A stretch of DNA of 64,000 bases from an uncultured Eubacteriales bacterium (GTDB lineage: Bacteria > Bacillota > Clostridia > Christensenellales > Aristaeellaceae): contig CACWLY010000006.1 of the NCBI GenBank assembly GCA_902761825.1, forward strand, positions 1 to 64,000, in the 5' to 3' direction. Position 1 is the stretch's first letter; each line of letters begins with the position of its first letter. Position numbers and translations under genes: made by a program. This document shows, piece by piece, positions 1 through 64,000 of this stretch. The notes below the pieces were generated by a model. It was not told the origin of the DNA. It ran no database searches and saw nothing but the letters and a program-made list of their open reading frames with translations.

Positions 1-16
1 GGTCCGGGGAGGGGCT

Positions 17-57
17 TCCCTCCCCGGCGGGAGCTCGAGGGCAGCGCCCTCGTCGTT
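17..57. repeat. Dispersed repeat, partial copy at window edge
   Basis: These 41 bases recur without a difference at 6411-6451. They contain a 7-bp hairpin (CGAGGGC/GCCCTCG) around 36-52. Just upstream, an 8-bp hairpin (GGGGAGGG/CCCTCCCC) spans about 7-24. The element probably begins to the left of the window. No protein is encoded here, and the AT-rich stretch that follows (60-130) weakly resembles the sequence after the second copy. Confidence 0.8.
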
Positions 58-133
58 CTTCCTGATCTTAATTCCCCATTTGCATTATGGCTCTTAGAAC
101 GTGAATAATATGATATCTAAAAAACCTGTTTTC

Positions 134-157
134 AAAAAGCCCTTTCGGGGCTTTTTT
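134..157 (+). terminator. Intrinsic terminator
   Basis: A short GC stem (AAAGCCC paired with GGGGCTTT, loop about 4 nt) is followed by a run of six T. It would end rightward transcription entering from outside the window, and so insulates the LRR gene that starts at 231. Confidence 0.75.
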
Positions 158-168
158 CTGTGCGATTC

Positions 169-197
169 TTGCAAAGCGATGCAAAATATAGTAATAT
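169..197 (+). promoter_or_regulatory. Sigma-A-type promoter for the LRR gene
   Basis: TTGCAA (169-174) and TAATAT (192-197) are separated by 17 bp. They lie between the terminator at 134-157 and a strong ribosome binding site AAGGAGGG at 215-222. The match is good but was found by eye only. Confidence 0.55.
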
Positions 198-230
198 AAA
201 GGATGGAAATTTATAAGGAGGGACATATAC

Positions 231-3200
231 ATGAGAAAAGGATTGATCTTTCTGCTCGCCTTGATCCTGAGTATCGTCTGCGCGGCGTATGCGGAGCAGG
301 GATCCGAATGGATTTACAGCTCCAATCAGGGCGGCATCGGACGGTATGAAGGCGCGGGCGGAGAGGTGACCGTGCCCGAAACGGCGGAAGGCTACGCAGT
401 CCGCACGGTGGGCGACGCTGTGTTCCTCAACAATGCCGAAGTGACCGGCCTGACCGTTCCGGAGTGCGTGCGCAGCCTGGGCAGCAGCTGCCTGAACAAC
501 TGCGAAAACCTGGAGCGCGTTACGCTCAGCGAGGGCCTGCAGTCGATCGAGTACAACAACTTCCACTCCCTGCCCAATCTGAAGGAGCTGACCATCCCGG
601 CCTCCGTGGCCGTGATCGATTATTCGATCAGCTGGTGCGAGAGCCTGAGCAAGATCACCTTCCTGGGCGAGTGCCCGGTTTTTTCCCGCCCGGATTTCTG
701 CCTGAGCGTGCTGTCGAACGATCTGGTGGTCTATGTGCCCGACGATCAGCTGGAAGCCTACCGCGCGGCGCTAATCAACCTGGAGGAGGACCAGATCCAG
801 CCCAGCGGGCAGCCCGCCGTGCGTTACGACTGGACGCCCGCTCCCGAAACGCTGACCTTTGACGCGCAAACCGGCACCATTACCGGGTATACCGGCGATG
901 CCCTGCGCGTCGATCTGCCCGCCGAAATCGACGGAACGCCCGTGAAAGCCATCGGCATGTACGCATTTGAGAGAAGCCGCGTCGTGTATGTGGATATTCC
1001 TGAAGGCGTTACCGAGATCGAAAGCATGGCTTTTGAGGGCAGCAACGACCTGAACGTGCTCAGAATGCCCGACAGCCTGAAAAAGATCGGCAGCTACGCC
1101 TTTGACGGCATGGACGGCTACAACGTTTCCTGGGGCAGCGGCCTGGAGGAGATCGGCGATGGCGCTTTCCAGAAAACCTATCTCGGCTCGGAACTCAACC
1201 TGCCCGCGGGGCTGCGGGTGATCGGCGACGAGGCGTTCCGCCGGGCGTCCCTGCGGGACGTGCATATCGGCGGCGCGATCGAAAAGATCGGGGAGCGCGC
1301 CTTCGCGAACACCAATCTGAATTACCTCGAGCTCGACGCGTATTCCATGATCGACGCGGCGGCGGACGCTTTCGCCGATACGTACCTGGAGGACGTCGAT
1401 CTGCCCTGGGACAGCACGCAGGAAAACCAGCTGGCCTGGCAGGCGCTGATCGACGCGCAGGTGGAAGGCTGCAAGGTGTGGATCAACAATCCGACGGACT
1501 GCGACTATCCCGAGAACGACCGCGTGTCCTTTGAAGCGTACGACGACGGCACGCTGTATCTGAGCGCGTATACCGGGGAAAGGGAAACGCTGCAGCTGTG
1601 GCACACCTGGGATCATACGCAGATTACCGGCCTGGGCGACGGCGTTTTCAGGGACAATCAGACGCTGAAAAAATACCGCGTCACCCACAGCGATCAGTTT
1701 AAAACCATCGGCGCGGAGGCGTTCGCCGACTCCGCCGTCGAGACGGTCGATCTGTATTACACCACCGAGACCATCGGCGCGGAAGCCTTCCGCGACTGCC
1801 TGGGCCTTACGGAGATCACGCTGCCCGCCAGCCTGAAATCGGTCGGCGCGGGCGCGTTCAGGGGCTGCGCCAATCTGAAGGACGTTACGATCCTGTGCGA
1901 TCCCGCCATCCTGCCGGAGGACGTTTTCGAGGGAACGGCCTATACGGCGGAGCCCGTCGTTGAAATGCCGATGGAAGCCAGCCCCGAAGGCGACTTTGAG
2001 TTTGACGCGGATACCGGCATGATCACGGCCTATCTGGGCGATGCCGTCGACGTGGTGATCCCGCGGACGATCGGCGGCGCGGCGGTGCGCGGCATCCGCC
2101 AGAACGCGTTTGACCGCGCCCGGGACTATACCGATACCGACGTGGCGACCAATCGGACCGACTGGCTGCGCCTGCGCAGCGTGGTGATTCCGGAAACGGT
2201 GGAGACCATCGAGGACAGCGCGTTCAGCTATTGCCAGCAGCTGAAGCTGGTGGTCTGCTACGCGCCGCTGAAATCGACGGGCCGCGCCACGTTCATGCTG
2301 TGCCGCGGCCTGCGGGACGTGCTGTTTGTCAACGGCGTGAAAGAGATCGACAACTATTGCTTCGAGAGCTGCACAGCGCTGGAGCGCGTTTGCTGGGGCA
2401 ATCATCTGCGCCGCATCGGCGTGAACGCCTTCAACCGCATGGGCCTCGCGTCGATCGTGATCGACGCCGAGATCGTGGACGAGGGAGTCTTCAACCACAG
2501 CGCGCTGCGCGAAGTGACGCTGACCGACCGCGTGAAGGAGATTCACAGCGGCGCGTTCTACGCCTGCGAAAACCTGAACGCCATCACCTGCCTGTTCTCC
2601 GAGGCCGAGCGCTTTGTGGACGGCGGCCCCTTCGGCGGCGTGCCGCAGACCGGCGTGACGACCGTTTTCCCGGCGTCCACCACCGAGGATCAGCTGAAGG
2701 CGCTGAAGTCCAAGCTGAACATATGGAACGGCGGCCATCTGGGCAACGGCAACGAGATCACCCTGCTTGATGTTGATGCCGCGGCCGCTGAAATGCCCGA
2801 TCCGGAGGCGCTGTGGCGGCAAACGGTATCGGAGCCGCTGCCCGTGGCAGCCCCGGCCGCGACCGAAGAGCCCGCTCCCGCGCCCGCGCCCGCGCCGCAG
2901 GACAGCGGTCTGCTGCCTGTCGGCGATATCGACGCCGCGATGGGCGTGTGGAAGCTGCGCGACGTCATGGAGGGCGGCGAAACGATGGCCGCGGAGGATA
3001 TCGGCTTCTCGGCCACGATGACGCTGAACGCCGACGGCACGGGCGTGATGGACGTGGAAGGCGAAATGCCGCTCACCTGGTACGCGCAGGACGGTTTCAT
3101 CTATATGAATCTGACCGGCGTTGACGCGCCCGCGACGCCCATCGGCATGAATGCGGAAGGCTGCCTGGTCGCCGCCGAGGACGGACTGGCCATGATCTTT

Positions 3201-3947
3201 GCGCGCGACGATGATTCCCTCGCTTCTCCCGCTGCGATGGGGGGAGACGACGAGGACACGTTCGTTCCCGCCAGGCCCGAGCAATACCTGCCCATGGTGG
3301 GTCAATGGTACGGCGTCTGGGTGGATTCCGGCGGCGGCCAGTTCAATCCCATCAAGGATATGGATTACCTGATGCTGCTGACGGTCAACGCCGACGGAAC
3401 AGCGACGCTGAACGACGAGGACCGCGATCCGGTGCTCAAATCCTATAACGGCCATGTGATGTTCGGCGAGCAGTCGCTTGAGCTGATCGAGGACGGCAAA
3501 TTCCTGCATCTGGGCCAGACTGCTTCGGGCTCCGCTTATTTCTGCCAGGATCCCGAAGCCGAGATCCCCGAAAAGTACAGGCACGCCATGCAGGAGTACT
3601 ATTATGACCTGCACCCCGAAACGCCGCCGCCCGCCGCCGCGCCCAAGGCCGAGGAGCTCCCGGGCGAACTGCTGATGGACGTGAAATACCTGGCTACCTC
3701 GTATCAGGCGGGCGGATACAGCTATGACGCGGCCATCCTCGGCGCGGAATATTCCGTTACGCTGCATGCCAACGGCACATGCGAGTTTGTCATGAGCGGC
3801 TTTACCGTGCCCGGCGTAACCTGGTATATGGACGGCGAAACCGTGCATATAGCCTATGCCGCCGGGTATGACTGCGCCCTGTCCGGCAGCGCGCTGGAGC
3901 TTGATTTCTCAGGCGCTATGGTACTGCATATGGAGCCGCAGGTCTGA
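231..3947 (+). CDS. Secreted BspA-type leucine-rich-repeat protein
   Basis: This 1238-residue protein starts with a clear Sec signal peptide (basic MRK, hydrophobic core, AYA cleavage site near residue 22). Most of it is LRR_5/BspA-like repeats of the form 'aF..c.sL..i.iP..v..Ig..AF'. Four sub-blocks open with a similar strand pair such as FDAQTGTITGY and FDADTGMITAY, near residues 25, 208, 433 and 589. After an Ala-Pro-Glu linker near residue 880 come three shorter beta-rich units with a T.NADGT-like core (near 930, 1050 and 1177). There is no LPXTG motif or C-terminal membrane anchor, so it is probably released or held non-covalently. BspA-type proteins are known in adhesion and protein binding. 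The specific ligand here is unknown. It has its own promoter and sits between two terminator or repeat regions. Confidence 0.85.
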   Translation: MRKGLIFLLALILSIVCAAYAEQGSEWIYSSNQGGIGRYEGAGGEVTVPETAEGYAVRTVGDAVFLNNAEVTGLTVPECVRSLGSSCLNNCENLERVTLSEGLQSIEYNNFHSLPNLKELTIPASVAVIDYSISWCESLSKITFLGECPVFSRPDFCLSVLSNDLVVYVPDDQLEAYRAALINLEEDQIQPSGQPAVRYDWTPAPETLTFDAQTGTITGYTGDALRVDLPAEIDGTPVKAIGMYAFERSRVVYVDIPEGVTEIESMAFEGSNDLNVLRMPDSLKKIGSYAFDGMDGYNVSWGSGLEEIGDGAFQKTYLGSELNLPAGLRVIGDEAFRRASLRDVHIGGAIEKIGERAFANTNLNYLELDAYSMIDAAADAFADTYLEDVDLPWDSTQENQLAWQALIDAQVEGCKVWINNPTDCDYPENDRVSFEAYDDGTLYLSAYTGERETLQLWHTWDHTQITGLGDGVFRDNQTLKKYRVTHSDQFKTIGAEAFADSAVETVDLYYTTETIGAEAFRDCLGLTEITLPASLKSVGAGAFRGCANLKDVTILCDPAILPEDVFEGTAYTAEPVVEMPMEASPEGDFEFDADTGMITAYLGDAVDVVIPRTIGGAAVRGIRQNAFDRARDYTDTDVATNRTDWLRLRSVVIPETVETIEDSAFSYCQQLKLVVCYAPLKSTGRATFMLCRGLRDVLFVNGVKEIDNYCFESCTALERVCWGNHLRRIGVNAFNRMGLASIVIDAEIVDEGVFNHSALREVTLTDRVKEIHSGAFYACENLNAITCLFSEAERFVDGGPFGGVPQTGVTTVFPASTTEDQLKALKSKLNIWNGGHLGNGNEITLLDVDAAAAEMPDPEALWRQTVSEPLPVAAPAATEEPAPAPAPAPQDSGLLPVGDIDAAMGVWKLRDVMEGGETMAAEDIGFSATMTLNADGTGVMDVEGEMPLTWYAQDGFIYMNLTGVDAPATPIGMNAEGCLVAAEDGLAMIFARDDDSLASPAAMGGDDEDTFVPARPEQYLPMVGQWYGVWVDSGGGQFNPIKDMDYLMLLTVNADGTATLNDEDRDPVLKSYNGHVMFGEQSLELIEDGKFLHLGQTASGSAYFCQDPEAEIPEKYRHAMQEYYYDLHPETPPPAAAPKAEELPGELLMDVKYLATSYQAGGYSYDAAILGAEYSVTLHANGTCEFVMSGFTVPGVTWYMDGETVHIAYAAGYDCALSGSALELDFSGAMVLHMEPQV

Positions 3948-4017
3948 TCGCTTTTTCCCGCCGTTCGGGCGGATCAATCAAAATAAAAAATCTTAATTAT
4001 GGAAAGGAAGATGAACT

Positions 4018-5334
4018 ATGGGACTGATCAGCGCGGGACTGAATGCTTTGGGAGGCACGCTTGCCAGCCAATGGAAGGAATACTTCTATGCCGACAGCCT
4101 GGCCGCCGACGTACTGGCGGCCAAAGCGAAGAAAAAGACCAAGAACCGCTTCGGCGGCAGCCGCGGCGAGGATGACAACGTGATCAGCCAGGGCTCGGTC
4201 ATTGCCGTAGCCGACGGCCAGTGCATGATGGTGGTGGATCAGGGAAAGATCGTGGATTTCTGCGCCGAGCCCGGCGAGTATATCTTCGACCAGAACGCTG
4301 AACCCAGCATTTTCTACGGAGAGTTGGGCTTCGGCAAGATCAAGGAGCTGCTGCAGCTCACCTGGGAGCGCCTTTCCTTCGGCGGCCAGGCCGGCAAGGA
4401 TCAGCGCGTGTACTACTTCAACACCAAGGAACTGGTCGGCAACAAATACGGCACGCCCAATCCCGTGCCTTTCCGCGTGGTGGACACCAATATCGGCCTG
4501 GACGTCGATATCGCCATCCGCTGCTTCGGCGAATACAGCTACCGCATCACCAACCCCATGCTGTTCTATACCAACGTGTGCGGCAATGTGGAAGGCAATT
4601 ACCTGCGCAGCCAGATTGACGGCCAGCTGAAAACCGAGCTGCTCACCGCCTTGCAGCCCGCTTTTGCCCGCATCTCCGAGAAAGGGATCCGTTACAGCGC
4701 TCTGCCCGGACATACCACCGAGATCGCCGACGCGCTGAACGACGTGCTCAGCGAGAAATGGCAGAACCTGCGCGGCGTGGAGATCGTTTCCTTCGGCGTC
4801 AGCTCGGTCACCGCTTCCGAGGAAGACGAGGCCATGATCAAGAATCTGCAGAGCGCAGCCGCTCTGCGCGATCCGCGCCTGGCAGCCGCGCAGCTGGCCG
4901 GAGCGCAGGCCCAGGCCATGCGCGACGCCGCGAAGAACGAGAACGGCGCGATGATGGGCTTTATGGGCATGGGCATGGCGCAGCAGGTGGGCGGCATGAA
5001 CGCGGCAAGCCTGTACCAGATGGCGGCGCAGACGCCCCAGCAGCCCGCCGCGCAGCCCGCTGCCGACGGCTGGAAATGCCCCAAGTGCGGCGCTGCCGCC
5101 ACCGGCAAGTTCTGCCCGGAATGCGGAACGGCCAAGCCCGCCGCCGACGGCTGGACCTGCGCCTGCGGCGCGGTGAACAAGGGCAAGTTCTGCACCGAAT
5201 GCGGCGCGAAAAAGCCCGCCGGAGCGCCTCTGTACAAGTGCGACAAGTGCGGCTGGGAGCCCCTGGATCCCACGAACCCGCCCAAGTTCTGCCCCGAGTG
5301 CGGCGATCCCTTTGATGAAAACGATATCACCTGA
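4018..5334 (+). CDS. SPFH-domain protein with three C-terminal zinc ribbons
   Basis: This 438-residue protein has an SPFH/prohibitin-like core (about residues 50-290) of the kind seen in YdjI-like 'virion core' proteins. A Met/Gly/Ala-rich hinge follows, then three zinc ribbons with CxxC pairs from about residue 352 to the end. There is no signal peptide. The start at 4018 is preceded by GGAAAGGAAG at 4001-4010. An earlier ATG at 4011 is out of frame. The gene lies 22 bp upstream of a DUF4428-like gene whose last ribbon closely resembles the last ribbon of this one. Family members are thought to organise membrane-associated assemblies and some occur with PspA-type stress genes. The exact role here is not known. 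Confidence 0.8.
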   Translation: MGLISAGLNALGGTLASQWKEYFYADSLAADVLAAKAKKKTKNRFGGSRGEDDNVISQGSVIAVADGQCMMVVDQGKIVDFCAEPGEYIFDQNAEPSIFYGELGFGKIKELLQLTWERLSFGGQAGKDQRVYYFNTKELVGNKYGTPNPVPFRVVDTNIGLDVDIAIRCFGEYSYRITNPMLFYTNVCGNVEGNYLRSQIDGQLKTELLTALQPAFARISEKGIRYSALPGHTTEIADALNDVLSEKWQNLRGVEIVSFGVSSVTASEEDEAMIKNLQSAAALRDPRLAAAQLAGAQAQAMRDAAKNENGAMMGFMGMGMAQQVGGMNAASLYQMAAQTPQQPAAQPAADGWKCPKCGAAATGKFCPECGTAKPAADGWTCACGAVNKGKFCTECGAKKPAGAPLYKCDKCGWEPLDPTNPPKFCPECGDPFDENDIT

Positions 5335-5356
5335 CGAATAAACGGAGGGCAATAAG

Positions 5357-6241
5357 ATGGGCCTCTTTGATAAGAAATACTGCGATATCTGCGGCCAGAA
5401 GATCGGCCTGCTCGGCAACCGCAAGCTCGAGGACGGCAACTGCTGCAAGGATTGCGCCGCGAAGCTTTCTCCCTGGATGACGGACCGCCGCCAGTCCACG
5501 GTGGAGGAGATCAAGCAGCATCTGGCATACCGCGAGGAAAACGCCCGCCGCCTGCATGATCTTCATCCCAACCGCGTGCTCGGCAACGGCATGAAGATCT
5601 ATATCGATGAAAGCAAGGGACAGTTCTTCGTCACCCGCTACAGCAACTGGCAGGACCGCAATCCCGATATCATCGGGCTGGACCAGGTTTCTTCCTGCAC
5701 CGTGGACGTGAAGGAGCACAGGGACGAGATCTACACCAAGGATGCCGAGGGCAAGCGCGTCAGCTATAATCCGCCCCGCTATGAATACGAGTATGAGTTC
5801 CGGATCACGATCCTGGTCAATTCTCCCTATTTCAGCGAGATCGAATTCGAGCTGACGGACAACCGTCCGGAAGACCGCTACAGCCAGGCGTACATCAATT
5901 ATGAGCGCCAGGCCGAGGAGATCCGCCGCGCGCTCGATCCCGAAATGAAAAAGCAGGATCTGCTTCAGGATCAGCTCAAGCAGGTGCTGACCCAGGGGAT
6001 CGCCGCCATGGCAGGCGCCGCTCAGGCCGCGCCGGCGGCGGCAGCGAATACTGACGGCAAATGGTTCTGTCCCAACTGCGGACAGCCCAATAACGGCAAT
6101 TTCTGCTCGGGCTGCGGCGCGAAAAAGCCCGTCCGCGCGTATCGCTGCGATAAATGCGGCTGGGTGCCCGACGATCCGGCCAATCCGCCCAGGTTCTGTC
6201 CCCAGTGCGGCGATCCGTTTACCGCGGACGACAGGGCGTGA
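5357..6241 (+). CDS. DUF4428-like protein with C-terminal zinc ribbons
   Basis: The 294-residue protein opens with a four-cysteine treble-clef-like module (CDICGQ, then CCKDC, residues about 9-36) typical of DUF4428 proteins. The middle is a beta-rich region without obvious membrane spans. Two C-terminal ribbons follow: FCPNCGQ..NFCSGCG and a YRCDKCGWVP..FCPQCGDPF unit. The final unit matches the tail of the upstream SPFH protein almost position by position, which suggests the pair shares a partner or a docking function. The start has GGAGGG at 5344-5349. No enzymatic motif was seen, and the function is unknown. Confidence 0.75.
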   Translation: MGLFDKKYCDICGQKIGLLGNRKLEDGNCCKDCAAKLSPWMTDRRQSTVEEIKQHLAYREENARRLHDLHPNRVLGNGMKIYIDESKGQFFVTRYSNWQDRNPDIIGLDQVSSCTVDVKEHRDEIYTKDAEGKRVSYNPPRYEYEYEFRITILVNSPYFSEIEFELTDNRPEDRYSQAYINYERQAEEIRRALDPEMKKQDLLQDQLKQVLTQGIAAMAGAAQAAPAAAANTDGKWFCPNCGQPNNGNFCSGCGAKKPVRAYRCDKCGWVPDDPANPPRFCPQCGDPFTADDRA

Positions 6242-6272
6242 CGGGGTTTTTAAGAGCCAATTCACGAAGGGC

Positions 6273-6451
6273 GAATGAGGAGCAGGGAAGGAAACGTTAG
6301 GGCCTGCGCGATCCGGAGCCTTCCGGCCCGCCCTCGCTGAAATTGATCCACTGGATCAATTTCCGGGCGCTGCGGGCCCCTAAAACCTGCGCCAAAGGGC
6401 CCGGACTGGCTCCCTCCCCGGCGGGAGCTCGAGGGCAGCGCCCTCGTCGTT
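6273..6451. repeat. Composite dispersed repeat region
   Basis: This fills most of the gene-free stretch 6242-6560. Bases 6273-6339 match 49303-49369 at roughly 85% by eye. A perfect 10-bp inverted repeat (AAATTGATCC, 6340-6349 with 6353-6362) replaces a different hairpin-forming insert in the other copy. Bases 6411-6451 are identical to 17-57. The region therefore looks like a modular repeat with an exchangeable middle. No coding signal was found. Confidence 0.75.
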
Positions 6452-6500
6452 TTCTCTTTTTCATCATTTGCATCATAGCACTTATAATTGATATAATAGT

Positions 6501-6545
6501 AAAAACGGGAGCGCGAGGGATGATCCTTCGCGTTCCCGCTTGTTT
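6501..6545 (-). terminator. Terminator of the SdrD-like gene
   Basis: A GC-rich stem (6506-6518 with 6525-6538, some G-U pairs) lies just past the stop of the minus-strand gene. An A-run at 6501-6505 would read as a T-run on that strand. Confidence 0.65.
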
Positions 6546-6560
6546 CTGAGGTTTCGTTTT

Positions 6561-9500
6561 TTATCTCCGCGTTCCGCCATAGCTCCAGTCGGTGGCGTAC
6601 AGCTGCTTGAGCTCGGCGGGATATACGCCTTCCTGGCGCAGGACGAAGCCGAAATCGCAGTTCAGGTTTCGTCCGTCGCTGGGAACGACCACGCCCGTCG
6701 CCTCGGCGACGGTATCCTCGCTGGGCGAGAGCACGCTGGCCGCCAGCGGGAAATCGTCGCGTATGCGGGTGGGCTTCAGTTCCTGGGGATAGGCAACTTT
6801 GAGCGTATAAACGCCGGGATACAGGTCGGTCACGCGGTAGCGTCCCTGATTGTCGGTCACGGTCTCGGCCGCCAGTTCGCCGTATTGGTACAGCGCGATG
6901 CGGATGCCGGGAAGGCAGGGCTCGTTTCCGTCCTGCAAACCGTTGCCGTTCAGATCGAGCCAGGCGGTATCGCCGAGTTCGCCCATCGCGCCGATCCCGA
7001 TATCGCAGGCGGACATATCGCTGCCCATGGCGACCGCAAAATAATCGTAATAGCCAACCGGAACGTCGGGCGTGCCCGGATACATCTCCGCGTCGGCGGG
7101 CCGGGCGAAATGATAGCGCGCGTCGGGAAGATCGCAGGTCAGCTTATAGCTGCCGGGCTTCAGGGAAGAGAACCGGAAAAACCCGCTTTCGTCGGTCACG
7201 GCCTCGCCCAGAGACTCGGAAACGCCCTCGGCATACAGCGTAACGGCGCGGCCGGATACGCCGTTCAGCGAACCGTCCAGGTTCCATACATGGCCGGCGA
7301 CCGACGCGTACCGGAGAACGGGATATTGCAGCCAGGCTTCCATGCCGTCGGTCAGCGTGACCCGCGACATCCAATAGCCGTCCCTCAGCTGGGCCGCGTT
7401 GCTGTCGGCCACCGTGCAGTCGGCGTCCAGCGTAGCGCGCAGAAGGTAACTGCCGGGCACCAGCGCGTCCAGGCTGAACAGCCCGTCCCCATCGGTCAGC
7501 ACGGTATAGGAAAGCGCGGTATCCGTGCTGGTGAAGGACAGCGTCACGCCGGGCGCGCCGTTGTCCCCGGCATCCTGATCGCCGTTGTTCTCCCTGTCGA
7601 AATACACCGTTCCGCGCAGCGCGGCGGGCGCGGCGGCGGCAATGTCGCGGCTGGTCTGCTGATCGTTAATCCCGATGAGGATATCGCTCTCTGCGGCGGC
7701 GTTTACCTGCGCCGCTACGGGGGAGGATTCGTCGTAGGCGAAGCACAGCCCGTCGGGCAGCGTCATGCGCAGCGTATAGCTGCCGGGACGGAGATGGGGG
7801 AAGCTGTACTGCCCGTCCGCCTGCGTCGCCGTTTCATAGGAAAGCCCCAGATCGTTGTTTTCCATCTGGAGGCGGATACCGGCCAGCCCTTCCTCGCCGT
7901 CATCCCGCTTTCCGTTCATCAGCGCGCTCCGGTATACCGCGCCTTCCAGGCTGCCGGTATAGATGGCGTACACGGGCTCCCATTCCAGATCGTCGGCGAC
8001 CTGCAGGGAAAACACGTCGCTGCGGATAGAACTTTCGTCCAGCGCGGTATCGGAAAACGCGCCATGATCGGGCAGGGTGAACTGCAATTTATAGCTGCCG
8101 GGCAGCGCGCCTTTCAGATAATACGCGCCGTCGGCGTCCGTGCGCGTCGTGGTGGTGGAGGATACGGGGCGATCCTCTTCGTCCAGCAGCGTGACCGTAA
8201 CGCCCTCCATGCCGCCGGAAGCGGGCAGCGAGGGAATGCCGGTGTCCAGCAGGACGCAGCCGGAAACCGTTGCGCTGCGGAAAATGCCCCCGTCCACGGC
8301 GTCCAGGCTCAGGCCCGGTGTCAGGCTCAGCACGGCGGTCTCGCCGTATTCTGCGGTCTGGGAGGCGATATGGTTTTCATCGGGCATACCGGCTTCGGAA
8401 AGGTCGGAAGCCACGTAAGCGTTTTTCAGCAGGAAGCGGATGGTGTGCGGGGCGGGCAGCAGATTGCGGAAGCCGTATTTGCCGTTTTCGTCGGTAACGG
8501 CCTGCAGGGCTACGGTTCCTTCCGCGTTGACGGCCTGTACGGTGAACCCGGCAAGGCCGTTTTCGCCGTCTTCCATCACGCCCGTCAGGTTCACGTCGTC
8601 AAACAGCGTTCCGCTGACGGAGGCGGGCAGGGTAACGCCTGCGAAAAGGCTGACCTCCTCGCCGTGGGGAACGGTAACGGGCAGCGTCATGTTGTCGGTG
8701 GCGGCCAGCGCGCTGAAATCGTTCTGCGCTCCGTCCACCGTGAACACCTGGCCGTCGGGCAGGCAAAGCCGCACCTCCTGATCGCCGCCGCGCAGCACGG
8801 GGATGCGCGCCACGCCGTCGCCGTCCGAAAGGGCGGAAGCGCGCACGGCGTCGTTTTTCAGCACTTCGAGCGAAGCGCCGGCAAACGGCGGCTCGCCTTC
8901 ATCGTACAGGCCGTTGGTGTTCACGTCGTTGTACAGCGTAACGCGCAGCGAGGTCGCGGGCATCACGCCGACGGGGTAAACCTCGGCCACGGTCTGATCC
9001 TGCACCGTGACGGTGCGGGAAGCCGTGAAAGCGTAGCCCTCGGTCAGCAGCGAGTCCCCTCCCGGAACGGTGAACATCGCGTCCTCGGGCAGGGTGACCG
9101 TCAGCGTATAATTCCCGGCCAGCAGGCCGTCAAAGTGATATTCGCCGTTCCTGCCGGTCGTAACCGAACGGTTCACGCCCGCGGTGGAGCTCACGACCTG
9201 AACGGTCGCTCCCGCGTAACCGCTTTCTCCTTTTCCACGGCGTCCGTCGCAGTCCTCATCCCACCAGACGCTGCCGGTCAGGCTGCCCGAGCTGACCGCG
9301 CCCACGCCCACACCCAGGCTGTCCCCCTTGGGGGCGGTGACCGGCCCGGTCATGCCGGCGTTGCTGTCGGACGGCGGAACGCAGTTGTACCACTGGCTGA
9401 TCTTTTCGCCCAGCGGGCCGATGATGTAAGGCGTGGGCAGCACGGCGCCCACGCGATAGGTGCCCGGCGTCAAGTGCAGGAACAGCGCTTCGCCCTCCTG

Positions 9501-10070
9501 ATTGGTGCGGGCGGAGGCGATTTCCACAAGCTCGCCGTTCATTTCGTAGTACAATGTCACGTCCACGCCGCGCAGCAGCAATTCGGTCGTGCTGCGGCCG
9601 CCGTTCTGGTTCAGGTCCTCAAAGGCCAGCACCTTGATATAGGTGGAGCTTCTTGCCGCGCCGATGTGCGCGTCGGTCACCTTCTGGCCGTCGGCGATAT
9701 CGATGGGCAGCGAAAAGCTGTCGGATCCGCTGGCGGGCAGCATGACGCTTCCGCCTTCCCTGGGCAGGATGAAAAGGAACGTATCGGGCAGTGTTGCGCG
9801 CAGCCGGTAGCGTCCCGCGCTCAGCGAGGTAAAGGCGTACGCGCCGTCGGCCTGCGTCGTGACCCGGGCAAGCTGCGTTTCGCCGCCGTCCGCTCCGATC
9901 TTAAACAGCGTCACCGCCGCGCCGGCGACTGTGCGCCCGCCCTCCCTGCGGATTCCGCTGCCGTCGTCCGCAAACACGGTTCCGCTGATTTCGCCCGTTC
10001 CGGCAAGCGCGCGGACGGGCAGCAGCAGACAGATAAGGCACAGCGTCAGGATCAGTAGGGATTTGCGCAT
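6561..10070 (-). CDS. Secreted SdrD-B-like multi-domain surface protein
   Basis: This 1169-residue protein begins with a signal peptide (MRKSLLILTLCLICLLL..ALA, cleavage near residue 23). Ten consecutive beta-sandwich modules of about 110 residues follow. Each starts with a strand such as GTVFADDG, SVWWDEDCDG or TLYNDVNTNG, continues with a 'Dxx.NG..D.gE.gl.G' loop typical of calcium-binding SdrD B domains, and ends in 'DG.Y.F..L.pG.Y.lr..LP'. The fold is that of prealbumin-like CNA-B/SdrD-B stalk domains. No LPXTG signal or C-terminal transmembrane segment is present, so wall anchoring by sortase is not supported. The start has a GGAGG site. It is the last gene of a minus-strand run with the Cys-rich gene and the metallo-hydrolase. 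A stalk or adhesin scaffold is likely. Confidence 0.85.
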   Translation of the reverse strand: MRKSLLILTLCLICLLLPVRALAGTGEISGTVFADDGSGIRREGGRTVAGAAVTLFKIGADGGETQLARVTTQADGAYAFTSLSAGRYRLRATLPDTFLFILPREGGSVMLPASGSDSFSLPIDIADGQKVTDAHIGAARSSTYIKVLAFEDLNQNGGRSTTELLLRGVDVTLYYEMNGELVEIASARTNQEGEALFLHLTPGTYRVGAVLPTPYIIGPLGEKISQWYNCVPPSDSNAGMTGPVTAPKGDSLGVGVGAVSSGSLTGSVWWDEDCDGRRGKGESGYAGATVQVVSSTAGVNRSVTTGRNGEYHFDGLLAGNYTLTVTLPEDAMFTVPGGDSLLTEGYAFTASRTVTVQDQTVAEVYPVGVMPATSLRVTLYNDVNTNGLYDEGEPPFAGASLEVLKNDAVRASALSDGDGVARIPVLRGGDQEVRLCLPDGQVFTVDGAQNDFSALAATDNMTLPVTVPHGEEVSLFAGVTLPASVSGTLFDDVNLTGVMEDGENGLAGFTVQAVNAEGTVALQAVTDENGKYGFRNLLPAPHTIRFLLKNAYVASDLSEAGMPDENHIASQTAEYGETAVLSLTPGLSLDAVDGGIFRSATVSGCVLLDTGIPSLPASGGMEGVTVTLLDEEDRPVSSTTTTRTDADGAYYLKGALPGSYKLQFTLPDHGAFSDTALDESSIRSDVFSLQVADDLEWEPVYAIYTGSLEGAVYRSALMNGKRDDGEEGLAGIRLQMENNDLGLSYETATQADGQYSFPHLRPGSYTLRMTLPDGLCFAYDESSPVAAQVNAAAESDILIGINDQQTSRDIAAAAPAALRGTVYFDRENNGDQDAGDNGAPGVTLSFTSTDTALSYTVLTDGDGLFSLDALVPGSYLLRATLDADCTVADSNAAQLRDGYWMSRVTLTDGMEAWLQYPVLRYASVAGHVWNLDGSLNGVSGRAVTLYAEGVSESLGEAVTDESGFFRFSSLKPGSYKLTCDLPDARYHFARPADAEMYPGTPDVPVGYYDYFAVAMGSDMSACDIGIGAMGELGDTAWLDLNGNGLQDGNEPCLPGIRIALYQYGELAAETVTDNQGRYRVTDLYPGVYTLKVAYPQELKPTRIRDDFPLAASVLSPSEDTVAEATGVVVPSDGRNLNCDFGFVLRQEGVYPAELKQLYATDWSYGGTRR

Positions 10071-10117
10071 GGTACAGCCTCCGTAAAGCAGTTTTTCGGC
10101 GGGGTGTCAAAGCGGCG

Positions 10118-10690
10118 TCAGCAGCCGCGGTAAGGCTGGGGATACAGGGGGAGCGGCGGGGGACAGGGCGGCGGGCAGTTCCCGCCGTACATAGGCCTGC
10201 AGGCGGTGAGCCAGACCTCGACCCATACGTCCAGCAGGGCGTCGGCGACGCCGTCCGCGCAGCAGCAGGAACGGATCAGCCTCGCGCAGGCGTTCGCGGC
10301 GGCGTGCGCGCGCTCGGCCTGACAGGGATCGCACAGGCGCATCTGCACCGGTACGTCGATGTGCGACGATGCGGTAAAGGCGCAGCCGCAGGCGTCGCAC
10401 AGGGAACAGCAAAGGGGAATGTGCGCCTGCATCATGAGCCCGCGCCCGCAGGGAGCGTCGCAGCGCTCGGCGCGCACGCCGCATTCCTGCACGGATACGG
10501 CTGTCAGCTGTACGGGCTGCCGGGCGTCGCAGGGCAGGGAACACAGCGGCAGGGAAAAGCGTTCATAGCGCAGATACGCCCGGCCGGAGCCGATGATCTG
10601 CTGCATCAGGAATCCGCCGCGGGGCGGTTCAGGAACCGGCGGAACGGGCTGCCCGCATCCGCAGGGAAAGTAATTCTTCTGGTCGCGCAT
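10118..10690 (-). CDS. Cysteine-rich protein of unknown function
   Basis: This 190-residue protein contains 22 cysteines, many as CxxC, CC or CCC groups (GCG near 10-12, CCSLCDACGC near 95-104, SCCC near 140). It ends in a Pro-rich tail. There is no signal peptide or membrane segment. A strong AAAGGAGG site lies upstream of the ATG at 10690, and the reading frame is intact, so this is likely a real gene rather than one of the overlapping open frames. I do not recognise the family. The cysteines could bind metal or form disulfides. It lies between the SdrD-like gene and the metallo-hydrolase on the same strand. Confidence 0.6.
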   Translation of the reverse strand: MRDQKNYFPCGCGQPVPPVPEPPRGGFLMQQIIGSGRAYLRYERFSLPLCSLPCDARQPVQLTAVSVQECGVRAERCDAPCGRGLMMQAHIPLCCSLCDACGCAFTASSHIDVPVQMRLCDPCQAERAHAAANACARLIRSCCCADGVADALLDVWVEVWLTACRPMYGGNCPPPCPPPLPLYPQPYRGC

Positions 10691-10737
10691 GATCGCAGCC
10701 TCCTTTATGGAGTGGAGGCAAAGCCTCCCGCTGCATC

Positions 10738-11910
10738 CTATTCCGCTATGCCGTTGTCGGTGACGGCGGCCACGCCGCCCGACGCGTCAAAGACGACGCA
10801 GCGGTCGAATTTGGATTTATGCCACAGGCGTTTGATATCCGCCCGCAGGTCGGCGTCCCCGTCCGTGGCGCGGGTGCCGAGGGTAAAAACGCCGTTGGCG
10901 GGCAGCACCGCGTCGGCGGGCAGGGTGACGCATTCCTCGCCCCTGGTGGAAAAAACGATCCAGCCCGCCAGCGATATATCCTGATCGCTGCCGCTGCGCA
11001 GGATCAGCAGATCGTCGCTCCTGTCGATGGCGGCGGTAACGTATCGGCTGTAATCGGGCAGATCCCAGACGATCTCCTCCGCGCTGATCTTTCCGCCGCG
11101 CAGCGTCAGTTCAACGCCCCGCGGGTATTCCTGGGTCACGATCACCCCGGCGCCCGCCTTCCCATAGCGCTTGAGAACGGAAGAAGCGGGCGTGTCGGGC
11201 TCCTGAATCGAGGAAGTGCTGATCAGCGCAATCTGGGGATTTACAGCCTCCACAAACGCCTGGCTGCTGGCCGTGTTGTCCCCGTGAAAGGGAACCTTCA
11301 GCAGGTCGGCGGCGGTGATCAGCCCGGCCTGCAGCAGCTCGTATTCCTCGTCCAGCTTCATATCGCCGGTGAACAGCAGCGTGCCCTCGGCGGTGTCCAC
11401 ATAGAACACCAGCGAGTTGTTGTTTTCGTTTTCGGTGTTGCACGTCAGCGGCCCCACGACGCGCAGCGACGCGTCCGCGCCGAGCGAAAGCGCGTCGCCC
11501 GCGTTCAGATAGCGCACCGTGTCGCCGCGCTCGGCGGCGGCCAGTTCCATCGGATGCTCGCCGGGCTTAACGTCGTAATAGATGGCGGCGGCGTACCAGG
11601 CGTCCACGGCGATATCGCTTTGAGCCAGCGGCAGCAGCCCGCCGGCATGATCCTTGTCGCAATGGGTCAGGAACACGCCGTTCAGCCGCGAGACGCCATA
11701 CTGCGTCAGCGCTTCGCGCAAGAGGTTCCAGGTGTAATCGTAGCCGCTGTCGATCAGGTACGCGTTATCGCCCAGCATCAGCAGCAGGCAGTCGCCCTTG
11801 CCGACGTTCAGGGCGGCCAGGCGCGCTCCGGCGTCCGGCTCGGCCGGGGCGGCGCAGGCGGTCAGCGAAATGCAGAAGAATACCGATAAGATAAATAAGA
11901 ATCTGCGCAT
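10738..11910 (-). CDS. ComEC-like metallo-beta-lactamase-fold lipoprotein with lamin-tail-like end
   Basis: The 390-residue protein has a lipoprotein signal with an LTAC lipobox (Cys near residue 19). The mature part is a ComEC/Rec2-type metallo-hydrolase domain without the membrane channel. It has the early strand LNVGKGDCLLL, the motif THCDKDHAGG and later FTGDM and FHGDN metal-ligand strands. The last 100 residues (SLAGWIVFS.., LPANGVFTLG.., VFDASGGVAAV) resemble a lamin-tail (LTD) domain. This combination occurs in secreted nuclease-like proteins of Gram-positive bacteria. A role in extracellular nucleic-acid or phosphodiester hydrolysis is inferred, not shown. It is first in a minus-strand run of three genes. 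Confidence 0.8.
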   Translation of the reverse strand: MRRFLFILSVFFCISLTACAAPAEPDAGARLAALNVGKGDCLLLMLGDNAYLIDSGYDYTWNLLREALTQYGVSRLNGVFLTHCDKDHAGGLLPLAQSDIAVDAWYAAAIYYDVKPGEHPMELAAAERGDTVRYLNAGDALSLGADASLRVVGPLTCNTENENNNSLVFYVDTAEGTLLFTGDMKLDEEYELLQAGLITAADLLKVPFHGDNTASSQAFVEAVNPQIALISTSSIQEPDTPASSVLKRYGKAGAGVIVTQEYPRGVELTLRGGKISAEEIVWDLPDYSRYVTAAIDRSDDLLILRSGSDQDISLAGWIVFSTRGEECVTLPADAVLPANGVFTLGTRATDGDADLRADIKRLWHKSKFDRCVVFDASGGVAAVTDNGIAE

Positions 11911-11973
11911 GCGTTTCCTCCGTTCAAAAACAGTATCCGCGCGAAAACGTCATTTTTATTCTCCCGGGCTTGC

Positions 11974-12002
11974 TTGTTCTTTTCCGCGGTTCGTGGTACA
12001 AT
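11974..12002 (+). promoter_or_regulatory. Promoter of tadA
   Basis: TTGTTC (11974-11979) and TACAAT (11997-12002) are spaced by 17 bp, about 25 bases ahead of the tadA start. Confidence 0.6.
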
Positions 12003-12026
12003 GCGAAAAAAAGAAAGGATTGGAAG

Positions 12027-12467
12027 ATGCGGAAAGAAATGATGCGCCTGGCGCTGGAAGAAGCGGCCCGCAGCGGCGGCGACGTTCCGGTGGGCGCGGT
12101 GGCGGTATGCGGCGGCGAAGTGATCGCGGCCGCGCATAACGAGCGCGAGGCGGCGGGCGATCCGTTCGCGCACGCCGAAATGCTGGCGATGCGCCGCGCC
12201 TGCGAAAAGCTGGGCCGACGCAGGCTGCGCGACTGCACGCTGTACGTCACGCTGGAGCCCTGCCCCATGTGCGCGGGCGCCATGATGATGGCCGAGCTTG
12301 GAGCGTGCGTGTTCGGCGCGTACGATCCCCGGCAGGGCTGCTGCGGCAGCGTGTACGACCTGCCGCACGATCCCGCTTTTTTCCATCGCGTCGCCTGCAC
12401 GGGCGGCGTAATGGAGGAGGAATGCGCCGAGCAGCTGCGAACCTTCTTTGAAAAGAAGCGCACATAA
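12027..12467 (+). CDS. tadA: tRNA-specific adenosine deaminase
   Basis: This cytidine/deoxycytidylate-deaminase-fold enzyme of 146 residues converts adenosine to inosine at the wobble position of tRNA-Arg(ACG). The zinc and proton-shuttle motif HAE is at residues 49-51 and PCPMC at 78-82, both intact. The start chosen is the ATG at 12027, with GAAAGGA upstream. A longer reading frame from 11970 would begin upstream of the likely transcription start. It appears to be a single-gene unit between a divergent secreted-protein run and the foldase gene. Confidence 0.92.
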   Translation: MRKEMMRLALEEAARSGGDVPVGAVAVCGGEVIAAAHNEREAAGDPFAHAEMLAMRRACEKLGRRRLRDCTLYVTLEPCPMCAGAMMMAELGACVFGAYDPRQGCCGSVYDLPHDPAFFHRVACTGGVMEEECAEQLRTFFEKKRT

Positions 12468-12557
12468 CCACCAATTCATTATAATGGAAACAAAATCAAA
12501 AATCAAATCCATATATTATGACGGATTTGTAACATTTTGAAAAAGAACTGAAAAAGC

Positions 12558-12586
12558 TTGCGGGGCAAACGGGATTGTGACATAAT
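12558..12586 (+). promoter_or_regulatory. Probable promoter of the foldase gene
   Basis: TTGCGG (12558-12563) and CATAAT (12581-12586) have a 17-bp spacer, in an AT-rich stretch about 45 bases before the start at 12631. Confidence 0.45.
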
Positions 12587-12630
12587 AAAAAAGAACTTGA
12601 CGGCGAACCCGTAAGGAAAGGAAGAAAACG

Positions 12631-13905
12631 ATGAGAACGCTGAAAAAAATGCTGGCTATCTGCCTGGCGCTGACGCTGGTTTTCGGCCTGGCGGCGGCGG
12701 AAACGGCCATCGCGCCGGAAACCGTGGTGCTGTCCGTGGGCGAAAAGGAATTTACGGCGCAGAACCTGGACAGCATGGCGTATATGCTGTATACCCAGAG
12801 CGTCGTGCAGAAATATCCCGACTATGAAACGGCCATGGATTATCTGATCCAGCAGGCCGTGCTGCAGGATTACCTGGTAAGCAAAGGCTATACCGAGTTT
12901 ACCGAAGAGGAGAAAGCCGCTTTCCGCAACGAAGCGCAGGCGAGCTGGGATGGCTACCTGGACAATTACGTCCGGTATTATCAGACCGAGAATACCGACG
13001 AGGAGCGGGCGAGGCTGCGCACGCAGGCCGAGGAGTATTACACCTCCCAGGGCGCTACGCTGGATACGCTGATCGATAACCTGGAATTCGACGCGGCGGT
13101 GGAGCGCATGGAAAGCGACCTGACCGGCGGCTATGAGCCCTCCGAGGAAGAGATCACCAATATGTTTGAGGAGCTGGGCGCGCTGTATCAGGCCCAGTTC
13201 GAGAACAACGTAAGCGCGTACGAAATGTACACCCGGCAGACCGGATACGAAAGCCTGTACGTGCCGGAGGGCTACCGCGCCGTGCTGCATATCCTGCTGG
13301 AGGTGGACGACGGGCTGCTGAGCGCCTATACCGAGGCCCAGGCTGCCCTGGAAGAGGCCGAGAGCGCCGAAACGGTGGACGAGGCCGCCGTGACCGAGGC
13401 GAAGGCCGCCGCCGGAAAAGCCTTTGACGCCGTGATCGCCTCCCGTCAGGATGTGATCGACGAGATCTACGCGCGCCTGGAAAAGGGCGAAAGCTTCCAG
13501 GACCTGATCGCCGAATACGGAACCGATCCGGGCATGAAGCAGGAAAGCTATCTGAAAGAGGGCTACAAGGTGCACGCCGAGAGCGTGATCTACGACGCGG
13601 CGTTCACGGCGGGCGCTTTCCAGGAAAAGATGCAGAAGCCCGGCGACGTATCCGATCCCGTCGTGGGACGGTTCGGCATTCATATCCTGTATTATCTGGA
13701 CGACGTTCCCGGCGGACTGATCATGACCGACAGCATTCACAATGAGATCGCGCAGGTGCTGTCCTCCCAGAAGCTGAACGAGGCCTACGACGCCGCCTAT
13801 CAGGAATGGGAAAAGACGCTGACGATCGTCCGCAACGAAGAACTGGTGGCGCAGATGGCGGCCGAAGCCGAAAAACAGCTTCAGGAAAGCCAAAAGACCG
13901 AGTAA
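12631..13905 (+). CDS. Secreted parvulin-type peptidyl-prolyl isomerase (SurA/PrsA-like)
   Basis: The 424-residue protein carries a Sec signal peptide (MRTLKKMLAICLALTLVFG.., AAA cleavage near residue 23). No lipobox cysteine is present, unlike Bacillus PrsA. An N-terminal SurA-like helical chaperone region runs to about residue 210. A PpiC-type domain follows from YRAVLHILLEVDD near 215 to GRFGIHILYYLDD near 355. A long acidic, Ala-rich helical insert (about residues 235-275) lies inside the isomerase domain. The protein probably helps fold exported proteins such as those encoded nearby. RBS GGAAAGGAAG precedes the start. Confidence 0.85.
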   Translation: MRTLKKMLAICLALTLVFGLAAAETAIAPETVVLSVGEKEFTAQNLDSMAYMLYTQSVVQKYPDYETAMDYLIQQAVLQDYLVSKGYTEFTEEEKAAFRNEAQASWDGYLDNYVRYYQTENTDEERARLRTQAEEYYTSQGATLDTLIDNLEFDAAVERMESDLTGGYEPSEEEITNMFEELGALYQAQFENNVSAYEMYTRQTGYESLYVPEGYRAVLHILLEVDDGLLSAYTEAQAALEEAESAETVDEAAVTEAKAAAGKAFDAVIASRQDVIDEIYARLEKGESFQDLIAEYGTDPGMKQESYLKEGYKVHAESVIYDAAFTAGAFQEKMQKPGDVSDPVVGRFGIHILYYLDDVPGGLIMTDSIHNEIAQVLSSQKLNEAYDAAYQEWEKTLTIVRNEELVAQMAAEAEKQLQESQKTE

Positions 13906-13922
13906 AAAGCCCAAAATAGCGC

Positions 13923-13951
13923 TTGACAAACCGCGGGCGGACTGTTATAAT
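13923..13951 (+). promoter_or_regulatory. Consensus promoter of infC-rpmI-rplT
   Basis: TTGACA (13923-13928) and TATAAT (13946-13951) match the sigma-A consensus at every position with a 17-bp spacer. It begins only about 18 bases after the stop codon of the foldase gene. Confidence 0.9.
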
Positions 13952-13957
13952 ACCTTT

Positions 13958-14111
13958 TGCGTTAAGCAGGAGCCGCCCGCTCCTCACCCCGCGAATTCCG
14001 TTTCGCCCGGTGCAGGCAACCGATAGCAAAAGTATGTATGTCGGCGGGTGGTTTCATCCGCCGGCATTTTCTTATGCGGAAGGCCGGAATCATGCATGGA
14101 GGTGTGTCCAC
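13958..14111 (+). promoter_or_regulatory. Leader with attenuator, L20-leader-like
   Basis: The 150-nt leader before infC contains a strong hairpin (about 14039-14050 with 14056-14065) followed by TTTTCTT, which has the form of an intrinsic terminator. An upstream segment CCGCCCGC (13973-13980) can pair with GCGGGTGG (14044-14051), the left arm of that terminator, and so could act as an antiterminator. Firmicute infC-rpmI-rplT operons are known to be regulated by L20 binding to such a leader. Assignment to that family rests on position and structure and was not tested with a covariance model. Confidence 0.65.
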
Positions 14112-14675
14112 ATAGCCGCTGAATTGTTGATCAATGAGGAAATCCGTGACCGTGAAGTACGCCTGATCGGCGCCGACGGCGCTCAGCTGGGCGTGCTGCC
14201 CATTGCCCGTGCGCTGGAGCTGGCCGAGGAAGCCGAGCTTGACCTGGTCAAGATCGTGCCCACCGCTCAGCCCCCCGTTTGCAAGCTGATGGACTACGAC
14301 AAGCATCGCTACGAGCAGTCCAAGCGCGAACGCGAGATGCGCAAGAACCAGAAGACCATTTCGGTGAAAGAGGTGCAGCTTTCCGCCACCATCGAGGAAA
14401 ACGATGTGCAGACCAAGGCCAAGAACGCCATCAAGTTCCTGCAGGGCGGCGACAAGGTCAAGGTAAGCATCCGCTTCCGCGGCCGTCAGATCACCCACAG
14501 CGAGATCGGTCTGAAGGTGATGCAGGATTTCATTGATCGTACCAAAGACGTGGCTGTGGTCGAAAAGCGCCCCGCGCTGGACGGCCGCCATATGATCATG
14601 ATCCTGGGCCCCAAGGCGGATAAACCTGTGAAGGCGCCGAAACCCGCGAAGCCCGCGGAAGGAACGGACGCCTGA
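14112..14675 (+). CDS. infC: Translation initiation factor IF-3
   Basis: IF-3 binds the 30S subunit, blocks premature 50S joining and rejects non-AUG starts. The N-terminal domain (ELLINEEIRDREVRLIG.. to PPVCKLMDY) and C-terminal domain (KTISVKEVQL.. to MIMILGPK) are both complete. The only well-placed start is an ATA at 14112, 9 bases after GGAGG (14098-14102). It gives 187 residues beginning M-AAELLINEE. In-frame ATGs further up lie inside the terminator hairpin and lack a ribosome binding site. Non-canonical infC starts are known to allow IF-3 autocontrol. The C-terminal tail is Lys/Pro/Ala-rich. rpmI follows 25 bases later. Confidence 0.93.
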   Translation: MAAELLINEEIRDREVRLIGADGAQLGVLPIARALELAEEAELDLVKIVPTAQPPVCKLMDYDKHRYEQSKREREMRKNQKTISVKEVQLSATIEENDVQTKAKNAIKFLQGGDKVKVSIRFRGRQITHSEIGLKVMQDFIDRTKDVAVVEKRPALDGRHMIMILGPKADKPVKAPKPAKPAEGTDA

Positions 14676-14700
14676 ATCACATCCGGAAGGAGGAAACCCC

Positions 14701-14901
14701 ATGCCTAAGCAAAAGACCCATCGCGGCGCAGCCAAGCGCTTTTCTTTGACCAAGACTGGCAAGGTCAAGCATAAGAGCATGAACTGCAACCACATCCTGA
14801 ACAAGAAGACCACCAAGCGCATCCGTCATATGCGCAAGGGCGGCGTGCTGCAGAACAAGGCCGAAGCGGCCACTATCCGCACGCTGATCCCGTACAAATA
14901 A
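14701..14901 (+). CDS. rpmI: Ribosomal protein bL35
   Basis: This 66-residue basic protein has the typical bL35 start PKQKTHRGAAKRF and the conserved centre HILNKKT.KRIRHMR. It is a structural protein of the 50S subunit. GGAAGGAGG precedes the start. It is the middle gene of the infC-rpmI-rplT operon. Confidence 0.96.
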   Translation: MPKQKTHRGAAKRFSLTKTGKVKHKSMNCNHILNKKTTKRIRHMRKGGVLQNKAEAATIRTLIPYK

Positions 14902-14929
14902 GCCCATTTCCGGCAAGGAGGATTAACCA

Positions 14930-15280
<351 letters not shown>

Positions 15281-15293
15281 GATGCTCGCCTTC

Positions 15294-15324
15294 AAGCCCA
15301 CCGGAAAACGGCGGGCTTGTTTTT
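15294..15324 (+). terminator. Terminator of infC-rpmI-rplT
   Basis: The stem AAGCCC-CCG / CGG-GGGCTT, with one bulge and an A-rich loop, is followed by TGTTTTTG 14 bases after the rplT stop. Confidence 0.8.
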
Positions 15325-15342
15325 GTGCAGAGGAGGGGACGA

Positions 15343-16248
15343 ATGAGACGGTTTCTGGCTCTCGTGCTGGCGCTGTGCTGCCTGTCGCTCTCTTTTGCCG
15401 CTGAAGCCGAAAAGCGCGTATATCTCTGCCGCGAAGGGAACGCAGCGCCTTTTCCCGAAGGGAGCGAAACCTTTGATCTGTATGTTTGTCCTCTGATGGG
15501 GGCGGACTGCATGGCGCTGCGCTGCGGCGGGAAAACCATGCTGGTGGATATGGGCAAGGCCAACGATTACGATACGATCAAGGGCGTGCTGGACGGCCTG
15601 GAGATCAAGCGGATCGATATCGCCTTCAATACGCATCCCCATACCGATCATCTGGGATCAATGATAAGGATCCTTGCGGATTATCCGGTGGACTGCTTCA
15701 TGACGGCCTTTGACGACGATTATACCGCCGAGGAGGTCGTGCAGAAGGCCACGATGAAGGCGGTGCGCGAAGCCGGCGTACCTGTAAGGCGCGTGGAGGA
15801 CGGCGATGTTTTTTATCTGGGGGACGCGAAGTTGACCGTGATCCGCCAGACGCGCTATATGTATGAGACGCCCAATCCCAATCCTTTTTCCGCCATGCTG
15901 ATGGTTGAGTACGGAAGCTGCCGCCTGCTGCTCTGCGCCGACGTGGTGCAGAGCGCGCAGCTGTATATCGCGCTGACGCACGACCTGAGGGCCGATATCC
16001 TCAAATGGCCGCATCACGGGCTGAACAAGGTATACCGCGAGCTTTGGGAAAACGCCGATCCGGAATACGTTTTTTTCACGCATGGCTATATGAACACAAA
16101 GGAAGCGCAGGAGCAGGCGGAAAAATACGGCGTGCCGTATGATTTCGCCACCTGGGGCGTGATCCATCTGTCCTCCGACGGCAATTGCTGGCTGGTGGAT
16201 CAGACACTGAACGAAATGGGGGAGCGGTGCGTCAAAATGTACCGCTGA
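15343..16248 (+). CDS. Secreted metallo-beta-lactamase-fold hydrolase
   Basis: The 301-residue protein has a signal peptide (MRRFLALVLALCCLSLSFA, cleavage near AEA) and a ComEC-type metallo-hydrolase domain. The zinc motif THPHTDH is at residues 97-103, followed by later strands LLLCADVV and KWPHHG. There is no lipobox at the cleavage site. The start is the ATG at 15343 with AGGAGGGG at 15331-15338. A GTG at 15325 would overlap the rplT terminator. It is the second secreted hydrolase of this class in the window, but it lacks the lamin-tail-like domain of the one at 10738. The substrate is unknown. Confidence 0.8.
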   Translation: MRRFLALVLALCCLSLSFAAEAEKRVYLCREGNAAPFPEGSETFDLYVCPLMGADCMALRCGGKTMLVDMGKANDYDTIKGVLDGLEIKRIDIAFNTHPHTDHLGSMIRILADYPVDCFMTAFDDDYTAEEVVQKATMKAVREAGVPVRRVEDGDVFYLGDAKLTVIRQTRYMYETPNPNPFSAMLMVEYGSCRLLLCADVVQSAQLYIALTHDLRADILKWPHHGLNKVYRELWENADPEYVFFTHGYMNTKEAQEQAEKYGVPYDFATWGVIHLSSDGNCWLVDQTLNEMGERCVKMYR

Positions 16249-16252
16249 ACAT

Positions 16253-16897
16253 ATGAAGATCCGAAGAATTGTCATGAGCGTCGCGGGCGTGCTGATCGGC
16301 GGCATGTTCGCCGGGCTGTTCCAGTTCGTCGCCTTTGGCGTCGATCCCTTCCAATGCTTTGTCAACGGCTGTCATGCCGTGATTCCCATGGAATTCGGCA
16401 CGCTGTACCTGATCCTGAACGCCGCGCTGCTGTCCTTCGCGCTGCTGGCGGACCGCCATTATATCGGCCTCGCCACTCTGATCAATATGTTTTTGCTGGG
16501 CTATGTGGTGCAGTTTACGTATCAGGGGCTGCAATCGCTGATCCCCGCGCCGTCCGTCGCGCTGCGCGTGGCGCTCATGCCCGTGGCGCTTCTCGGCCTG
16601 TGCGTCACCGGATCGCTGTATATTACCGCCGATCTGGGCGTTTCCACCTATGACGCGGTCGCGCTGATCATCTCCAACACCTGGCACAAAATGCAGTTCC
16701 GCTTTTGCCGGATCATCACCGATCTCGTCTGCGTGCTGATCGGTTCCGGGCTCTTCCTGCTCTCCGGCGGAACCTTTGCCCGGCTCACCGCCATCGCAGG
16801 CGTCGGCACCGTTCTGACGGCCTTCTGCATGGGCCCGGTCATCGCCTGGTGCAACGAGCACATTTCCAAGCCGCTGCTCGGGAAGAGCGAGCAATAA
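16253..16897 (+). CDS. YczE/YitT-family membrane protein
   Basis: The 214-residue protein has about five to six transmembrane helices. It contains a D-L-G-V-S-x-Y-D-A segment (near residues 128-136) typical of YczE/YyaS/YitT proteins, whose function is poorly defined. The start lies 4 bases after the stop of the metallo-hydrolase gene with no clear ribosome binding site, so translation is probably coupled to that gene. Confidence 0.7.
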   Translation: MKIRRIVMSVAGVLIGGMFAGLFQFVAFGVDPFQCFVNGCHAVIPMEFGTLYLILNAALLSFALLADRHYIGLATLINMFLLGYVVQFTYQGLQSLIPAPSVALRVALMPVALLGLCVTGSLYITADLGVSTYDAVALIISNTWHKMQFRFCRIITDLVCVLIGSGLFLLSGGTFARLTAIAGVGTVLTAFCMGPVIAWCNEHISKPLLGKSEQ

Positions 16898-16945
16898 TAC
16901 CCTTTTCCCATTCAGCGGATAATCGGCAAAAAAACACCGGGGGCC

Positions 16946-17057
16946 TTATACTATTCTCAATCTAAAATCTTATCATCTTTGGGTGTCTTTTCCGTCTTGG
17001 CGTTGCTTCATTCCGGTCAACGTAGCGCTGCTACGCCTTATACTGAGAATAGTATTA
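16946..17057. mobile_element. MITE-like element, short copy
   Basis: The element runs from TTATACTATTCTCA to TGAGAATAGTATTA, which are inverted relative to each other. The first 90 or so bases match 49751 onward without a visible difference. This copy lacks 46 bases near its right end that the other copy has, so its right inverted arm is truncated to the last 15 bases. It carries no transposase and a small internal palindrome (GTAGCGCTGCTAC). It occupies most of the 16898-17099 gap. Confidence 0.8.
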
Positions 17058-17099
17058 GCTGCTCCCGGCGTTCTTTTTATCGTTTTTTTCAGGCCAGTA

Positions 17100-17984
17100 T
17101 CAGATCAGCGTGACGGTGAACCAGGTCGTGTATACCTTGCCCGGGGCCAGCAGCGTCACATAGGGCTTGTCCTCAAAGTTATCGCTGTCCTGAACGCGGC
17201 CCGGCATGCCGTGCCAGGGCTCCAGGCAGACGTAGTCGGCGTTCGCGTGGGGCATGGACCACACGGCGAGCACTTCCATTTTGGGGAAATCGAAGCGCAG
17301 GCCGCGCCCGCTGACCCGGTGCACCAGATCGACGCTGCGGCTGTTCAGCCCGGCGAAGATCAGCGCGTCGCGCTCGTCGAACATCTTATGGGAAAGAGGG
17401 AGCACGCGCCCGTCCTTGAGCTCGCTCAGCTGCTCGGTTCCGTCCACCAGATAGCCGTTGGGCGCAAGCGTGTTTTCGCCCGATTCCTGCCTGGCGAACA
17501 CCAGCTGATAATCCTCGAAGGCCGCGCCGGGTTCCATGGGGCAGATAAAGCCCGGATGCCCGCCCACGCACAGGGGCATGACGCGGTCTGATTTGTTTTC
17601 GATCAGGAAGGTGGTGGTATAGCCGTTTTCAAACAGACGGTAGGTGACGTGGAAAGCGAAATCGAACGGATACATCGGCTTGCTTTCCTCGGTGGGCGTC
17701 AGCACCAGATCGACGAAGTCCTCGCCCGTATGCGCGAACGCGAAATCCGGGTTCCGCGTGAAGCCGTGCTTGGTCATGGGATAGGTTTCGCCCGCAATGA
17801 CGATCTTTCCGTCCCGAACCGAACCGCATACCGGAAACAGCACCGGCGCGTGCTGCGCCCATACGGCGGGATCGGCCTGCCAGATCACCTCGCGGCCGTC
17901 GGTCCCTTTGAAGGAAGTGATCTGCGCGCCCTGTTGGCGGACGGTCGCCTCGGTGCCGCCGTAACGAAGCTTGATTTCAGCCAT
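17100..17984 (-). CDS. Aldose 1-epimerase family protein (LacX-like)
   Basis: This 294-residue protein has the galactose-mutarotase fold and resembles the LacX/YeaD-type branch of aldose 1-epimerases. These proteins interconvert anomers of free or phosphorylated sugars in the cytoplasm. Conserved-looking stretches include VLFPVCGS, KHGFTRN and GGHPGF, with His residues where the catalytic pair is expected. There is no signal peptide. A GAGGAGGG site lies before the ATG at 17984. It is adjacent to a helicase gene on the same strand, without an obvious functional link. The substrate is unknown. Confidence 0.8.
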   Translation of the reverse strand: MAEIKLRYGGTEATVRQQGAQITSFKGTDGREVIWQADPAVWAQHAPVLFPVCGSVRDGKIVIAGETYPMTKHGFTRNPDFAFAHTGEDFVDLVLTPTEESKPMYPFDFAFHVTYRLFENGYTTTFLIENKSDRVMPLCVGGHPGFICPMEPGAAFEDYQLVFARQESGENTLAPNGYLVDGTEQLSELKDGRVLPLSHKMFDERDALIFAGLNSRSVDLVHRVSGRGLRFDFPKMEVLAVWSMPHANADYVCLEPWHGMPGRVQDSDNFEDKPYVTLLAPGKVYTTWFTVTLI

Positions 17985-18005
17985 GATAAACCCTCCTCGT
18001 CAAGA

Positions 18006-19187
18006 TCAGACGTTTTCAAAGAACGGCTCGCCGTTCTCGCGGCGCAGCACGCCCATATCGTCAAATTCCAGCTTTTCGGGCTTGTCGCCCTGCAAATAGC
18101 GCAGTATTTCGTCCATCCGCACGCTTTCCTGAAAGCTCATCAGCGTAAAAGCGACGCCGTGGCGCTTCGCGCGGCCGGTGCGTCCGATGCGATGGGTGTA
18201 ATACTCGTTTTCGGTGGGCAGGTCGTAATTGATCACGGCCTCCACGTCGAACACGTCGATGCCGCGGGCGGCCACGTCCGTGCAGACCAGGATGGGGAAC
18301 TTGCCCTTTTTGAAGGCCTCCATGGTTTTGTTGCGCTTGCCCTGCGGGATATCGCCGTGCAGGCATTCGGCCTGATAGCCCTTTTTCTGCAGGATGCTGC
18401 ACAGCCGGTCGGTCATCGACTTGGTGTTGGTAAAGATCATGACGCGGCTATATTCGTCGCTGTCCAGCAGGTATTCCAGCCGCTCCTGCTTGTTGTGCCG
18501 GTCGGCCTCGATGATATACTGGGTGATCTGCGGCTTGTTTTCGTCCACCGCCTCGATGGTGATTTCCACCGGGTTATACTGGTATTTCCAGCTGATGGTC
18601 ATCACGTCCTGGTTGGTGGTCGCGCTGAACATCACCAGCTGGCGGTCGCCGGGGGTGGACTCGATGATTTTGGTCACGTCCTTGACGAAGCCCATTTTGA
18701 GCATTTCGTCGGCCTCGTCCAGCACCATCGTATGCACGCCGTCCAGCCGGGCCAGTCCGCGCTCCATCATATCCAGCATGCGGCCGGGGGTTGCCACGAC
18801 GATCTGCGGCTTGCGCTTGAGCGCCATGATCTGTTTCTTGATGGGCTGTCCGCCGTAGAGCGTTGCGATGCGTGCGCCCTTGATGAAGCGGGCCAGCTGG
18901 GTCAGGTCTTCCGCGATCTGCAGCGCCAGCTCACGGGTGGGCGCGAGGATCAGCTCCTGAATATGATCCTCCTTCAGTTGCAGGTATTCGAGCAGCGGAA
19001 TGCCGAAAGCGCAGGTTTTGCCCGTGCCGGTGGGGGCGATCGCGATCACGTCGTTTCCTTCCATCATCACGGGAATGGTCCGGGCCTGCACGGGCGTCGC
19101 CTCGCTGAAGCCCATTTTTTCCACAGCCTGAAGCACTTCGCTTGAAATATCCAGGCTGTCAAAGCGTATTTTCTCTGTTTCAGTCAC
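18006..19187 (-). CDS. DEAD-box ATP-dependent RNA helicase
   Basis: The 393-residue protein consists of the two RecA-like domains and very little else. Motifs are Q (near residue 38), APTGTGKT, PTRELALQ, TPGR, DEAD, SAT, ARGIDV and HRIGRTGR, in order. It lacks the basic C-terminal extension or RNA-binding domain of CshA or DbpA, so it is a minimal helicase core. It probably unwinds short RNA duplexes in ribosome assembly or mRNA decay. Which paralogue it is cannot be told from sequence alone. The gene lies 21 bases upstream of the aldose epimerase gene. Confidence 0.9.
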   Translation of the reverse strand: MTETEKIRFDSLDISSEVLQAVEKMGFSEATPVQARTIPVMMEGNDVIAIAPTGTGKTCAFGIPLLEYLQLKEDHIQELILAPTRELALQIAEDLTQLARFIKGARIATLYGGQPIKKQIMALKRKPQIVVATPGRMLDMMERGLARLDGVHTMVLDEADEMLKMGFVKDVTKIIESTPGDRQLVMFSATTNQDVMTISWKYQYNPVEITIEAVDENKPQITQYIIEADRHNKQERLEYLLDSDEYSRVMIFTNTKSMTDRLCSILQKKGYQAECLHGDIPQGKRNKTMEAFKKGKFPILVCTDVAARGIDVFDVEAVINYDLPTENEYYTHRIGRTGRAKRHGVAFTLMSFQESVRMDEILRYLQGDKPEKLEFDDMGVLRRENGEPFFENV

Positions 19188-19208
19188 GAATGTTTGATCC
19201 TTTACTCT

Positions 19209-20525
19209 TTAATCGATCAGCCCGCGCAGCCTCGCCATCTCGATGATGCCCTGGGTCATGCCCTGGGCCAGGCGCTGCTGATATTCGGGGCTGGAGAGGA
19301 GCAGGTCCTCTTCAAAGTTGGTCATATAGCCCATTTCCACTAAGAAGGAGGGCATCTTCGACCAGTTGTTGCCTACATAGGTATCGTTCAGGGTGCAGCC
19401 GCCCTTGGGCATTCCGGTCGCCTTCTGCATGGCGCGCAGCAGCGTTTCGCCCAGAAGCCTGTAACCGTCGGTATCGGCTACCTGCTTTGCGTACGAAGAG
19501 CTCAGCGGACAGTACACCTCGATGCCCTGCACGTCGGGATTGCTCCTGCGCGAGTTGCAGTGCAGGCGCAGAACGAAGTCAGCCTTGGCGTTGTTGGGGA
19601 TGGCGGAACGGTCCAGCATGCCCACGAAGGTATCCTGGATCTCGCGGGTCATCAGCACGCTCGCTCCGCGCTCCAGCAAGGCGTTGCGCAGCTGCATGGC
19701 GATCTCCAGCGTCACCTGGGATTCCATGCGCCGGGTCTCCGTGCCCTTCGCCATGCCAATCGTCGTAGTGGTGGTCTGCACGAAGTTCGGCCCGGACTGC
19801 ACCGTTTCCACCTGCGTGGTGCGCTGGTGGCCGGCGTCGATGCACACCACCACGCCCATCAGCTCGGTGGATTTGAGCGTTTGCGGGGCTTCGGGCGCGT
19901 GATAGGGGATCAGCACGCTGCTTTCATACAGCGGCGCGCTGTTGGGCGTCAGGATGCTGACGGTCACGGTATCGTCCGGATAGGTGCAGGGGAGGGGGAC
20001 CACGCCTTCATAGCGATAGCCGGCGTCCGCGTACAGCGTGATGCGGTGCCATTCCTGCGGCGATTTGCAGCGCAGTATCACGCTGTCCCGCCCGGGCGCG
20101 GAAAAACGGTAATGCAGGCCCTCCGGGGAATAGGTGAGCGCAAGATCGGTCACTTTGTTCGCGGCGGCGACCGCCGGGAGGCCGGCGGCGGGCGACTGCT
20201 CCGACGCGTCCGCTTCCAGCGTCAGCTTGGTCTGCATCAGCAGGCGGTTGCCCAGCGTGTACACGTTGAGCCCCAGCCGCGCTTCCTCAAAGGTGCCCGG
20301 CGCTTCGCATACGCCTTCAAAATGCCCGTTTCCCGAATAGAGCACCTTGCTGCCGGCGTCGTTCTGCGTATCAAACTTCACATAGACGAAGCTGTACTGC
20401 GGCAGGTCGAACGAGTAGCGCACAAGGTGCGGCTCGATCTCCGTATAGATGACGGGTTCTTCGGCCAGCGCCGCCGCAGGGCAGCACAGCAGCAGGCACA
20501 GCAGCAGGCAGACGATCGGTTTCAC
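19209..20525 (-). CDS. Secreted N-acetylmuramoyl-L-alanine amidase
   Basis: Starting at the GTG at 20525, the protein has 438 residues and begins with a signal peptide (VKPIVCLLLCLLLCCPAAALA). A longer frame to 20621 would start upstream of the promoter at 20568-20597. A beta-rich N-terminal region of unclear family comes first. The C-terminal half is an Amidase_3 zinc domain with CIDAGH, LRLHCNS and the catalytic VEMGYMTN. It cleaves the amide bond between MurNAc and the stem peptide in cell-wall turnover. A TTG at 20531 is an alternative start. Confidence 0.88.
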   Translation of the reverse strand: MKPIVCLLLCLLLCCPAAALAEEPVIYTEIEPHLVRYSFDLPQYSFVYVKFDTQNDAGSKVLYSGNGHFEGVCEAPGTFEEARLGLNVYTLGNRLLMQTKLTLEADASEQSPAAGLPAVAAANKVTDLALTYSPEGLHYRFSAPGRDSVILRCKSPQEWHRITLYADAGYRYEGVVPLPCTYPDDTVTVSILTPNSAPLYESSVLIPYHAPEAPQTLKSTELMGVVVCIDAGHQRTTQVETVQSGPNFVQTTTTTIGMAKGTETRRMESQVTLEIAMQLRNALLERGASVLMTREIQDTFVGMLDRSAIPNNAKADFVLRLHCNSRRSNPDVQGIEVYCPLSSSYAKQVADTDGYRLLGETLLRAMQKATGMPKGGCTLNDTYVGNNWSKMPSFLVEMGYMTNFEEDLLLSSPEYQQRLAQGMTQGIIEMARLRGLID

Positions 20526-20567
20526 GGGCAATCCCCATTTCCTTTGTATTGCGGCACACCGCCTTTC

Positions 20568-20597
20568 ATTATACTGTGCGCAAAACGGCACTGTCAA
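20568..20597 (-). promoter_or_regulatory. Promoter of the amidase gene
   Basis: On the minus strand, TTGACA (20597-20592) and TATAAT (20573-20568) are spaced by 18 bp. It is divergent from the uraA promoter about 75 bases away. The likely transcription start near 20561 decides in favour of the shorter amidase start. Confidence 0.8.
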
Positions 20598-20670
20598 GGT
20601 TTTCGGAAGGTTTTGGCGCATTTGCTTTTCCTTTTGCGTTTATTTCATCTTTTCCTTACCGGATAATCCC

Positions 20671-20699
20671 TTGACTTTGCCCTTTGGCTGTGATATCCT
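20671..20699 (+). promoter_or_regulatory. Promoter of uraA
   Basis: TTGACT (20671-20676) and TATCCT (20694-20699) have a 17-bp spacer. They lie directly ahead of the PyrR-type leader. Confidence 0.6.
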
Positions 20700-20718
20700 A
20701 CCCTCGACAACCAAACGC

Positions 20719-20813
20719 GTGTCCTTTAACCGGGTCCAGAGAGGCCGGGAAGGCTGCAAAGGTATGTGCCGCATGCGTATACCGCCTTGCCCTGCCATGG
20801 GTAAGGCGTTTTT
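20719..20813 (+). promoter_or_regulatory. PyrR-binding attenuator leader
   Basis: The leader contains GTCCAGAGAGGC..GGAAGG (about 20734-20752), which is the conserved PyrR recognition sequence in the loop region of the anti-antiterminator. It is closed by CCTTT (20723-20727) and AAAGG (20758-20762). An intrinsic terminator follows: CGCCTT-CCC / GGG-AAGGCG (20783-20808) and five T. In the known mechanism, PyrR with UMP stabilises the first hairpin and lets the terminator form, lowering expression when pyrimidines are plentiful. Confidence 0.9.
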
Positions 20814-20862
20814 ACATGCAAAGGCGCGCAGGGTTGATCTCAAATGTACGGAGGCTGTCTCT

Positions 20863-22191
20863 ATGAAGCTCACCTACGATGTCAACCAAACCCCTCCGCT
20901 GCGGAAGAACCTGATCTACGCTTTCCAGCAGCTGCTGGCCATCATGGCCGCGACATTGCTCGTTCCCATCCTGGTGGACGGCAGCGGCACCTATATGAGC
21001 CAGCCCGCCGCGCTGTGCGGCGCGGGCTTCGGCACGCTTTTCTACATCTTCATTGCCACGAAGAAAAAGAGCCCCGTGTTCCTGGGCAGCTCCTTCGCGT
21101 TCATCAGCCCCCTTGCGGGCGCCGTGGCGTTCGGCTTCCTGGGCATCTTCCTGGGCGCGGTGTTCGCCGGCCTGGTGTATGTGGTCATCGCGCTGATCAT
21201 CAAGAAGACCGGTTCCGCCTGGGTCAACAATCTGCTGCCCCCCGTGGTCATCGGCCCCACCGTCGCCCTGATCGGTCTGTCCCTGTGCGGCAGCGCCGTC
21301 AATAACCTGAACAACACCGCGGCCGGCAGCTACAACCTGGTGGCCATCCTGGTGGGCGTGATCGCCTTCGTCATCACGGTGTACGCCTCCACCCGCGGAA
21401 GCCAGGGCATGAAGCTGATCCCCTTCGTCATCGGTATTCTGGGCGCTTACGTGATCGCCCTGCTGTTCACCCTGATCGGCCGCGCCGCCAATCTGGACGC
21501 CCTGCAGCTGGTCAATCTCTCCGCTTTCGACAATATGCAGCTGTTCAAGGTGCCCCGTTTCACCTTCCTGGGCATCTTCGGCGCTTATGACGACGCCGTC
21601 AACAAGATCGGCTCCTTCGCCGACGTGATCAGCATCCTCGTTCTCTTCGCGCCCGTGGCCTTCGTTACCCTGGCCGAGCACATCGCCGACCATAAGAACC
21701 TCTCCAGCATCATCGAGCGCGATCTGATCACCGATCCCGGCCTGGACCGCACGCTGATCGGCGACGGCGTCGGCTCGATCGTCGGCTCCTTCTTCGGCGG
21801 CTGCCCCAATACCACCTACGGCGAGTCCGTGGGCTGCGTGGCCATCACCGGCAACGCCAGCATCAGCACCATCGCCATCGCCGCCGTTTACTGCATCATC
21901 CTCAGCTTCTTTGATCCCTTCGTCTGCTTCGTCAATTCCATTCCCAGCTGCATCGTCGGCGGCGTGTGCATCGCGCTGTACGGATTCATCGCCGTGTCCG
22001 GCCTCAAAATGCTGCAGCCCGTGGACCTGAACGACAACCGCAATCTGTTCGTCGTGGCGGCCATCCTGGTGCCCGGCATCGGCGGCCTGACCCTGAACTT
22101 CGGCGCGATCACGATCAGCTCCATCGCCACCGGCCTGATCCTGGGCATCATCATCAACGTGATCTTCAACAAGCGCGCGGCCAAAAAGTAA
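20863..22191 (+). CDS. uraA: Uracil permease (NCS2 family)
   Basis: The 442-residue protein has the multi-span architecture of the nucleobase:cation symporter-2 family. Typical signatures include the early NLIYAFQQLLA, LGSSFAFISP and the QH-like substrate region around LAEHIADHKN, then GGCPNTTYGES. It imports uracil with protons. The PyrR leader directly upstream supports the pyrimidine assignment over xanthine. The start ATG at 20863 has CGGAGG at 20849-20854. It appears to be a single-gene unit closed by the terminator at 22211. Confidence 0.93.
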   Translation: MKLTYDVNQTPPLRKNLIYAFQQLLAIMAATLLVPILVDGSGTYMSQPAALCGAGFGTLFYIFIATKKKSPVFLGSSFAFISPLAGAVAFGFLGIFLGAVFAGLVYVVIALIIKKTGSAWVNNLLPPVVIGPTVALIGLSLCGSAVNNLNNTAAGSYNLVAILVGVIAFVITVYASTRGSQGMKLIPFVIGILGAYVIALLFTLIGRAANLDALQLVNLSAFDNMQLFKVPRFTFLGIFGAYDDAVNKIGSFADVISILVLFAPVAFVTLAEHIADHKNLSSIIERDLITDPGLDRTLIGDGVGSIVGSFFGGCPNTTYGESVGCVAITGNASISTIAIAAVYCIILSFFDPFVCFVNSIPSCIVGGVCIALYGFIAVSGLKMLQPVDLNDNRNLFVVAAILVPGIGGLTLNFGAITISSIATGLILGIIINVIFNKRAAKK

Positions 22192-22210
22192 AAAAACGTC
22201 GCGATCCGCG

Positions 22211-22247
22211 TCCCGCTTCCCCGGCAGGAGAAGCGGGATTCTTTTTT
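22211..22247 (+). terminator. Terminator of uraA
   Basis: TCCCGCTT (22211-22218) pairs with AAGCGGGA (22231-22238) and is followed by TTCTTTTTT. The next 110 bases to the yicC promoter hold nothing else that I can identify. Confidence 0.85.
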
Positions 22248-22357
22248 GCCGGCATACGCTTTGCGGCCTCTGCCGGGCGCGGAGCCGCCCCGCTTCCGGT
22301 AGGACGGCGAAATCCTGACGATCCCCAAAATGCGGGCTTTTCAGGGAGCTTTTTTTA

Positions 22358-22366
22358 TGATATAAT
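22358..22366 (+). promoter_or_regulatory. Extended -10 promoter of the yicC operon
   Basis: TGATATAAT gives a consensus -10 with the TGn extension. The -35 position (TTTTCA at 22338-22343) is poor, as extended -10 promoters allow. It probably drives the long run from yicC to rsmA. Confidence 0.6.
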
Positions 22367-22393
22367 AAATTGTTACGTGGGGAGGGGGATGCT

Positions 22394-23263
22394 ATGCGAA
22401 GCATGACCGGCTACGGGCGCTGCCAGAAGGCGGCGGACGGCCGAGAAATGACGGTGGAGGTAAAGACCGTCAATCACCGTTTTCTGGACGTATCCCTTCG
22501 CCTGCCGCGGCATCTGGGGTTCGCCGAGGAGCAGATGCGCAAACAGCTTGCGGAAAAGCTGGGCAGGGGACATGCCGACGTATCCGTCGTATACCGCAAC
22601 GCGCGCGCCGATGCCCGCAGGGTGACCTGCGATCCCGCGCTGGCCGCAGCGTATAAGGACGCGATGGAGCAGCTGAGCCTTGCGACCGGCGCGAAGAACG
22701 ACGTGCCGCTGTCCCAGTACGCGCTTTTACCCGACGTTTTGACCGTTACCGAAGCCGAGGAAGACCGCGACGCCGTCTGGGCGCTCCTGAGCGAAGCGCT
22801 GTCGGGCGCGCTTTCGCAGGTGGAGGAAATGCGCCTGCGGGAAGGAAAGGCGCTCAAGGCCGATTTGTCGCTGCATCTGGAGCTGCTGGAAAATCTGCGG
22901 CTGCGGATCGCGGAGCGCGCTCCCGGCGTTGTGCGCGATTACAAAAACCGTCTGACCCAGCGCATCGCGGAGCTGGGCGTGACCGAGCCCGACGATCAGC
23001 GCATCGTGCAGGAGGTGGCGATTTTCGCGGACCGCGCCGCCATCGACGAGGAGCTGAGCCGCCTTGACAGCCACATCCGCCAGGCGTACAGCCTGATGGA
23101 GGGCGAAGCCTGCGGCAGCAAGCTGAATTTCCTGGTGCAGGAAATGAACCGCGAAGTCAACACCATCGGCAGCAAGGCCATGGATACCGCCATCGCCCAG
23201 ATGGTGGTGGACGCCAAATCCGAGATCGAAAAGCTGCGCGAGCAGATACAGAATGTGGAGTGA
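22394..23263 (+). CDS. yicC: YicC-family endoribonuclease
   Basis: This 289-residue protein matches the YicC/YloC family from end to end: MRSMTGYGR at the N terminus, EVKTVNHRFLD, and the C-terminal GSKLNFLVQEMNREVNTIGSK. E. coli YicC is reported as an endoribonuclease acting on small RNAs. The start ATG at 22394 follows GGAGGGG at 22381-22387. It is the first gene of the cluster with remA and gmk, an order common in Firmicutes. Confidence 0.92.
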   Translation: MRSMTGYGRCQKAADGREMTVEVKTVNHRFLDVSLRLPRHLGFAEEQMRKQLAEKLGRGHADVSVVYRNARADARRVTCDPALAAAYKDAMEQLSLATGAKNDVPLSQYALLPDVLTVTEAEEDRDAVWALLSEALSGALSQVEEMRLREGKALKADLSLHLELLENLRLRIAERAPGVVRDYKNRLTQRIAELGVTEPDDQRIVQEVAIFADRAAIDEELSRLDSHIRQAYSLMEGEACGSKLNFLVQEMNREVNTIGSKAMDTAIAQMVVDAKSEIEKLREQIQNVE

Positions 23264-23266
23264 GCC

Positions 23267-23518
23267 ATGCGTCTGATCAATATCGGCTACGGCAATATGG
23301 TGACGGCGGCCCGGGTGATCGCCGTGGTGAGCGCCGACAGCGCGCCTGCCCGGCGCGCGGTGCAGGACGCCCGGGAGGACAAACGGCTGATCGACGGAAC
23401 GGCGGGCCATAAAGCCAGCGCCGTGCTGGTGCTGGATAACGGGATGATCGCCCTGTCCGCGCTCCAGTCCGAAACGGTGGCCGCGCGGCTGCAAAGCGAA
23501 AACGAAGGAGAAAAATAA
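23267..23518 (+). CDS. remA: RemA/DUF370 family regulator
   Basis: The 83-residue protein opens with LINIGYGN, the family hallmark, and has the R-A-V-Q-D-A-R-E helix of RemA. In Bacillus, RemA is a DNA-binding ring-forming activator of matrix and osmoprotection genes. Here, as in many Clostridia, it sits between yicC and gmk, 3 bases after yicC. The target genes in this organism are not known. Confidence 0.88.
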   Translation: MRLINIGYGNMVTAARVIAVVSADSAPARRAVQDAREDKRLIDGTAGHKASAVLVLDNGMIALSALQSETVAARLQSENEGEK

Positions 23519-23519
23519 A

Positions 23520-24125
23520 ATGGTAGAGGCACGAAAGGGCATGCTGCTGGTGATATCGGGGCCTTCCGGAGCCGGCAAGGGCACGCTGTACGGAAAGCTG
23601 CTTGCGGCCGATCCCGACATAACGTTCTCGGTCAGCTATACCACGCGCGCGGCGCGTCCCGGCGAGGTGGATGGCAAGGATTACCGTTTCGTCACCGAGG
23701 AGGAATTCAGGCAAATGCTGGACCTGGACGGGTTCCTTGAGCATGCCGAGGTGCACGGGCATTTTTACGGCACGCCGCGCCAGCCCGTGCTGGACGCGCT
23801 GGAAAGGGGCCGCAGCGTCATGCTGGATATCGATCCCCAGGGCGCGCTGCAGGTGATGGAAAAAATGCCCGGCTGCGTGTCCGTGTTCATCCTGCCGCCC
23901 TCCTTCGGCGAGCTCCGCCGCCGCCTGACCAAGCGCGGCACCGAAACGGCGGAGGAGATCGAACGCCGCCTGCGCAACGCCCGGGGCGAGCTTGCGCTCA
24001 AGGATAAGTATCAGTATCTTGTGGTCAACGACGATCTGGAAGTGGCGTATCGGACGCTGCAGGGCATCGTGGATGCCGAAAAGCAGCGCTCCTGCCGCTA
24101 TTTTCCGGTGGTCGGGGAAGAATAA
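23520..24125 (+). CDS. gmk: Guanylate kinase
   Basis: This 201-residue enzyme phosphorylates GMP to GDP with ATP. The P-loop GPSGAGKGTL is near residues 14-23, followed by the GMP-binding YTTRAARPGE and the lid region RRLTKRGTE. It is complete and of normal length. GAAGGAG precedes the ATG at 23520, one base after the remA stop. Confidence 0.95.
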   Translation: MVEARKGMLLVISGPSGAGKGTLYGKLLAADPDITFSVSYTTRAARPGEVDGKDYRFVTEEEFRQMLDLDGFLEHAEVHGHFYGTPRQPVLDALERGRSVMLDIDPQGALQVMEKMPGCVSVFILPPSFGELRRRLTKRGTETAEEIERRLRNARGELALKDKYQYLVVNDDLEVAYRTLQGIVDAEKQRSCRYFPVVGEE

Positions 24126-24155
24126 ATCATTTCAATCGTTTGGAGGAAAAACAAC

Positions 24156-24371
24156 ATGTCTGTCAATAAGCCCGGCATCGTGGAACTGTCCCAGAAGGTG
24201 GATTGCCGTTATACCCTGGTGATCGAGGCCGCCAAGCGCGCGCGCCAGCTCGTGGCCGGCGCCCAGCCCCTGATCGATCCCAAGGATATGAAGCCCGTCA
24301 CCATCGCCATTGAAGAGATCAACCGCGGCCTGCTCACCTATCGCCGGAACCTGGAAGACGAGGAGCTGTAA
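24156..24371 (+). CDS. rpoZ: RNA polymerase omega subunit
   Basis: The 71-residue protein has the omega core: CRYTLVIEAAKRARQL, then PVTIAIEEINRGLLTY. It supports assembly of the beta-prime subunit of RNA polymerase. TGGAGG lies upstream. The position between gmk and coaBC is conserved in Firmicutes. Confidence 0.93.
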   Translation: MSVNKPGIVELSQKVDCRYTLVIEAAKRARQLVAGAQPLIDPKDMKPVTIAIEEINRGLLTYRRNLEDEEL

Positions 24372-24377
24372 GAAGCC

Positions 24378-25583
24378 GTGGGCGCGCTGGACGGAAAAAC
24401 AGTGGTGCTCGGCGTGACGGGAGGCATCGCGGCCTATAAAAGCTGCGAGGTCGTCTCCCGGCTGCGCAAGGCAGGCGCGGGGGTGCATGTGATCATGACC
24501 CAAAACGCCTGCCGGTTCGTCGCGCCGCTGACCTTTGAAACCCTCAGCAACAATCCCTGCGTCACCGATACCTTCGACCGGCCCGAACGCTGGGAAGTGG
24601 AGCATGTGGCCCTGGCAAAGCAGGCCGATCTGTTCCTGATCGCCCCGGCGACCGCCAATATCATGGCCAAGATGGCGCACGGCATCGCCGACGATATGCT
24701 GTCCACCACCGTGCTTGCCACCCGCGCTCCGATCCTGGCGGCCCCGGCCATGAATACCGGCATGTGGGAGAACGCCGCCATGCGGGAGAACCTGCGCATA
24801 CTGAAAGAACGCGGCGTATGCTTCATCGGTCCGGAGGGCGGGCTGCTGGCCTGTGGCGACGTAGGCGCGGGCCGCATGAGCGAGCCTGCGCAGATCGTGG
24901 AAAAATGCGTGGAAATGCTGACCCGCGCGCGGGACATGCAGGGGCTGCGCGTGCTGGTCACCGCCGGGCCGACCCGGGAAGCGGTCGATCCCGTGCGCTT
25001 TATCACCAACCGTTCCAGCGGCAAGATGGGCTACGCCATCGCCGAAGCCGCCGCTCTGCGCGGCGCGGAGGTCACGCTGGTCAGCGGCCCGGTGCAGCTT
25101 GCCGTGCCCGCGGGGGTCCGCATTGTGCCCGTGCAGAGCACAGAGGAATTGCTCAGCGCCATGCTGGAGCGCTGCCCGGATCAGGATATCGTGATCCAGG
25201 CCGCCGCTCCCGCCGATTATAAGCCCGAGGAAGCCGCGCCGCAGAAGCTCAAAAAGCAGGGCGACGGCCGCCTGACGCTCAGGCTGATCCCCACGCCCGA
25301 CGTGGCGAAGGCCGTCGGAGAGCGGAAAAAACCCGGACAGACGCTGATCGGCTTCGCCGCCGAAACCGAACGCCTGACCGATAACGCGCTCAAAAAGCTG
25401 GACGGAAAAAACCTGGATATGATCGTCGCAAACGACGTCACCAAACCCGGCGCGGGCTTCGACGTGGATACCAACATCGCCGAATTTATCACCCGCGAAG
25501 GCCGCGAAGAACTGCCCCTGATGACCAAGCGCGCCCTGGCCGATAAGATCCTCGACCGCGCCCTGGCGCTCCGGAAAGCATGA
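24378..25583 (+). CDS. coaBC: Bifunctional phosphopantothenoylcysteine decarboxylase/synthetase
   Basis: The 401-residue enzyme makes 4'-phosphopantetheine from phosphopantothenate and cysteine in two steps of coenzyme A synthesis. The N-terminal flavin decarboxylase (GVTGGIAAYK, the PAMNTGMW motif near 125, and ACGDVGAGRM) is followed by the synthetase (VTAGPTREAVDPVRFITNRSSG-type region from about 195, and AAPADYKPE). It starts at a GTG (24378), 6 bases after the rpoZ stop. The stop overlaps the priA start. Confidence 0.95.
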   Translation: MGALDGKTVVLGVTGGIAAYKSCEVVSRLRKAGAGVHVIMTQNACRFVAPLTFETLSNNPCVTDTFDRPERWEVEHVALAKQADLFLIAPATANIMAKMAHGIADDMLSTTVLATRAPILAAPAMNTGMWENAAMRENLRILKERGVCFIGPEGGLLACGDVGAGRMSEPAQIVEKCVEMLTRARDMQGLRVLVTAGPTREAVDPVRFITNRSSGKMGYAIAEAAALRGAEVTLVSGPVQLAVPAGVRIVPVQSTEELLSAMLERCPDQDIVIQAAAPADYKPEEAAPQKLKKQGDGRLTLRLIPTPDVAKAVGERKKPGQTLIGFAAETERLTDNALKKLDGKNLDMIVANDVTKPGAGFDVDTNIAEFITREGREELPLMTKRALADKILDRALALRKA

Positions 25584-27805
25584 TGTACGCCCAGGTCATC
25601 GTGGATATTGCCCACGAATCGGTGGATCGCGTGTTCACCTACCGCGTGCCGGAGGGCATGACGCTGCAGGCGGGCATGCGCGTGCGCGTTCCCTTCGGCC
25701 CCCGGCAGAAGGAAGGCTGCGTGCTGGGCTTTTCCGATCAGGCCGATCTGGAAGAGAGTAAAATCAAATCGGTCATCGCGCCGCTGGAGGATTACCCGGC
25801 GCTTCTTCCGCACATGCTGGAGCTGGCGCGGGAGATCGCGCATAATACCCACTGTCCGCTGGCCGAAGCCCTGCGGCTGATGCTCCCCGCCGAAATGCGC
25901 GGCGGCCGCGTCCGGGTAAAGACCGAGACCGTAGCGCGGCTGACCGTGTCCGGCCCGGCCCTCGAAGACGCGCTCGCCGGGTGCAGGAACGCCCGCAGGC
26001 GCAGGCTGCTGCTGGAGCTGCTGTCCGACGGCGAACAGCCCGTCGCGGAACTGAACAAACTGGTCAAGGATGCGCGTACAGGGCTGAACGACCTGTGCAA
26101 GCGCGGATACGCGGAGCTCTTTGAACGCGAAATACTGCGTTCCCCCTATCCCGATACGCTTCCACAGGCGCCCGATCCCGTGTTGACGGAGGAGCAGCGG
26201 CAGGTTCTTGCCGATCTGCTTCCCGCCGTGACGCGGGGAAAAGGCGCTTTTCTGCTGCACGGGGTCACCGGCTCGGGCAAGAGCGAGGTGTTCATCCGCG
26301 CGGTGCGCCAATGCCTGAAGCAGGGGAAGGGCGCGATCGTGCTGGTGCCCGAGATCGTCCTGACGCCGCAGATGGTCACGTGGTTCCGCGCGCGCTTCGG
26401 CGACGTGGCCGCCGTGCTGCATTCCCGCCTGTCCGCGGGCGAACGGTTTGACGAATGGCGGCGCATCCGCCTGGGCCACGCCCGGGTGGTGATCGGCGCG
26501 CGTTCGGCGGTGTTCGCGCCGGTGGACGGCCTGGGGCTGATCGTCTGCGACGAAGAGCATGAGAGCAGCTACCAGAGCGAGCATTTTCCCCAGTACGACG
26601 CCCGGCAGATCGCCGAAAGCCGCTGCAAGCGGGAGAACGCGGCCCTGGTGCTGGCCAGCGCCACGCCGTCCATCCTGTCCTTCGCCCGCATGGAGCGCGG
26701 CGATTTTACCCTGCTGGAAATGCGCAGCCGGGTGCACCACCGCCCGCTTCCGCAGGTCACCGTGGTTGATATGCGGGAAGAACTGCGGCTGGGCAACAAG
26801 GACGTGTTTTCCGGCGAGCTGACAAGCCGGCTGGACGAATGCATCCGCGCGGGCCGTCAGGCCATGCTGTTCATCAACCGCCGCGGCTACGCGCAGTTTG
26901 TCAACTGCCGGGCCTGCGGGGAGGCCATCCGCTGCCCCAACTGCGATGTGAGCATGACCTATCACGAGGTCGACCGCAGCCTTCACTGCCACTGGTGCGG
27001 CCACGTGACGCCGATGCCGGCGGCCTGCCCGAACTGCGGCAGCGCCTATATCCGGACGTGCGGCGTGGGCACGCAGCGCGTGGAGCAGGAGGTGCGCAGG
27101 CGCTGGCCCGATACCGGCGTCATCCGCATGGACGTGGATACAACGGGCGATAAAAACGCCTATATGCGGCTGCTGTCGGCTTTCCGCGCGCGCGAAGCCC
27201 AGGTGCTTGTCGGCACGCAGATGATCGCCAAGGGCCTGGATTTTCCCGAGGTCACGCTGGTCGGCGCCGTGCTGGCCGATACGTCGCTGAACATGCCGGA
27301 TTACCGCGCGCCGGAGCGCACCTTTCAGCTGCTTACGCAGGTGGCCGGACGCGCGGGGCGCGCCGAGCATCCCGGCCAGGTGGTCATACAGACCTACATG
27401 CCGGAGCATTACGCCATCCGCGCCGCCGCGGCCCAGGATTACCGCTCGTTCTATCATATGGAGTTCGACCGCCGGAAGCGCGATCTGTACCCGCCCTTCA
27501 CCATGATGGCGCGGCTGCTGTGCACCGCCCGGGACATGGAAACGGCAGAGGGCGTCAGCATCGAGCTGCTGGAGGAAATGCGAAGGTTCGTGAAGGAAAC
27601 GCCAAGTCTTCAGCGCCGCGTGCTGTTCATGCGTCAGGACGACGCGCCGCTGGCGCATCTGCGCGGGTATTACCGGGCGCAGGTGCTGGTCAAGCTGCTG
27701 GAGCATCCCGACAGCCGCGCGGCGGTGGAATATATGCAGGCGCTTTCCGGCCGGGAATGGCCCTGCGACGTAGTGCTGGAAATCAATCCCGCCTCAATGG
27801 CGTAG
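25580..27805 (+). CDS. priA: Primosomal replication restart helicase PriA
   Basis: The 741-residue protein reloads the replication machinery at stalled forks. Seen in order: the N-terminal DNA-binding region, Walker [11 protein letters not shown] (near 230), DEEH box, a paired zinc-binding region (CRACG, CPNC, CHWCG, CPNCG, residues about 450-490), and the C-terminal helicase motifs [12 protein letters not shown] and QVAGRAGR. The ATG overlaps the coaBC stop (ATGA). A second ATG is the next codon but one base-frame equivalent, so the start could be one residue later. Confidence 0.95.
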
Positions 27806-27818
27806 AAGGAGAGAAAAA

Positions 27819-28298
27819 ATGGCTGTAAAGGAAATTCTCAAGTTCGGCAACGAAACGCTGCGCAAGACCTGCCACCCTGTGCAGAAGTTCAATATCCGCC
27901 TGTGGCTGCTGCTGCGCGATCTGGCCGACACCATGTACGACGCCGAGGGCGTCGGCCTGGCCGCTCCGCAGGTCGGCATCCTGCGGCGGGTGGTTGTGAT
28001 CGACGTGCAGGACGACCGCGGGCTGATCGAACTGGTCAATCCCGAGATCATCGCCGCCGAGGGCGAGCAGGGCGGTCCCGAAGGATGCCTGAGCAAGCCT
28101 GGAAGGCAGGGCTACGTGGTGCGGCCCAATAAGGTCACCGTCCGCGCGCAGGACCGGCACGGCAAGTTTTTTGAAATCACCGGCGAAGGGCTTCTGGCCC
28201 GGGCTTTCTGCCACGAGATCGACCATCTGGACGGCAAATTGTACATCGACGTCGAGGATCACGAAATCAAAGAGGACGAGGAGGAACCCCGGGAATGA
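27819..28298 (+). CDS. def: Peptide deformylase
   Basis: This 159-residue metalloenzyme removes the formyl group from new proteins. Its three motifs are present: [15 protein letters not shown] with the metal-binding cysteine, and HEIDHLDG. The size fits a type-1 enzyme. GGAGAG precedes the start. It overlaps fmt by 4 bases, which fits the paired roles of the two genes. Confidence 0.95.
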
Positions 28299-29239
28299 GC
28301 CTGCGCGTGGTATTTATGGGAACGCCCGATTACGGAGTGCCTTCCCTGGAGGCGCTGATCGCCGCCGGGTATGACGTCGCCGGCGTATTCTGCCAGCCCG
28401 ACAAGCCCAGCGGACGGGGCAAAAAGATCGCTTTCTGCCCGGTCAAGCAGTGCGCCGTCGCGCACGGGATTCCCGTTTTCCAGCCGGTGAAAACCCGCGT
28501 GGACGGCGTGGAGCCCCTGCGGAAGCTGGCCCCCGATCTTTGCGTCACGGCGGCCTTCGGCCATATCCTCAGCCAGGAAGTGCTGGATATCCCGCGGCTG
28601 GGCACGGTCAACGTGCACGCTTCGCTCCTGCCCGCGTACCGGGGCAGCGCGCCGGTGAACTGGGCGCTGATCAACGGCGAAATGGTGACCGGCGTAACCA
28701 CCATGATGACCGATAAGGGCATGGATACCGGCGATATCCTGATGCAGAGGGAGGTCGCGGTGGAGCCCGGCGAAAACGCCGGCGCGCTGGTGGACAGGCT
28801 GGCCCGCATGGGGGCGGAATTGCTGATCGAAACGCTGCGCGCGATCGAAAACGGCGATTGTCCCCGCAGAAAACAGGATGAAGCCCTGGCAAGCTATTAT
28901 CCGCTGCTCAAAAAGGAAATGAGCCGCATGGACTTTACGAAGACGGCGAAGCAGCTCTGCGATTTTGTGCGGGGCATGAACCCCTGGCCCGGCGCGTATG
29001 CCGGAGCGTATAAGGTGCTCGAAGCCCGCGCGGAGGACTGGAACGGAAACGAGGCCCCGGGCGCCGTCCTCCGGGCCGATCCCAAAGCGGGCCTTTGGAT
29101 CCGGGCGGGGGAAGGCGCGCTGAACGTCCTGCGCATGCAGGCGGCGGGCGGCAAGCCCATGGATGCCCGCGATTACCTGCGGGGACACCAGATAGAGACG
29201 GGCGCGCGTATCGCGCCGGAGGAGACCGATGCAGAATAA
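28295..29239 (+). CDS. fmt: Methionyl-tRNA formyltransferase
   Basis: The 314-residue enzyme transfers a formyl group from 10-formyl-THF to initiator Met-tRNA. Visible features are [14 protein letters not shown] near the start, the catalytic region [19 protein letters not shown], and a C-terminal OB-fold domain from about residue 205. It begins inside the def stop (ATGA) and its end overlaps rsmB by 11 bases. Confidence 0.95.
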
Positions 29240-30659
29240 ACCGCGGAACGGCCGTCCGGGAACAGGCCGCCCCAATCCCGGAACCCCCATGCGCACGGGC
29301 CGCCCCTACGGACGCCCCGAGGCCCGCAGCAACGCCAATCCCCGGCTGGTGGCGGTAAACGTGCTGAACGACGTTTTGCAGAAGGAAGCCTACGCCGCCA
29401 TGTCGCTCGACGACCGGCTCAGCGGCGTCAATCTGAACCAGCTCGATCGCAGGCTGTGCGCCAGCATCGTATACCGCACGCTGGAAAACCTGTATTATCT
29501 GGATTTTGCCCTGTCGGGCTTCCTGCGGGACGCCGACGCCCTGGACATGACCGTTCGCAACATCCTGCGCACCGGCGCGTGCCAGATCCTGCTGCACGAC
29601 CGGGTGCCCAACAGCGCGGCGGTGAACGAGGCCGTGAAGCTGACCCGCGAACTGCGGCTGGACGGCTTTTCGGGCATGGTCAACGCCGTGCTGCGCCGCC
29701 TGGCCGAGCACAGCGCGGAAATCGAATGGCCGGAGGAAAACGAGGGAGCCAGATACCTGTCGGTCATGTATTCCATGCCCGAATGGCTGGCCCAGCGCCT
29801 GATCGACGATTACGGCGCGGAGGAAGCCCGGCGCATCGCGTCCTTCCGCACGGAAAAGCACGCGATCACGCTGCGCCCCACCTACGGCCGCGAGAAGGAA
29901 TTTTCCGAGCGGATCGGCAAAAAGGTATGGGAAACCGAGCCCGCCGTATTCCCCGGCGCGCTGCGGGTATACGGCGCGATGCAGATCGCCCGGGACAGCG
30001 ATTATCTGGGCGGCCTGTTCAGCATCCAGGGCGAGGGCAGCATGGTAGCCGCGGCGGCGATGGACGTGCGCCGCGGAATGAACGTGCTGGACTGCTGCGC
30101 CGCGCCCGGCGGCAAGACGGCCTTCATCGCCGAGCGCATGGAGGGCACGGGCCGTGTGTACGCCTGGGATCTGCACAGCCATCGGGTGGAGCTGATCCGC
30201 GCGATGACCCGCCGCCTGCGCCTGGAAAACGTGCGCATGGCCGCGCGCGACGCCGCCGATTACCGGGAGGAAATGGCGGAGAGCATGGACGCCGTGCTGC
30301 TCGACGCGCCCTGCAGCGGCCTGGGCGTCATGGACGACAAGCCTGACGTCAAGTATCGCCCGACGCCCGAGAGCGTTGCGGCGCTGTGCGAAACGCAGAA
30401 GAAGCTGTTGGACGTCTGCTGCCGCTATGTGAAGCGCGGCGGAACGCTGGTGTATTCCACCTGCAGCATGCTCAAGGACGAAAACGAGCGGCAGATCGCG
30501 CTTTTCCTCAGAGAGCATCCCGATTTTCACATCGACGCGCTGCCGGAGGAGATCCCCGCTTCCCTGCGCGCCCAGGCCGGAGCGTTCGGCCTGCAGCTGC
30601 TGCCGCACCGCGACGGGGTGGAAGGCTTCTTTGTGGCGCGCATGAAGCGCGAAGGATAA
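29229..30659 (+). CDS. rsmB: 16S rRNA m5C967 methyltransferase RsmB
   Basis: The 476-residue protein has a Gly/Pro/Arg-rich N-terminal extension (about 35 residues) that is probably disordered, then a NusB-like domain and a SAM methyltransferase domain. The latter shows DCCAAPGGKTAFIAERM, DAPCSGLGVMDDKPDVKY and the second catalytic cysteine in STCSML. It modifies C967 of 16S rRNA. It is embedded in the def-fmt-rsmB-rlmN run. Confidence 0.93.
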   Translation: MQNKPRNGRPGTGRPNPGTPMRTGRPYGRPEARSNANPRLVAVNVLNDVLQKEAYAAMSLDDRLSGVNLNQLDRRLCASIVYRTLENLYYLDFALSGFLRDADALDMTVRNILRTGACQILLHDRVPNSAAVNEAVKLTRELRLDGFSGMVNAVLRRLAEHSAEIEWPEENEGARYLSVMYSMPEWLAQRLIDDYGAEEARRIASFRTEKHAITLRPTYGREKEFSERIGKKVWETEPAVFPGALRVYGAMQIARDSDYLGGLFSIQGEGSMVAAAAMDVRRGMNVLDCCAAPGGKTAFIAERMEGTGRVYAWDLHSHRVELIRAMTRRLRLENVRMAARDAADYREEMAESMDAVLLDAPCSGLGVMDDKPDVKYRPTPESVAALCETQKKLLDVCCRYVKRGGTLVYSTCSMLKDENERQIALFLREHPDFHIDALPEEIPASLRAQAGAFGLQLLPHRDGVEGFFVARMKREG

Positions 30660-30662
30660 GCC

Positions 30663-31694
30663 ATGGAAAAAAAGCAACTGCTGGGCCTTTTCCCGGAGGA
30701 GCTGGCCGAAGAGCTGACGGAATACGCTCTGCCCGCATTCCGCGTCAGACAGATCTTTCAGTGGCTGCATCGCGGCGCGGGCTTTGACGGCATGACCAAC
30801 CTGCCCAAGGCGCTCAGGGAACAGCTGAAGGAGCGCTACGTCGATCAGCCGGTGAGCATTCTGGAAAAGAAGGTATCGCGGCTGGACGGCACGGTGAAAA
30901 TGCTGTACGCGCTGCCGGACGGCAACTGCATCGAGGGCGTGCTGATGCGTTATCACCACGGCTACACGCTGTGCGTGTCCACGCAGGTGGGCTGCCGCAT
31001 GGGCTGCGTATTCTGCGCGAGCACGCTGAACGGCTGCGTGCGCAACCTTACCGCCGCAGAGATCCTGGGGCAGGTGCACGCGGCCAATACGCTGACCGAC
31101 GGCGAGCGCGTGAGCAATATCGTGCTGATGGGCAGCGGCGAGCCGCTGGATAATTACGATAACGTGTGCCGTTTTCTGCGGCTGGTGAGCCATCCGGAGG
31201 GGCTGAACATCGGGCTCAGGCATATCAGCCTGTCCACCTGCGGCCTTGCGCCCCGGATGCGGCGGTTTGCCGAGGAAGGGCTGCCGGTGACGCTGTCGCT
31301 GTCGCTGCACGCGCCCAACGACGCCCTGCGGCGGCGCATGATGCCTGTGGCGAACGTGTACAAAATGGAAGAGGTGCTGGACGCCTGCCGCTATTATATC
31401 GAAAAAACCGGCCGCCGGGTGATCTTTGAGTATGCGCTCAACGAGATCAATTCCGCGCCGGAGCACGCGGCCGAGCTGGCGGCCAGGCTGCGCGGCATGC
31501 AATGCCATGTCAACGTGATCCCCCTGAACGCCGTGGAGGGTAAATCGCTGCGCGGCGCCGATGAAGCGGCCATCGTGCGCTTCATGCAGGAGCTCGAAAA
31601 ACGGCACATATCGGTGACCCGCCGCCGCGAGATGGGGGACGACATCGACGGCGCCTGCGGACAGCTTCGCAGGCATTATCTGGAGGAACAATGA
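30663..31694 (+). CDS. rlmN: Dual-specificity 23S rRNA/tRNA adenine C2 methyltransferase RlmN
   Basis: This 343-residue radical-SAM enzyme methylates A2503 of 23S rRNA and A37 of some tRNAs. The iron-sulfur motif CRMGCVFC (near residue 114) and the conserved VLMGSGEPLDNYDNV are present. The C-terminal EMGDDIDGACGQLR contains the catalytic Cys. The start is 3 bases after rsmB, and its end overlaps the phosphatase gene by 4 bases. Confidence 0.95.
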   Translation: MEKKQLLGLFPEELAEELTEYALPAFRVRQIFQWLHRGAGFDGMTNLPKALREQLKERYVDQPVSILEKKVSRLDGTVKMLYALPDGNCIEGVLMRYHHGYTLCVSTQVGCRMGCVFCASTLNGCVRNLTAAEILGQVHAANTLTDGERVSNIVLMGSGEPLDNYDNVCRFLRLVSHPEGLNIGLRHISLSTCGLAPRMRRFAEEGLPVTLSLSLHAPNDALRRRMMPVANVYKMEEVLDACRYYIEKTGRRVIFEYALNEINSAPEHAAELAARLRGMQCHVNVIPLNAVEGKSLRGADEAAIVRFMQELEKRHISVTRRREMGDDIDGACGQLRRHYLEEQ

Positions 31695-32395
31695 AAGCGT
31701 ACTGGAAATCGCATGTGGGTCTTGTGCGGGAGAAAAACGAGGATTCCGTGCTGGTGGATGAAAGCCGGGGAATCTATATCCTGGCCGACGGCATGGGCGG
31801 GCACAGGGGCGGCGAGGTCGCGAGCCGGCTTGCCGCGTCCACGCTGCTGGAAGCCCTGGCCGATCAGACGCCCTCGCTGGAGCTTTTGCAGAAGGGCTTT
31901 CATCAGGCCAACGACGCGGTGTACCGCCGGCAGCTGGAGGACAGCGCCGTTTCCGGAATGGGCACCACGATGACGGCCCTGTGGAGCGGGGACGAGCATA
32001 TCCTGCTGGGGCACGTGGGGGACAGCCGCGCCTACCTGTATATGAACGGACGGCTTCGCCAGATCAGCGAGGATCATTCGGTGGTGGGCGATATGCTGCG
32101 CGCGGGCGCGATCACGGAGGAAGAGGCTTTCCATCATCCCTACCGCAACGTGATTACCCGCGCGGTGGGCACCGATGATACCGTGCGCGTTGATACCGTG
32201 CGCGTCCTCAAAAGTCCCGGCTCGCGCTGGCTGCTGTGCTCGGACGGCCTGACCGATCTTGTGCGCGACGGTGAAATCGCCGATACGCTGGCCGAGCTTG
32301 ACGGCAAAGAAGCGGTCGACCGCCTGGTCGAGCTTGCGCTGCTGAACGGCGGCAAGGACAACGTCAGCGTTCTGCTGCTGGAGGTGGACGCATGA
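31691..32395 (+). CDS. stp: PP2C-family protein serine/threonine phosphatase
   Basis: The 234-residue protein has all PP2C metal-binding motifs: NEDS near residue 18, ADGMGGH, GDSRAYL, SDGLTDLV and KDNVSVLL. It is cytoplasmic. Its 4-base overlap with the kinase gene downstream shows the pair is co-expressed. In Firmicutes this phosphatase reverses PrkC-type phosphorylation in control of growth and cell-wall synthesis. Confidence 0.93.
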   Translation: MKAYWKSHVGLVREKNEDSVLVDESRGIYILADGMGGHRGGEVASRLAASTLLEALADQTPSLELLQKGFHQANDAVYRRQLEDSAVSGMGTTMTALWSGDEHILLGHVGDSRAYLYMNGRLRQISEDHSVVGDMLRAGAITEEEAFHHPYRNVITRAVGTDDTVRVDTVRVLKSPGSRWLLCSDGLTDLVRDGEIADTLAELDGKEAVDRLVELALLNGGKDNVSVLLLEVDA

Positions 32396-34053
32396 TCGGG
32401 CGTGTGTTTGCCGAACGCTATCGGCTGGAGGAGTTCATCGGCAAGGGCGGCATGGCGCTTGTTTTCCGCGCGACCGACCTGCGCACGGGGCATAACGTGG
32501 CCGTCAAGGTGCTCAGGCCCGAGTTCAACAACGACGAGGAGTTCCTTGAGCGGTTCCGCCGGGAAGCCCTGGCCGCCAGCAAGATGAGCCATCACAATAT
32601 CGTCAATCTGCTGGACGTGGGCGAGGAGGACGGCTACCGCTACCTCGTTATCGAGTATATGCGGGGCAGGACGCTCAAGGATATCATACAGGAAAAAGGA
32701 CGCCTGCCCGAGCCCGTGGCGGGGCAGATCGCGATCCGCATCCTTTCCGCCCTGCAGCACGCCCACGATAACGGCATTATCCATCGGGATATCAAGCCGC
32801 AGAACGTGCTGGTCAACGCCGAGGGCCTGGTCAAGGTGGCCGATTTCGGCATCGCCCGCGTGGCCGGAAGCAATACGCTGACCAAGGGCGACAACGTGAT
32901 GGGCTCGGTGCATTATTTTTCGCCCGAGCAGGCGCGGGGTGACGACGTGACCGCGGCCAGCGATATTTACAGCGTGGGCGTGGTCATGTATGAAATGCTT
33001 ACCGGAAAGGTGCCGTTCGACGGGGATACGCCGGTCAGCATCGCTTTGCAGCATATTTCCGCGCCGCCCGTGCCGCCCAGCCAGATCGCGGACGGCATAT
33101 CGCCCGCCATGGAGCAGGTGGTGCTGACCGCCATGAGCAAGGATATGCGCAGCCGCTACCATGACGCCGCCGATATGGCGCGCGCCATCCGCAGCGCGAT
33201 GCAGAATCCGCAGCTCTCCGAAATGGCGACATCGCCCGTGACCGCGCTGCAGGAGCAGGTGCGCCTGCAGACCGAGGTGACCGACCGCATGAAGCGGCAG
33301 CGCCGCAGGAAAAAACGGAGAGAGGCGCTCATGATCCTTGCGCTGACCGTGCTCGTGCTTGCCGCGCTGACGTACGGCGGGGTACAGATCGCGGGCAGGA
33401 TCATGAACAGCACCGAAGCGCCGTTCCTGATCGGCGAAATCGAAGAAAACGCGATCAGGATCGGACAGGAAAAAGGGCTTATAGTGGATGTCGTTCGCCA
33501 AAGCGACAGCAATACGCCCGCCGGAGTGGTGATGCTCCAGTCAAAAGAGTACCAATATCCGATGAAACGTGGGGAACATATCGTTGTGTTTGTCAGCACC
33601 GGGCCCGAGGAGCAGCGCGTTCCCGAAATGACGGGCAAGCTGCTTGCGTCCGCGCGGACCGAGGCTGAAAAATACGGGTTTACCGTGGTGGTGACCCAGC
33701 GCGTGGATTCGGACCAGCCGCTTGGCACCGTGCTGACGCAGGATCCCGCCGCCGGAAACCTGGAATCCGCCAACCGCATCATTCAGGTGACGGTCAGCGG
33801 CAGCCTGGACGTGCCGCGCTTCGTCGATCTTACCCGCGCGCAGGCGCTGACCTTGGCGCGGGAAACCGGGTTCAACGACGTGCAGATCGTGGAGCACGCG
33901 ACGCAGGATGTGATGAAGATTGACCGCGTGGCCGATCAGGTGCCCAAGGAGGGCGAGCGCGTGCTGGAGGATACCCAGATCACGCTGGCCGTTTACGTAT
34001 CGCCGGACGGAAGCTCCGAAACCGTGCCGTCGGCGGAAAATGACGCCTCGTAA
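32392..34053 (+). CDS. prkC: PASTA-domain serine/threonine kinase
   Basis: The 553-residue membrane kinase has a cytoplasmic catalytic domain (GKGGMALVF, the ATP-binding Lys in VAVKVL, HRDIKPQN, DFGIAR). A basic linker (RRRKKRR, near 305) leads to a single transmembrane helix (about 314-335). Three extracellular PASTA domains follow (from about 340, 410 and 475). PASTA domains sense muropeptides or lipid II. A Ser/Glu-rich tail ends the protein. It is coupled to stp upstream and followed 15 bases later by rsgA. Confidence 0.94.
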   Translation: MIGRVFAERYRLEEFIGKGGMALVFRATDLRTGHNVAVKVLRPEFNNDEEFLERFRREALAASKMSHHNIVNLLDVGEEDGYRYLVIEYMRGRTLKDIIQEKGRLPEPVAGQIAIRILSALQHAHDNGIIHRDIKPQNVLVNAEGLVKVADFGIARVAGSNTLTKGDNVMGSVHYFSPEQARGDDVTAASDIYSVGVVMYEMLTGKVPFDGDTPVSIALQHISAPPVPPSQIADGISPAMEQVVLTAMSKDMRSRYHDAADMARAIRSAMQNPQLSEMATSPVTALQEQVRLQTEVTDRMKRQRRRKKRREALMILALTVLVLAALTYGGVQIAGRIMNSTEAPFLIGEIEENAIRIGQEKGLIVDVVRQSDSNTPAGVVMLQSKEYQYPMKRGEHIVVFVSTGPEEQRVPEMTGKLLASARTEAEKYGFTVVVTQRVDSDQPLGTVLTQDPAAGNLESANRIIQVTVSGSLDVPRFVDLTRAQALTLARETGFNDVQIVEHATQDVMKIDRVADQVPKEGERVLEDTQITLAVYVSPDGSSETVPSAENDAS

Positions 34054-34068
34054 AGGATAAGCAGCGAC

Positions 34069-34944
34069 ATGACGGAAGGACAGATCATAGAAGGCCGCGG
34101 CGGGCTGTATACCGTTTGCGACGCGGAACGGAATACGTACGTTCTGCGGGCAAAAAAGAAGTTCCGGCGGGAACGCGTGACGCCTTTGGTGGGGGACCGC
34201 GTCGTCTTTACGCCCGGCGAAGGCGAGGAACACGGCTGGCTGGAGGAAATATTGCCCCGCAGCAGCGAATGCCTGCGCCCGCCGGTCGCCAATATCACGC
34301 TGCTGGCGGTGGTGATCGCCGCCGCGCCCGCGCCGGACTGGCTGCTGGTGGATAAACTGCTGCTCGGCGCGAGAATGCAGGGAATGAAAACGCTGCTGGC
34401 GGTCAATAAAAGCGATCTGGACGAGGCCGCCGCGGAGGCCGCGAAACGCGATTACGCAAAGGCCGGTCTGCCGGTGATGCGCGTGAGCGCGATGAAAAAG
34501 GAAGGGCTGTCCGATCTTCGCCGGATGCTGCGCGGCGAAACGGTCTGCTTCGCGGGGCAGTCCGGCGTTGGAAAGAGCACGCTGATCAACGCGCTCTTCG
34601 ATCTGCAGCTGCAGACCGGTGAAATCAGCCGGATCGAGCGCGGCAGGCATACCACCCGGCATGCCAGCCTGATCACGTGCGGCGATTTCCGGGTCATGGA
34701 TACGCCGGGCTTCAGCCTGCTGGAGTTTGATCAGGTGATGGATCCGGTGGAGCTGATGGCGTATTATCCGGAGTTTGTCCCTTACGCGGGACAATGCAGG
34801 TTTCAGCCCTGCTATCACGGCAGCGAACCGGGCTGCGCCGTGCAGCAGGCGATGAAAAACGGAGAGATCAGCGAAGCGCGGCTCACGCGCTATCGCGAAT
34901 TGCTGGACAAAGCCCGGCAGCTGTGGAGAGAGCGTTATGATTAA
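34069..34944 (+). CDS. rsgA: Small-subunit ribosome biogenesis GTPase RsgA
   Basis: The 291-residue circularly permuted GTPase tests late 30S assembly. An N-terminal OB fold comes first. G4 (NKSDL) precedes the P-loop GQSGVGKSTLINAL, as expected for the permuted family. The C-terminal zinc motif C..QPCYHGSEPGC is complete. It overlaps rpe by 8 bases. Confidence 0.94.
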   Translation: MTEGQIIEGRGGLYTVCDAERNTYVLRAKKKFRRERVTPLVGDRVVFTPGEGEEHGWLEEILPRSSECLRPPVANITLLAVVIAAAPAPDWLLVDKLLLGARMQGMKTLLAVNKSDLDEAAAEAAKRDYAKAGLPVMRVSAMKKEGLSDLRRMLRGETVCFAGQSGVGKSTLINALFDLQLQTGEISRIERGRHTTRHASLITCGDFRVMDTPGFSLLEFDQVMDPVELMAYYPEFVPYAGQCRFQPCYHGSEPGCAVQQAMKNGEISEARLTRYRELLDKARQLWRERYD

Positions 34945-35587
34945 GGTTTATCCGTCCGTACTGGCAGCCGATATGCTGCGCATGGGAGAAGAAATCACCC
35001 GCATGCTGGAGGCCGGGGCAGACGGCCTGCATGTGGATATCATGGACGCGCACTTTGTGCCCAACCTGTCCTATTCGCCCGCGCTGGTCAGGGCGATCGG
35101 CAGGCGTTTTCCCGGAGTCTGGCAGGATGTGCATCTGATGATGGATAATCCAGACCGGTATATCGGCGTGTTTGCCGACGCCGGCGCTTCCGCGATCACC
35201 GTTCACGCGGAAATAGACCGGGATATCGCCGGAATACTCCGCGATATCCGACGCCTGGGCTGCAGGGCGGGACTCAGCGTGAAGCCCGGCACGCCGGTGG
35301 AAAGCATCGCGCCGTATATCGAAAGCTGCGATCAGGTGCTGATCATGACGGTGGAGCCCGGCTTCGGCGGACAGAAGTTCATGGCCGATATGATGCCCAA
35401 GGCCCGCTTCCTGCGAAAGAACGGGTTCAAGGCCCCGATCCTGACGGACGGGGGGATCAATGCGGACACGGCCGCGCTGTGCGCGCAGGCCGGCGTGGAT
35501 ACGCTGGTCATGGGAACGGCGCTCCTCAAGGCGGAGGATCCCGCCGCCGTGATCCGGGCATGCCGCGCGCTGGAGGATCGGATATGA
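34937..35587 (+). CDS. rpe: Ribulose-phosphate 3-epimerase
   Basis: The 216-residue TIM-barrel enzyme interconverts ribulose-5-phosphate and xylulose-5-phosphate. Metal and catalytic motifs are present: HVDIMDAHFVPN, DVHLMM, MTVEPGFGGQKF and DGGIN. It links to the xylose unit at 50-54 kb, whose product, xylulose-5-phosphate, enters the same pathway. It overlaps rsgA upstream and rsmA downstream. Confidence 0.95.
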   Translation: MIKVYPSVLAADMLRMGEEITRMLEAGADGLHVDIMDAHFVPNLSYSPALVRAIGRRFPGVWQDVHLMMDNPDRYIGVFADAGASAITVHAEIDRDIAGILRDIRRLGCRAGLSVKPGTPVESIAPYIESCDQVLIMTVEPGFGGQKFMADMMPKARFLRKNGFKAPILTDGGINADTAALCAQAGVDTLVMGTALLKAEDPAAVIRACRALEDRI

Positions 35588-36435
35588 AGCAATCCTATAA
35601 AAAAAGCCGCCCCGCGCGGCAGGAGGGCTTTCGGCACAAGCACAGCCTGGGGCAGAATTTCCTGACCGACGCGGCGCTGCTGGAAAGCCTGATCGACGAG
35701 GCGGGCGTGGGCGCGGAGGATCATATCCTGGAAATCGGGCCCGGCGGAGGGGATATGACCCGCCTGCTCAGCGGCCGGTGCAAAACGGTGACGGCGGTCG
35801 AGATCGACCGTGATCTGATCCCCATTCTGCGCGTGGTGATGGACAGGGCGGAGAATTTTACCCTGGTGGAGGGGGATATCCTGCGCGTCAACCTGCCGGA
35901 GATCATGATGGGAAAAACGCCTTTCCATGTGGTGGCGAATATTCCGTATTACCTGACGACCGATCTTATGAACCTGCTGCTCGGAAGCGATTTGCCCATC
36001 CGCTCGATCAATGTGATGGTGCAGAAGGAAGCGGCGCAGCGGGTGCTTGCGCGGCCATCCACGCCGGAATACGGCCCGCTGGCGATCAGGGCGCAGTATT
36101 ATACGTCGCCCAGGCTTGCGCGCGTCGTGGAGGCAGCCTGCTTTACGCCGCCGCCCAAGGTGGACTCGGCGTTTCTGTGCATGCCCTGGCGGGACGCGCC
36201 CGCGGTGAATGTGCGGGACGAAAGACGCTTTTTCAAAATCGTTAACGCCGCCTTTGCCCTGCGCCGTAAAACGCTTTGCAATAATCTGATCCCGGCGTTC
36301 CGGATCAGCCGGGAAGAGGCGGAAGCCTGGCTTTCCCGCGCGAACCTTCCCGCCACGATCCGCGGCGAGGCGCTCACGCTTCAGCAGTTCGCCGATCTTG
36401 CCAATGCTGAGACGGATGATCCATCCCCAATCTGA
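35584..36435 (+). CDS. rsmA: 16S rRNA dimethyladenosine transferase
   Basis: The 283-residue enzyme dimethylates A1518 and A1519 of 16S rRNA. The signatures HSLGQNFLTD, LEIGPGGGDMT and NIPYYLTT are clear. The start taken is the ATG at 35584, which overlaps the rpe stop. A longer frame from 35479 would lie inside rpe. The product has a basic N-terminal lead of about 18 residues. It is the last gene of the long plus-strand run. Confidence 0.94.
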   Translation: MKQSYKKSRPARQEGFRHKHSLGQNFLTDAALLESLIDEAGVGAEDHILEIGPGGGDMTRLLSGRCKTVTAVEIDRDLIPILRVVMDRAENFTLVEGDILRVNLPEIMMGKTPFHVVANIPYYLTTDLMNLLLGSDLPIRSINVMVQKEAAQRVLARPSTPEYGPLAIRAQYYTSPRLARVVEAACFTPPPKVDSAFLCMPWRDAPAVNVRDERRFFKIVNAAFALRRKTLCNNLIPAFRISREEAEAWLSRANLPATIRGEALTLQQFADLANAETDDPSPI

Positions 36436-36447
36436 TAAATAAGTGAA

Positions 36448-37137
36448 TCATGACGCAAGCTGTACTTTCAGCTTGCGCAGCGCCTCCTTGTGCTCGGGGG
36501 ATACGCGATAGCTTTCGATGGCTTTCTGGATGGCCTTGTTGTGCGTCCAGGGAGCCAGCTTTTTGTTTTCGATCCAGGGCAGGGCGGCGTCGTATTGTTT
36601 GGCCAGCGCGGTGGCGAAATACCAGGCGACCATCATGTTGACGTAGTATTCATCCGAACGCACCGCCGCCGCCCAGGATAAATATTCGGGATCAAAGCGC
36701 TCGTCCAGATAATACTTCATCAGCGCGCCGATGCCGAAACGGCAGGTGTAGGCGTGCGCGCTGTTTATCCACCGGCGGATATGCGGCAGCGCTTCGTCGG
36801 CATGCTTTTTAAAACAGACGGGCCCCAGCGTATCGCAGGCGGACCAGTTGTCCACGAAGGGCAAAAACGCGTTCAGCGCGGCGACGCAGGCGTTGAAATC
36901 CCGGATATTGCTGATCAGAACGGCGTGCAGATTGTTTTCGTCAAAATACTGATGCGGCAGCGATCGCAGAAAAGCGTTCGCCTCGTCGGAACCGCCGATC
37001 TCCCTGGCAAGCCGCCTAAGATCGGGAAAGCGTATGCCGAGGTATTGCCCGCTCTGCAATCCGGGCGTCAGCCTGCGCTGCAATTCGGCGTTGGCGGGAT
37101 CGGCCAGCGCGAACAGCCGTTTTTGAATATCAGTCAT
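36448..37137 (-). CDS. DNA alkylation repair protein (AlkD-like HEAT repeats)
   Basis: The 229-residue all-helical protein matches the AlkD/COG4912 family: GIRFPDLRRLAREIG near the start and DNWSACDTL near the middle, with WAAAVRSDEYYVNMMVAWYF. AlkD-type glycosylases remove bulky alkylated bases from DNA. It converges on rsmA with only 12 bases between the stops, and its start overlaps the end of the isomerase gene by 8 bases. Confidence 0.85.
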   Translation of the reverse strand: MTDIQKRLFALADPANAELQRRLTPGLQSGQYLGIRFPDLRRLAREIGGSDEANAFLRSLPHQYFDENNLHAVLISNIRDFNACVAALNAFLPFVDNWSACDTLGPVCFKKHADEALPHIRRWINSAHAYTCRFGIGALMKYYLDERFDPEYLSWAAAVRSDEYYVNMMVAWYFATALAKQYDAALPWIENKKLAPWTHNKAIQKAIESYRVSPEHKEALRKLKVQLAS

Positions 37138-37921
37138 GGTACAGCCCTCTTTCGCGCAGATACCGCACGCTGTCGCGCAGCGCCTGCACGGTTTTGATCT
37201 CGATCACCGCCCGCGCATGAGCGGCGTCCGCCTTGCGCACCAGCGCGGCGATATCCAGTTCGCCCGCGCCCAGGGGCATGTGGCACTGATTGGGCCGGGC
37301 GTCGTGCAAATGCATATGGCAGAGCCTGCCGGGATGCGCCGCATAGAACCAATCGTCCCCGTACCCGGCTACTTTTTCGTGCCCCACGTCCAGGGTCAGC
37401 CCGAAGACATCGGATTCAAGCAGCAGCTCGATAGTATCGGTCTGGAAGCTCTGCCATTTACGCTCGGTGTTCTCCACGCACACGCGTACCTGTCCCCGGC
37501 TGGCTTCTTCGCAAATCTTGCGGAATGCCAGCGTGTTCTGAACATACTGCTCCCGATACCGGTTGAACAGGTATTCCACATGATCGGGCAGCGTAATGTA
37601 AATTCCCCGGGGCCAGTGCAGATTGACCGTGGGGATACGCGCCTGGCGCGCGAGCGTTACGGCGTCCCGCGCTTCAGCGAGCCACGCGCTTCGGACGCCG
37701 TCCGAAAACGTGCAGGGCGATATTTCCTCGTGGAGATGGAACGTGAAGAACAGCCGGTATTTTTCATGAAGCGCAAGGAGCTGCGAGGCGCTCATCCGCT
37801 CCAGCCCGCATAGGGGAAAGTTCATGTTGAGCTCGACGAAATCCAATCCAAGCTCGGCGCCGAGCCGGGCGGCGTCTTCGATGCTGCTGTTTTCCAGCAG
37901 AAACGGCATGCCAAACTGCAT
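37130..37921 (-). CDS. Sugar phosphate isomerase/epimerase-like TIM-barrel protein
   Basis: The 263-residue protein belongs to the xylose-isomerase-like/AP-endonuclease-2 TIM-barrel superfamily. Likely metal ligands lie in VCVENTERKW, TLDVGHE, HMHLHD and VIEIKT. The start is ATG 37921 with AAGGAG 7 bases ahead. A longer frame to 37981 would run through the pgi terminator. The exact substrate is not known. It may be expressed by readthrough of that terminator or from an unseen promoter. Confidence 0.78.
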   Translation of the reverse strand: MQFGMPFLLENSSIEDAARLGAELGLDFVELNMNFPLCGLERMSASQLLALHEKYRLFFTFHLHEEISPCTFSDGVRSAWLAEARDAVTLARQARIPTVNLHWPRGIYITLPDHVEYLFNRYREQYVQNTLAFRKICEEASRGQVRVCVENTERKWQSFQTDTIELLLESDVFGLTLDVGHEKVAGYGDDWFYAAHPGRLCHMHLHDARPNQCHMPLGAGELDIAALVRKADAAHARAVIEIKTVQALRDSVRYLRERGLYHD

Positions 37922-37933
37922 AATACACTCCTT

Positions 37934-37970
37934 AAAAAGGGACCGGATAGCTGTAACGCTATCCGATCCC
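37934..37970 (-). terminator. Terminator of pgi, abutting the next ribosome binding site
   Basis: On the minus strand a 13-bp stem (GGGATCGGATAGC with GCTATCCGGTCCC, one mismatch) is followed by five T. The T-run is immediately followed by the AAGGAG of the isomerase gene. Confidence 0.88.
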
Positions 37971-37984
37971 GGTCTGTACAATTG

Positions 37985-39568
37985 TTAAATGTCCAGCAGG
38001 TCGCTGAATGCCTTCAGCGCGCCGTCGGTCTCGTGGGCCAGCACGCGCTTGGCCAGCACCTTGCCCAGCTGCACGCCCTCCTGGTCGAAGCTGTTCAGGT
38101 TCCAAAGGAAGCCCTGGAACATGACCTTGTTCTCAAAGTGCGCAAGCAGCGCGCCGAGCGTTTCGGGGGTCAGCTGTTCGCCGATGATGATGCTGCTGGG
38201 ACGGCCGCCGGCAAAGCTCTTGTTGGGGTTGTCATCCTGCTTGCCGCAGGCGAAAGCCATGATCTGGGCGGCCACGTTGGCGCACAGCTTCTGCTGGCTG
38301 GTGCTGCCCTGGATATCCACGTCCATACCCGCCTGATTGCGGCGGAAGCCCACGAACTGCAGCGGCACGATATCGGTGCCCTGATGCAGCAGCTGATAGA
38401 AGCTGTGCTGCCCGTTCGTGCCGGGCTCGCCGAAGATCACGGGGCCGGTCACATAATCGACGGGTTCGCCGAAGCGATTGACGGATTTGCCGTTGCTTTC
38501 CATATCCAGCTGCTGCAGGTGAGCCGGGAAGCGGCTGAGCGCCTGGCTGTAGGGCAGCACGGCGGTTGCGGGATAGCCCTGAACGTTGCGCTCGTACACG
38601 CCGATCAGCGCGTCCAGCATATCGGGATTGCGGCGGATATCGGCATTTCTGGCCAGCTTGTCCTCCTCGGCCGCGCCGTTCAGGAAACGCGCGAACACGT
38701 CGGGACCGAAGGCAAGGGAGAGCACGACGCCGCCTACGCAGGAGCTGGAGGAATAGCGGCCGCCGATGTAATCGTCCATGAAGAAGGCTTCCAGGTAGTC
38801 GCTGCTCTTTGCCAGGGGAGAGGTCTCGCTGGTGACGGCCACCATATGCCTGCTGGCGTCCAGACCGGCGTTTTTCAGCGCGTCCTTCACGAAGGATTCG
38901 TTGGTCAGCGTTTCCAGCGTGGTGCCCGATTTGGATACCAGCACGAACAGCGAACGGCTCACGTCGATACCCTTGAGCACGCTTGCGGCGTCGTCGGGAT
39001 CGACGTTGCTGATGAAGCGGGCTTCCAGCTTGAAGCAGCCGTTCTGCTTCGCCCAGTTTTCGAGCGCCAGGTACATCGCCCGGGGACCGAGGTCGCTGCC
39101 GCCGATGCCGATCTGCACCACGGTGGTGAACTTTTCGCCCTTGGCGTTGGTGATCTCGCCGCTGTGCACCTTATTGGCGAACGCGGCGGCCTTCTCCTGC
39201 TGGGAGAGATAGAAAGCGCGCTTGTCCACGCCGTCGGCCACCACGGCTTCGCCCAGCTGGCCGCGGCACAGCTGATGCAGCACCAGCCGCTTTTCGCCGG
39301 TATTGATCACTTCGCCGCTGTACAGCGCTTCGTATTTTTCGTTCAGCTGCGCTTCTTTGGCCAGCTCGGCCAGCGCGGCGAGCACGTCGTCATCCACCTG
39401 CTTGGCGGCGTAATTGTAGCTCAGATCGCAGGCCATGGGCGCGGAATACTCCGCCACGCGCTTCGCGCCGTTTTCGCCGCTCATGACTTCCTGCAGATTG
39501 ACGTGGTTCTTCAATGCGTTCAGTTTGCCGTATGCGGCCAGGGTATCCAGATTTTTCCAGGAAATCAT
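37985..39568 (-). CDS. pgi: Glucose-6-phosphate isomerase
   Basis: This 527-residue enzyme interconverts glucose-6-phosphate and fructose-6-phosphate. Core motifs are IGIGGSDLGPRAM near residue 150, SKSGTTLET, the GRYSSSSCVGG region near 275, the catalytic Glu region FGEPGTNGQHSFYQL, and a conserved Lys near the C terminus. Length fits the longer PGI type. It has its own promoter and terminator. Confidence 0.95.
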   Translation of the reverse strand: MISWKNLDTLAAYGKLNALKNHVNLQEVMSGENGAKRVAEYSAPMACDLSYNYAAKQVDDDVLAALAELAKEAQLNEKYEALYSGEVINTGEKRLVLHQLCRGQLGEAVVADGVDKRAFYLSQQEKAAAFANKVHSGEITNAKGEKFTTVVQIGIGGSDLGPRAMYLALENWAKQNGCFKLEARFISNVDPDDAASVLKGIDVSRSLFVLVSKSGTTLETLTNESFVKDALKNAGLDASRHMVAVTSETSPLAKSSDYLEAFFMDDYIGGRYSSSSCVGGVVLSLAFGPDVFARFLNGAAEEDKLARNADIRRNPDMLDALIGVYERNVQGYPATAVLPYSQALSRFPAHLQQLDMESNGKSVNRFGEPVDYVTGPVIFGEPGTNGQHSFYQLLHQGTDIVPLQFVGFRRNQAGMDVDIQGSTSQQKLCANVAAQIMAFACGKQDDNPNKSFAGGRPSSIIIGEQLTPETLGALLAHFENKVMFQGFLWNLNSFDQEGVQLGKVLAKRVLAHETDGALKAFSDLLDI

Positions 39569-39639
39569 AGGCGTTTTTTCCTTTCTGTGTTCAATATTGA
39601 TACTGTGCAGCGGCCAGCGCCGCGTATCTTCACATTTAC

Positions 39640-39668
39640 ATTATATATAAAAACCGTCCGCCGCGCAA
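39640..39668 (-). promoter_or_regulatory. Promoter of pgi
   Basis: On the minus strand TTGCGC (39668-39663) and TATAAT (39645-39640) are separated by 17 bp. It leaves a leader of about 65 bases before pgi, with GAAAGGAAA as the ribosome binding site. Confidence 0.65.
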
Positions 39669-39710
39669 CAGCCAGGCGGCAAAAAAGCCGTTCTTTTTGC
39701 CGGAAGGCGC

Positions 39711-39737
39711 AAAAACCCGCCTCCCAAAGGAGACGGG
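39711..39737 (-). terminator. Intrinsic terminator, leftward
   Basis: On the minus strand CCCGTCTCC, loop TTTG, GGAGGCGGG, then TTTTT. The gene it would terminate is not evident, since pgi starts further left with its own promoter. Confidence 0.75.
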
Positions 39738-39801
39738 CAGGGAAGCGCATCATCAGGCCGCGGTCGTCGGAGCGTTGCCCAGGATTTGGCATCCTGTCTA
39801 T

Positions 39802-39826
39802 ACGCCGCCCGCCGCGCGGCGTTTTT
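39802..39826 (+). terminator. Intrinsic terminator, rightward
   Basis: ACGCCGC (39802-39808) pairs with GCGGCGT (39816-39822), followed by a T-run to 39826. There is no plus-strand protein gene upstream that needs it. Confidence 0.6.
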
Positions 39827-39848
39827 CATCCAAATAAAAAAATTAGTC

Positions 39849-39877
39849 TTTCTTTTTCCGGCTCCCTTTGCTATACT
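39849..39877 (+). promoter_or_regulatory. Probable promoter of iorAB
   Basis: TTTCTT (39849-39854) and TATACT (39872-39877) have a 17-bp spacer. The likely transcript start near 39884 supports the start of iorA at 39925 rather than at the TTG at 39889. Confidence 0.5.
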
Positions 39878-39924
39878 AATAAGGATTATTGCGTACAAAC
39901 GCTTCACAGGAGTGTGTTTTATTG

Positions 39925-41643
39925 ATGAAAAAACTGATGCTGGGCAATGAAGCCATCGCGCGCGGCGCGTACGAGGCGGGGGTGAAGTTCGTTTCCAGTT
40001 ATCCGGGAACGCCGAGCACCGAGATCACGGAGTTTTCCTCCGCCTATCCCGAAATCAAATGCGAATGGGCTCCCAATGAAAAGGTGGCCGTGGAAACGGC
40101 CTTCGGCGCGGCCATGTGCGGCGTTCGCGCCATGAGCTGCATGAAGCACGTGGGCCTGAACGTCGCGGCCGATCCGCTGTATACCGCCGCCTATACCGGC
40201 GTAAACGGCGGTTTGGTGCTGTGCGTGGCCGACGATCCCTTCATGCATTCCAGCCAGAACGAGCAGGATACCCGGTTCATCGCCCGCGCGGCGCATGTGC
40301 CGGTGATCGAGCCCTCCGACAGCCAGGAGTGCAAGGATTATCTCAAGCGCGCGTTTGAGCTCAGCGAGCAGTACGATACGCCGGTCATCCTGCGCCTCAC
40401 CACGCGCCTCGCGCACCAGCGTTCGCCGGTGGAGACGGCCGAGCGCGCGGAGATCGCGCTCAAGCCCTATGAAAAGAACGTAATGAAAAACGTGATGATG
40501 CCCGGCATGGCCCGCAAGCGCCATGTGTTTGTGGAGCAGCGCGAGGCGAAAATGGAAGCCGACGCCGCGGCTATCGGGCTGAACCGCGTGGAAATGCGCG
40601 ATACGAAGCTGGGCGTCGTCTGCGCCGGCGTTGTGTATCAGTTCGTGCGCGAAGCCCTGCCTCAGGCCAGCGTACTCAAGCTGGGCCTGAGCTATCCCAT
40701 CGACCGCGCCGCCATCCGCGATTTTGCCGCGAAGGTGGACAGGCTGGTCGTGATCGAGGAGCTGGAGGGCATCATCGAGCAGGAGATCGCCGCCATGGGC
40801 GTTGCCGTGGAAGGCAAAAAGTATACCGGGCGTCAGGGCGAACTGAGCGTGCAGCGCATCCGCGAGGCCTTCGGCGGCGAAAAAGCGCCGACCGAGTCCG
40901 CTCTTCCGGCGCGTCCGCCCGTGCTGTGTCCCGGCTGCCCGCACCGCGCCACCTTCCACGTGCTCAAGAAACTCAAGCTGCACGTGTTCGGCGATATCGG
41001 CTGCTATACGCTTTGCGCCCTGCCGCCGGTGGACAGCCTGGAAAGCGCGCTCTGCATGGGCGCTTCCGTGGGAATGGCCGTCGGCGCGGAGAAAGCCCGG
41101 GGACGCGATTTCGCGCGGCAGAGCGTGGCCGTGCTGGGCGACAGCACCTTTGTTCACAGCGGCATAACCGGCCTGGTGAACGCCGTGTACGACCGCAGCA
41201 ACATCACCGTCGTGATCCTGGACAACCGCATCACCGGCATGACGGGACATCAGCAGAATCCGGCCACCGGCTTTGATATCTACAATCAGCCCGCTCCGCA
41301 GCTCAACCTGGAAAAGCTGTGCGAAACCATCGGCGCGCACGTGGTCGTGGAAAACCCGATGGATATGCCCGCGCTGGAAAAGGCGCTTAAGGAAGAACTG
41401 AACCGCGACGGCGTGTCGGTGGTCATCGCCCGCTATCCCTGCGCGCTCCTGGATAAACGCCGCCATCCCGCCGCGAAGGTGACCGGATGCCGCAACTGCG
41501 GCGCGTGCATGTGCCTGGGCTGCCCGGCCATCGAGCGCGGCGAGCACGGCGTGCGCATCAATACCGCCCTGTGCAACGGCTGCGGCCTGTGCGTGAGCAT
41601 GTGCGGCTTCGGGGCTATTTCCTGCGGAGGTGATCAGGCATGA
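39925..41643 (+). CDS. iorA: Indolepyruvate:ferredoxin oxidoreductase, alpha subunit
   Basis: The 572-residue subunit oxidatively decarboxylates aryl pyruvates from aromatic amino acids to acyl-CoA, reducing ferredoxin. The N-terminal pyrimidine-binding domain (YPGTPSTEITE, then PNEKVAVE) is followed by a TPP domain (CPGCPHRATFHV, GDIGCYTL, the GDSTFVHSGITG region, LDNRITGMTGHQ). Two 4Fe-4S clusters follow at the C terminus (CRNCGACMCLGC and CNGCGLCVSMC). The start at ATG 39925, or TTG 39922, has AGGAG at 39909-39913. The stop overlaps iorB. The enzyme is oxygen-sensitive, a marker of anaerobic life. Confidence 0.93.
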   Translation: MKKLMLGNEAIARGAYEAGVKFVSSYPGTPSTEITEFSSAYPEIKCEWAPNEKVAVETAFGAAMCGVRAMSCMKHVGLNVAADPLYTAAYTGVNGGLVLCVADDPFMHSSQNEQDTRFIARAAHVPVIEPSDSQECKDYLKRAFELSEQYDTPVILRLTTRLAHQRSPVETAERAEIALKPYEKNVMKNVMMPGMARKRHVFVEQREAKMEADAAAIGLNRVEMRDTKLGVVCAGVVYQFVREALPQASVLKLGLSYPIDRAAIRDFAAKVDRLVVIEELEGIIEQEIAAMGVAVEGKKYTGRQGELSVQRIREAFGGEKAPTESALPARPPVLCPGCPHRATFHVLKKLKLHVFGDIGCYTLCALPPVDSLESALCMGASVGMAVGAEKARGRDFARQSVAVLGDSTFVHSGITGLVNAVYDRSNITVVILDNRITGMTGHQQNPATGFDIYNQPAPQLNLEKLCETIGAHVVVENPMDMPALEKALKEELNRDGVSVVIARYPCALLDKRRHPAAKVTGCRNCGACMCLGCPAIERGEHGVRINTALCNGCGLCVSMCGFGAISCGGDQA

Positions 41644-42212
41644 AAAAGGATATTATTATCGTGGGCGTAGGCGGCCAGGGAATCCTGCTGACCAGTAAAA
41701 TCCTGGGGTATCTCGCGCTGCAGATGGGCGATGACGTGAAGGTCAGCGAGGTGCACGGCATGAGCCAGCGCGGCGGCAGCGTGATCACCCATGTGCGCAT
41801 CGGCGAAAACGTGGCGTCTCCGCTGGTCACGCCCGGCGAAGCCGATTTGGTGATCGCCTTTGAATGGCTGGAAGCGCTGCGGGCGGAATTCTATCTGAAA
41901 CCCGAGGGCGCCATGATCGCCAATACCCGGCGCATGCTGCCCATGCCCGTCATTATGGGCAAGGCGGAGTATCCCGAGCAGGCGATCGAAGGCCGCCCGG
42001 TATACGCGCTGGACGCGCAGCGGATCGCCGAGGACTGCGGCAGCGTGCGCGCGGTCAATATCGTGCTGCTCGGCGTCATGTCCACGCTGACCGACTGGCC
42101 GCAGGAGGCGTATGAGTCCGCGATCGCGGCCAACGTAAAGCCCGCCACGCTTGAAACCAACCTGAAAGCCTTCCGCGCCGGACGCGAAGCCGGACAGCGG
42201 ATGAACGCATGA
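41640..42212 (+). CDS. iorB: Indolepyruvate:ferredoxin oxidoreductase, beta subunit
   Basis: The 190-residue gamma-type subunit has the family opening IIIVGVGGQGILLTSKIL and the conserved SEVHGMSQRGGSV. It pairs with IorA and is translated through a 4-base overlap (ATGA). AGGTGA lies upstream in the iorA end. Confidence 0.93.
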   Translation: MKKDIIIVGVGGQGILLTSKILGYLALQMGDDVKVSEVHGMSQRGGSVITHVRIGENVASPLVTPGEADLVIAFEWLEALRAEFYLKPEGAMIANTRRMLPMPVIMGKAEYPEQAIEGRPVYALDAQRIAEDCGSVRAVNIVLLGVMSTLTDWPQEAYESAIAANVKPATLETNLKAFRAGREAGQRMNA

Positions 42213-42250
42213 CAATTTCCCGCGCCGTAATGGTAATTTGTATACGGCTG

Positions 42251-42259
42251 TGCTATAAT
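42251..42259 (+). promoter_or_regulatory. Extended -10 promoter of alr
   Basis: TGCTATAAT is a perfect extended -10 element 26 bases before the alr start. No good -35 was found at the right distance. Confidence 0.6.
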
Positions 42260-42284
42260 AAGAGCAAAGACAGGAGGCGGCGGC

Positions 42285-43415
42285 ATGATCAGTAACCCAA
42301 CTCCGGACAGCCGGGGCACCTGCGTTCGGATCGATCTGAGCGCGATTGCCCATAACGTACAAACGCTGAAAAAAGCGGTGGGCGGCGTGCGCATGATGGC
42401 GGTGGTCAAAGCCAACGCGTACGGGCACGGCCTGCTGCCTGTCGCGCGGACCGCGCTTCTGAACGGCGCCGATTACCTGGGCGTGGCGCTGCCGGAGGAA
42501 GGACGGCTGCTGCGGCGGGCGGGCGTGGAAGCGCCCGTGCTGGTGCTGGGCAACGTAAGCCCGGAGGGGGCCGAAATATCGGTGGCCGAAGGGCTGATCC
42601 AGACGGTCTGCGATCCCAGGGGCGTGGAGCTTCTGCAGGATACCTGCCGGAAAACGGGGAAGATCGCGCAGGCGCATCTGAAGATCGATACCGGCATGAA
42701 CCGCATCGGTGCGCGGAACGAAACCGAAGTGAGCGCCGTGCTCTCCGCGCTGGAAAAAGCGCCGTATGTCAAGCTGACGGGCGCGTTCACGCATTTTGCC
42801 GACGCCGACAACCCCAAGGACAGCTTTTCGCGGGCGCAGTTTGACCGTTTCCAGCGGATGACGGCCCTTCTGCCGGAGGGGCTTCTGCTGCACGCGGCCG
42901 CAAGCGACGCTTCGCTGCGCTTTCCCTGGGCGCGCCTGGGCATGGTGCGCGAGGGAATCTCCCTGTACGGCTGCGCCGAAGGCTACGACGATATCGATCT
43001 GCGCCCGGCCATGCGCTTTGAAACCCGCGTCGCCTATGTGAAGCAGATCGAAGAGGGCGATACCGTGGGCTATGGCCGCACCTATACGGCGGCGTCCGCC
43101 ATGCGGGTGGCAACGCTGCCCGCGGGCTACGGGGACGGATACCCGCGCAGCTGTTCGGGCAAGGCCTACGTGCTGATTCAGGGCACCGAATGCCCCGTGA
43201 TCGGCCGCGTCTGCATGGATCAATTGATGGTCGACGTATCCAGACTGGACGGGGTAAAGCCCGGCGACGAGGCCGTGCTGATGGGACGGCAGGGGAACGG
43301 CTGCATATCGGCTTCCCGGCTCGCGGCCTGGGCAGGCACGATCAGCTACGAGATCCTCTGCGCGCCGCATGCGCGGGTGCCGGTCATTTACGAAAACATT
43401 CCGGAAGGATTATAA
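42285..43415 (+). CDS. alr: Alanine racemase
   Basis: The 376-residue PLP enzyme makes D-alanine for peptidoglycan. The PLP lysine is in VVKANAYGHG (near residue 44). Further signs are KIDTGMNRIG, TGAFTHFADAD, the catalytic-Tyr loop VGYGRTYTA and GRVCMDQLMVDV. CAGGAGGC precedes the ATG. The product fits the cell-wall genes elsewhere in the window. Confidence 0.95.
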   Translation: MISNPTPDSRGTCVRIDLSAIAHNVQTLKKAVGGVRMMAVVKANAYGHGLLPVARTALLNGADYLGVALPEEGRLLRRAGVEAPVLVLGNVSPEGAEISVAEGLIQTVCDPRGVELLQDTCRKTGKIAQAHLKIDTGMNRIGARNETEVSAVLSALEKAPYVKLTGAFTHFADADNPKDSFSRAQFDRFQRMTALLPEGLLLHAAASDASLRFPWARLGMVREGISLYGCAEGYDDIDLRPAMRFETRVAYVKQIEEGDTVGYGRTYTAASAMRVATLPAGYGDGYPRSCSGKAYVLIQGTECPVIGRVCMDQLMVDVSRLDGVKPGDEAVLMGRQGNGCISASRLAAWAGTISYEILCAPHARVPVIYENIPEGL

Positions 43416-43421
43416 AACCGT

Positions 43422-44237
43422 ATGCAAAAGAACAGCAAAAAAAACAATAACGCCCCCACGCCGATCTATAAGCCGTATCTGCGCGGCAATATGATCAGCG
43501 CGCTGGCCGCAAAGCGCGGGCTCAAAGTATTCGCCCTCCTGGCGGTATTCGCTTTCTTCGGCGTATTGGTCAGCGGCGTGCTCGCCTTCAACAGCGCGCT
43601 GCTCCGGATCCTGATGAACGGCGTGCTGCTGGCCTTCGGCTGCATGGTGATGATGAACGAGGGCAGCCGCCACGGCGAAGCGGACGTGACCTTTGCCGAG
43701 ATCGCCCTGAAGCGTCAGGAAGAAGGCAAAGAGGTGACCGCAAAAGACCGGGACGTCTGCTATCATCCCGGCAAGGGATTTTTTACCGCGCTGATCGGCG
43801 TGACGCCTTTCCTGCTGGCCGCGATCGTGTACGCGTTCATCGCCAAAAAACAGACCTTTACGCTGGGCGTGCTCCCTTCCTGGGTGCAGGGCTATGAAAA
43901 ACAGAGCGAGGTCGGCCAGGCGCTGTCCTATTACCACGAATCCTTCCCCATTACGCTGGAACAGATCCTGCGGTTGATCATGCGATTGATGCTGTTCCCC
44001 TACATGAACATGCTGGGCGGCGGCGATTTCGGCAGGCTGCTGCTGCTGGATCGCATTTCCCCGCTGCTTACGCTGATCGTTCCCGCGTTCTACGGCGTCG
44101 GCTACCTGCGCGGGCCGCGCCTGCGCGCCATGGTGCACGGCAATATCCGCCTGGCCCGCCGCCGCCATAACCGCAAGGAGCGCAAAGCCCGCGAACAGCG
44201 CATGCGCAAAGAGCCGCAGAAGAAGGAACTGATCTGA
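43422..44237 (+). CDS. Membrane protein of unknown function
   Basis: This 271-residue protein begins with a Lys/Asn-rich cytoplasmic stretch. It has four or so hydrophobic segments (about 34-56, 60-78, 119-141 and 205-228) and ends in a strongly basic tail (RRRHNRKERKAREQR). There is no enzyme motif and I do not recognise the family. It starts 6 bases after alr and ends 3 bases before rsmD, so it is probably co-transcribed with both. A role in the cell envelope is only a guess. Confidence 0.65.
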   Translation: MQKNSKKNNNAPTPIYKPYLRGNMISALAAKRGLKVFALLAVFAFFGVLVSGVLAFNSALLRILMNGVLLAFGCMVMMNEGSRHGEADVTFAEIALKRQEEGKEVTAKDRDVCYHPGKGFFTALIGVTPFLLAAIVYAFIAKKQTFTLGVLPSWVQGYEKQSEVGQALSYYHESFPITLEQILRLIMRLMLFPYMNMLGGGDFGRLLLLDRISPLLTLIVPAFYGVGYLRGPRLRAMVHGNIRLARRRHNRKERKAREQRMRKEPQKKELI

Positions 44238-44240
44238 CCC

Positions 44241-44792
44241 ATGCGTATCATTGCAGGCGAAATGCGTTCGCGCGCCATTCTTGCCCCCAAGGGCAGCGAT
44301 ACCCGGCCTACGCTGGATCGCACGCGCGAATCGCTGTTCAATATCATCGCCGCCGAGTGCCCGGACGCCCGGGTGCTCGATCTGTACGCCGGAAGCGGAG
44401 CGCTGGCTCTGGAGGCATTGAGCCGCGGGGCGGAAAGCGCCGTGCTGTGCGATTGCTCCCGGGAAGCGGCGAAAGCGATACGCCACAACATCGAAACGCT
44501 GAAGCTTGAAAACCGCGCGCGCTTCCTGTTTATGCAGGATGCGCAGGCAATTGCCCTTCTTGCGCGGGAAAAGGCGGTTTTTGACCTGGTTTTTCTCGAT
44601 CCGCCGTATCGGCTGGACACCGCGCCCGCCTGCCGCGCGCTGGCGGAATCCGGCGTTCTGCTGCCAGACGCCCTGGTGGTGATAGAACACGCCGCCACCG
44701 CGCAGCCCGCGCCGGGAGAAGGCTATGAACGCGTCGATCAGAGAAAATACCGGGATACGATGATATCGTTCTATCGGTACGGGAGGTCGTGA
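44241..44792 (+). CDS. rsmD: 16S rRNA m2G966 methyltransferase RsmD
   Basis: The 183-residue SAM enzyme shows RIIAGEMRSR at the start, PTLDRTRESLFNI, the SAM-binding DLYAGSGALALEAL and the catalytic LDPPY. It methylates G966 of 16S rRNA. The rsmD-coaD order is widely conserved, and here they are 3 bases apart. Confidence 0.94.
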   Translation: MRIIAGEMRSRAILAPKGSDTRPTLDRTRESLFNIIAAECPDARVLDLYAGSGALALEALSRGAESAVLCDCSREAAKAIRHNIETLKLENRARFLFMQDAQAIALLAREKAVFDLVFLDPPYRLDTAPACRALAESGVLLPDALVVIEHAATAQPAPGEGYERVDQRKYRDTMISFYRYGRS

Positions 44793-44795
44793 AAG

Positions 44796-45284
44796 ATGCC
44801 GAAAACTTGGGTGTTCCCGGGCAGCTTTGATCCGGTGACCCGGGGACATGAGGATTTGATCCGCCGCGCCGCGGCGCTGTGCGATCAGCTGTGTGTCGCG
44901 GTGCTGATCAATCCGGACAAGCACGGCTTTTTGCCGCTGAAAAAGCGCATAGCCCTGCTGGACGAGGTGTGCGCGGGCATTCCCAACGCGGTGGTGGAAT
45001 CCTATAACGGATTGCTGGCCGATTACGCGCGCATGAAGCAGGCCGACGCCGTGGTGCGCGGCGTGCGCTCAGCCAGCGAGATGGAAACCGAGCTGCCCTG
45101 GGCTGCGTTCAACCGCATGCTCTATGAGCGCTTCGAAGCGATTTATCTGCCTGCCCGGCCCGAACTGAGGGACGTGAGCAGCAGCATGGTGCGTCAGCTT
45201 GCGGCTTTCGGCGGGGATATCAGTCCCTTCGTGCCCGATTGCTGCGCCGATACGATCAAAGAATACATGGCTCACCGGGTTTGA
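44796..45284 (+). CDS. coaD: Phosphopantetheine adenylyltransferase
   Basis: The 162-residue nucleotidyltransferase makes dephospho-CoA. The opening VFPGSFDPVTRGH contains the TxGH nucleotide-binding motif. Near the C terminus is the second motif region LRDVSSSMVRQLAAFGGD. Together with coaBC at 24.4 kb it covers the last steps of CoA synthesis but one. GGGAGG lies upstream. Confidence 0.95.
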   Translation: MPKTWVFPGSFDPVTRGHEDLIRRAAALCDQLCVAVLINPDKHGFLPLKKRIALLDEVCAGIPNAVVESYNGLLADYARMKQADAVVRGVRSASEMETELPWAAFNRMLYERFEAIYLPARPELRDVSSSMVRQLAAFGGDISPFVPDCCADTIKEYMAHRV

Positions 45285-45301
45285 GCGGCAAGGAGGAAAA
45301 A

Positions 45302-45997
45302 ATGGCGGAACTAAAAGTGTTTACGGTGCTGAGCGAGATCAATTCCCTGATGGACAACAGTAAAAAAGTGCCGCTGAGCGGACTGATCATGCTCGATCGC
45401 CAGCGCATGGATCAGCTGCTGGACAAGCTGGAAGCCTGCCTGGATCCCGATCTGGAAAAGGCCGAAAAGCTGCTGGCCAAAGAGCGCGAGCTGCTCGACA
45501 ACGTCGATCGCCGCGCCAAGGAGATCAGCGAAAAAGCGGCGAAGGAAGCCAAGGAAGTGACCGACCAGGCGAACGCCAGCGCCCGCAGGACGGTGGACGA
45601 CGCGAAGGCCGGGGCGGAGGACACCCTGCGCCAGGCGACGGACCGCGCCAATCAGCTGCTTGCCGGCGCGCAGGCCCAGGCGAACCAGATGATCGCCACC
45701 GCGCAGATGCAGAGCGCGCAGATGGTGGAGGAAAACGAGATCACCCAGCGCGCCCAGGCCCGGGCGGCGGAGATCACCGAAGCGGCCCAGCAGGAGAGCA
45801 GCCGCATCCAGCAGGAAACCATGGGCACGCTGTCCCAGCTGCTGGAGCATGCCGATATCGGCCTTTCCGCTCAGCTGGATTCGCTGCGCAGCATGCGCCA
45901 GCAGCTTGGAGCGGGCTATATCGACGCGGGCCAGCAGGGCTACCGTCAGGACAGCTATCAGCAGGACGGCTATCAGCAGGACGGGTACGGCGTATAA
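45302..45997 (+). CDS. Coiled-coil protein, ATP-synthase-subunit-B/H-like
   Basis: The 231-residue protein is almost wholly a long Ala/Gln/Glu-rich coiled coil (about 60-190), with no signal peptide or membrane segment. A conserved N-terminal region includes VPLSGLIMLDR. The C terminus is Gln/Tyr/Gly-rich with two tandem YQQDG units. Similar proteins beside coaD in Firmicutes are often labelled as V-ATPase subunit H-like or DivIVA-like, but there is no real evidence of an ATPase here. The start is ATG 45302 with AAGGAGG. A cell-division or shape role is possible. Function is unknown. Confidence 0.7.
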   Translation: MAELKVFTVLSEINSLMDNSKKVPLSGLIMLDRQRMDQLLDKLEACLDPDLEKAEKLLAKERELLDNVDRRAKEISEKAAKEAKEVTDQANASARRTVDDAKAGAEDTLRQATDRANQLLAGAQAQANQMIATAQMQSAQMVEENEITQRAQARAAEITEAAQQESSRIQQETMGTLSQLLEHADIGLSAQLDSLRSMRQQLGAGYIDAGQQGYRQDSYQQDGYQQDGYGV

Positions 45998-46165
45998 GCC
46001 GGATTGCCCGATGACGCGAGGCGCGGGGGGCAACGGAAGACATTTCCGCTTTCCCGGTATCCGATGATTTCCCGCCGTCTCCCACCGGCGTACCCGAAAA
46101 CCGGCCGGGAGGACGATTTCCGATCGGAAACGGCGCATTTTCTGCGGAAGAAGCGCAAAAATCCC

Positions 46166-46194
46166 TTGACACGTCTGCCGGATTCGGGTATAAT
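46166..46194 (+). promoter_or_regulatory. Consensus promoter of the rpmH operon
   Basis: TTGACA (46166-46171) and TATAAT (46189-46194) match the consensus with a 17-bp spacer. They lie in the 284-base gap between the coiled-coil gene and rpmH. The rest of that gap holds no gene that I can see, nor the dnaA gene or DnaA-box cluster often found here. Confidence 0.9.
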
Positions 46195-46281
46195 AATCAG
46201 GCTGTTTGTAAAAGAAAACGCAAGCGGCCAGAATTTGTGAAAACGCACCTGCGTGATCTCATAAGGTAAGGAGAGAAAAAC

Positions 46282-46416
46282 ATGTTCCGTACGTATCAGC
46301 CGAAAAAGCGCCAGCGCAGCAAGGTGCATGGTTTCCGTGCCCGTATGTCCACCAAGAACGGCCGCCGCGTTCTCGCCGCCCGCCGCCGTCGTGGCCGTAA
46401 GGAACTGACCGTGTGA
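46282..46416 (+). CDS. rpmH: Ribosomal protein bL34
   Basis: This is a 44-residue, very basic protein: [19 protein letters not shown], then [20 protein letters not shown]. That is the full conserved bL34 sequence. AAGGAG lies 8 bases upstream. The promoter at 46166 drives it, and rnpA follows. Confidence 0.97.
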
Positions 46417-46465
46417 TCCATGGGGTCACATCCCTTGGACGTGACCGACTGACGAAGCATGGCTC

Positions 46466-46513
46466 AACCCGCCCCGTTGCCTGCCATCGTGCAAACATTG
46501 GGGCGGGTTTTCC
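46466..46513 (+). terminator. Hairpin between rpmH and rnpA
   Basis: AACCCGCCCC (46466-46475) pairs with GGGGCGGGTT (46500-46509), with a loop of 24 bases and four T after. It may be a partial terminator that lowers rnpA relative to rpmH. The long loop makes its strength uncertain. Confidence 0.5.
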
Positions 46514-46543
46514 ATGTAATCATTTTTTGAGTGCAGAGGCAGT

Positions 46544-46879
46544 ATGCAGCGCGAATACCGCATTCGCAAAAACGGACAGTTCCAGTATGTTTTCCGCAAG
46601 GGAAAGGGCAAGGGCTGCCGCGAAATGTCGCTGACCTACGTGCGCGCAGGACGCATGCAGGTTGGCTTTTCGGTGAGTAAAAAAGTAGGCAACGCCGTGA
46701 CCCGGAACCTGGTGAAGCGGCGCATGCGCGAATGCTTCCGGCTGCAGATGCATACGCTCAAAAATGGTTTTTATGTGTTCACCGCCCGTCCCGCGGCGGC
46801 GGACGCCTCCTATCGGCAGATCGAGCAGGCAATGCATTTCCTGCTCAAACGCCAGGATCTTTACCGCGACGCGCAATGA
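46544..46879 (+). CDS. rnpA: Ribonuclease P protein component
   Basis: The 111-residue basic protein helps the RNase P RNA mature tRNA 5' ends. The family signature is the [20 protein letters not shown] helix, here with all expected basic residues. The N terminus has the usual [15 protein letters not shown]. It follows rpmH in the standard order. Confidence 0.95.
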
Positions 46880-46907
46880 TCTGCGCAGGACTGGGGTGAC
46901 AGCAGAC

Positions 46908-47159
46908 ATGAAACGAATGATGGTATCATCGCTGCGTTTCTACAAGCGGAATATCAGTCCGCTCCTGCCGCCCGCGTGCAGATTTGTGCCCACCTGTTCC
47001 GAGTACGCCCGTACCGCCGTGGAGCGCTTCGGGCCCGCTTACGGAAGCTATCTCGCGGCAAAAAGGCTCCTGCGCTGCCATCCCTTCGCCAAAGGCGGCT
47101 TTGATCCCGTTCCGGACGCCGCCCCGACAGTAATCAGGAAGGACGAAACTGAAACATGA
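46908..47159 (+). CDS. yidD: Membrane protein insertion efficiency factor YidD
   Basis: This 83-residue protein assists YidC. It shows [13 protein letters not shown] and the hallmark [11 protein letters not shown], followed by GGFDPV near the end. It starts at ATG 46908. A longer frame would overlap rnpA. It overlaps yidC by 4 bases. Confidence 0.93.
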
Positions 47160-48214
47160 CGCAATTCTTCAGAACGATCCTGGAATGGATCTATGGCGTG
47201 GTGGGCAATTACGGCATAGCCGTCGTTGTGTTCACCCTGCTGATCCGCACCATCCTCACCCCGCTGGAAATCAGCTCCCGTAAGGGAATGCGCAAAATGT
47301 CCGCGATCCAGCCCAAGCTCAACGCCCTGCAGCAGAAGTACGGCAAGGATCAGGCCAAGCTTCAGCAGAAACAGCAGGAACTGATGAAAAAGGAACACTA
47401 CAACCCCCTGTCCGGCTGCCTGCCCATGCTGATCCAGTGGCCGATCCTGATCATTATGTTCTACGCCATGCGCGACGTGGCCAACGCCAACATCGTCAAC
47501 CAGGCCTTCACCTTCCTCAAAGGCGAGACGCCCGTTTACGAGCCCTTCCTTTGGGTCAGAAACGTGTTCATGGCCGACTCTCCCTTCAAGACCGCAGCCG
47601 TCGACGCCAATTCCCTGCTCGCTTCGGGCGCGGGGATCTGGAAGGAAGCGCTGCAGAAGCTCTCCGCGGGCGATCTGGAAGTCATCCTGCAGAACATCCG
47701 CGCGGCCGTTCCTGCCGCCGCCGAAATGACCCAGGACCAGATCTTCAACTTCGCCAGCGCCAACGCCGTGCGCGATACCGTCAACATCTATCTCATGCCC
47801 GCCCTGCAGAGCATGCCCGCCTATACCGAGGCCGTAGCGGCCGTGCCCGGCTGGGCCGGCGTCAGTCTGCTGCTGTTCAAGGTTACCCTGTACAAGCAGT
47901 TCAACGGTCTGCTGATCCTGCCGATCCTGTCGGGCGTGACGCAGGTGCTCATGACCAAGCTGAACCCCTCCATGCAGCAGCCCACGGCGCAGCCCGGCGC
48001 GCAGGGACAGTCCACTTCCAACAGCATGAACAATTTCATGAAGTATTTCTTCCCGCTGTTCTCGGTCTTTATCTGCCTGAGCAGCAACGCGGGCTTCGCC
48101 CTGTACTGGTGCGCTATCAACCTGTTCGCCACCGGACAATCCATTCTGATCAACAAATACCTTGAAAATCAGGAGGCCAAGGTGGCCGTTGCCGAGGAGG
48201 GCACTGTAAAATGA
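47156..48214 (+). CDS. yidC: Membrane protein insertase YidC/Oxa1
   Basis: The 352-residue insertase has the Oxa1 core: a first span near residues 15-35, the conserved [22 protein letters not shown] coiled region, [13 protein letters not shown], and later spans from about 240 to 330. It has no lipoprotein signal, unlike Bacillus SpoIIIJ. A large segment of about 100 residues between the second and third spans is longer than usual and probably faces outside. It overlaps jag by 4 bases. Confidence 0.93.
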
Positions 48215-49257
48215 GAAAGACTTATGAAGCCAAGGGCAAGACGCGCGAAGAGGCGATCGACGCCGGCCTGGACGCGCTGGGCATGACCATCGATGAAGTG
48301 ACCGTAGAGGACGTTGAAGAGGGCAGCAAGGGCCTGTTCGGCCTGTTCGGCAGCCGTCCCTGGATCGTGCGCCTGACCGCGATCAAGGACGACGAGAAGA
48401 CCGACGTGCTGGATACGCATTCGCTCTTCGCCGATTCGCTCGAAGAGAAAAAGCAGCCCGCGCCCAAGAAGGAAAAAGCGCCCGCCGCCGAAAAGAAACC
48501 GGCTGAAAAGAAGGAAGCCGCTCCCGCCGAAAAGCAGGAGCAGCCCGCCGAAAAGAAGACGCGCAAGCCCGCCGAAAAGAAGCAGCCTGCCGACAAGCAG
48601 GAAAAGAAGCAGCCCGCCGAGAAAAAGCAGCCCGCTGAAAAGGCCGAAAAGAAGCCTGCGCGCAAGCCCCGCGCCGAAGCTGAAAAGAAGCCCGTGACCC
48701 CCGCCGAGCAGGCCGACCGCGAAACCGCCGCCGGCACGGCGCAGGATTTCCTGCAGGAGCTGACCAAGCTCATGGGCGTGGAAGTTTCCGTGCATGTGAA
48801 CACCGACGAGGAAGGTAACGTGCGCGTCAACATGGAAGGCGACAGCCAGGGCATCCTGATCGGCCGCCGCGGCGAAACGCTGGACGCCCTGCAGTACCTG
48901 ACCAGCCTCAAGGTCAATAAGGGCAAGAGCGATTACACCCGCGTCACGCTGGATACCGAGGGCTACCGCGCCCGCCGCGAAGAAGCGCTCGTGCGCCTGG
49001 CCAACCGCATGGCCAACCGCGCGGTCAAGACCGGCCGCCGGGTCAGCATCGAGCCCATGAATCCCTACGAGCGCCGCATCCTGCATTCCGCGCTCCAGGA
49101 TAATCCCGACGTAACCACGCATTCCGAAGGCGAAGAGCCCAACCGCCATGTCGTGATCACCGTGAACAAGCCCGTGAAGGGCAAGAAGCCCGCGGCTCCG
49201 GCTGAACCCGAAGCCCCCGCCGCCGAGGAAGCCGCCGAGGAGAACGCCGAGGCTTAA
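48211..49257 (+). CDS. jag: RNA-binding protein Jag/KhpB
   Basis: The 348-residue protein has the three-part Jag layout: a Jag_N domain (residues 1-60, ..VEEGSKGLFGLFGSRP), a KH domain (about 190-260, LIGRRGETLDALQYL) and an R3H domain (about 265-325, NPYERRILHSALQ). A linker of about 90 residues rich in Lys, Ala, Pro and Glu (repeated PAEKK) lies between the first two. Jag/KhpB with KhpA binds RNA and affects cell-wall synthesis and division in Gram-positive bacteria. The Ala/Glu tail is acidic. Confidence 0.93.
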   Translation: MRKTYEAKGKTREEAIDAGLDALGMTIDEVTVEDVEEGSKGLFGLFGSRPWIVRLTAIKDDEKTDVLDTHSLFADSLEEKKQPAPKKEKAPAAEKKPAEKKEAAPAEKQEQPAEKKTRKPAEKKQPADKQEKKQPAEKKQPAEKAEKKPARKPRAEAEKKPVTPAEQADRETAAGTAQDFLQELTKLMGVEVSVHVNTDEEGNVRVNMEGDSQGILIGRRGETLDALQYLTSLKVNKGKSDYTRVTLDTEGYRARREEALVRLANRMANRAVKTGRRVSIEPMNPYERRILHSALQDNPDVTTHSEGEEPNRHVVITVNKPVKGKKPAAPAEPEAPAAEEAAEENAEA

Positions 49258-49266
49258 TCGGATATT

Positions 49267-49277
49267 TACTATTCTCA
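49267..49277. repeat. Solo MITE end sequence
   Basis: TACTATTCTCA is the left terminal sequence of the MITE-like element at 49751, here without the rest of the element. It may be a relic just past the jag stop. Confidence 0.4.
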
Positions 49278-49302
49278 GGGCAAGAGCGAGTTTCTGCAGG
49301 GT

Positions 49303-49369
49303 GAATGAAGCGCGGGAAGGGGAACGTCAGGGCCTGCGCGATCCGGGACCTTCCAGCCCGCCCTCGCTG
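49303..49369. repeat. Dispersed repeat, third copy
   Basis: It matches 6273-6339 at about 85% by eye. Downstream, TTCCGGGCGC recurs after a different hairpin insert (GCTGGCC..GGCCAG). It is part of the 785-base gene-free island 49258-50042. Confidence 0.7.
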
Positions 49370-49526
49370 TTCGCTTGCGCTGGCCGAAGGCCAGGATTAT
49401 CATCCCAAGGGAAGGCTTTCCGGGCGCCCGAAACAACCGGACCCAGCTGCGGCGGTTGCTACGCAATATGTCGAAATTGCAACTTGCCGCTGTCGGTTGG
49501 ATAGCGTGTGCCACCGCTCCCGGGCG

Positions 49527-49741
49527 GGCCAGCTTTGCTGGCCGACTGTGCGTGAAGCGCACAGTGAAAAAGAGGGAAAATTCCCGATAAAACAAGCTCG
49601 CTTGTTTTTCGGCAGATTTTCCCTCTTTTTCTTTATGCCCGTGAGCTTGCTTGCCCCCATAGGCCAAACAGGCGGAAGCAACCCTGAATTACGCCCTGCG
49701 CTTCATCGCCGGGATGGGTCCAGGGTCCAGGCGGACCCTGG
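49527..49741. repeat. Cluster of four perfect hairpins
   Basis: Four inverted repeats sit in a row: GGCCAGC/GCTGGCC (49527-49543), ACTGTGCG/CGCACAGT (49545-49565), a 16-bp stem GAAAAAGAGGGAAAAT with its complement (49566-49581, 49616-49631) that encloses a smaller ACAAGC/GCTTGT stem, and CCAGGGTCC/GGACCCTGG (49720-49741). The third has a T-run and could end transcription of jag. No coding frame is supported. Confidence 0.75.
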
Positions 49742-49750
49742 TGCGGGGTC

Positions 49751-49908
49751 TTATACTATTCTCAATCTAAAATCTTATCATCTTTGGGTGTCTTTTCCGT
49801 CTTGGCGTTGCTTCATTCCGGTCAACGTAGCGCTGCTACGCCTCCCGCTTAGCCAGGGCGAAAAATCCATCCCAAATCTGATAATCTTTTATACTGAGAA
49901 TAGTATTA
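49751..49908. mobile_element. MITE-like element, long copy
   Basis: It begins TTATACTATTCTCA and ends TGAGAATAGTATTA. Pairing extends inward for about 35 bases with a handful of mismatches, so the inverted ends are long. It carries no transposase. It matches 16946-17057 throughout, apart from a 46-base segment (about 49848-49893) missing there. It lies within the repeat island, directly next to an inverted fragment of the other repeat family. Confidence 0.82.
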
Positions 49909-49914
49909 GGGGCC

Positions 49915-49938
49915 GCAGAGGCCCCTAACGTTTCCCTT
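49915..49938. repeat. Inverted fragment of the dispersed repeat
   Basis: The reverse complement reads AAGGGAAACGTTAGGGGCC and matches the start of the copies at 6287-6310 and 49313-49338. With the copy at 49303 it forms the two inverted ends of the island. Confidence 0.6.
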
Positions 49939-49985
49939 CTGTGCTTTATATTTTATGGCTCTGAGCCTGAGGCTCATATCACAAC

Positions 49986-50027
49986 AAGCAACAGGCAGGA
50001 ATTACCGCAAATTCCTGCCTGTTGCTT
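49986..50027 (-). terminator. Terminator of the GH3 unit
   Basis: AAGCAACAGGCAGGAATT (49986-50003) pairs perfectly with 50010-50027 over 18 bp, with a six-base loop. It lies 16 bases past the stop of the GH3 gene. T-runs are modest on both strands, so it may work in both directions. Confidence 0.7.
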
Positions 50028-50042
50028 TCTTGTTTAATGCCG

Positions 50043-52145
50043 TTATGCCTGCGCTTCGATCTTTACGGCTTTATGCCCGGTCAGCTCTTCTGTGCGCTTG
50101 TCGGGCTGGCCGACGCCGGCGTACAGCGCGATCCTGCCTTCGGACACGCGATTGCCTTCGGGATCGACAACCAGCAGGCTGCGGGCGGGCACGGTGAGCG
50201 CGACCTGTTTTTCCCGGCCGGCCGGCAGACGCACGCGTTGGAACGCGACCAGGCGCGGATTGGCGGGCGCGTTCGCGCTGCCCTCGTTCTGGCAGTAGAT
50301 CTGAACGACCTCGTCGGTATCCGCTTTGCCGTCGTTTTTGACCGTGACGGAAACGAGGATGCCGCCGTCAGCCTTTTGCGCTTCCGCTTTTACCACGGAC
50401 GCGTCGCCGTAGGTCAGTCCGTAGCCGAAGGGATAAAGGGGCTTGCCCGCGAAGTAACGGTACGTGCGGTTATTCATCGAATAATCGGTAAAATCGGGCA
50501 TTTCGCCAAGCTGGCTGTTGTAATAGAAGGTCACGGGCAGCTTGCCGCTGGGGGATACGCGGCCCAGCAGGAGATCGGCGATCACCTTGCCGCCCTGCGC
50601 GCCGGGATACCAGCCCAGCAGCACGGCGTCGGCTTTTTCTCCGGCTTCGGCCAGGTCGATTGCGCTGCCGGCGAGCAGCACGATCACGGTGGGCTTGCCC
50701 ACGGCAAGCACCTTGTTCATCAGCCGCTGTTGGGGATCGGGCAGCAGCAGGCGCGCCTTGTCGTCCGAGCCGAAGGGATTGCCGGTATCGCCCTGCTCAC
50801 CCTCCATGGTCTCGTCCATGCCGACCACCAGCACTACGGCGTCGCTGTTTTCGGCCACGGTCAGCGCTTCGGCCATGCGGTCGTCGTTGAACTGGGACAG
50901 CCCGTCCACCTTGTCGAAATACAGATGGCAGCCTTCGCTGCACAGCACCCGGGCCTTGCCCGCGAAAGCGTCCTGAATGCCTTCCTGCACGGTAATGTAG
51001 CGGCTGGCCGTGCCGTGATAATTGCCCATCAGGGCGCGGCGGCTGTCGGCGTTGGGGCCGATGACGCCGATGGTTTTGATCTTGCTCGTATCGAGGGGCA
51101 GCATGCCGTTGTTCTTGAGCAGCACGCAGGATTCATAACCCGCCTGGCGCGCTTTGGCGAGATGCTCCTCGCATTCGACCACGGTGTAGGGGATGCTGTC
51201 GTATTCCGTGCCTTCGCCCATGATGCCCAGCATATACCGGGTGGTGAACAGGTGCACGGCGGCGCGGCGGACGGCTTCCTCGGTGGTCAGCCCCATCTGC
51301 ACGGCGGCGACCAGCTTGTTATCGTACGTACAGCCGCAGTTCAGGTCGCAGCCCATGTTGACGGCCATCGCGGCGGACTGCACCTCGTTTTCGGTCACGT
51401 GATGCCCCTCGTGGAAATCGCGGATCGCCCAGCAGTCCGAGACGAAATGCCCTTCAAAGCCCCATTCGCGCAGCTTGCCCATCAGAAAATCCGAAGCGCA
51501 GCAGGGCTCGCCGTTGGTGCGGTTGTACGCGCCCATCACCGATTCCACGCGCGCTTCCTTTACCAGCGCTTCAAAGGCGGGCAGATAGGTTTCTTCCATG
51601 TCCTTTTTGCCGGCGACGGCGTCGAACTCATGGCGCAGCTTTTCGGGGCCGCTGTGCACGGCGAAATGTTTGGCGCAGGCGCCGGCTTTCAGATATTCGC
51701 CGTCGCCCTGCAGGCCGCGCACGTACGCCTTGCCCATTTCGGCGGTCAGCGTGGGGTCTTCGCCGAAGGTCTCCTGGCCGCGTCCCCAGCGGGGATCGCG
51801 GAAAATGTTGATGTTGGGGGACCAGAAGGTGAGCCCCTTGTAGATATCCCGGTCGCCGTGCGCGCTGGCCGCGTTGTACTTGGCCCGGCCTTCGGTGGCG
51901 GAGATATCGCCGAGCGCTTCGATCAGGGCGGGATCGAAGGTAGCGCCCAGACCGATGGCCTGGGGATACATGGTGGCTGCGCCGGCGCGGGCTACGCCGT
52001 GCAGGGCTTCGTTCCACCAGTTGTAGGCGGGCACGCCCAGACGCTCGATGGCCGGGGCGCGATAGCTCAATTGATCACAGACCTCTTCCATGGTCATCTG
52101 GCTGACCAGCGCTTCGGCCTTTTTGCGCGCGATTTCTCGGTTCAT
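50043..52145 (-). CDS. Glycoside hydrolase family 3 beta-glycosidase
   Basis: The 700-residue enzyme has the GH3 TIM barrel (WSPNINIFRDPRWGRGQE near 108, KHF near 160, the nucleophile Asp237 in FVSDCWAI), the (alpha/beta)6 sandwich and a C-terminal fibronectin-III-like domain (from about 610). No signal peptide is present, so it acts inside the cell on imported oligosaccharides. SDC where many beta-glucosidases have SDW resembles the xylosidase/arabinosidase branch. The xylulokinase two genes upstream also favours beta-xylosidase. GAGCAATACGCC lies before the start, so the ribosome binding site is weak (AGGAGC). Confidence 0.88.
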   Translation of the reverse strand: MNREIARKKAEALVSQMTMEEVCDQLSYRAPAIERLGVPAYNWWNEALHGVARAGAATMYPQAIGLGATFDPALIEALGDISATEGRAKYNAASAHGDRDIYKGLTFWSPNINIFRDPRWGRGQETFGEDPTLTAEMGKAYVRGLQGDGEYLKAGACAKHFAVHSGPEKLRHEFDAVAGKKDMEETYLPAFEALVKEARVESVMGAYNRTNGEPCCASDFLMGKLREWGFEGHFVSDCWAIRDFHEGHHVTENEVQSAAMAVNMGCDLNCGCTYDNKLVAAVQMGLTTEEAVRRAAVHLFTTRYMLGIMGEGTEYDSIPYTVVECEEHLAKARQAGYESCVLLKNNGMLPLDTSKIKTIGVIGPNADSRRALMGNYHGTASRYITVQEGIQDAFAGKARVLCSEGCHLYFDKVDGLSQFNDDRMAEALTVAENSDAVVLVVGMDETMEGEQGDTGNPFGSDDKARLLLPDPQQRLMNKVLAVGKPTVIVLLAGSAIDLAEAGEKADAVLLGWYPGAQGGKVIADLLLGRVSPSGKLPVTFYYNSQLGEMPDFTDYSMNNRTYRYFAGKPLYPFGYGLTYGDASVVKAEAQKADGGILVSVTVKNDGKADTDEVVQIYCQNEGSANAPANPRLVAFQRVRLPAGREKQVALTVPARSLLVVDPEGNRVSEGRIALYAGVGQPDKRTEELTGHKAVKIEAQA

Positions 52146-52160
52146 GGCGTATTGCTCCTT

Positions 52161-52958
52161 TTACAGTTCGATTTGTTCCCCGGCAGGCACTTCCACCGGC
52201 GCTCCGTTTACGCGGATCCATACGCTTTCCGCCGACGGATTGTATACAAAGCTGTTGTCCTGGCTGAACCGCAGGCGGCGGAAGGCCTCCGCGGCGTCCG
52301 CGATTTCGATGTTGGTGGCGTACCAGATATCGTCCCGGCCGCCCATCAGCCCGCAGAAATCCTCCATCAGCTGCCAGTTGCCGTTCCGGTCAAACTCAAA
52401 GCTGTGGCCCCAGACGTACATCAGGGAAAGATGAACGTCCGACTGCAGGTCCAGAAACTTACGGCCAAGCTCCATCAGATGATCGTCGTGATGGCAGGTG
52501 GGCTTCCAGCGCATAAAATCGGCGGGCATAAAGAAAATATGCGTGCTTTCCACCGTGCGGGCGTACACGATGCCCGAGCTCATGAGCGCGCGGATGACCT
52601 CGTCGCTGTAAACGCCGTAGGGGTAGGCGAAGCCGCGCACGGCATAGCCGACCAGCGCTTCCAGGTTGCGCCTGTCCATGGTGATCTCGTCCAGCATGGC
52701 GGGCAGCGGACACTGCGCCAGATGCGGGTGGGTCAGCGTGTGGCTTGCCACCTCGTGCCCGGCGTAGAGCGCTTTGACCTCTTCCGCGCCGATGTGCGGC
52801 GCGCCGCCCAGGCGTCCGCTGATCAGGTTGAAGGTGCCGCGGACGCCGTGACGGTTCAGGATTTCCACCAGCCGCCGGTCGAATGCCTGCCCGTCGTCAT
52901 AGCTCAGGGTCAGGCATTTCGTTCTGCCGCCGGGGAAGCACATATACACGCGATTCAT
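52161..52958 (-). CDS. Cytoplasmic polysaccharide-deacetylase-like (NodB/CE4) protein
   Basis: The 265-residue protein has NodB-type motifs: SYDDG with Asp21/Asp22, HEVASHTLTH with the metal His73 and His77, and FAYPYG near 115. The C-terminal third is not typical of CE4. There is no signal peptide, so wall or extracellular chitin is an unlikely substrate. It lies between xylB and the GH3 gene, 10 and 15 bases from each, so removal of acetyl groups from imported xylo-oligosaccharides is a reasonable idea. The start is the ATG at 52958, with GAGGAAAAG upstream. A longer frame would run into xylB. Confidence 0.8.
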   Translation of the reverse strand: MNRVYMCFPGGRTKCLTLSYDDGQAFDRRLVEILNRHGVRGTFNLISGRLGGAPHIGAEEVKALYAGHEVASHTLTHPHLAQCPLPAMLDEITMDRRNLEALVGYAVRGFAYPYGVYSDEVIRALMSSGIVYARTVESTHIFFMPADFMRWKPTCHHDDHLMELGRKFLDLQSDVHLSLMYVWGHSFEFDRNGNWQLMEDFCGLMGGRDDIWYATNIEIADAAEAFRRLRFSQDNSFVYNPSAESVWIRVNGAPVEVPAGEQIEL

Positions 52959-52968
52959 CGTCTTTTCC

Positions 52969-54453
52969 TCAGCGGATCTGCGGGAATACGTCCTTGAGGG
53001 CGGGATAGATTTTGCGGAACTTGCCGTACTGCGTCTCATAGCGGGCGGCGATCTCGGGATCGGGCTCCACCACGGCCTTGACCTTGACCAGGGCGTCGGC
53101 GCAGTCGGCCACGCTGGCATACGCGCCGCAGCCCACCATGGCAAGCATCGCGCCGCCGTAGCCCGGGCCTTCCTCGGCAACGGGAATCTCGATGGGCAGG
53201 TTCAGCACGTTGGCCATGATCTGCCGCCACAGGGGAGATTTGCCGCCGCCGCCGCACAGCTTGCTGGACTTGATGGGGATATTCAGCGCCTTTGCGATTT
53301 CATAGCTGTCGCGCATGGCGAAGGCTACGCCCTCCAGCACGGCCTGCACGATGTCGGCGCGGCGGGTGTCCATGGAAAGGCCCACAAAGGTGCCGCGGGC
53401 GTTGACGTCGTTGATGGGGCTGCGCTCGCCCATCAGATAGGGCAGGAAGAAGACCGGATTGCGGCCCAGACGGTCGGGCGTGATATCCTTCTGCTCGCCC
53501 GCGTAATCCTTCGTCTGCAGGATCTCGTCGCAGAGCCATTTGTTGCAGCTGGCGGCCGAGAGCACCACGCCCATCAGGTGATAGTGGCCGTTGGCGTGGG
53601 CGAAGGAATGCAGGGCGTTGTAGGGATCAACGCCGAACTTGTCGCTGGCGATAAAGATGGTGCCGCTGGTGCCCAGGCTGATGTTGCAGCTGCCGTCCTT
53701 GACGGTGCCGGTGCCCACGGCGGCGGCGGCGTTGTCGCCCGCGCCCGCGATGACCTTCACGTTTCCGGGCAGGCCCCAAAGCTTCGCGACCTCGGGCAGC
53801 ACGGTGCCGATGACCTCGTAGCTCTCGTACAGATGGGGCAGCTGCTTTTCGCTGACGTGGCAGATGTCCAGCATTTCCGGGCTCCAGCGCTTATGCTGCA
53901 CGTCCAGCAGCAGGATGCCGCTTGCGTCGCTGTAATCGCAGGCGTGCACGCCGGTGAGACGGTAGTTCACGTAATCCTTGGGCAGCATGATCTTGGCGAT
54001 GCGCGCGAAGTTTTCGGGCTCGTTCTTCTCCATCCACAGCAGCTTGGGCGCGGTGAAGCCGGCGAAAGCGATGTTGGCGGTATATTCCGAAATCTTCTTT
54101 TTGCCGATGGTTTCGTTCAGGTATTCCACTTCTTTTTCGGTGCGTCCGTCGTTCCACAGGATGGTGGGGCGGATCACCTGATCGTTTTCGTCCAGCACCA
54201 CCAGGCCGTGCATCTGGCCTCCGCAGCCGATGCCCGCCACCCGGGAGGCGTCAAAGCCTTCCAGCAGGGAATGGATGCCGTCGGTGCAGGCGCGCCACCA
54301 TTCGGCCGGTTCCTGTTCGCACCAGCCGGGAGCGGGGAAAATAAGCGGATACTCGCGGGAAACGCTGTTCAGGATGACGCCCTCGCCGTCCACCAGCAAA
54401 AGCTTGACGGCCGAGGTCCCCAGATCGACGCCGATATACAGTTTGTTATTCAT
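52969..54453 (-). CDS. xylB: Xylulokinase
   Basis: The 494-residue FGGY kinase phosphorylates D-xylulose. It has GVDLGTSAVK (phosphate 1), the xylulokinase-type GGQMHGLV near residue 80, WNDGRT, AGAGDNAAAAVG, SLGTSGTIF and the GGGGKSPLWRQI region. The product feeds the pentose phosphate pathway (rpe at 34.9 kb). It is the first gene of the unit. An ATG-GCC-CTA-TGA mini-frame sits between its AAGGAGG and its start. No xylose isomerase gene is in the window. Confidence 0.93.
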   Translation of the reverse strand: MNNKLYIGVDLGTSAVKLLLVDGEGVILNSVSREYPLIFPAPGWCEQEPAEWWRACTDGIHSLLEGFDASRVAGIGCGGQMHGLVVLDENDQVIRPTILWNDGRTEKEVEYLNETIGKKKISEYTANIAFAGFTAPKLLWMEKNEPENFARIAKIMLPKDYVNYRLTGVHACDYSDASGILLLDVQHKRWSPEMLDICHVSEKQLPHLYESYEVIGTVLPEVAKLWGLPGNVKVIAGAGDNAAAAVGTGTVKDGSCNISLGTSGTIFIASDKFGVDPYNALHSFAHANGHYHLMGVVLSAASCNKWLCDEILQTKDYAGEQKDITPDRLGRNPVFFLPYLMGERSPINDVNARGTFVGLSMDTRRADIVQAVLEGVAFAMRDSYEIAKALNIPIKSSKLCGGGGKSPLWRQIMANVLNLPIEIPVAEEGPGYGGAMLAMVGCGAYASVADCADALVKVKAVVEPDPEIAARYETQYGKFRKIYPALKDVFPQIR

Positions 54454-54461
54454 AGGGCCAT
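54450..54461 (-). promoter_or_regulatory. Mini-cistron ahead of xylB
   Basis: AAGGAGG is 4 bases before an ATG (54461) that encodes M-A-L and stops in the TGA overlapping the xylB ATG. Ribosomes may enter there and restart at xylB. It could also be chance, since the spacing to the real ATG is still tolerable (about 13 bases). Confidence 0.35.
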
Positions 54462-54501
54462 GAAACCTCCTTCAGGATGATTGACGCATACAGTTTTATC
54501 T

Positions 54502-54530
54502 ATTATACCAATTTTTTCTTCCCTCGGCAA
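54502..54530 (-). promoter_or_regulatory. Promoter of the xylB unit
   Basis: On the minus strand TTGCCG (54530-54525) and TATAAT (54507-54502) are 17 bp apart, about 45 bases ahead of xylB. It is divergent from the MATE promoter 85 bases away. No operator palindrome was recognised with confidence. Confidence 0.7.
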
Positions 54531-54612
54531 TATACGGACGGGCGATTCTTGCCCGATCGTGATTATTTCTTGCGGTTTGTTTCCACATAAATGAGCGCGG
54601 CGCTCCCGCCGC

Positions 54613-54641
54613 TTGACAAGAATCGCGATACGCGCAATAAT
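54613..54641 (+). promoter_or_regulatory. Promoter of the MATE exporter
   Basis: TTGACA (54613-54618) and AATAAT (54636-54641) have a 17-bp spacer. The start at 54675 follows, preceded by GAAGGAGGAAA. Confidence 0.65.
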
Positions 54642-54674
54642 AAGCCGTCAATCCCGCAAACGAAGGAGGAAACC

Positions 54675-56063
54675 ATGCAGACGGAATACGCGCTCGGCAC
54701 CCGCGAAGAAAAGCGTGTTTTCTATAAATATACGGTGAAAATCACCGGCCCGATCGCGCTGCAGAACCTGATGGACGCGGCGGTGGGCTCGGCCGACGTG
54801 ATCATGCTGTCCTTTGTCAGCCAGACCGCGCTGGCCGCCTCCTCGCTGGCCGGACAGGTGATGTTCGTGCTGCAGATGCTTCTGTACGGCATTTCAAGCG
54901 GCGCTTCGGTTCTGTCGGCCCAGTACTGGGGCAAGGGCGACCGGCACGCCGTGGAGCGCGTGATGGGGCTGTCCCTGCGCGTCACGGTGCTGATCTCGGC
55001 GCTGTTCACGCTGGCCGCCGCCGCGGCGCCCGGGATGATCATGCGCATTTTCACGTCGGACGCCGATCTGATCGCCGCGGGCTGCGACTATCTGCGGGCG
55101 GTCAGCGCGGCCTATCTGCTGGGCGGCTTCTCCACGGTGTACCTGAGCGTCATGCGCAGCGTGGAGCGCGTGCGCGTCAGCGCCGCCCTGCACTGTGGCG
55201 CCGTAATCCTGAACGTGCTTTTGAACGCCTGCTTCATCTTCGGCATCGGCCCCTTCCCGAAGCTGGGCATCGTCGGCGTCGCGCTGGCGACCTCGGTCAC
55301 CCGGCTGCTGGAGTTCGCCGCCTGCCTGATCGACAACCGCTTCTGCCGCGTGATCCGGCTGCGGATTCATGATCTGCTGGCTCGCGGCGGACAGCTGATG
55401 CGTGATTTCGTGCGCTATTCGGTCCCGGCCGCGGCGAACGATATCATATGGGGCCTTGCGTTCAGCGTATATTCGGTTATCCTGGGCCACCTGAGCAGCG
55501 ATATCGTCGCGGCGAATTCGGTGGCTTCGGTGGTGCGCAACCTGGGCTCGGTGGTGTGCTTCGGCGTATCGTCCAGCGCCGCCATCATCCTGGGCAAAAC
55601 AATGGGCTACGGCAGGCTGAAGGAAGCGCGGGAATACGGCCGGCGCTTCGCCTGGCTCAGCGTGCTGACCGCGCTCGCGGGCGGCGTGGTGATCCTCCTC
55701 AGCCGTCCGCTGGTGCTGCGCTTCATGCATTATTACGTCACCGTCACCGATACCGTGCGCAGCGAGCTTTCCGTCATGCTGCTGATCAACAGCTATTACG
55801 TGATCGGCCAGTCGGTGAACACCATGCTGATCTGCGGCATTTTCCGCGCGGGCGGCGACGTGCGTTTCGGCCTGATCTGCGATATCATTTCGATGTGGTG
55901 CTACGCCGTCCCCATGGGCCTTTTGTGCGCGTTCGTGCTCAAGCTGCCGGAAATGTGGGTTTATTTCGTGCTCTGCCTGGACGAATTCGTCAAAATGCCG
56001 GTGGTGGTGGCCCATTATAAAAAACGCGGCTGGCTGCGGAACATCACGCGGGATATTTCCTGA
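54675..56063 (+). CDS. MATE-family efflux transporter
   Basis: The 462-residue protein has about 12 transmembrane helices in two halves with the MatE pattern (PIALQNLMDAAVGSADVIMLS near 20, and an equivalent segment near 245, SVPAAANDIIWGLAFSVYS). Substrates of MATE exporters range from drugs to metabolites, and this one cannot be assigned. It starts at the ATG at 54675. A longer frame reaches 54591 but would begin upstream of the promoter. Confidence 0.88.
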   Translation: MQTEYALGTREEKRVFYKYTVKITGPIALQNLMDAAVGSADVIMLSFVSQTALAASSLAGQVMFVLQMLLYGISSGASVLSAQYWGKGDRHAVERVMGLSLRVTVLISALFTLAAAAAPGMIMRIFTSDADLIAAGCDYLRAVSAAYLLGGFSTVYLSVMRSVERVRVSAALHCGAVILNVLLNACFIFGIGPFPKLGIVGVALATSVTRLLEFAACLIDNRFCRVIRLRIHDLLARGGQLMRDFVRYSVPAAANDIIWGLAFSVYSVILGHLSSDIVAANSVASVVRNLGSVVCFGVSSSAAIILGKTMGYGRLKEAREYGRRFAWLSVLTALAGGVVILLSRPLVLRFMHYYVTVTDTVRSELSVMLLINSYYVIGQSVNTMLICGIFRAGGDVRFGLICDIISMWCYAVPMGLLCAFVLKLPEMWVYFVLCLDEFVKMPVVVAHYKKRGWLRNITRDIS

Positions 56064-56147
56064 AACTGAGCATTTTTTTCCATGCGCGGAACAAAAACGT
56101 TTTATATTCCGTAATATATAGTGCAATCAATCACAAGGAGGACTGCC

Positions 56148-58655
56148 ATGCGTCCCGTACAAGGGTTGAAACTGACGGCGGCTTGCCTGATCTGCCTGCT
56201 GCTGACGCTGTGCGCCGCCCAGGCGGAAATCACGGTGGAAGCCGCTCTTGGCTATGAAAACACCATAACGTATCTTACCGCGATGCCCCTGCGGGTGCGC
56301 CTGCGCAACGACGGCGCGGACGGCGATTATACCGTGGCCGTCAACCTCAGCCGTTCGCGGATCGAGTATGACCGCTACGAATACCCGGTCGCGTTGGCGG
56401 GCGGGGCCGAAATCGACCTGACGCTGCCGGTCACGATCTCCTACAAGCAGCCCGCCTATACGGTGGAGGTGCTGGAGGGGGACGAGGTGATCGCCTCCGC
56501 CCAGGTGAAGCCGCAGAAGACCATATCGCCCGACACCCTGCTGGTCGGCCTGCTTTCCGATCAGCCGCAGGCGCTGCGCTATATGAATATCAGCAGCGCG
56601 AACGACCCGCTGATGCGCGGCGAAAACTGGCAGACGCTTGCGCTGACGGCCGAAACCTTTCCCGACAATATTGAAATGATGCGCGCCTTCAGGATCCTGG
56701 CGGTGGACGGCTTCGATATCGGCGGGCTGAGCGAAAGCAGCCGCGCGGCGCTGGCTCAGTGGCTGCGGGAGGGCGGCATCGTGATCGTGGGCGGCGGCGC
56801 TTCCGCGGCGGCCGCCTGCAAGAGATTCGCGCCCTTCACCGGCATCCTGCCGCAGGCGCCTTACCAGGCGCAGCGGGTGGACGCCGCCTTGCTCAAAGCG
56901 CTGGAGGGCGGCGCGTTCGCTTCCAACGAGAAAACGCACGTTTCCGGCCCCGTTCTTTTGACCGAGCTGATGGGCGCGAAGCGTCCCGTATCGGAATTGA
57001 ACGGAAAAACGCTGATCGACCGCTGCCCGGTGGACGCGGGCGTTGTGTATACCTGCGCGTTTTCGCTCAGCGAGCGTCCGCTGTCCGCCTGGAGCGGCAT
57101 GAACGGATACTGGCAGCGGCTGCTGCTGACCTGCGATCAGGGCATGTATCAGCGCATCGTCAACGAGCTGCAGAATTATTACGACAACGACAGCCTGTAC
57201 GCCGACGCCTGGCTGCTGCGCCAGATGCCCCTGGACAACCCCGACAACGTGCTGCTGGTGGTCGCGGTGATCGCGGGTTTTATCATCCTTTCGGGCGTCG
57301 GAAGCTATTTCATACTGAAAAAGCTGGATAAGCGCGAATGGATGTGGGTCACCGTGCCCGCGCTGTCGCTGATCAGCGCCGTGCTGACGCTGACTGTCAG
57401 CGGCGGGATGCAGATGAACAAGCCGGCCGCGGTTTCTTACGCCGTGATGCGCGTGGATGAAAAGGGCGGCAGCGAAACCATGATCATGACCGGCGTCGCC
57501 TCCTCCGGCCGGCGGAACCTGAAGATCGCGTCGGCGGACGGCGAAAGCCTGCGGCCCAACAGCGGCGGTCTGAACTATTATTCCGACGACGACGAGCAGG
57601 CGGACAACGTTCAGCCCCGGCTGCGCTTCACCTATACCTGCGGCGACAGTCCCGCCGTGACCGTGCCGCAGGCTTCGCCCTGGGACGTGCAGCTTTTCTC
57701 CATGAAATCCTCCCGCAGCGTGCCCTGCCCGGTCTCGGCTTCCATCTGGTGGGAAAAGGACGGCCTGCACGGCGAGATCGAAAACGGCTCCGATTTTGTG
57801 CTGGATCCGGGCTATGTGATCACGGGCCTGGGCTATTGCACCGTGCCCGAACTGCAGCCCGGCGCGCGGCACATATTCGCTATCCTGGACAATCCGGACC
57901 GCGAAATCGATCCCGAAAAGGGGGTCGTGTACGAGGGCGAATTGGTCAGCGAGGCGTACGCCAATATCTATACCGTGATGGAAGCGGCGATCTGGCCGGA
58001 ATATCATGGCAACGGGCGCGAGAACAGCGATCCGGACCGCCTGCGCCTGCGCAGCCTGCTGGAAGCCTGCCGCAACGGCTGGAAAGAATACAACGTGTTC
58101 CGCTACGTCACCTTCAGCGACCAGATCGAGCATCCGGAGCTGCTGCTGAACGGCGAGACGGTGCGGCGCGCGGCCTTTGACGCGGTGATCGACGTGGCGG
58201 TTACTTACCGCGCGGTGGGCGAAAGCGGCGTCGTCCGGCTGACCCGCGGCATGATCCCGGCGTATTCCTGCGAGCTCGACGCGTCGAAGAAGCCCGTTTT
58301 CTCCAACGGCTCGCCGCTGGAAGCCTATTCCTATTTCCCGCTGCAAAACGAGCCCGTGCTGTGCTTCGCCCTGGGCGAGTTGGGCATCGTGAGCCTCGAG
58401 GATATCGAGATCGACGACGTGAAATTCAGCTGCGAAGCCTACGGCGCGACGCCCCGGATGTGGATCTACAACGCCGGGAAGGAGCAATGGGAGGAAGTAA
58501 CCGTCGGCAGTTTCCCGGTGTCCATCGGCGGGGATACGCTGCGGCGCTGCCTGGACGGCGAAGGCCGGCTGTTCGTGCGGCTGGCGTCCACGGCGGGCAG
58601 GAACGGGAACGAAATATACAATCCCGCGCTGACGCTGGAAGGGAGGATCAGGTAA
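56148..58655 (+). CDS. Large membrane protein of the ABC/MoxR operon
   Basis: The 835-residue protein has a signal peptide (VQGLKLTAACLICLLLTLCAAQA) and an extracellular beta-sandwich region. A Rossmann/GATase-like part (about residues 130-330, with REGGIVIVGGGASA) comes next. Two transmembrane helices follow (about 368-390 and 398-422), and then a second large extracellular region to the end. No catalytic residues were recognised. AAGGAGG is at 56135-56142. It is the first gene of a run of seven or more that are coupled by overlaps. It may be the sensor or substrate-binding part of the system. Confidence 0.75.
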   Translation: MRPVQGLKLTAACLICLLLTLCAAQAEITVEAALGYENTITYLTAMPLRVRLRNDGADGDYTVAVNLSRSRIEYDRYEYPVALAGGAEIDLTLPVTISYKQPAYTVEVLEGDEVIASAQVKPQKTISPDTLLVGLLSDQPQALRYMNISSANDPLMRGENWQTLALTAETFPDNIEMMRAFRILAVDGFDIGGLSESSRAALAQWLREGGIVIVGGGASAAAACKRFAPFTGILPQAPYQAQRVDAALLKALEGGAFASNEKTHVSGPVLLTELMGAKRPVSELNGKTLIDRCPVDAGVVYTCAFSLSERPLSAWSGMNGYWQRLLLTCDQGMYQRIVNELQNYYDNDSLYADAWLLRQMPLDNPDNVLLVVAVIAGFIILSGVGSYFILKKLDKREWMWVTVPALSLISAVLTLTVSGGMQMNKPAAVSYAVMRVDEKGGSETMIMTGVASSGRRNLKIASADGESLRPNSGGLNYYSDDDEQADNVQPRLRFTYTCGDSPAVTVPQASPWDVQLFSMKSSRSVPCPVSASIWWEKDGLHGEIENGSDFVLDPGYVITGLGYCTVPELQPGARHIFAILDNPDREIDPEKGVVYEGELVSEAYANIYTVMEAAIWPEYHGNGRENSDPDRLRLRSLLEACRNGWKEYNVFRYVTFSDQIEHPELLLNGETVRRAAFDAVIDVAVTYRAVGESGVVRLTRGMIPAYSCELDASKKPVFSNGSPLEAYSYFPLQNEPVLCFALGELGIVSLEDIEIDDVKFSCEAYGATPRMWIYNAGKEQWEEVTVGSFPVSIGGDTLRRCLDGEGRLFVRLASTAGRNGNEIYNPALTLEGRIR

Positions 58656-59599
58656 TGCTGGAAATCAGGGAGCTTACCCGCGTGTACGGGCATTTCACGG
58701 CGCTCGACCATCTTTCCATGAGCATCGGCGACGGCGAGCTGCACGGCTTTGTCGGCCCCAACGGCGCCGGAAAAACCACCACCATGCGCATCCTGGCCAC
58801 GCTGCTCGCGCCTACCTCGGGCACGGCGGTGATCGACGGCGTGGACGTGACCGAAAACCCCCGCCGGGTACGGGAGCTGGTGGGGTATATGCCCGACTTC
58901 TTCGGCGTGTACGACCATCTGAAAAGCTGGGAATACCTGGATTTTTACGCCCGGTGCTACGGCTTTGGCCAGTCCGAGCGCGCGCGCATGACTTCGCAGC
59001 TGCTGGACCTTGTGAACCTGAGCGACAAAAAGGACGCCTATGTGGATTCGCTGTCGCGCGGCATGAAGCAGCGGCTGTGCCTGGCGCACGCGCTGATCCA
59101 CGATCCGAAGCTGCTGATATTGGACGAGCCAGCCTCGGGCATGGATCCCCGCGCGCGGGCCGAAATGAAGGGGATTTTGAAGAGCCTCAAGGATATGGGG
59201 AAGACCGTGCTGATTTCCTCGCATATCCTGCCCGAGCTTTCCGAAATGTGCGATTCGCTGACCATCATCGATCACGGAAAGCTGGTGTTTTCGGGCGCGG
59301 TGGACGCGCTTGCCCGCCATATGCAGGGACAGGCCGCTATTCACCTGCGGCTGCTGCCGGGCGAGGACGGCGATCCGACGCCCGCAGCGGCGGCGCTGCT
59401 CAAGCAGTATCCCGGCGTCACCGCCATCGAGCGCGGCGACGACAGCTGCACGCTCCTGGTGGGATACGAGGGCGACGAGGATGGCATGGCCGATCTTCTG
59501 CAGGCCCTGCTGCGCGCGGGCGTGCGCGTGAGTGGCTTCCACCGTCCGCCCATGAACCTGGAGAAAGTGTTTATGGAGGTGACCCGCAGTGACAGTTAA
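58655..59599 (+). CDS. ABC transporter ATP-binding protein
   Basis: The 314-residue ATPase has Walker A GPNGAGKTT, the signature LSRGMKQRL, Walker B LLILDEPASGMD and the switch His in SSHIL. A C-terminal extension of about 90 residues follows, as in GldA/YhaQ/CcmA-type ABC-2 exporters. The start overlaps the previous stop by one base (TAATG). It pairs with the permease downstream. Confidence 0.92.
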   Translation: MLEIRELTRVYGHFTALDHLSMSIGDGELHGFVGPNGAGKTTTMRILATLLAPTSGTAVIDGVDVTENPRRVRELVGYMPDFFGVYDHLKSWEYLDFYARCYGFGQSERARMTSQLLDLVNLSDKKDAYVDSLSRGMKQRLCLAHALIHDPKLLILDEPASGMDPRARAEMKGILKSLKDMGKTVLISSHILPELSEMCDSLTIIDHGKLVFSGAVDALARHMQGQAAIHLRLLPGEDGDPTPAAAALLKQYPGVTAIERGDDSCTLLVGYEGDEDGMADLLQALLRAGVRVSGFHRPPMNLEKVFMEVTRSDS

Positions 59600-60524
59600 T
59601 CCGATCCTGGCGTTCTCGGCGCGCCGCCGCATGCGCTCTGCGCGCACGGCGCTGCTGCTGACGGCTTACAGCCTGGCGGTGCTCATTTTCGGCCTGGTTG
59701 CGGCCTTCGGCGGTTTCCTTAAATCGAGAATTACCATCTATACCATGGCGGACGGCATGACCGGCTATGCCGCCATGCTGGCCTTCCAGTTTTTCCTGCT
59801 GCTGCTGGTGACCCCGGCCATGACGGCGGGGACGATTTCCGGCGAGCGCGAGCGGCAGACGATGGATCTGCTGCTGGTCACCAATACTGGCAGCCTGCGC
59901 ATTGTGCTGGGCAAGCTGCTCGAAAGCCTGGGGCTGATGCTGCTGCTCGTTTTCGCCACGCTGCCCGCGATGTGCCTGGTGCTGATCACCGGCAGCCTGA
60001 CGCTTGCGCAGGTGCTGGAAGGGCTGCTGTTCCTGGGCGTGGTGGCTTACGCCATGCTCAGCGTGGGCATGCTGTGCTCCGCGCTGCTGCGCCGCACGGT
60101 CGCCGCGACCGTGGTCGCGTACCTCGCGGTGTTCGCCATCGGCCTGGTGACGCTGCTTCCGCTGATCGGCGATCTCCGCGCGGCGGGCCGCCTGTATGAC
60201 GATGCCATTTACAGCAGCTACTATCCCGGCCCAATCGCTGCGATCGGAGAGGCCGACGCTTCCGGCGGGATTCAGATGACCAGCTTTATTCTCAATCCCG
60301 CCCTGGGCCTGATATCGCTGATCGCTTCCCAGACCGGCCTGATGCGGGGTGCGCTGGGCAACTATTCCTATACGATGTATGAGATGTACGATTATATGGA
60401 CTTCGCGGGCATGGCGCGGTGGAGCATGGGCTTCATGGCGGCGGCGGGAACGGCGCTGAACCTGCTTGCGGCCTGCTTCGTGCGGCCCCGCAAAGCCCGC
60501 GCGCGGAAAGGAAAACGGGCATGA
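59589..60524 (+). CDS. ABC-2 type transporter permease
   Basis: The 311-residue protein has six or so membrane helices and the intracellular coupling motif GERERQTMDLLLVT (near residue 85), standard for ABC-2 permeases. The start is a GTG that overlaps the ATPase gene by 11 bases. The substrate is unknown. A basic C-terminal tail follows the last helix. Confidence 0.88.
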   Translation: MTVNPILAFSARRRMRSARTALLLTAYSLAVLIFGLVAAFGGFLKSRITIYTMADGMTGYAAMLAFQFFLLLLVTPAMTAGTISGERERQTMDLLLVTNTGSLRIVLGKLLESLGLMLLLVFATLPAMCLVLITGSLTLAQVLEGLLFLGVVAYAMLSVGMLCSALLRRTVAATVVAYLAVFAIGLVTLLPLIGDLRAAGRLYDDAIYSSYYPGPIAAIGEADASGGIQMTSFILNPALGLISLIASQTGLMRGALGNYSYTMYEMYDYMDFAGMARWSMGFMAAAGTALNLLAACFVRPRKARARKGKRA

Positions 60525-61981
60525 AAAAGGCGCTGCGGCCTGTGATCCGCCGCATCCGTTCCCAGCGCGGACTGACCGGCCTGTGCGCGGGCCTGACGGC
60601 CGCGCTGGCGCTGGGCGTCGGGGTCATGGGCCTGTCGTTCCTGTTTCCGATGGAAAAACGGAACGTTTATCTGCTGATCTGCGCGTCCGCTCTGCCGCTT
60701 GGCGCGGCGGCGGGCTGGTTCCGGCCGGTTTCCCTGCTTCAGGCCGCCCGACGCGCCGATGCCTGCGGGCTGCATGAACGCGCGCAGACCGCGCTCGCGC
60801 TTTCCGGGCGTCAGGACGAAATGGCGGCGCTTCAGCGCAGGGACGCGCTGCGGGCGCTTGGGGAAATGGACGTTCGCCGGTCGATGCCGCTGCGCGCTCC
60901 GGTCAGGGCGCTGCTCGCGGCGGGCGGCTGCGGCCTTGTGCTGCTTGCGCTGCTTTTTGCGCCCAATCCCCAGGATCAGACGCTGCAAAAGCAGGCGCAG
61001 TTCCGGCAGAAAATGGAAAAGCCCGCGCAGAGCATCGAGAAGGCCGCCGAAGCGCTGGACGAAGCGGTGCTGGGCGAAAAAGAGACGAAGGAGCTGCGCA
61101 GGCTGCTGGGCGATCTGGCCCGGGAGGTGCGTCAGTCGCGGGACAGCCGCGAAGCGCTGACCGCCCTGAGCCAGGGACAGCAGCGGCTGGAAAAGCAGAT
61201 GAACGACAGCCGGAACGCCGCCGTGGACGCCCTCGGACAGGCCGGGCTGAACGGCGTGGCCGAGGCAATGGCCGAAGGCGGAGAATCGCTGGAGGAAGCC
61301 CTGCGCGAAGCGGTGGAGAACACCGACGATGAAACGCTGGCAGGGCAGCTTTCCGACGCCGCGCAGGCGGCGGGAACGAACGCGGCGGCCGCGTCGGCGC
61401 TGCAGGCGGCGGCACGGTCGGCGAAACAGGGCAGCGCGGCCCAGGCCGCGCAGGCGCTGGGCCAGCTTTCGGCTTCGGGCCTGAGCGGCGGAAGGCTGGC
61501 GGCGGCGATACAGAGCGCCAAGGCGTTGGCGGGCGGCGCGGGCCAGAGCCAGGCCATGAGCCAGGGTCAGGGCCAGGGTCAAAGCGCCGGGAGCGGCGCG
61601 GGCCAGGGTCAGAACACAGGCGGGGGAGCGGGCCAGGGCAGCACGAATCAGGATATGAGCGGAAGCGGCCAGAACGGCGGCGGCCATGGCGGAGGCGGAA
61701 ACCCCGCTCAGTACAAGCTGGGCCAGTATGAGGCCATTTACGATCCCACCCGGCTGGGAGACGGCGGCGAGATCAGCCAGAGCACCGGCAAAGTGGATGA
61801 AAACGCGCAGGTCAGCGAAATGACCCTGGGGCCGGGGCTGGGCAGCACGGACGGATCGGTGCCCTACGATCAGGTAGTGGGCGATTACCGTTCCGCCGCC
61901 GTTCAGCGGGCGCAGGAAGCCGCCCTGCCGGGCTACGCGCAGCAATGGGTCAACGATTATTTCAGCGCGCTGACAGAGTAA
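60521..61981 (+). CDS. Membrane-anchored coiled-coil protein of unknown function
   Basis: The 486-residue protein starts with two hydrophobic segments (about 24-47 and 50-66), then a third near 128-146. A long Ala/Glu/Gln-rich helical region follows to about 350. Then comes a low-complexity Gly/Gln/Ser segment (about 345-400, repeats of GQGQ and GAGQ), and finally a short ordered-looking end. The start is ATG 60521, overlapping the permease stop. The layout resembles DUF4175-like proteins that accompany MoxR/DUF58 genes, but I cannot assign it with confidence. Confidence 0.65.
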   Translation: MKKALRPVIRRIRSQRGLTGLCAGLTAALALGVGVMGLSFLFPMEKRNVYLLICASALPLGAAAGWFRPVSLLQAARRADACGLHERAQTALALSGRQDEMAALQRRDALRALGEMDVRRSMPLRAPVRALLAAGGCGLVLLALLFAPNPQDQTLQKQAQFRQKMEKPAQSIEKAAEALDEAVLGEKETKELRRLLGDLAREVRQSRDSREALTALSQGQQRLEKQMNDSRNAAVDALGQAGLNGVAEAMAEGGESLEEALREAVENTDDETLAGQLSDAAQAAGTNAAAASALQAAARSAKQGSAAQAAQALGQLSASGLSGGRLAAAIQSAKALAGGAGQSQAMSQGQGQGQSAGSGAGQGQNTGGGAGQGSTNQDMSGSGQNGGGHGGGGNPAQYKLGQYEAIYDPTRLGDGGEISQSTGKVDENAQVSEMTLGPGLGSTDGSVPYDQVVGDYRSAAVQRAQEAALPGYAQQWVNDYFSALTE

Positions 61982-61995
61982 AGGAGTAAAATGAT

Positions 61996-62972
<977 letters not shown>

Positions 62973-62973
<1 letters not shown>

Positions 62974-63830
62974 TGCTCAGCGGCGCTTTTCTGCGGCGGC
63001 TGGACGCCCTGCGGCTTTCGATGCGCAGCCCTGCGCAGGGCGGCGCGGGCGGATTGCGGCGATCCAGGGCGCTGGGCACATCGGTGGAGTTTTCGGACTT
63101 CCGGGAATACGCGCCGGGCGACGATCTGCGCCGCCTGGACTGGAACGCCTACGCCCGCTTTGACCGGCTGTTCCTGAAGCTGTTCATGGAGGAACAGGAA
63201 ACGCAGGTGAATATCCTGGCCGACGCAAGCGCATCCATGCGCGAGCACGGAAAATGGGAGCTGGCGCGGGGCCTTGCGGAGCTGTTTGCTTACCTGGCGC
63301 TGCGCGGCGGCGACCGCGTGGCGGTTTACGCCCTGGGCGGGGAGACCGCGCGCGCCGAGGGCCTGAGCGGCCGGGCGGGGTATATGCGGGCCGCCGAATT
63401 CCTGGAGGGCATCCGCCCCGCGGGAGAAGTCAGACTGTGCGAAACGCTGCCGCGCCTGCCGCTGCGTCCCGGACGCGGCGTCAGCCTGCTGATCACCGAT
63501 CTGATGAGCCCGGACGGCTATGAAAACGCGCTGCGGAGCCTGCAGTACCGAAAGCAGGAGACGACGCTCCTGCACGTGCTGTCGCCCTGGGAAATGCAGC
63601 CCGAACTGGACGGCATGGTGCGGCTGATCGACAGCGAGACCGGCGAGGAACGCGAGCTGCTGATCGGCGGCAGCATGCTGGAAAGCTACCGCCGCGCGCT
63701 GGACGGTCTGCTGCGGGGAGCCGAGAAATTCTGCTGCGGCCGCGAAATACCGTATCTGCGCCTGCTGTCGGATATGGACGTGGAGAGCGAAGCCCTGCGG
63801 GCGCTGGCCCGGGCGGGCATGATAGGATAG
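62973..63830 (+). CDS. DUF58 domain-containing protein
   Basis: The 285-residue protein shows the DUF58 core SVEFSDFREYAPGDDLRRLDWN, then a region with a vWA-like fold beginning QVNILADASASM (an imperfect MIDAS, DASAS). No membrane helices are present. DUF58 proteins act with MoxR ATPases, probably as their target or adaptor. Start and stop of neighbours overlap or lie within ten bases. Confidence 0.9.
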
Positions 63831-63840
63831 AGGAGTTTTT

Positions 63841-64000
63841 ATGCGTTTTCTTTTTCCGGCGGGGGCCTGGGGCTTCGCGGCGCTGGCGGTGATCACCGCG
63901 CTGTATCTGCTCAGGCGGCGCAGCGAAAGCGTGACCGTGCCAAGCCTGCTGCTCTGGCAGCGGGCGGCGGCTGAGCAGCAGGCCATGAAGCCCTTTCAGA
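63841..64000 (+). CDS. BatA-like membrane protein, N-terminal part
   Basis: The frame starts MRFLFPAGAWGFAALAVI and continues to the window end without a stop (about 53 codons). The N-terminal hydrophobic stretch, then LYLLRRR and VPSLLLWQR, match the BatA/aerotolerance-regulator N-terminal family. A von Willebrand-A or similar domain would be expected next but lies outside the window. GAGGAG is just upstream. Confidence 0.75.
   Translation, partial: MRFLFPAGAWGFAALAVITALYLLRRRSESVTVPSLLLWQRAAAEQQAMKPFQ

Follow-up and report, generated by a model that had tools for sequence, protein, structure and literature searches.

A family of 160-bp MITEs that integrate at TNA sites, with a conserved, probably selected one-strand fold and a copy-length difference that is probably an assembly artefact

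The window, which is the whole 64,000-nucleotide stretch of DNA that we analyzed, belongs to a draft genome (G000; 2.87 Mb, 178 contigs, 87% complete) and contains two copies of a short element. According to the lists of open reading frames (ORFs), the short copy lies between convergent ORFs at 16253-16897 (plus strand) and 17100-17984 (minus strand), and the long copy lies between ORFs at 48211-49257 (plus strand) and 50043-52145 (minus strand). The original prediction that one element occupies both 16946-17057 and 49751-49908 proved exact in its coordinates, and the sole difference between the copies is 46 bases that are missing in the short copy. The two copies agree at every position of their left parts (94 bases from 16945 and 49750) and of their right parts (21 bases). 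The features are:

16946..16948, plus strand: TTA, left target duplication of the short copy
16949..17054, plus strand: short copy, 106 bp, without 54 bases of the 160-bp consensus
17037..17038, no strand: probable assembly join in the short copy, after 89 bases of the element (position uncertain by 1-2 bases)
17055..17057, plus strand: TTA, right target duplication of the short copy
49360..49425, plus strand: empty site related to the filled site of locus L026 (ggattaTcat versus ggatTAA[element]TAAcgg)
49751..49753, plus strand: TTA, left target duplication of the long copy
49754..49905, plus strand: long copy, 152 bp, without 8 consensus bases
49754..49905, minus strand: folding strand of the long copy, with the four conserved tandem G.A motifs on the minus strand
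49846..49847, no strand: probable assembly join in the long copy, 93 bases into the element
49906..49908, plus strand: TTA, right target duplication of the long copy

The short copy is situated within the loop of a likely bidirectional terminator (window 16930-17080, AACACCGGGGGCCTTA / GCTGCTCCCGGCGTT). Insertion into terminator loops as a general rule was rejected, because only 1 of 55 sites scores at least 18, with a control fraction of 0.04.

In G000, 128 matches to a 26-base segment of the left arm are present when up to 3 mismatches are permitted, far more than chance would give, and a reversed control pattern occurs 0 times. Searching for further copies and aligning them with their flanks yielded many copies, so the objection that no others exist fails. 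The aligned copies define the intact form as a 160-bp consensus, which starts with TACTATTCTCAATCTAAAATC, finishes with ATACTGAGAATAGTA and has the termini TAC...GTA. The terminal inverted repeats of a MITE are present and are longer than the approximately 35 bases claimed at first: over 58 bp, the alignment of the arms reaches 78%, and the TAC...GTA ends are found across genera. Direct repeats of 3 bp with the sequence TNA flank most two-ended copies, and the tally in element orientation for G000 and other genomes is TAA 46, TTA 26, TGA 11 and TCA 2. The duplication therefore covers the middle base N as well, unlike a duplication of TA only. Insertion is further supported by two related empty sites. 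The longer repeat around the window long copy and the L016 copy has, in L066, a single TTA where the element would sit, and the repeat around the L026 copy is present without an element near 49400 of the window, where it reads TAT in place of the duplicated TAA of L026. A coding function was rejected, since frame 0 is open in G000 yet no reading frame is conserved across families. Within the window, no Rfam match reached the gathering score, with the best permissive match far under threshold, and no description of this element family was found in the literature searched. The claim of a MITE is upheld by a copy number above 100, the TNA direct repeats of 3 bp, the pair of related empty sites and the lack of a conserved ORF, and we conclude that the window copies are members of a real non-autonomous inverted-repeat transposon (MITE) family of 160 bp that integrates at TNA.

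In the window, the long copy itself lies within a second, longer non-coding repeat (approximately 49282-49950). This repeat is approximately 480 bp in L066, with the ends AGAGCCA...TGGCTCT and an apparent TA duplication, and elsewhere it sits inside a MITE arm (noted among L066, L016, L236, L240 and L170).

Several known elements resemble this family in part. RUP of Streptococcus pneumoniae is also an intergenic MITE, with a length of 107 bp, approximately 100 copies, inverted ends and a predicted hairpin (PMC2229807, PMC3049150), and it is also enriched between convergent genes (PMC3049150). However, RUP uses TA targets and resembles IS630-Spn1 ends, whereas the element described here uses TNA and has no known partner. 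Assignment to RUP or another IS630-type MITE, which would duplicate TA only, was rejected because the middle base N is also duplicated. ERIC of enterobacteria is likewise an intergenic imperfect palindrome but differs in sequence and host, and the element here duplicates TNA. The NEMIS/Correia elements of Neisseria are MITEs with a transcript hairpin that is a proposed target of RNase III (PMC2229807); their host is unrelated, and in contrast to them the family here has a covarying one-strand fold conserved across genera.

The short copy had been interpreted as an internal deletion of the long copy, and this interpretation was not supported by the breakpoints. Single clean deletions are present in 38 of the 62 two-ended copies. 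Measured from the element end at the left of the contig, the left edge of the deletion lies at 86-99 bp in forward copies (17) and at 89-96 bp in reversed copies (21). In element coordinates, the same edges fall at 86-99 (forward) versus 65-72 (reversed; Mann-Whitney p=1.5e-7). The deletion edges thus track the orientation of the contig and not that of the element, which indicates that the joins are products of assembly. Contig orientation is arbitrary, and we know of no biological process that yields breakpoints dependent on it. Furthermore, the long copy itself lacks 8 consensus bases. Twelve contigs stop 89-95 bp into an element, and larger insertions, some of which then run into N, duplicate the central 22-25 bases, which approximates the overlap expected if two contig ends each reach approximately 93 bp into a 160-bp repeat. 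Half copies within contigs are nearly all left halves by contig direction, for which reason half elements were rejected as biological products. Contigs from either flank would have run approximately 93 bp into the repeat and then been joined with a piece missing.

A genuine internal-deletion derivative, produced at the center of the palindrome through slippage or cleavage of the hairpin, would be compatible with the clean ends and intact TTA duplication of the short copy, and central palindromes are known to be unstable. However, this origin is very improbable, because the breakpoints follow contig orientation rather than element orientation, contig ends and N runs occur at an equal distance into the element, and half copies are almost always left halves in the direction of the contig. 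Judged from the breakpoint pattern, the 46 bases by which the window copies differ probably reflect a short-read assembly artefact, with each copy probably carrying one join at which 54 bases are absent after base 89 (short copy) or 8 bases are absent after base 93 (long copy). In draft metagenome genomes, the assembler can create length polymorphism of short repeats, and testing breakpoints against contig orientation, which exposes the artefact, is needed for claims of deletion derivatives in MAGs. At L067 (1490-1610), half an element is located between 10-bp direct repeats TTGGAATTAA, which is possibly another assembly join.

A DNA search of relatives returned several matches, which were limited to the middle of the element. 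When species genomes were scanned with a pattern of this core, 70 stretches were retrieved; they come from Clostridia MAGs, many of which are ruminant-derived by title, and the elements in those stretches are approximately 159-161 bp with TAC...GTA ends, TNA duplications and arms that differ but are still complementary. When a covariance model of the core was run against the host's family, 80 of 200 genomes, representing 27 of 50 genera, gave matches, with at least 20 scored candidates in several genomes. Among 291 genomes of the class, G000 was the sole match under strict filters that may miss copies. We conclude that these elements form a superfamily with members in many genera of the family to which the host belongs. 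Since the core served as the query in the wide scans, part of its conservation compared with the ends results from how the elements were selected; a search with the end pattern also returned mostly core-bearing elements, with exceptions. The core was also observed in elements with unrelated ends (L035, L290, L233, L174; L049, L289: AAGGCAACACCGCACA; GGAAACGCTGATTTA), so it has been joined to at least two different sets of ends, and L254 is an IS-like locus with ends (AGGGCAATACCGCACA) similar to those unrelated ends. Longer variants of 209-251 bp (L051, L052, L138, L167 and L173) have an extra insertion at one shared place in the core.

The 160-bp consensus folds as a single hairpin on either strand (z = -10.6 and -8.9 versus 200 shuffles). 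For 20 divergent cores, RNAalifold predicted 33 pairs, with both-side (compensatory) changes in 21 of them, and paired cells amounted to 93.5% versus 82.4% in shuffles. None of 500 shuffles reached any observed fold measure. Sliding the partners by 1-3 columns, a control that preserves relatedness where shuffles do not, lowered the covariation score from 0.375 to at most 0.123. In 29 full-length elements, 41 of the 61 stem columns have at least two Watson-Crick types. One strand retains four conserved tandem G.A/A.G motifs (at columns 29-30/141-140, 40+42/131-130, 64-65/108-107 and 68-70/104-102), and T.C mismatches would occupy the other. On the G.A strand, stem columns favor G.U over A.C by 65 to 32 cells, which is a moderate asymmetry, and the predicted energy is lower (-72.5 versus -58.2 kcal/mol). 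The apical stem varies as GTAGC/GCTAC, GATGC/GCATC and GACGC/GCGTC. A transposase binding both ends could likewise explain why the outer arms covary, but the inner stems (helix 3) and the apical stem are far from the ends, which speaks for folding. The predicted fold, which appears to be strand-specific and single-stranded, is a long hairpin: its stems covary, it contains the four tandem G.A motifs, and a small stem forms its apex. Selection probably acts on the element both as a folded single strand and at its ends. The proposal that the element may form an RNA hairpin when transcribed is therefore supported as to conserved single-strand folding, but in the present data a fold acting as RNA is indistinguishable from one acting as single-stranded DNA, and its mode of action is what we infer. 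Covariation of the stems across genera, inner stems included, and fixation of the G.A motifs on one strand make selection of bacterial MITEs as RNA or single-stranded DNA testable.

The element is presumably moved in trans by a DDE-type transposase. The need for a transposase in trans, as the original prediction had it, is plausible, but a transposase with matching ends was sought and not found. A 3-bp TNA target duplication characterizes the IS427 and IS1031 groups of the IS5 family and is shared by MITEs derived from that family, which suggests that an IS5-like DDE enzyme may act on the element. In contrast to those MITEs, the ends here begin with TAC, and the IS5-type elements of relatives have different ends, including DUF4096 transposases (L302-L305) without TAC...GTA. 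The domains PF01609, PF13586 and PF13340 are absent from assembled G000, a draft of the kind from which repeated IS are easily lost, and none of the transposase loci taken from other element-rich genomes showed TAC...GTA ends. No autonomous partner was found with the end pattern next to other neighboring bases or with long-spaced end pairs, which turned up nested repeats instead.

Gene context was assigned with a codon model trained on the window and heuristic gene calls. Among 50 copies in G000, 27 are between convergent genes, 23 between co-directional genes, and none between divergent genes or inside genes; the other genomes contributed 14 convergent, 24 co-directional and 0 divergent copies, with a few loci duplicated. 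Thus, 0 of 88 copies are between divergent genes, and at least one gene is always upstream of the copy. Intergenic bases of the window comprise 4972 co-directional, 2166 convergent and 1777 divergent. The folding strand is mostly antisense to the co-directional gene (19 to 4). Some target duplications coincide with the in-frame stop codon of the gene upstream, and in these one particular element end points toward the gene in 26 cases and the opposite end in 1; at other distances from the gene, neither end predominates (65 to 61; Fisher p = 5.6e-6). This count is strict in that ORFs running off the flank were left out, and no gaps of 1-8 bases were seen at the favored element end. Settling exactly on stop codons in one direction is not known to us for bacterial MITEs, and this one-sided insertion has no ready explanation. 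Target preferences (following bases R and A) may explain part of the bias, although not obviously all of it. We consider it unlikely that the conserved one-strand fold and the strict stop-codon orientation of this family-wide mobile hairpin mean that host-gene transcription or translation guides or filters its insertion.

The orientation bias at stop codons and the one-strand fold with its conserved mismatch motifs would also be consistent with movement as folded single-stranded DNA recognized by its hairpin, rather than through a double-strand DDE transposase. This mode of movement seems most unlikely, given that a 3-bp target duplication is observed and orientation is unbiased away from stop codons. 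To our knowledge, the HUH enzymes of the IS200/IS605 or REP type produce no 3-bp target duplication, and a REPIN or REP element mobilized by HUH enzymes was rejected on the same basis.

Alternatively, the element could primarily be a 3'-end regulatory RNA of the host that is copied around and selected for its effect on upstream mRNA. Such a role would account for the conserved one-strand fold, the position of every copy downstream of at least one gene and away from divergent pairs, and the stop-codon duplications with one end facing the gene. ERIC is reported to alter upstream mRNA stability in one orientation (PMC2229807), which by analogy might suggest a selection model for the stop-codon bias. 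However, G000 copies are nearly identical with intact target duplications, which indicates recent spread, and the strand that folds is in most cases antisense to the co-directional gene. Furthermore, a similar enrichment of pneumococcal RUP, SPRITE and IS elements in convergent regions was interpreted as tolerance (PMC3049150). We therefore regard a primarily regulatory element as improbable. Taken together, the observations are very likely explained by a TNA-integrating MITE that is moved in trans, has a conserved and probably selected one-strand fold, and owes the 46-base difference between its window copies to assembly.

Examples of target duplications at stop codons with F-left ends are L006, L022, L025, L030, L168, L172 and L228. 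At the favored end, a G directly before the target duplication was observed at 9 of 22 stop-codon sites versus 4 of 105 non-stop sites.
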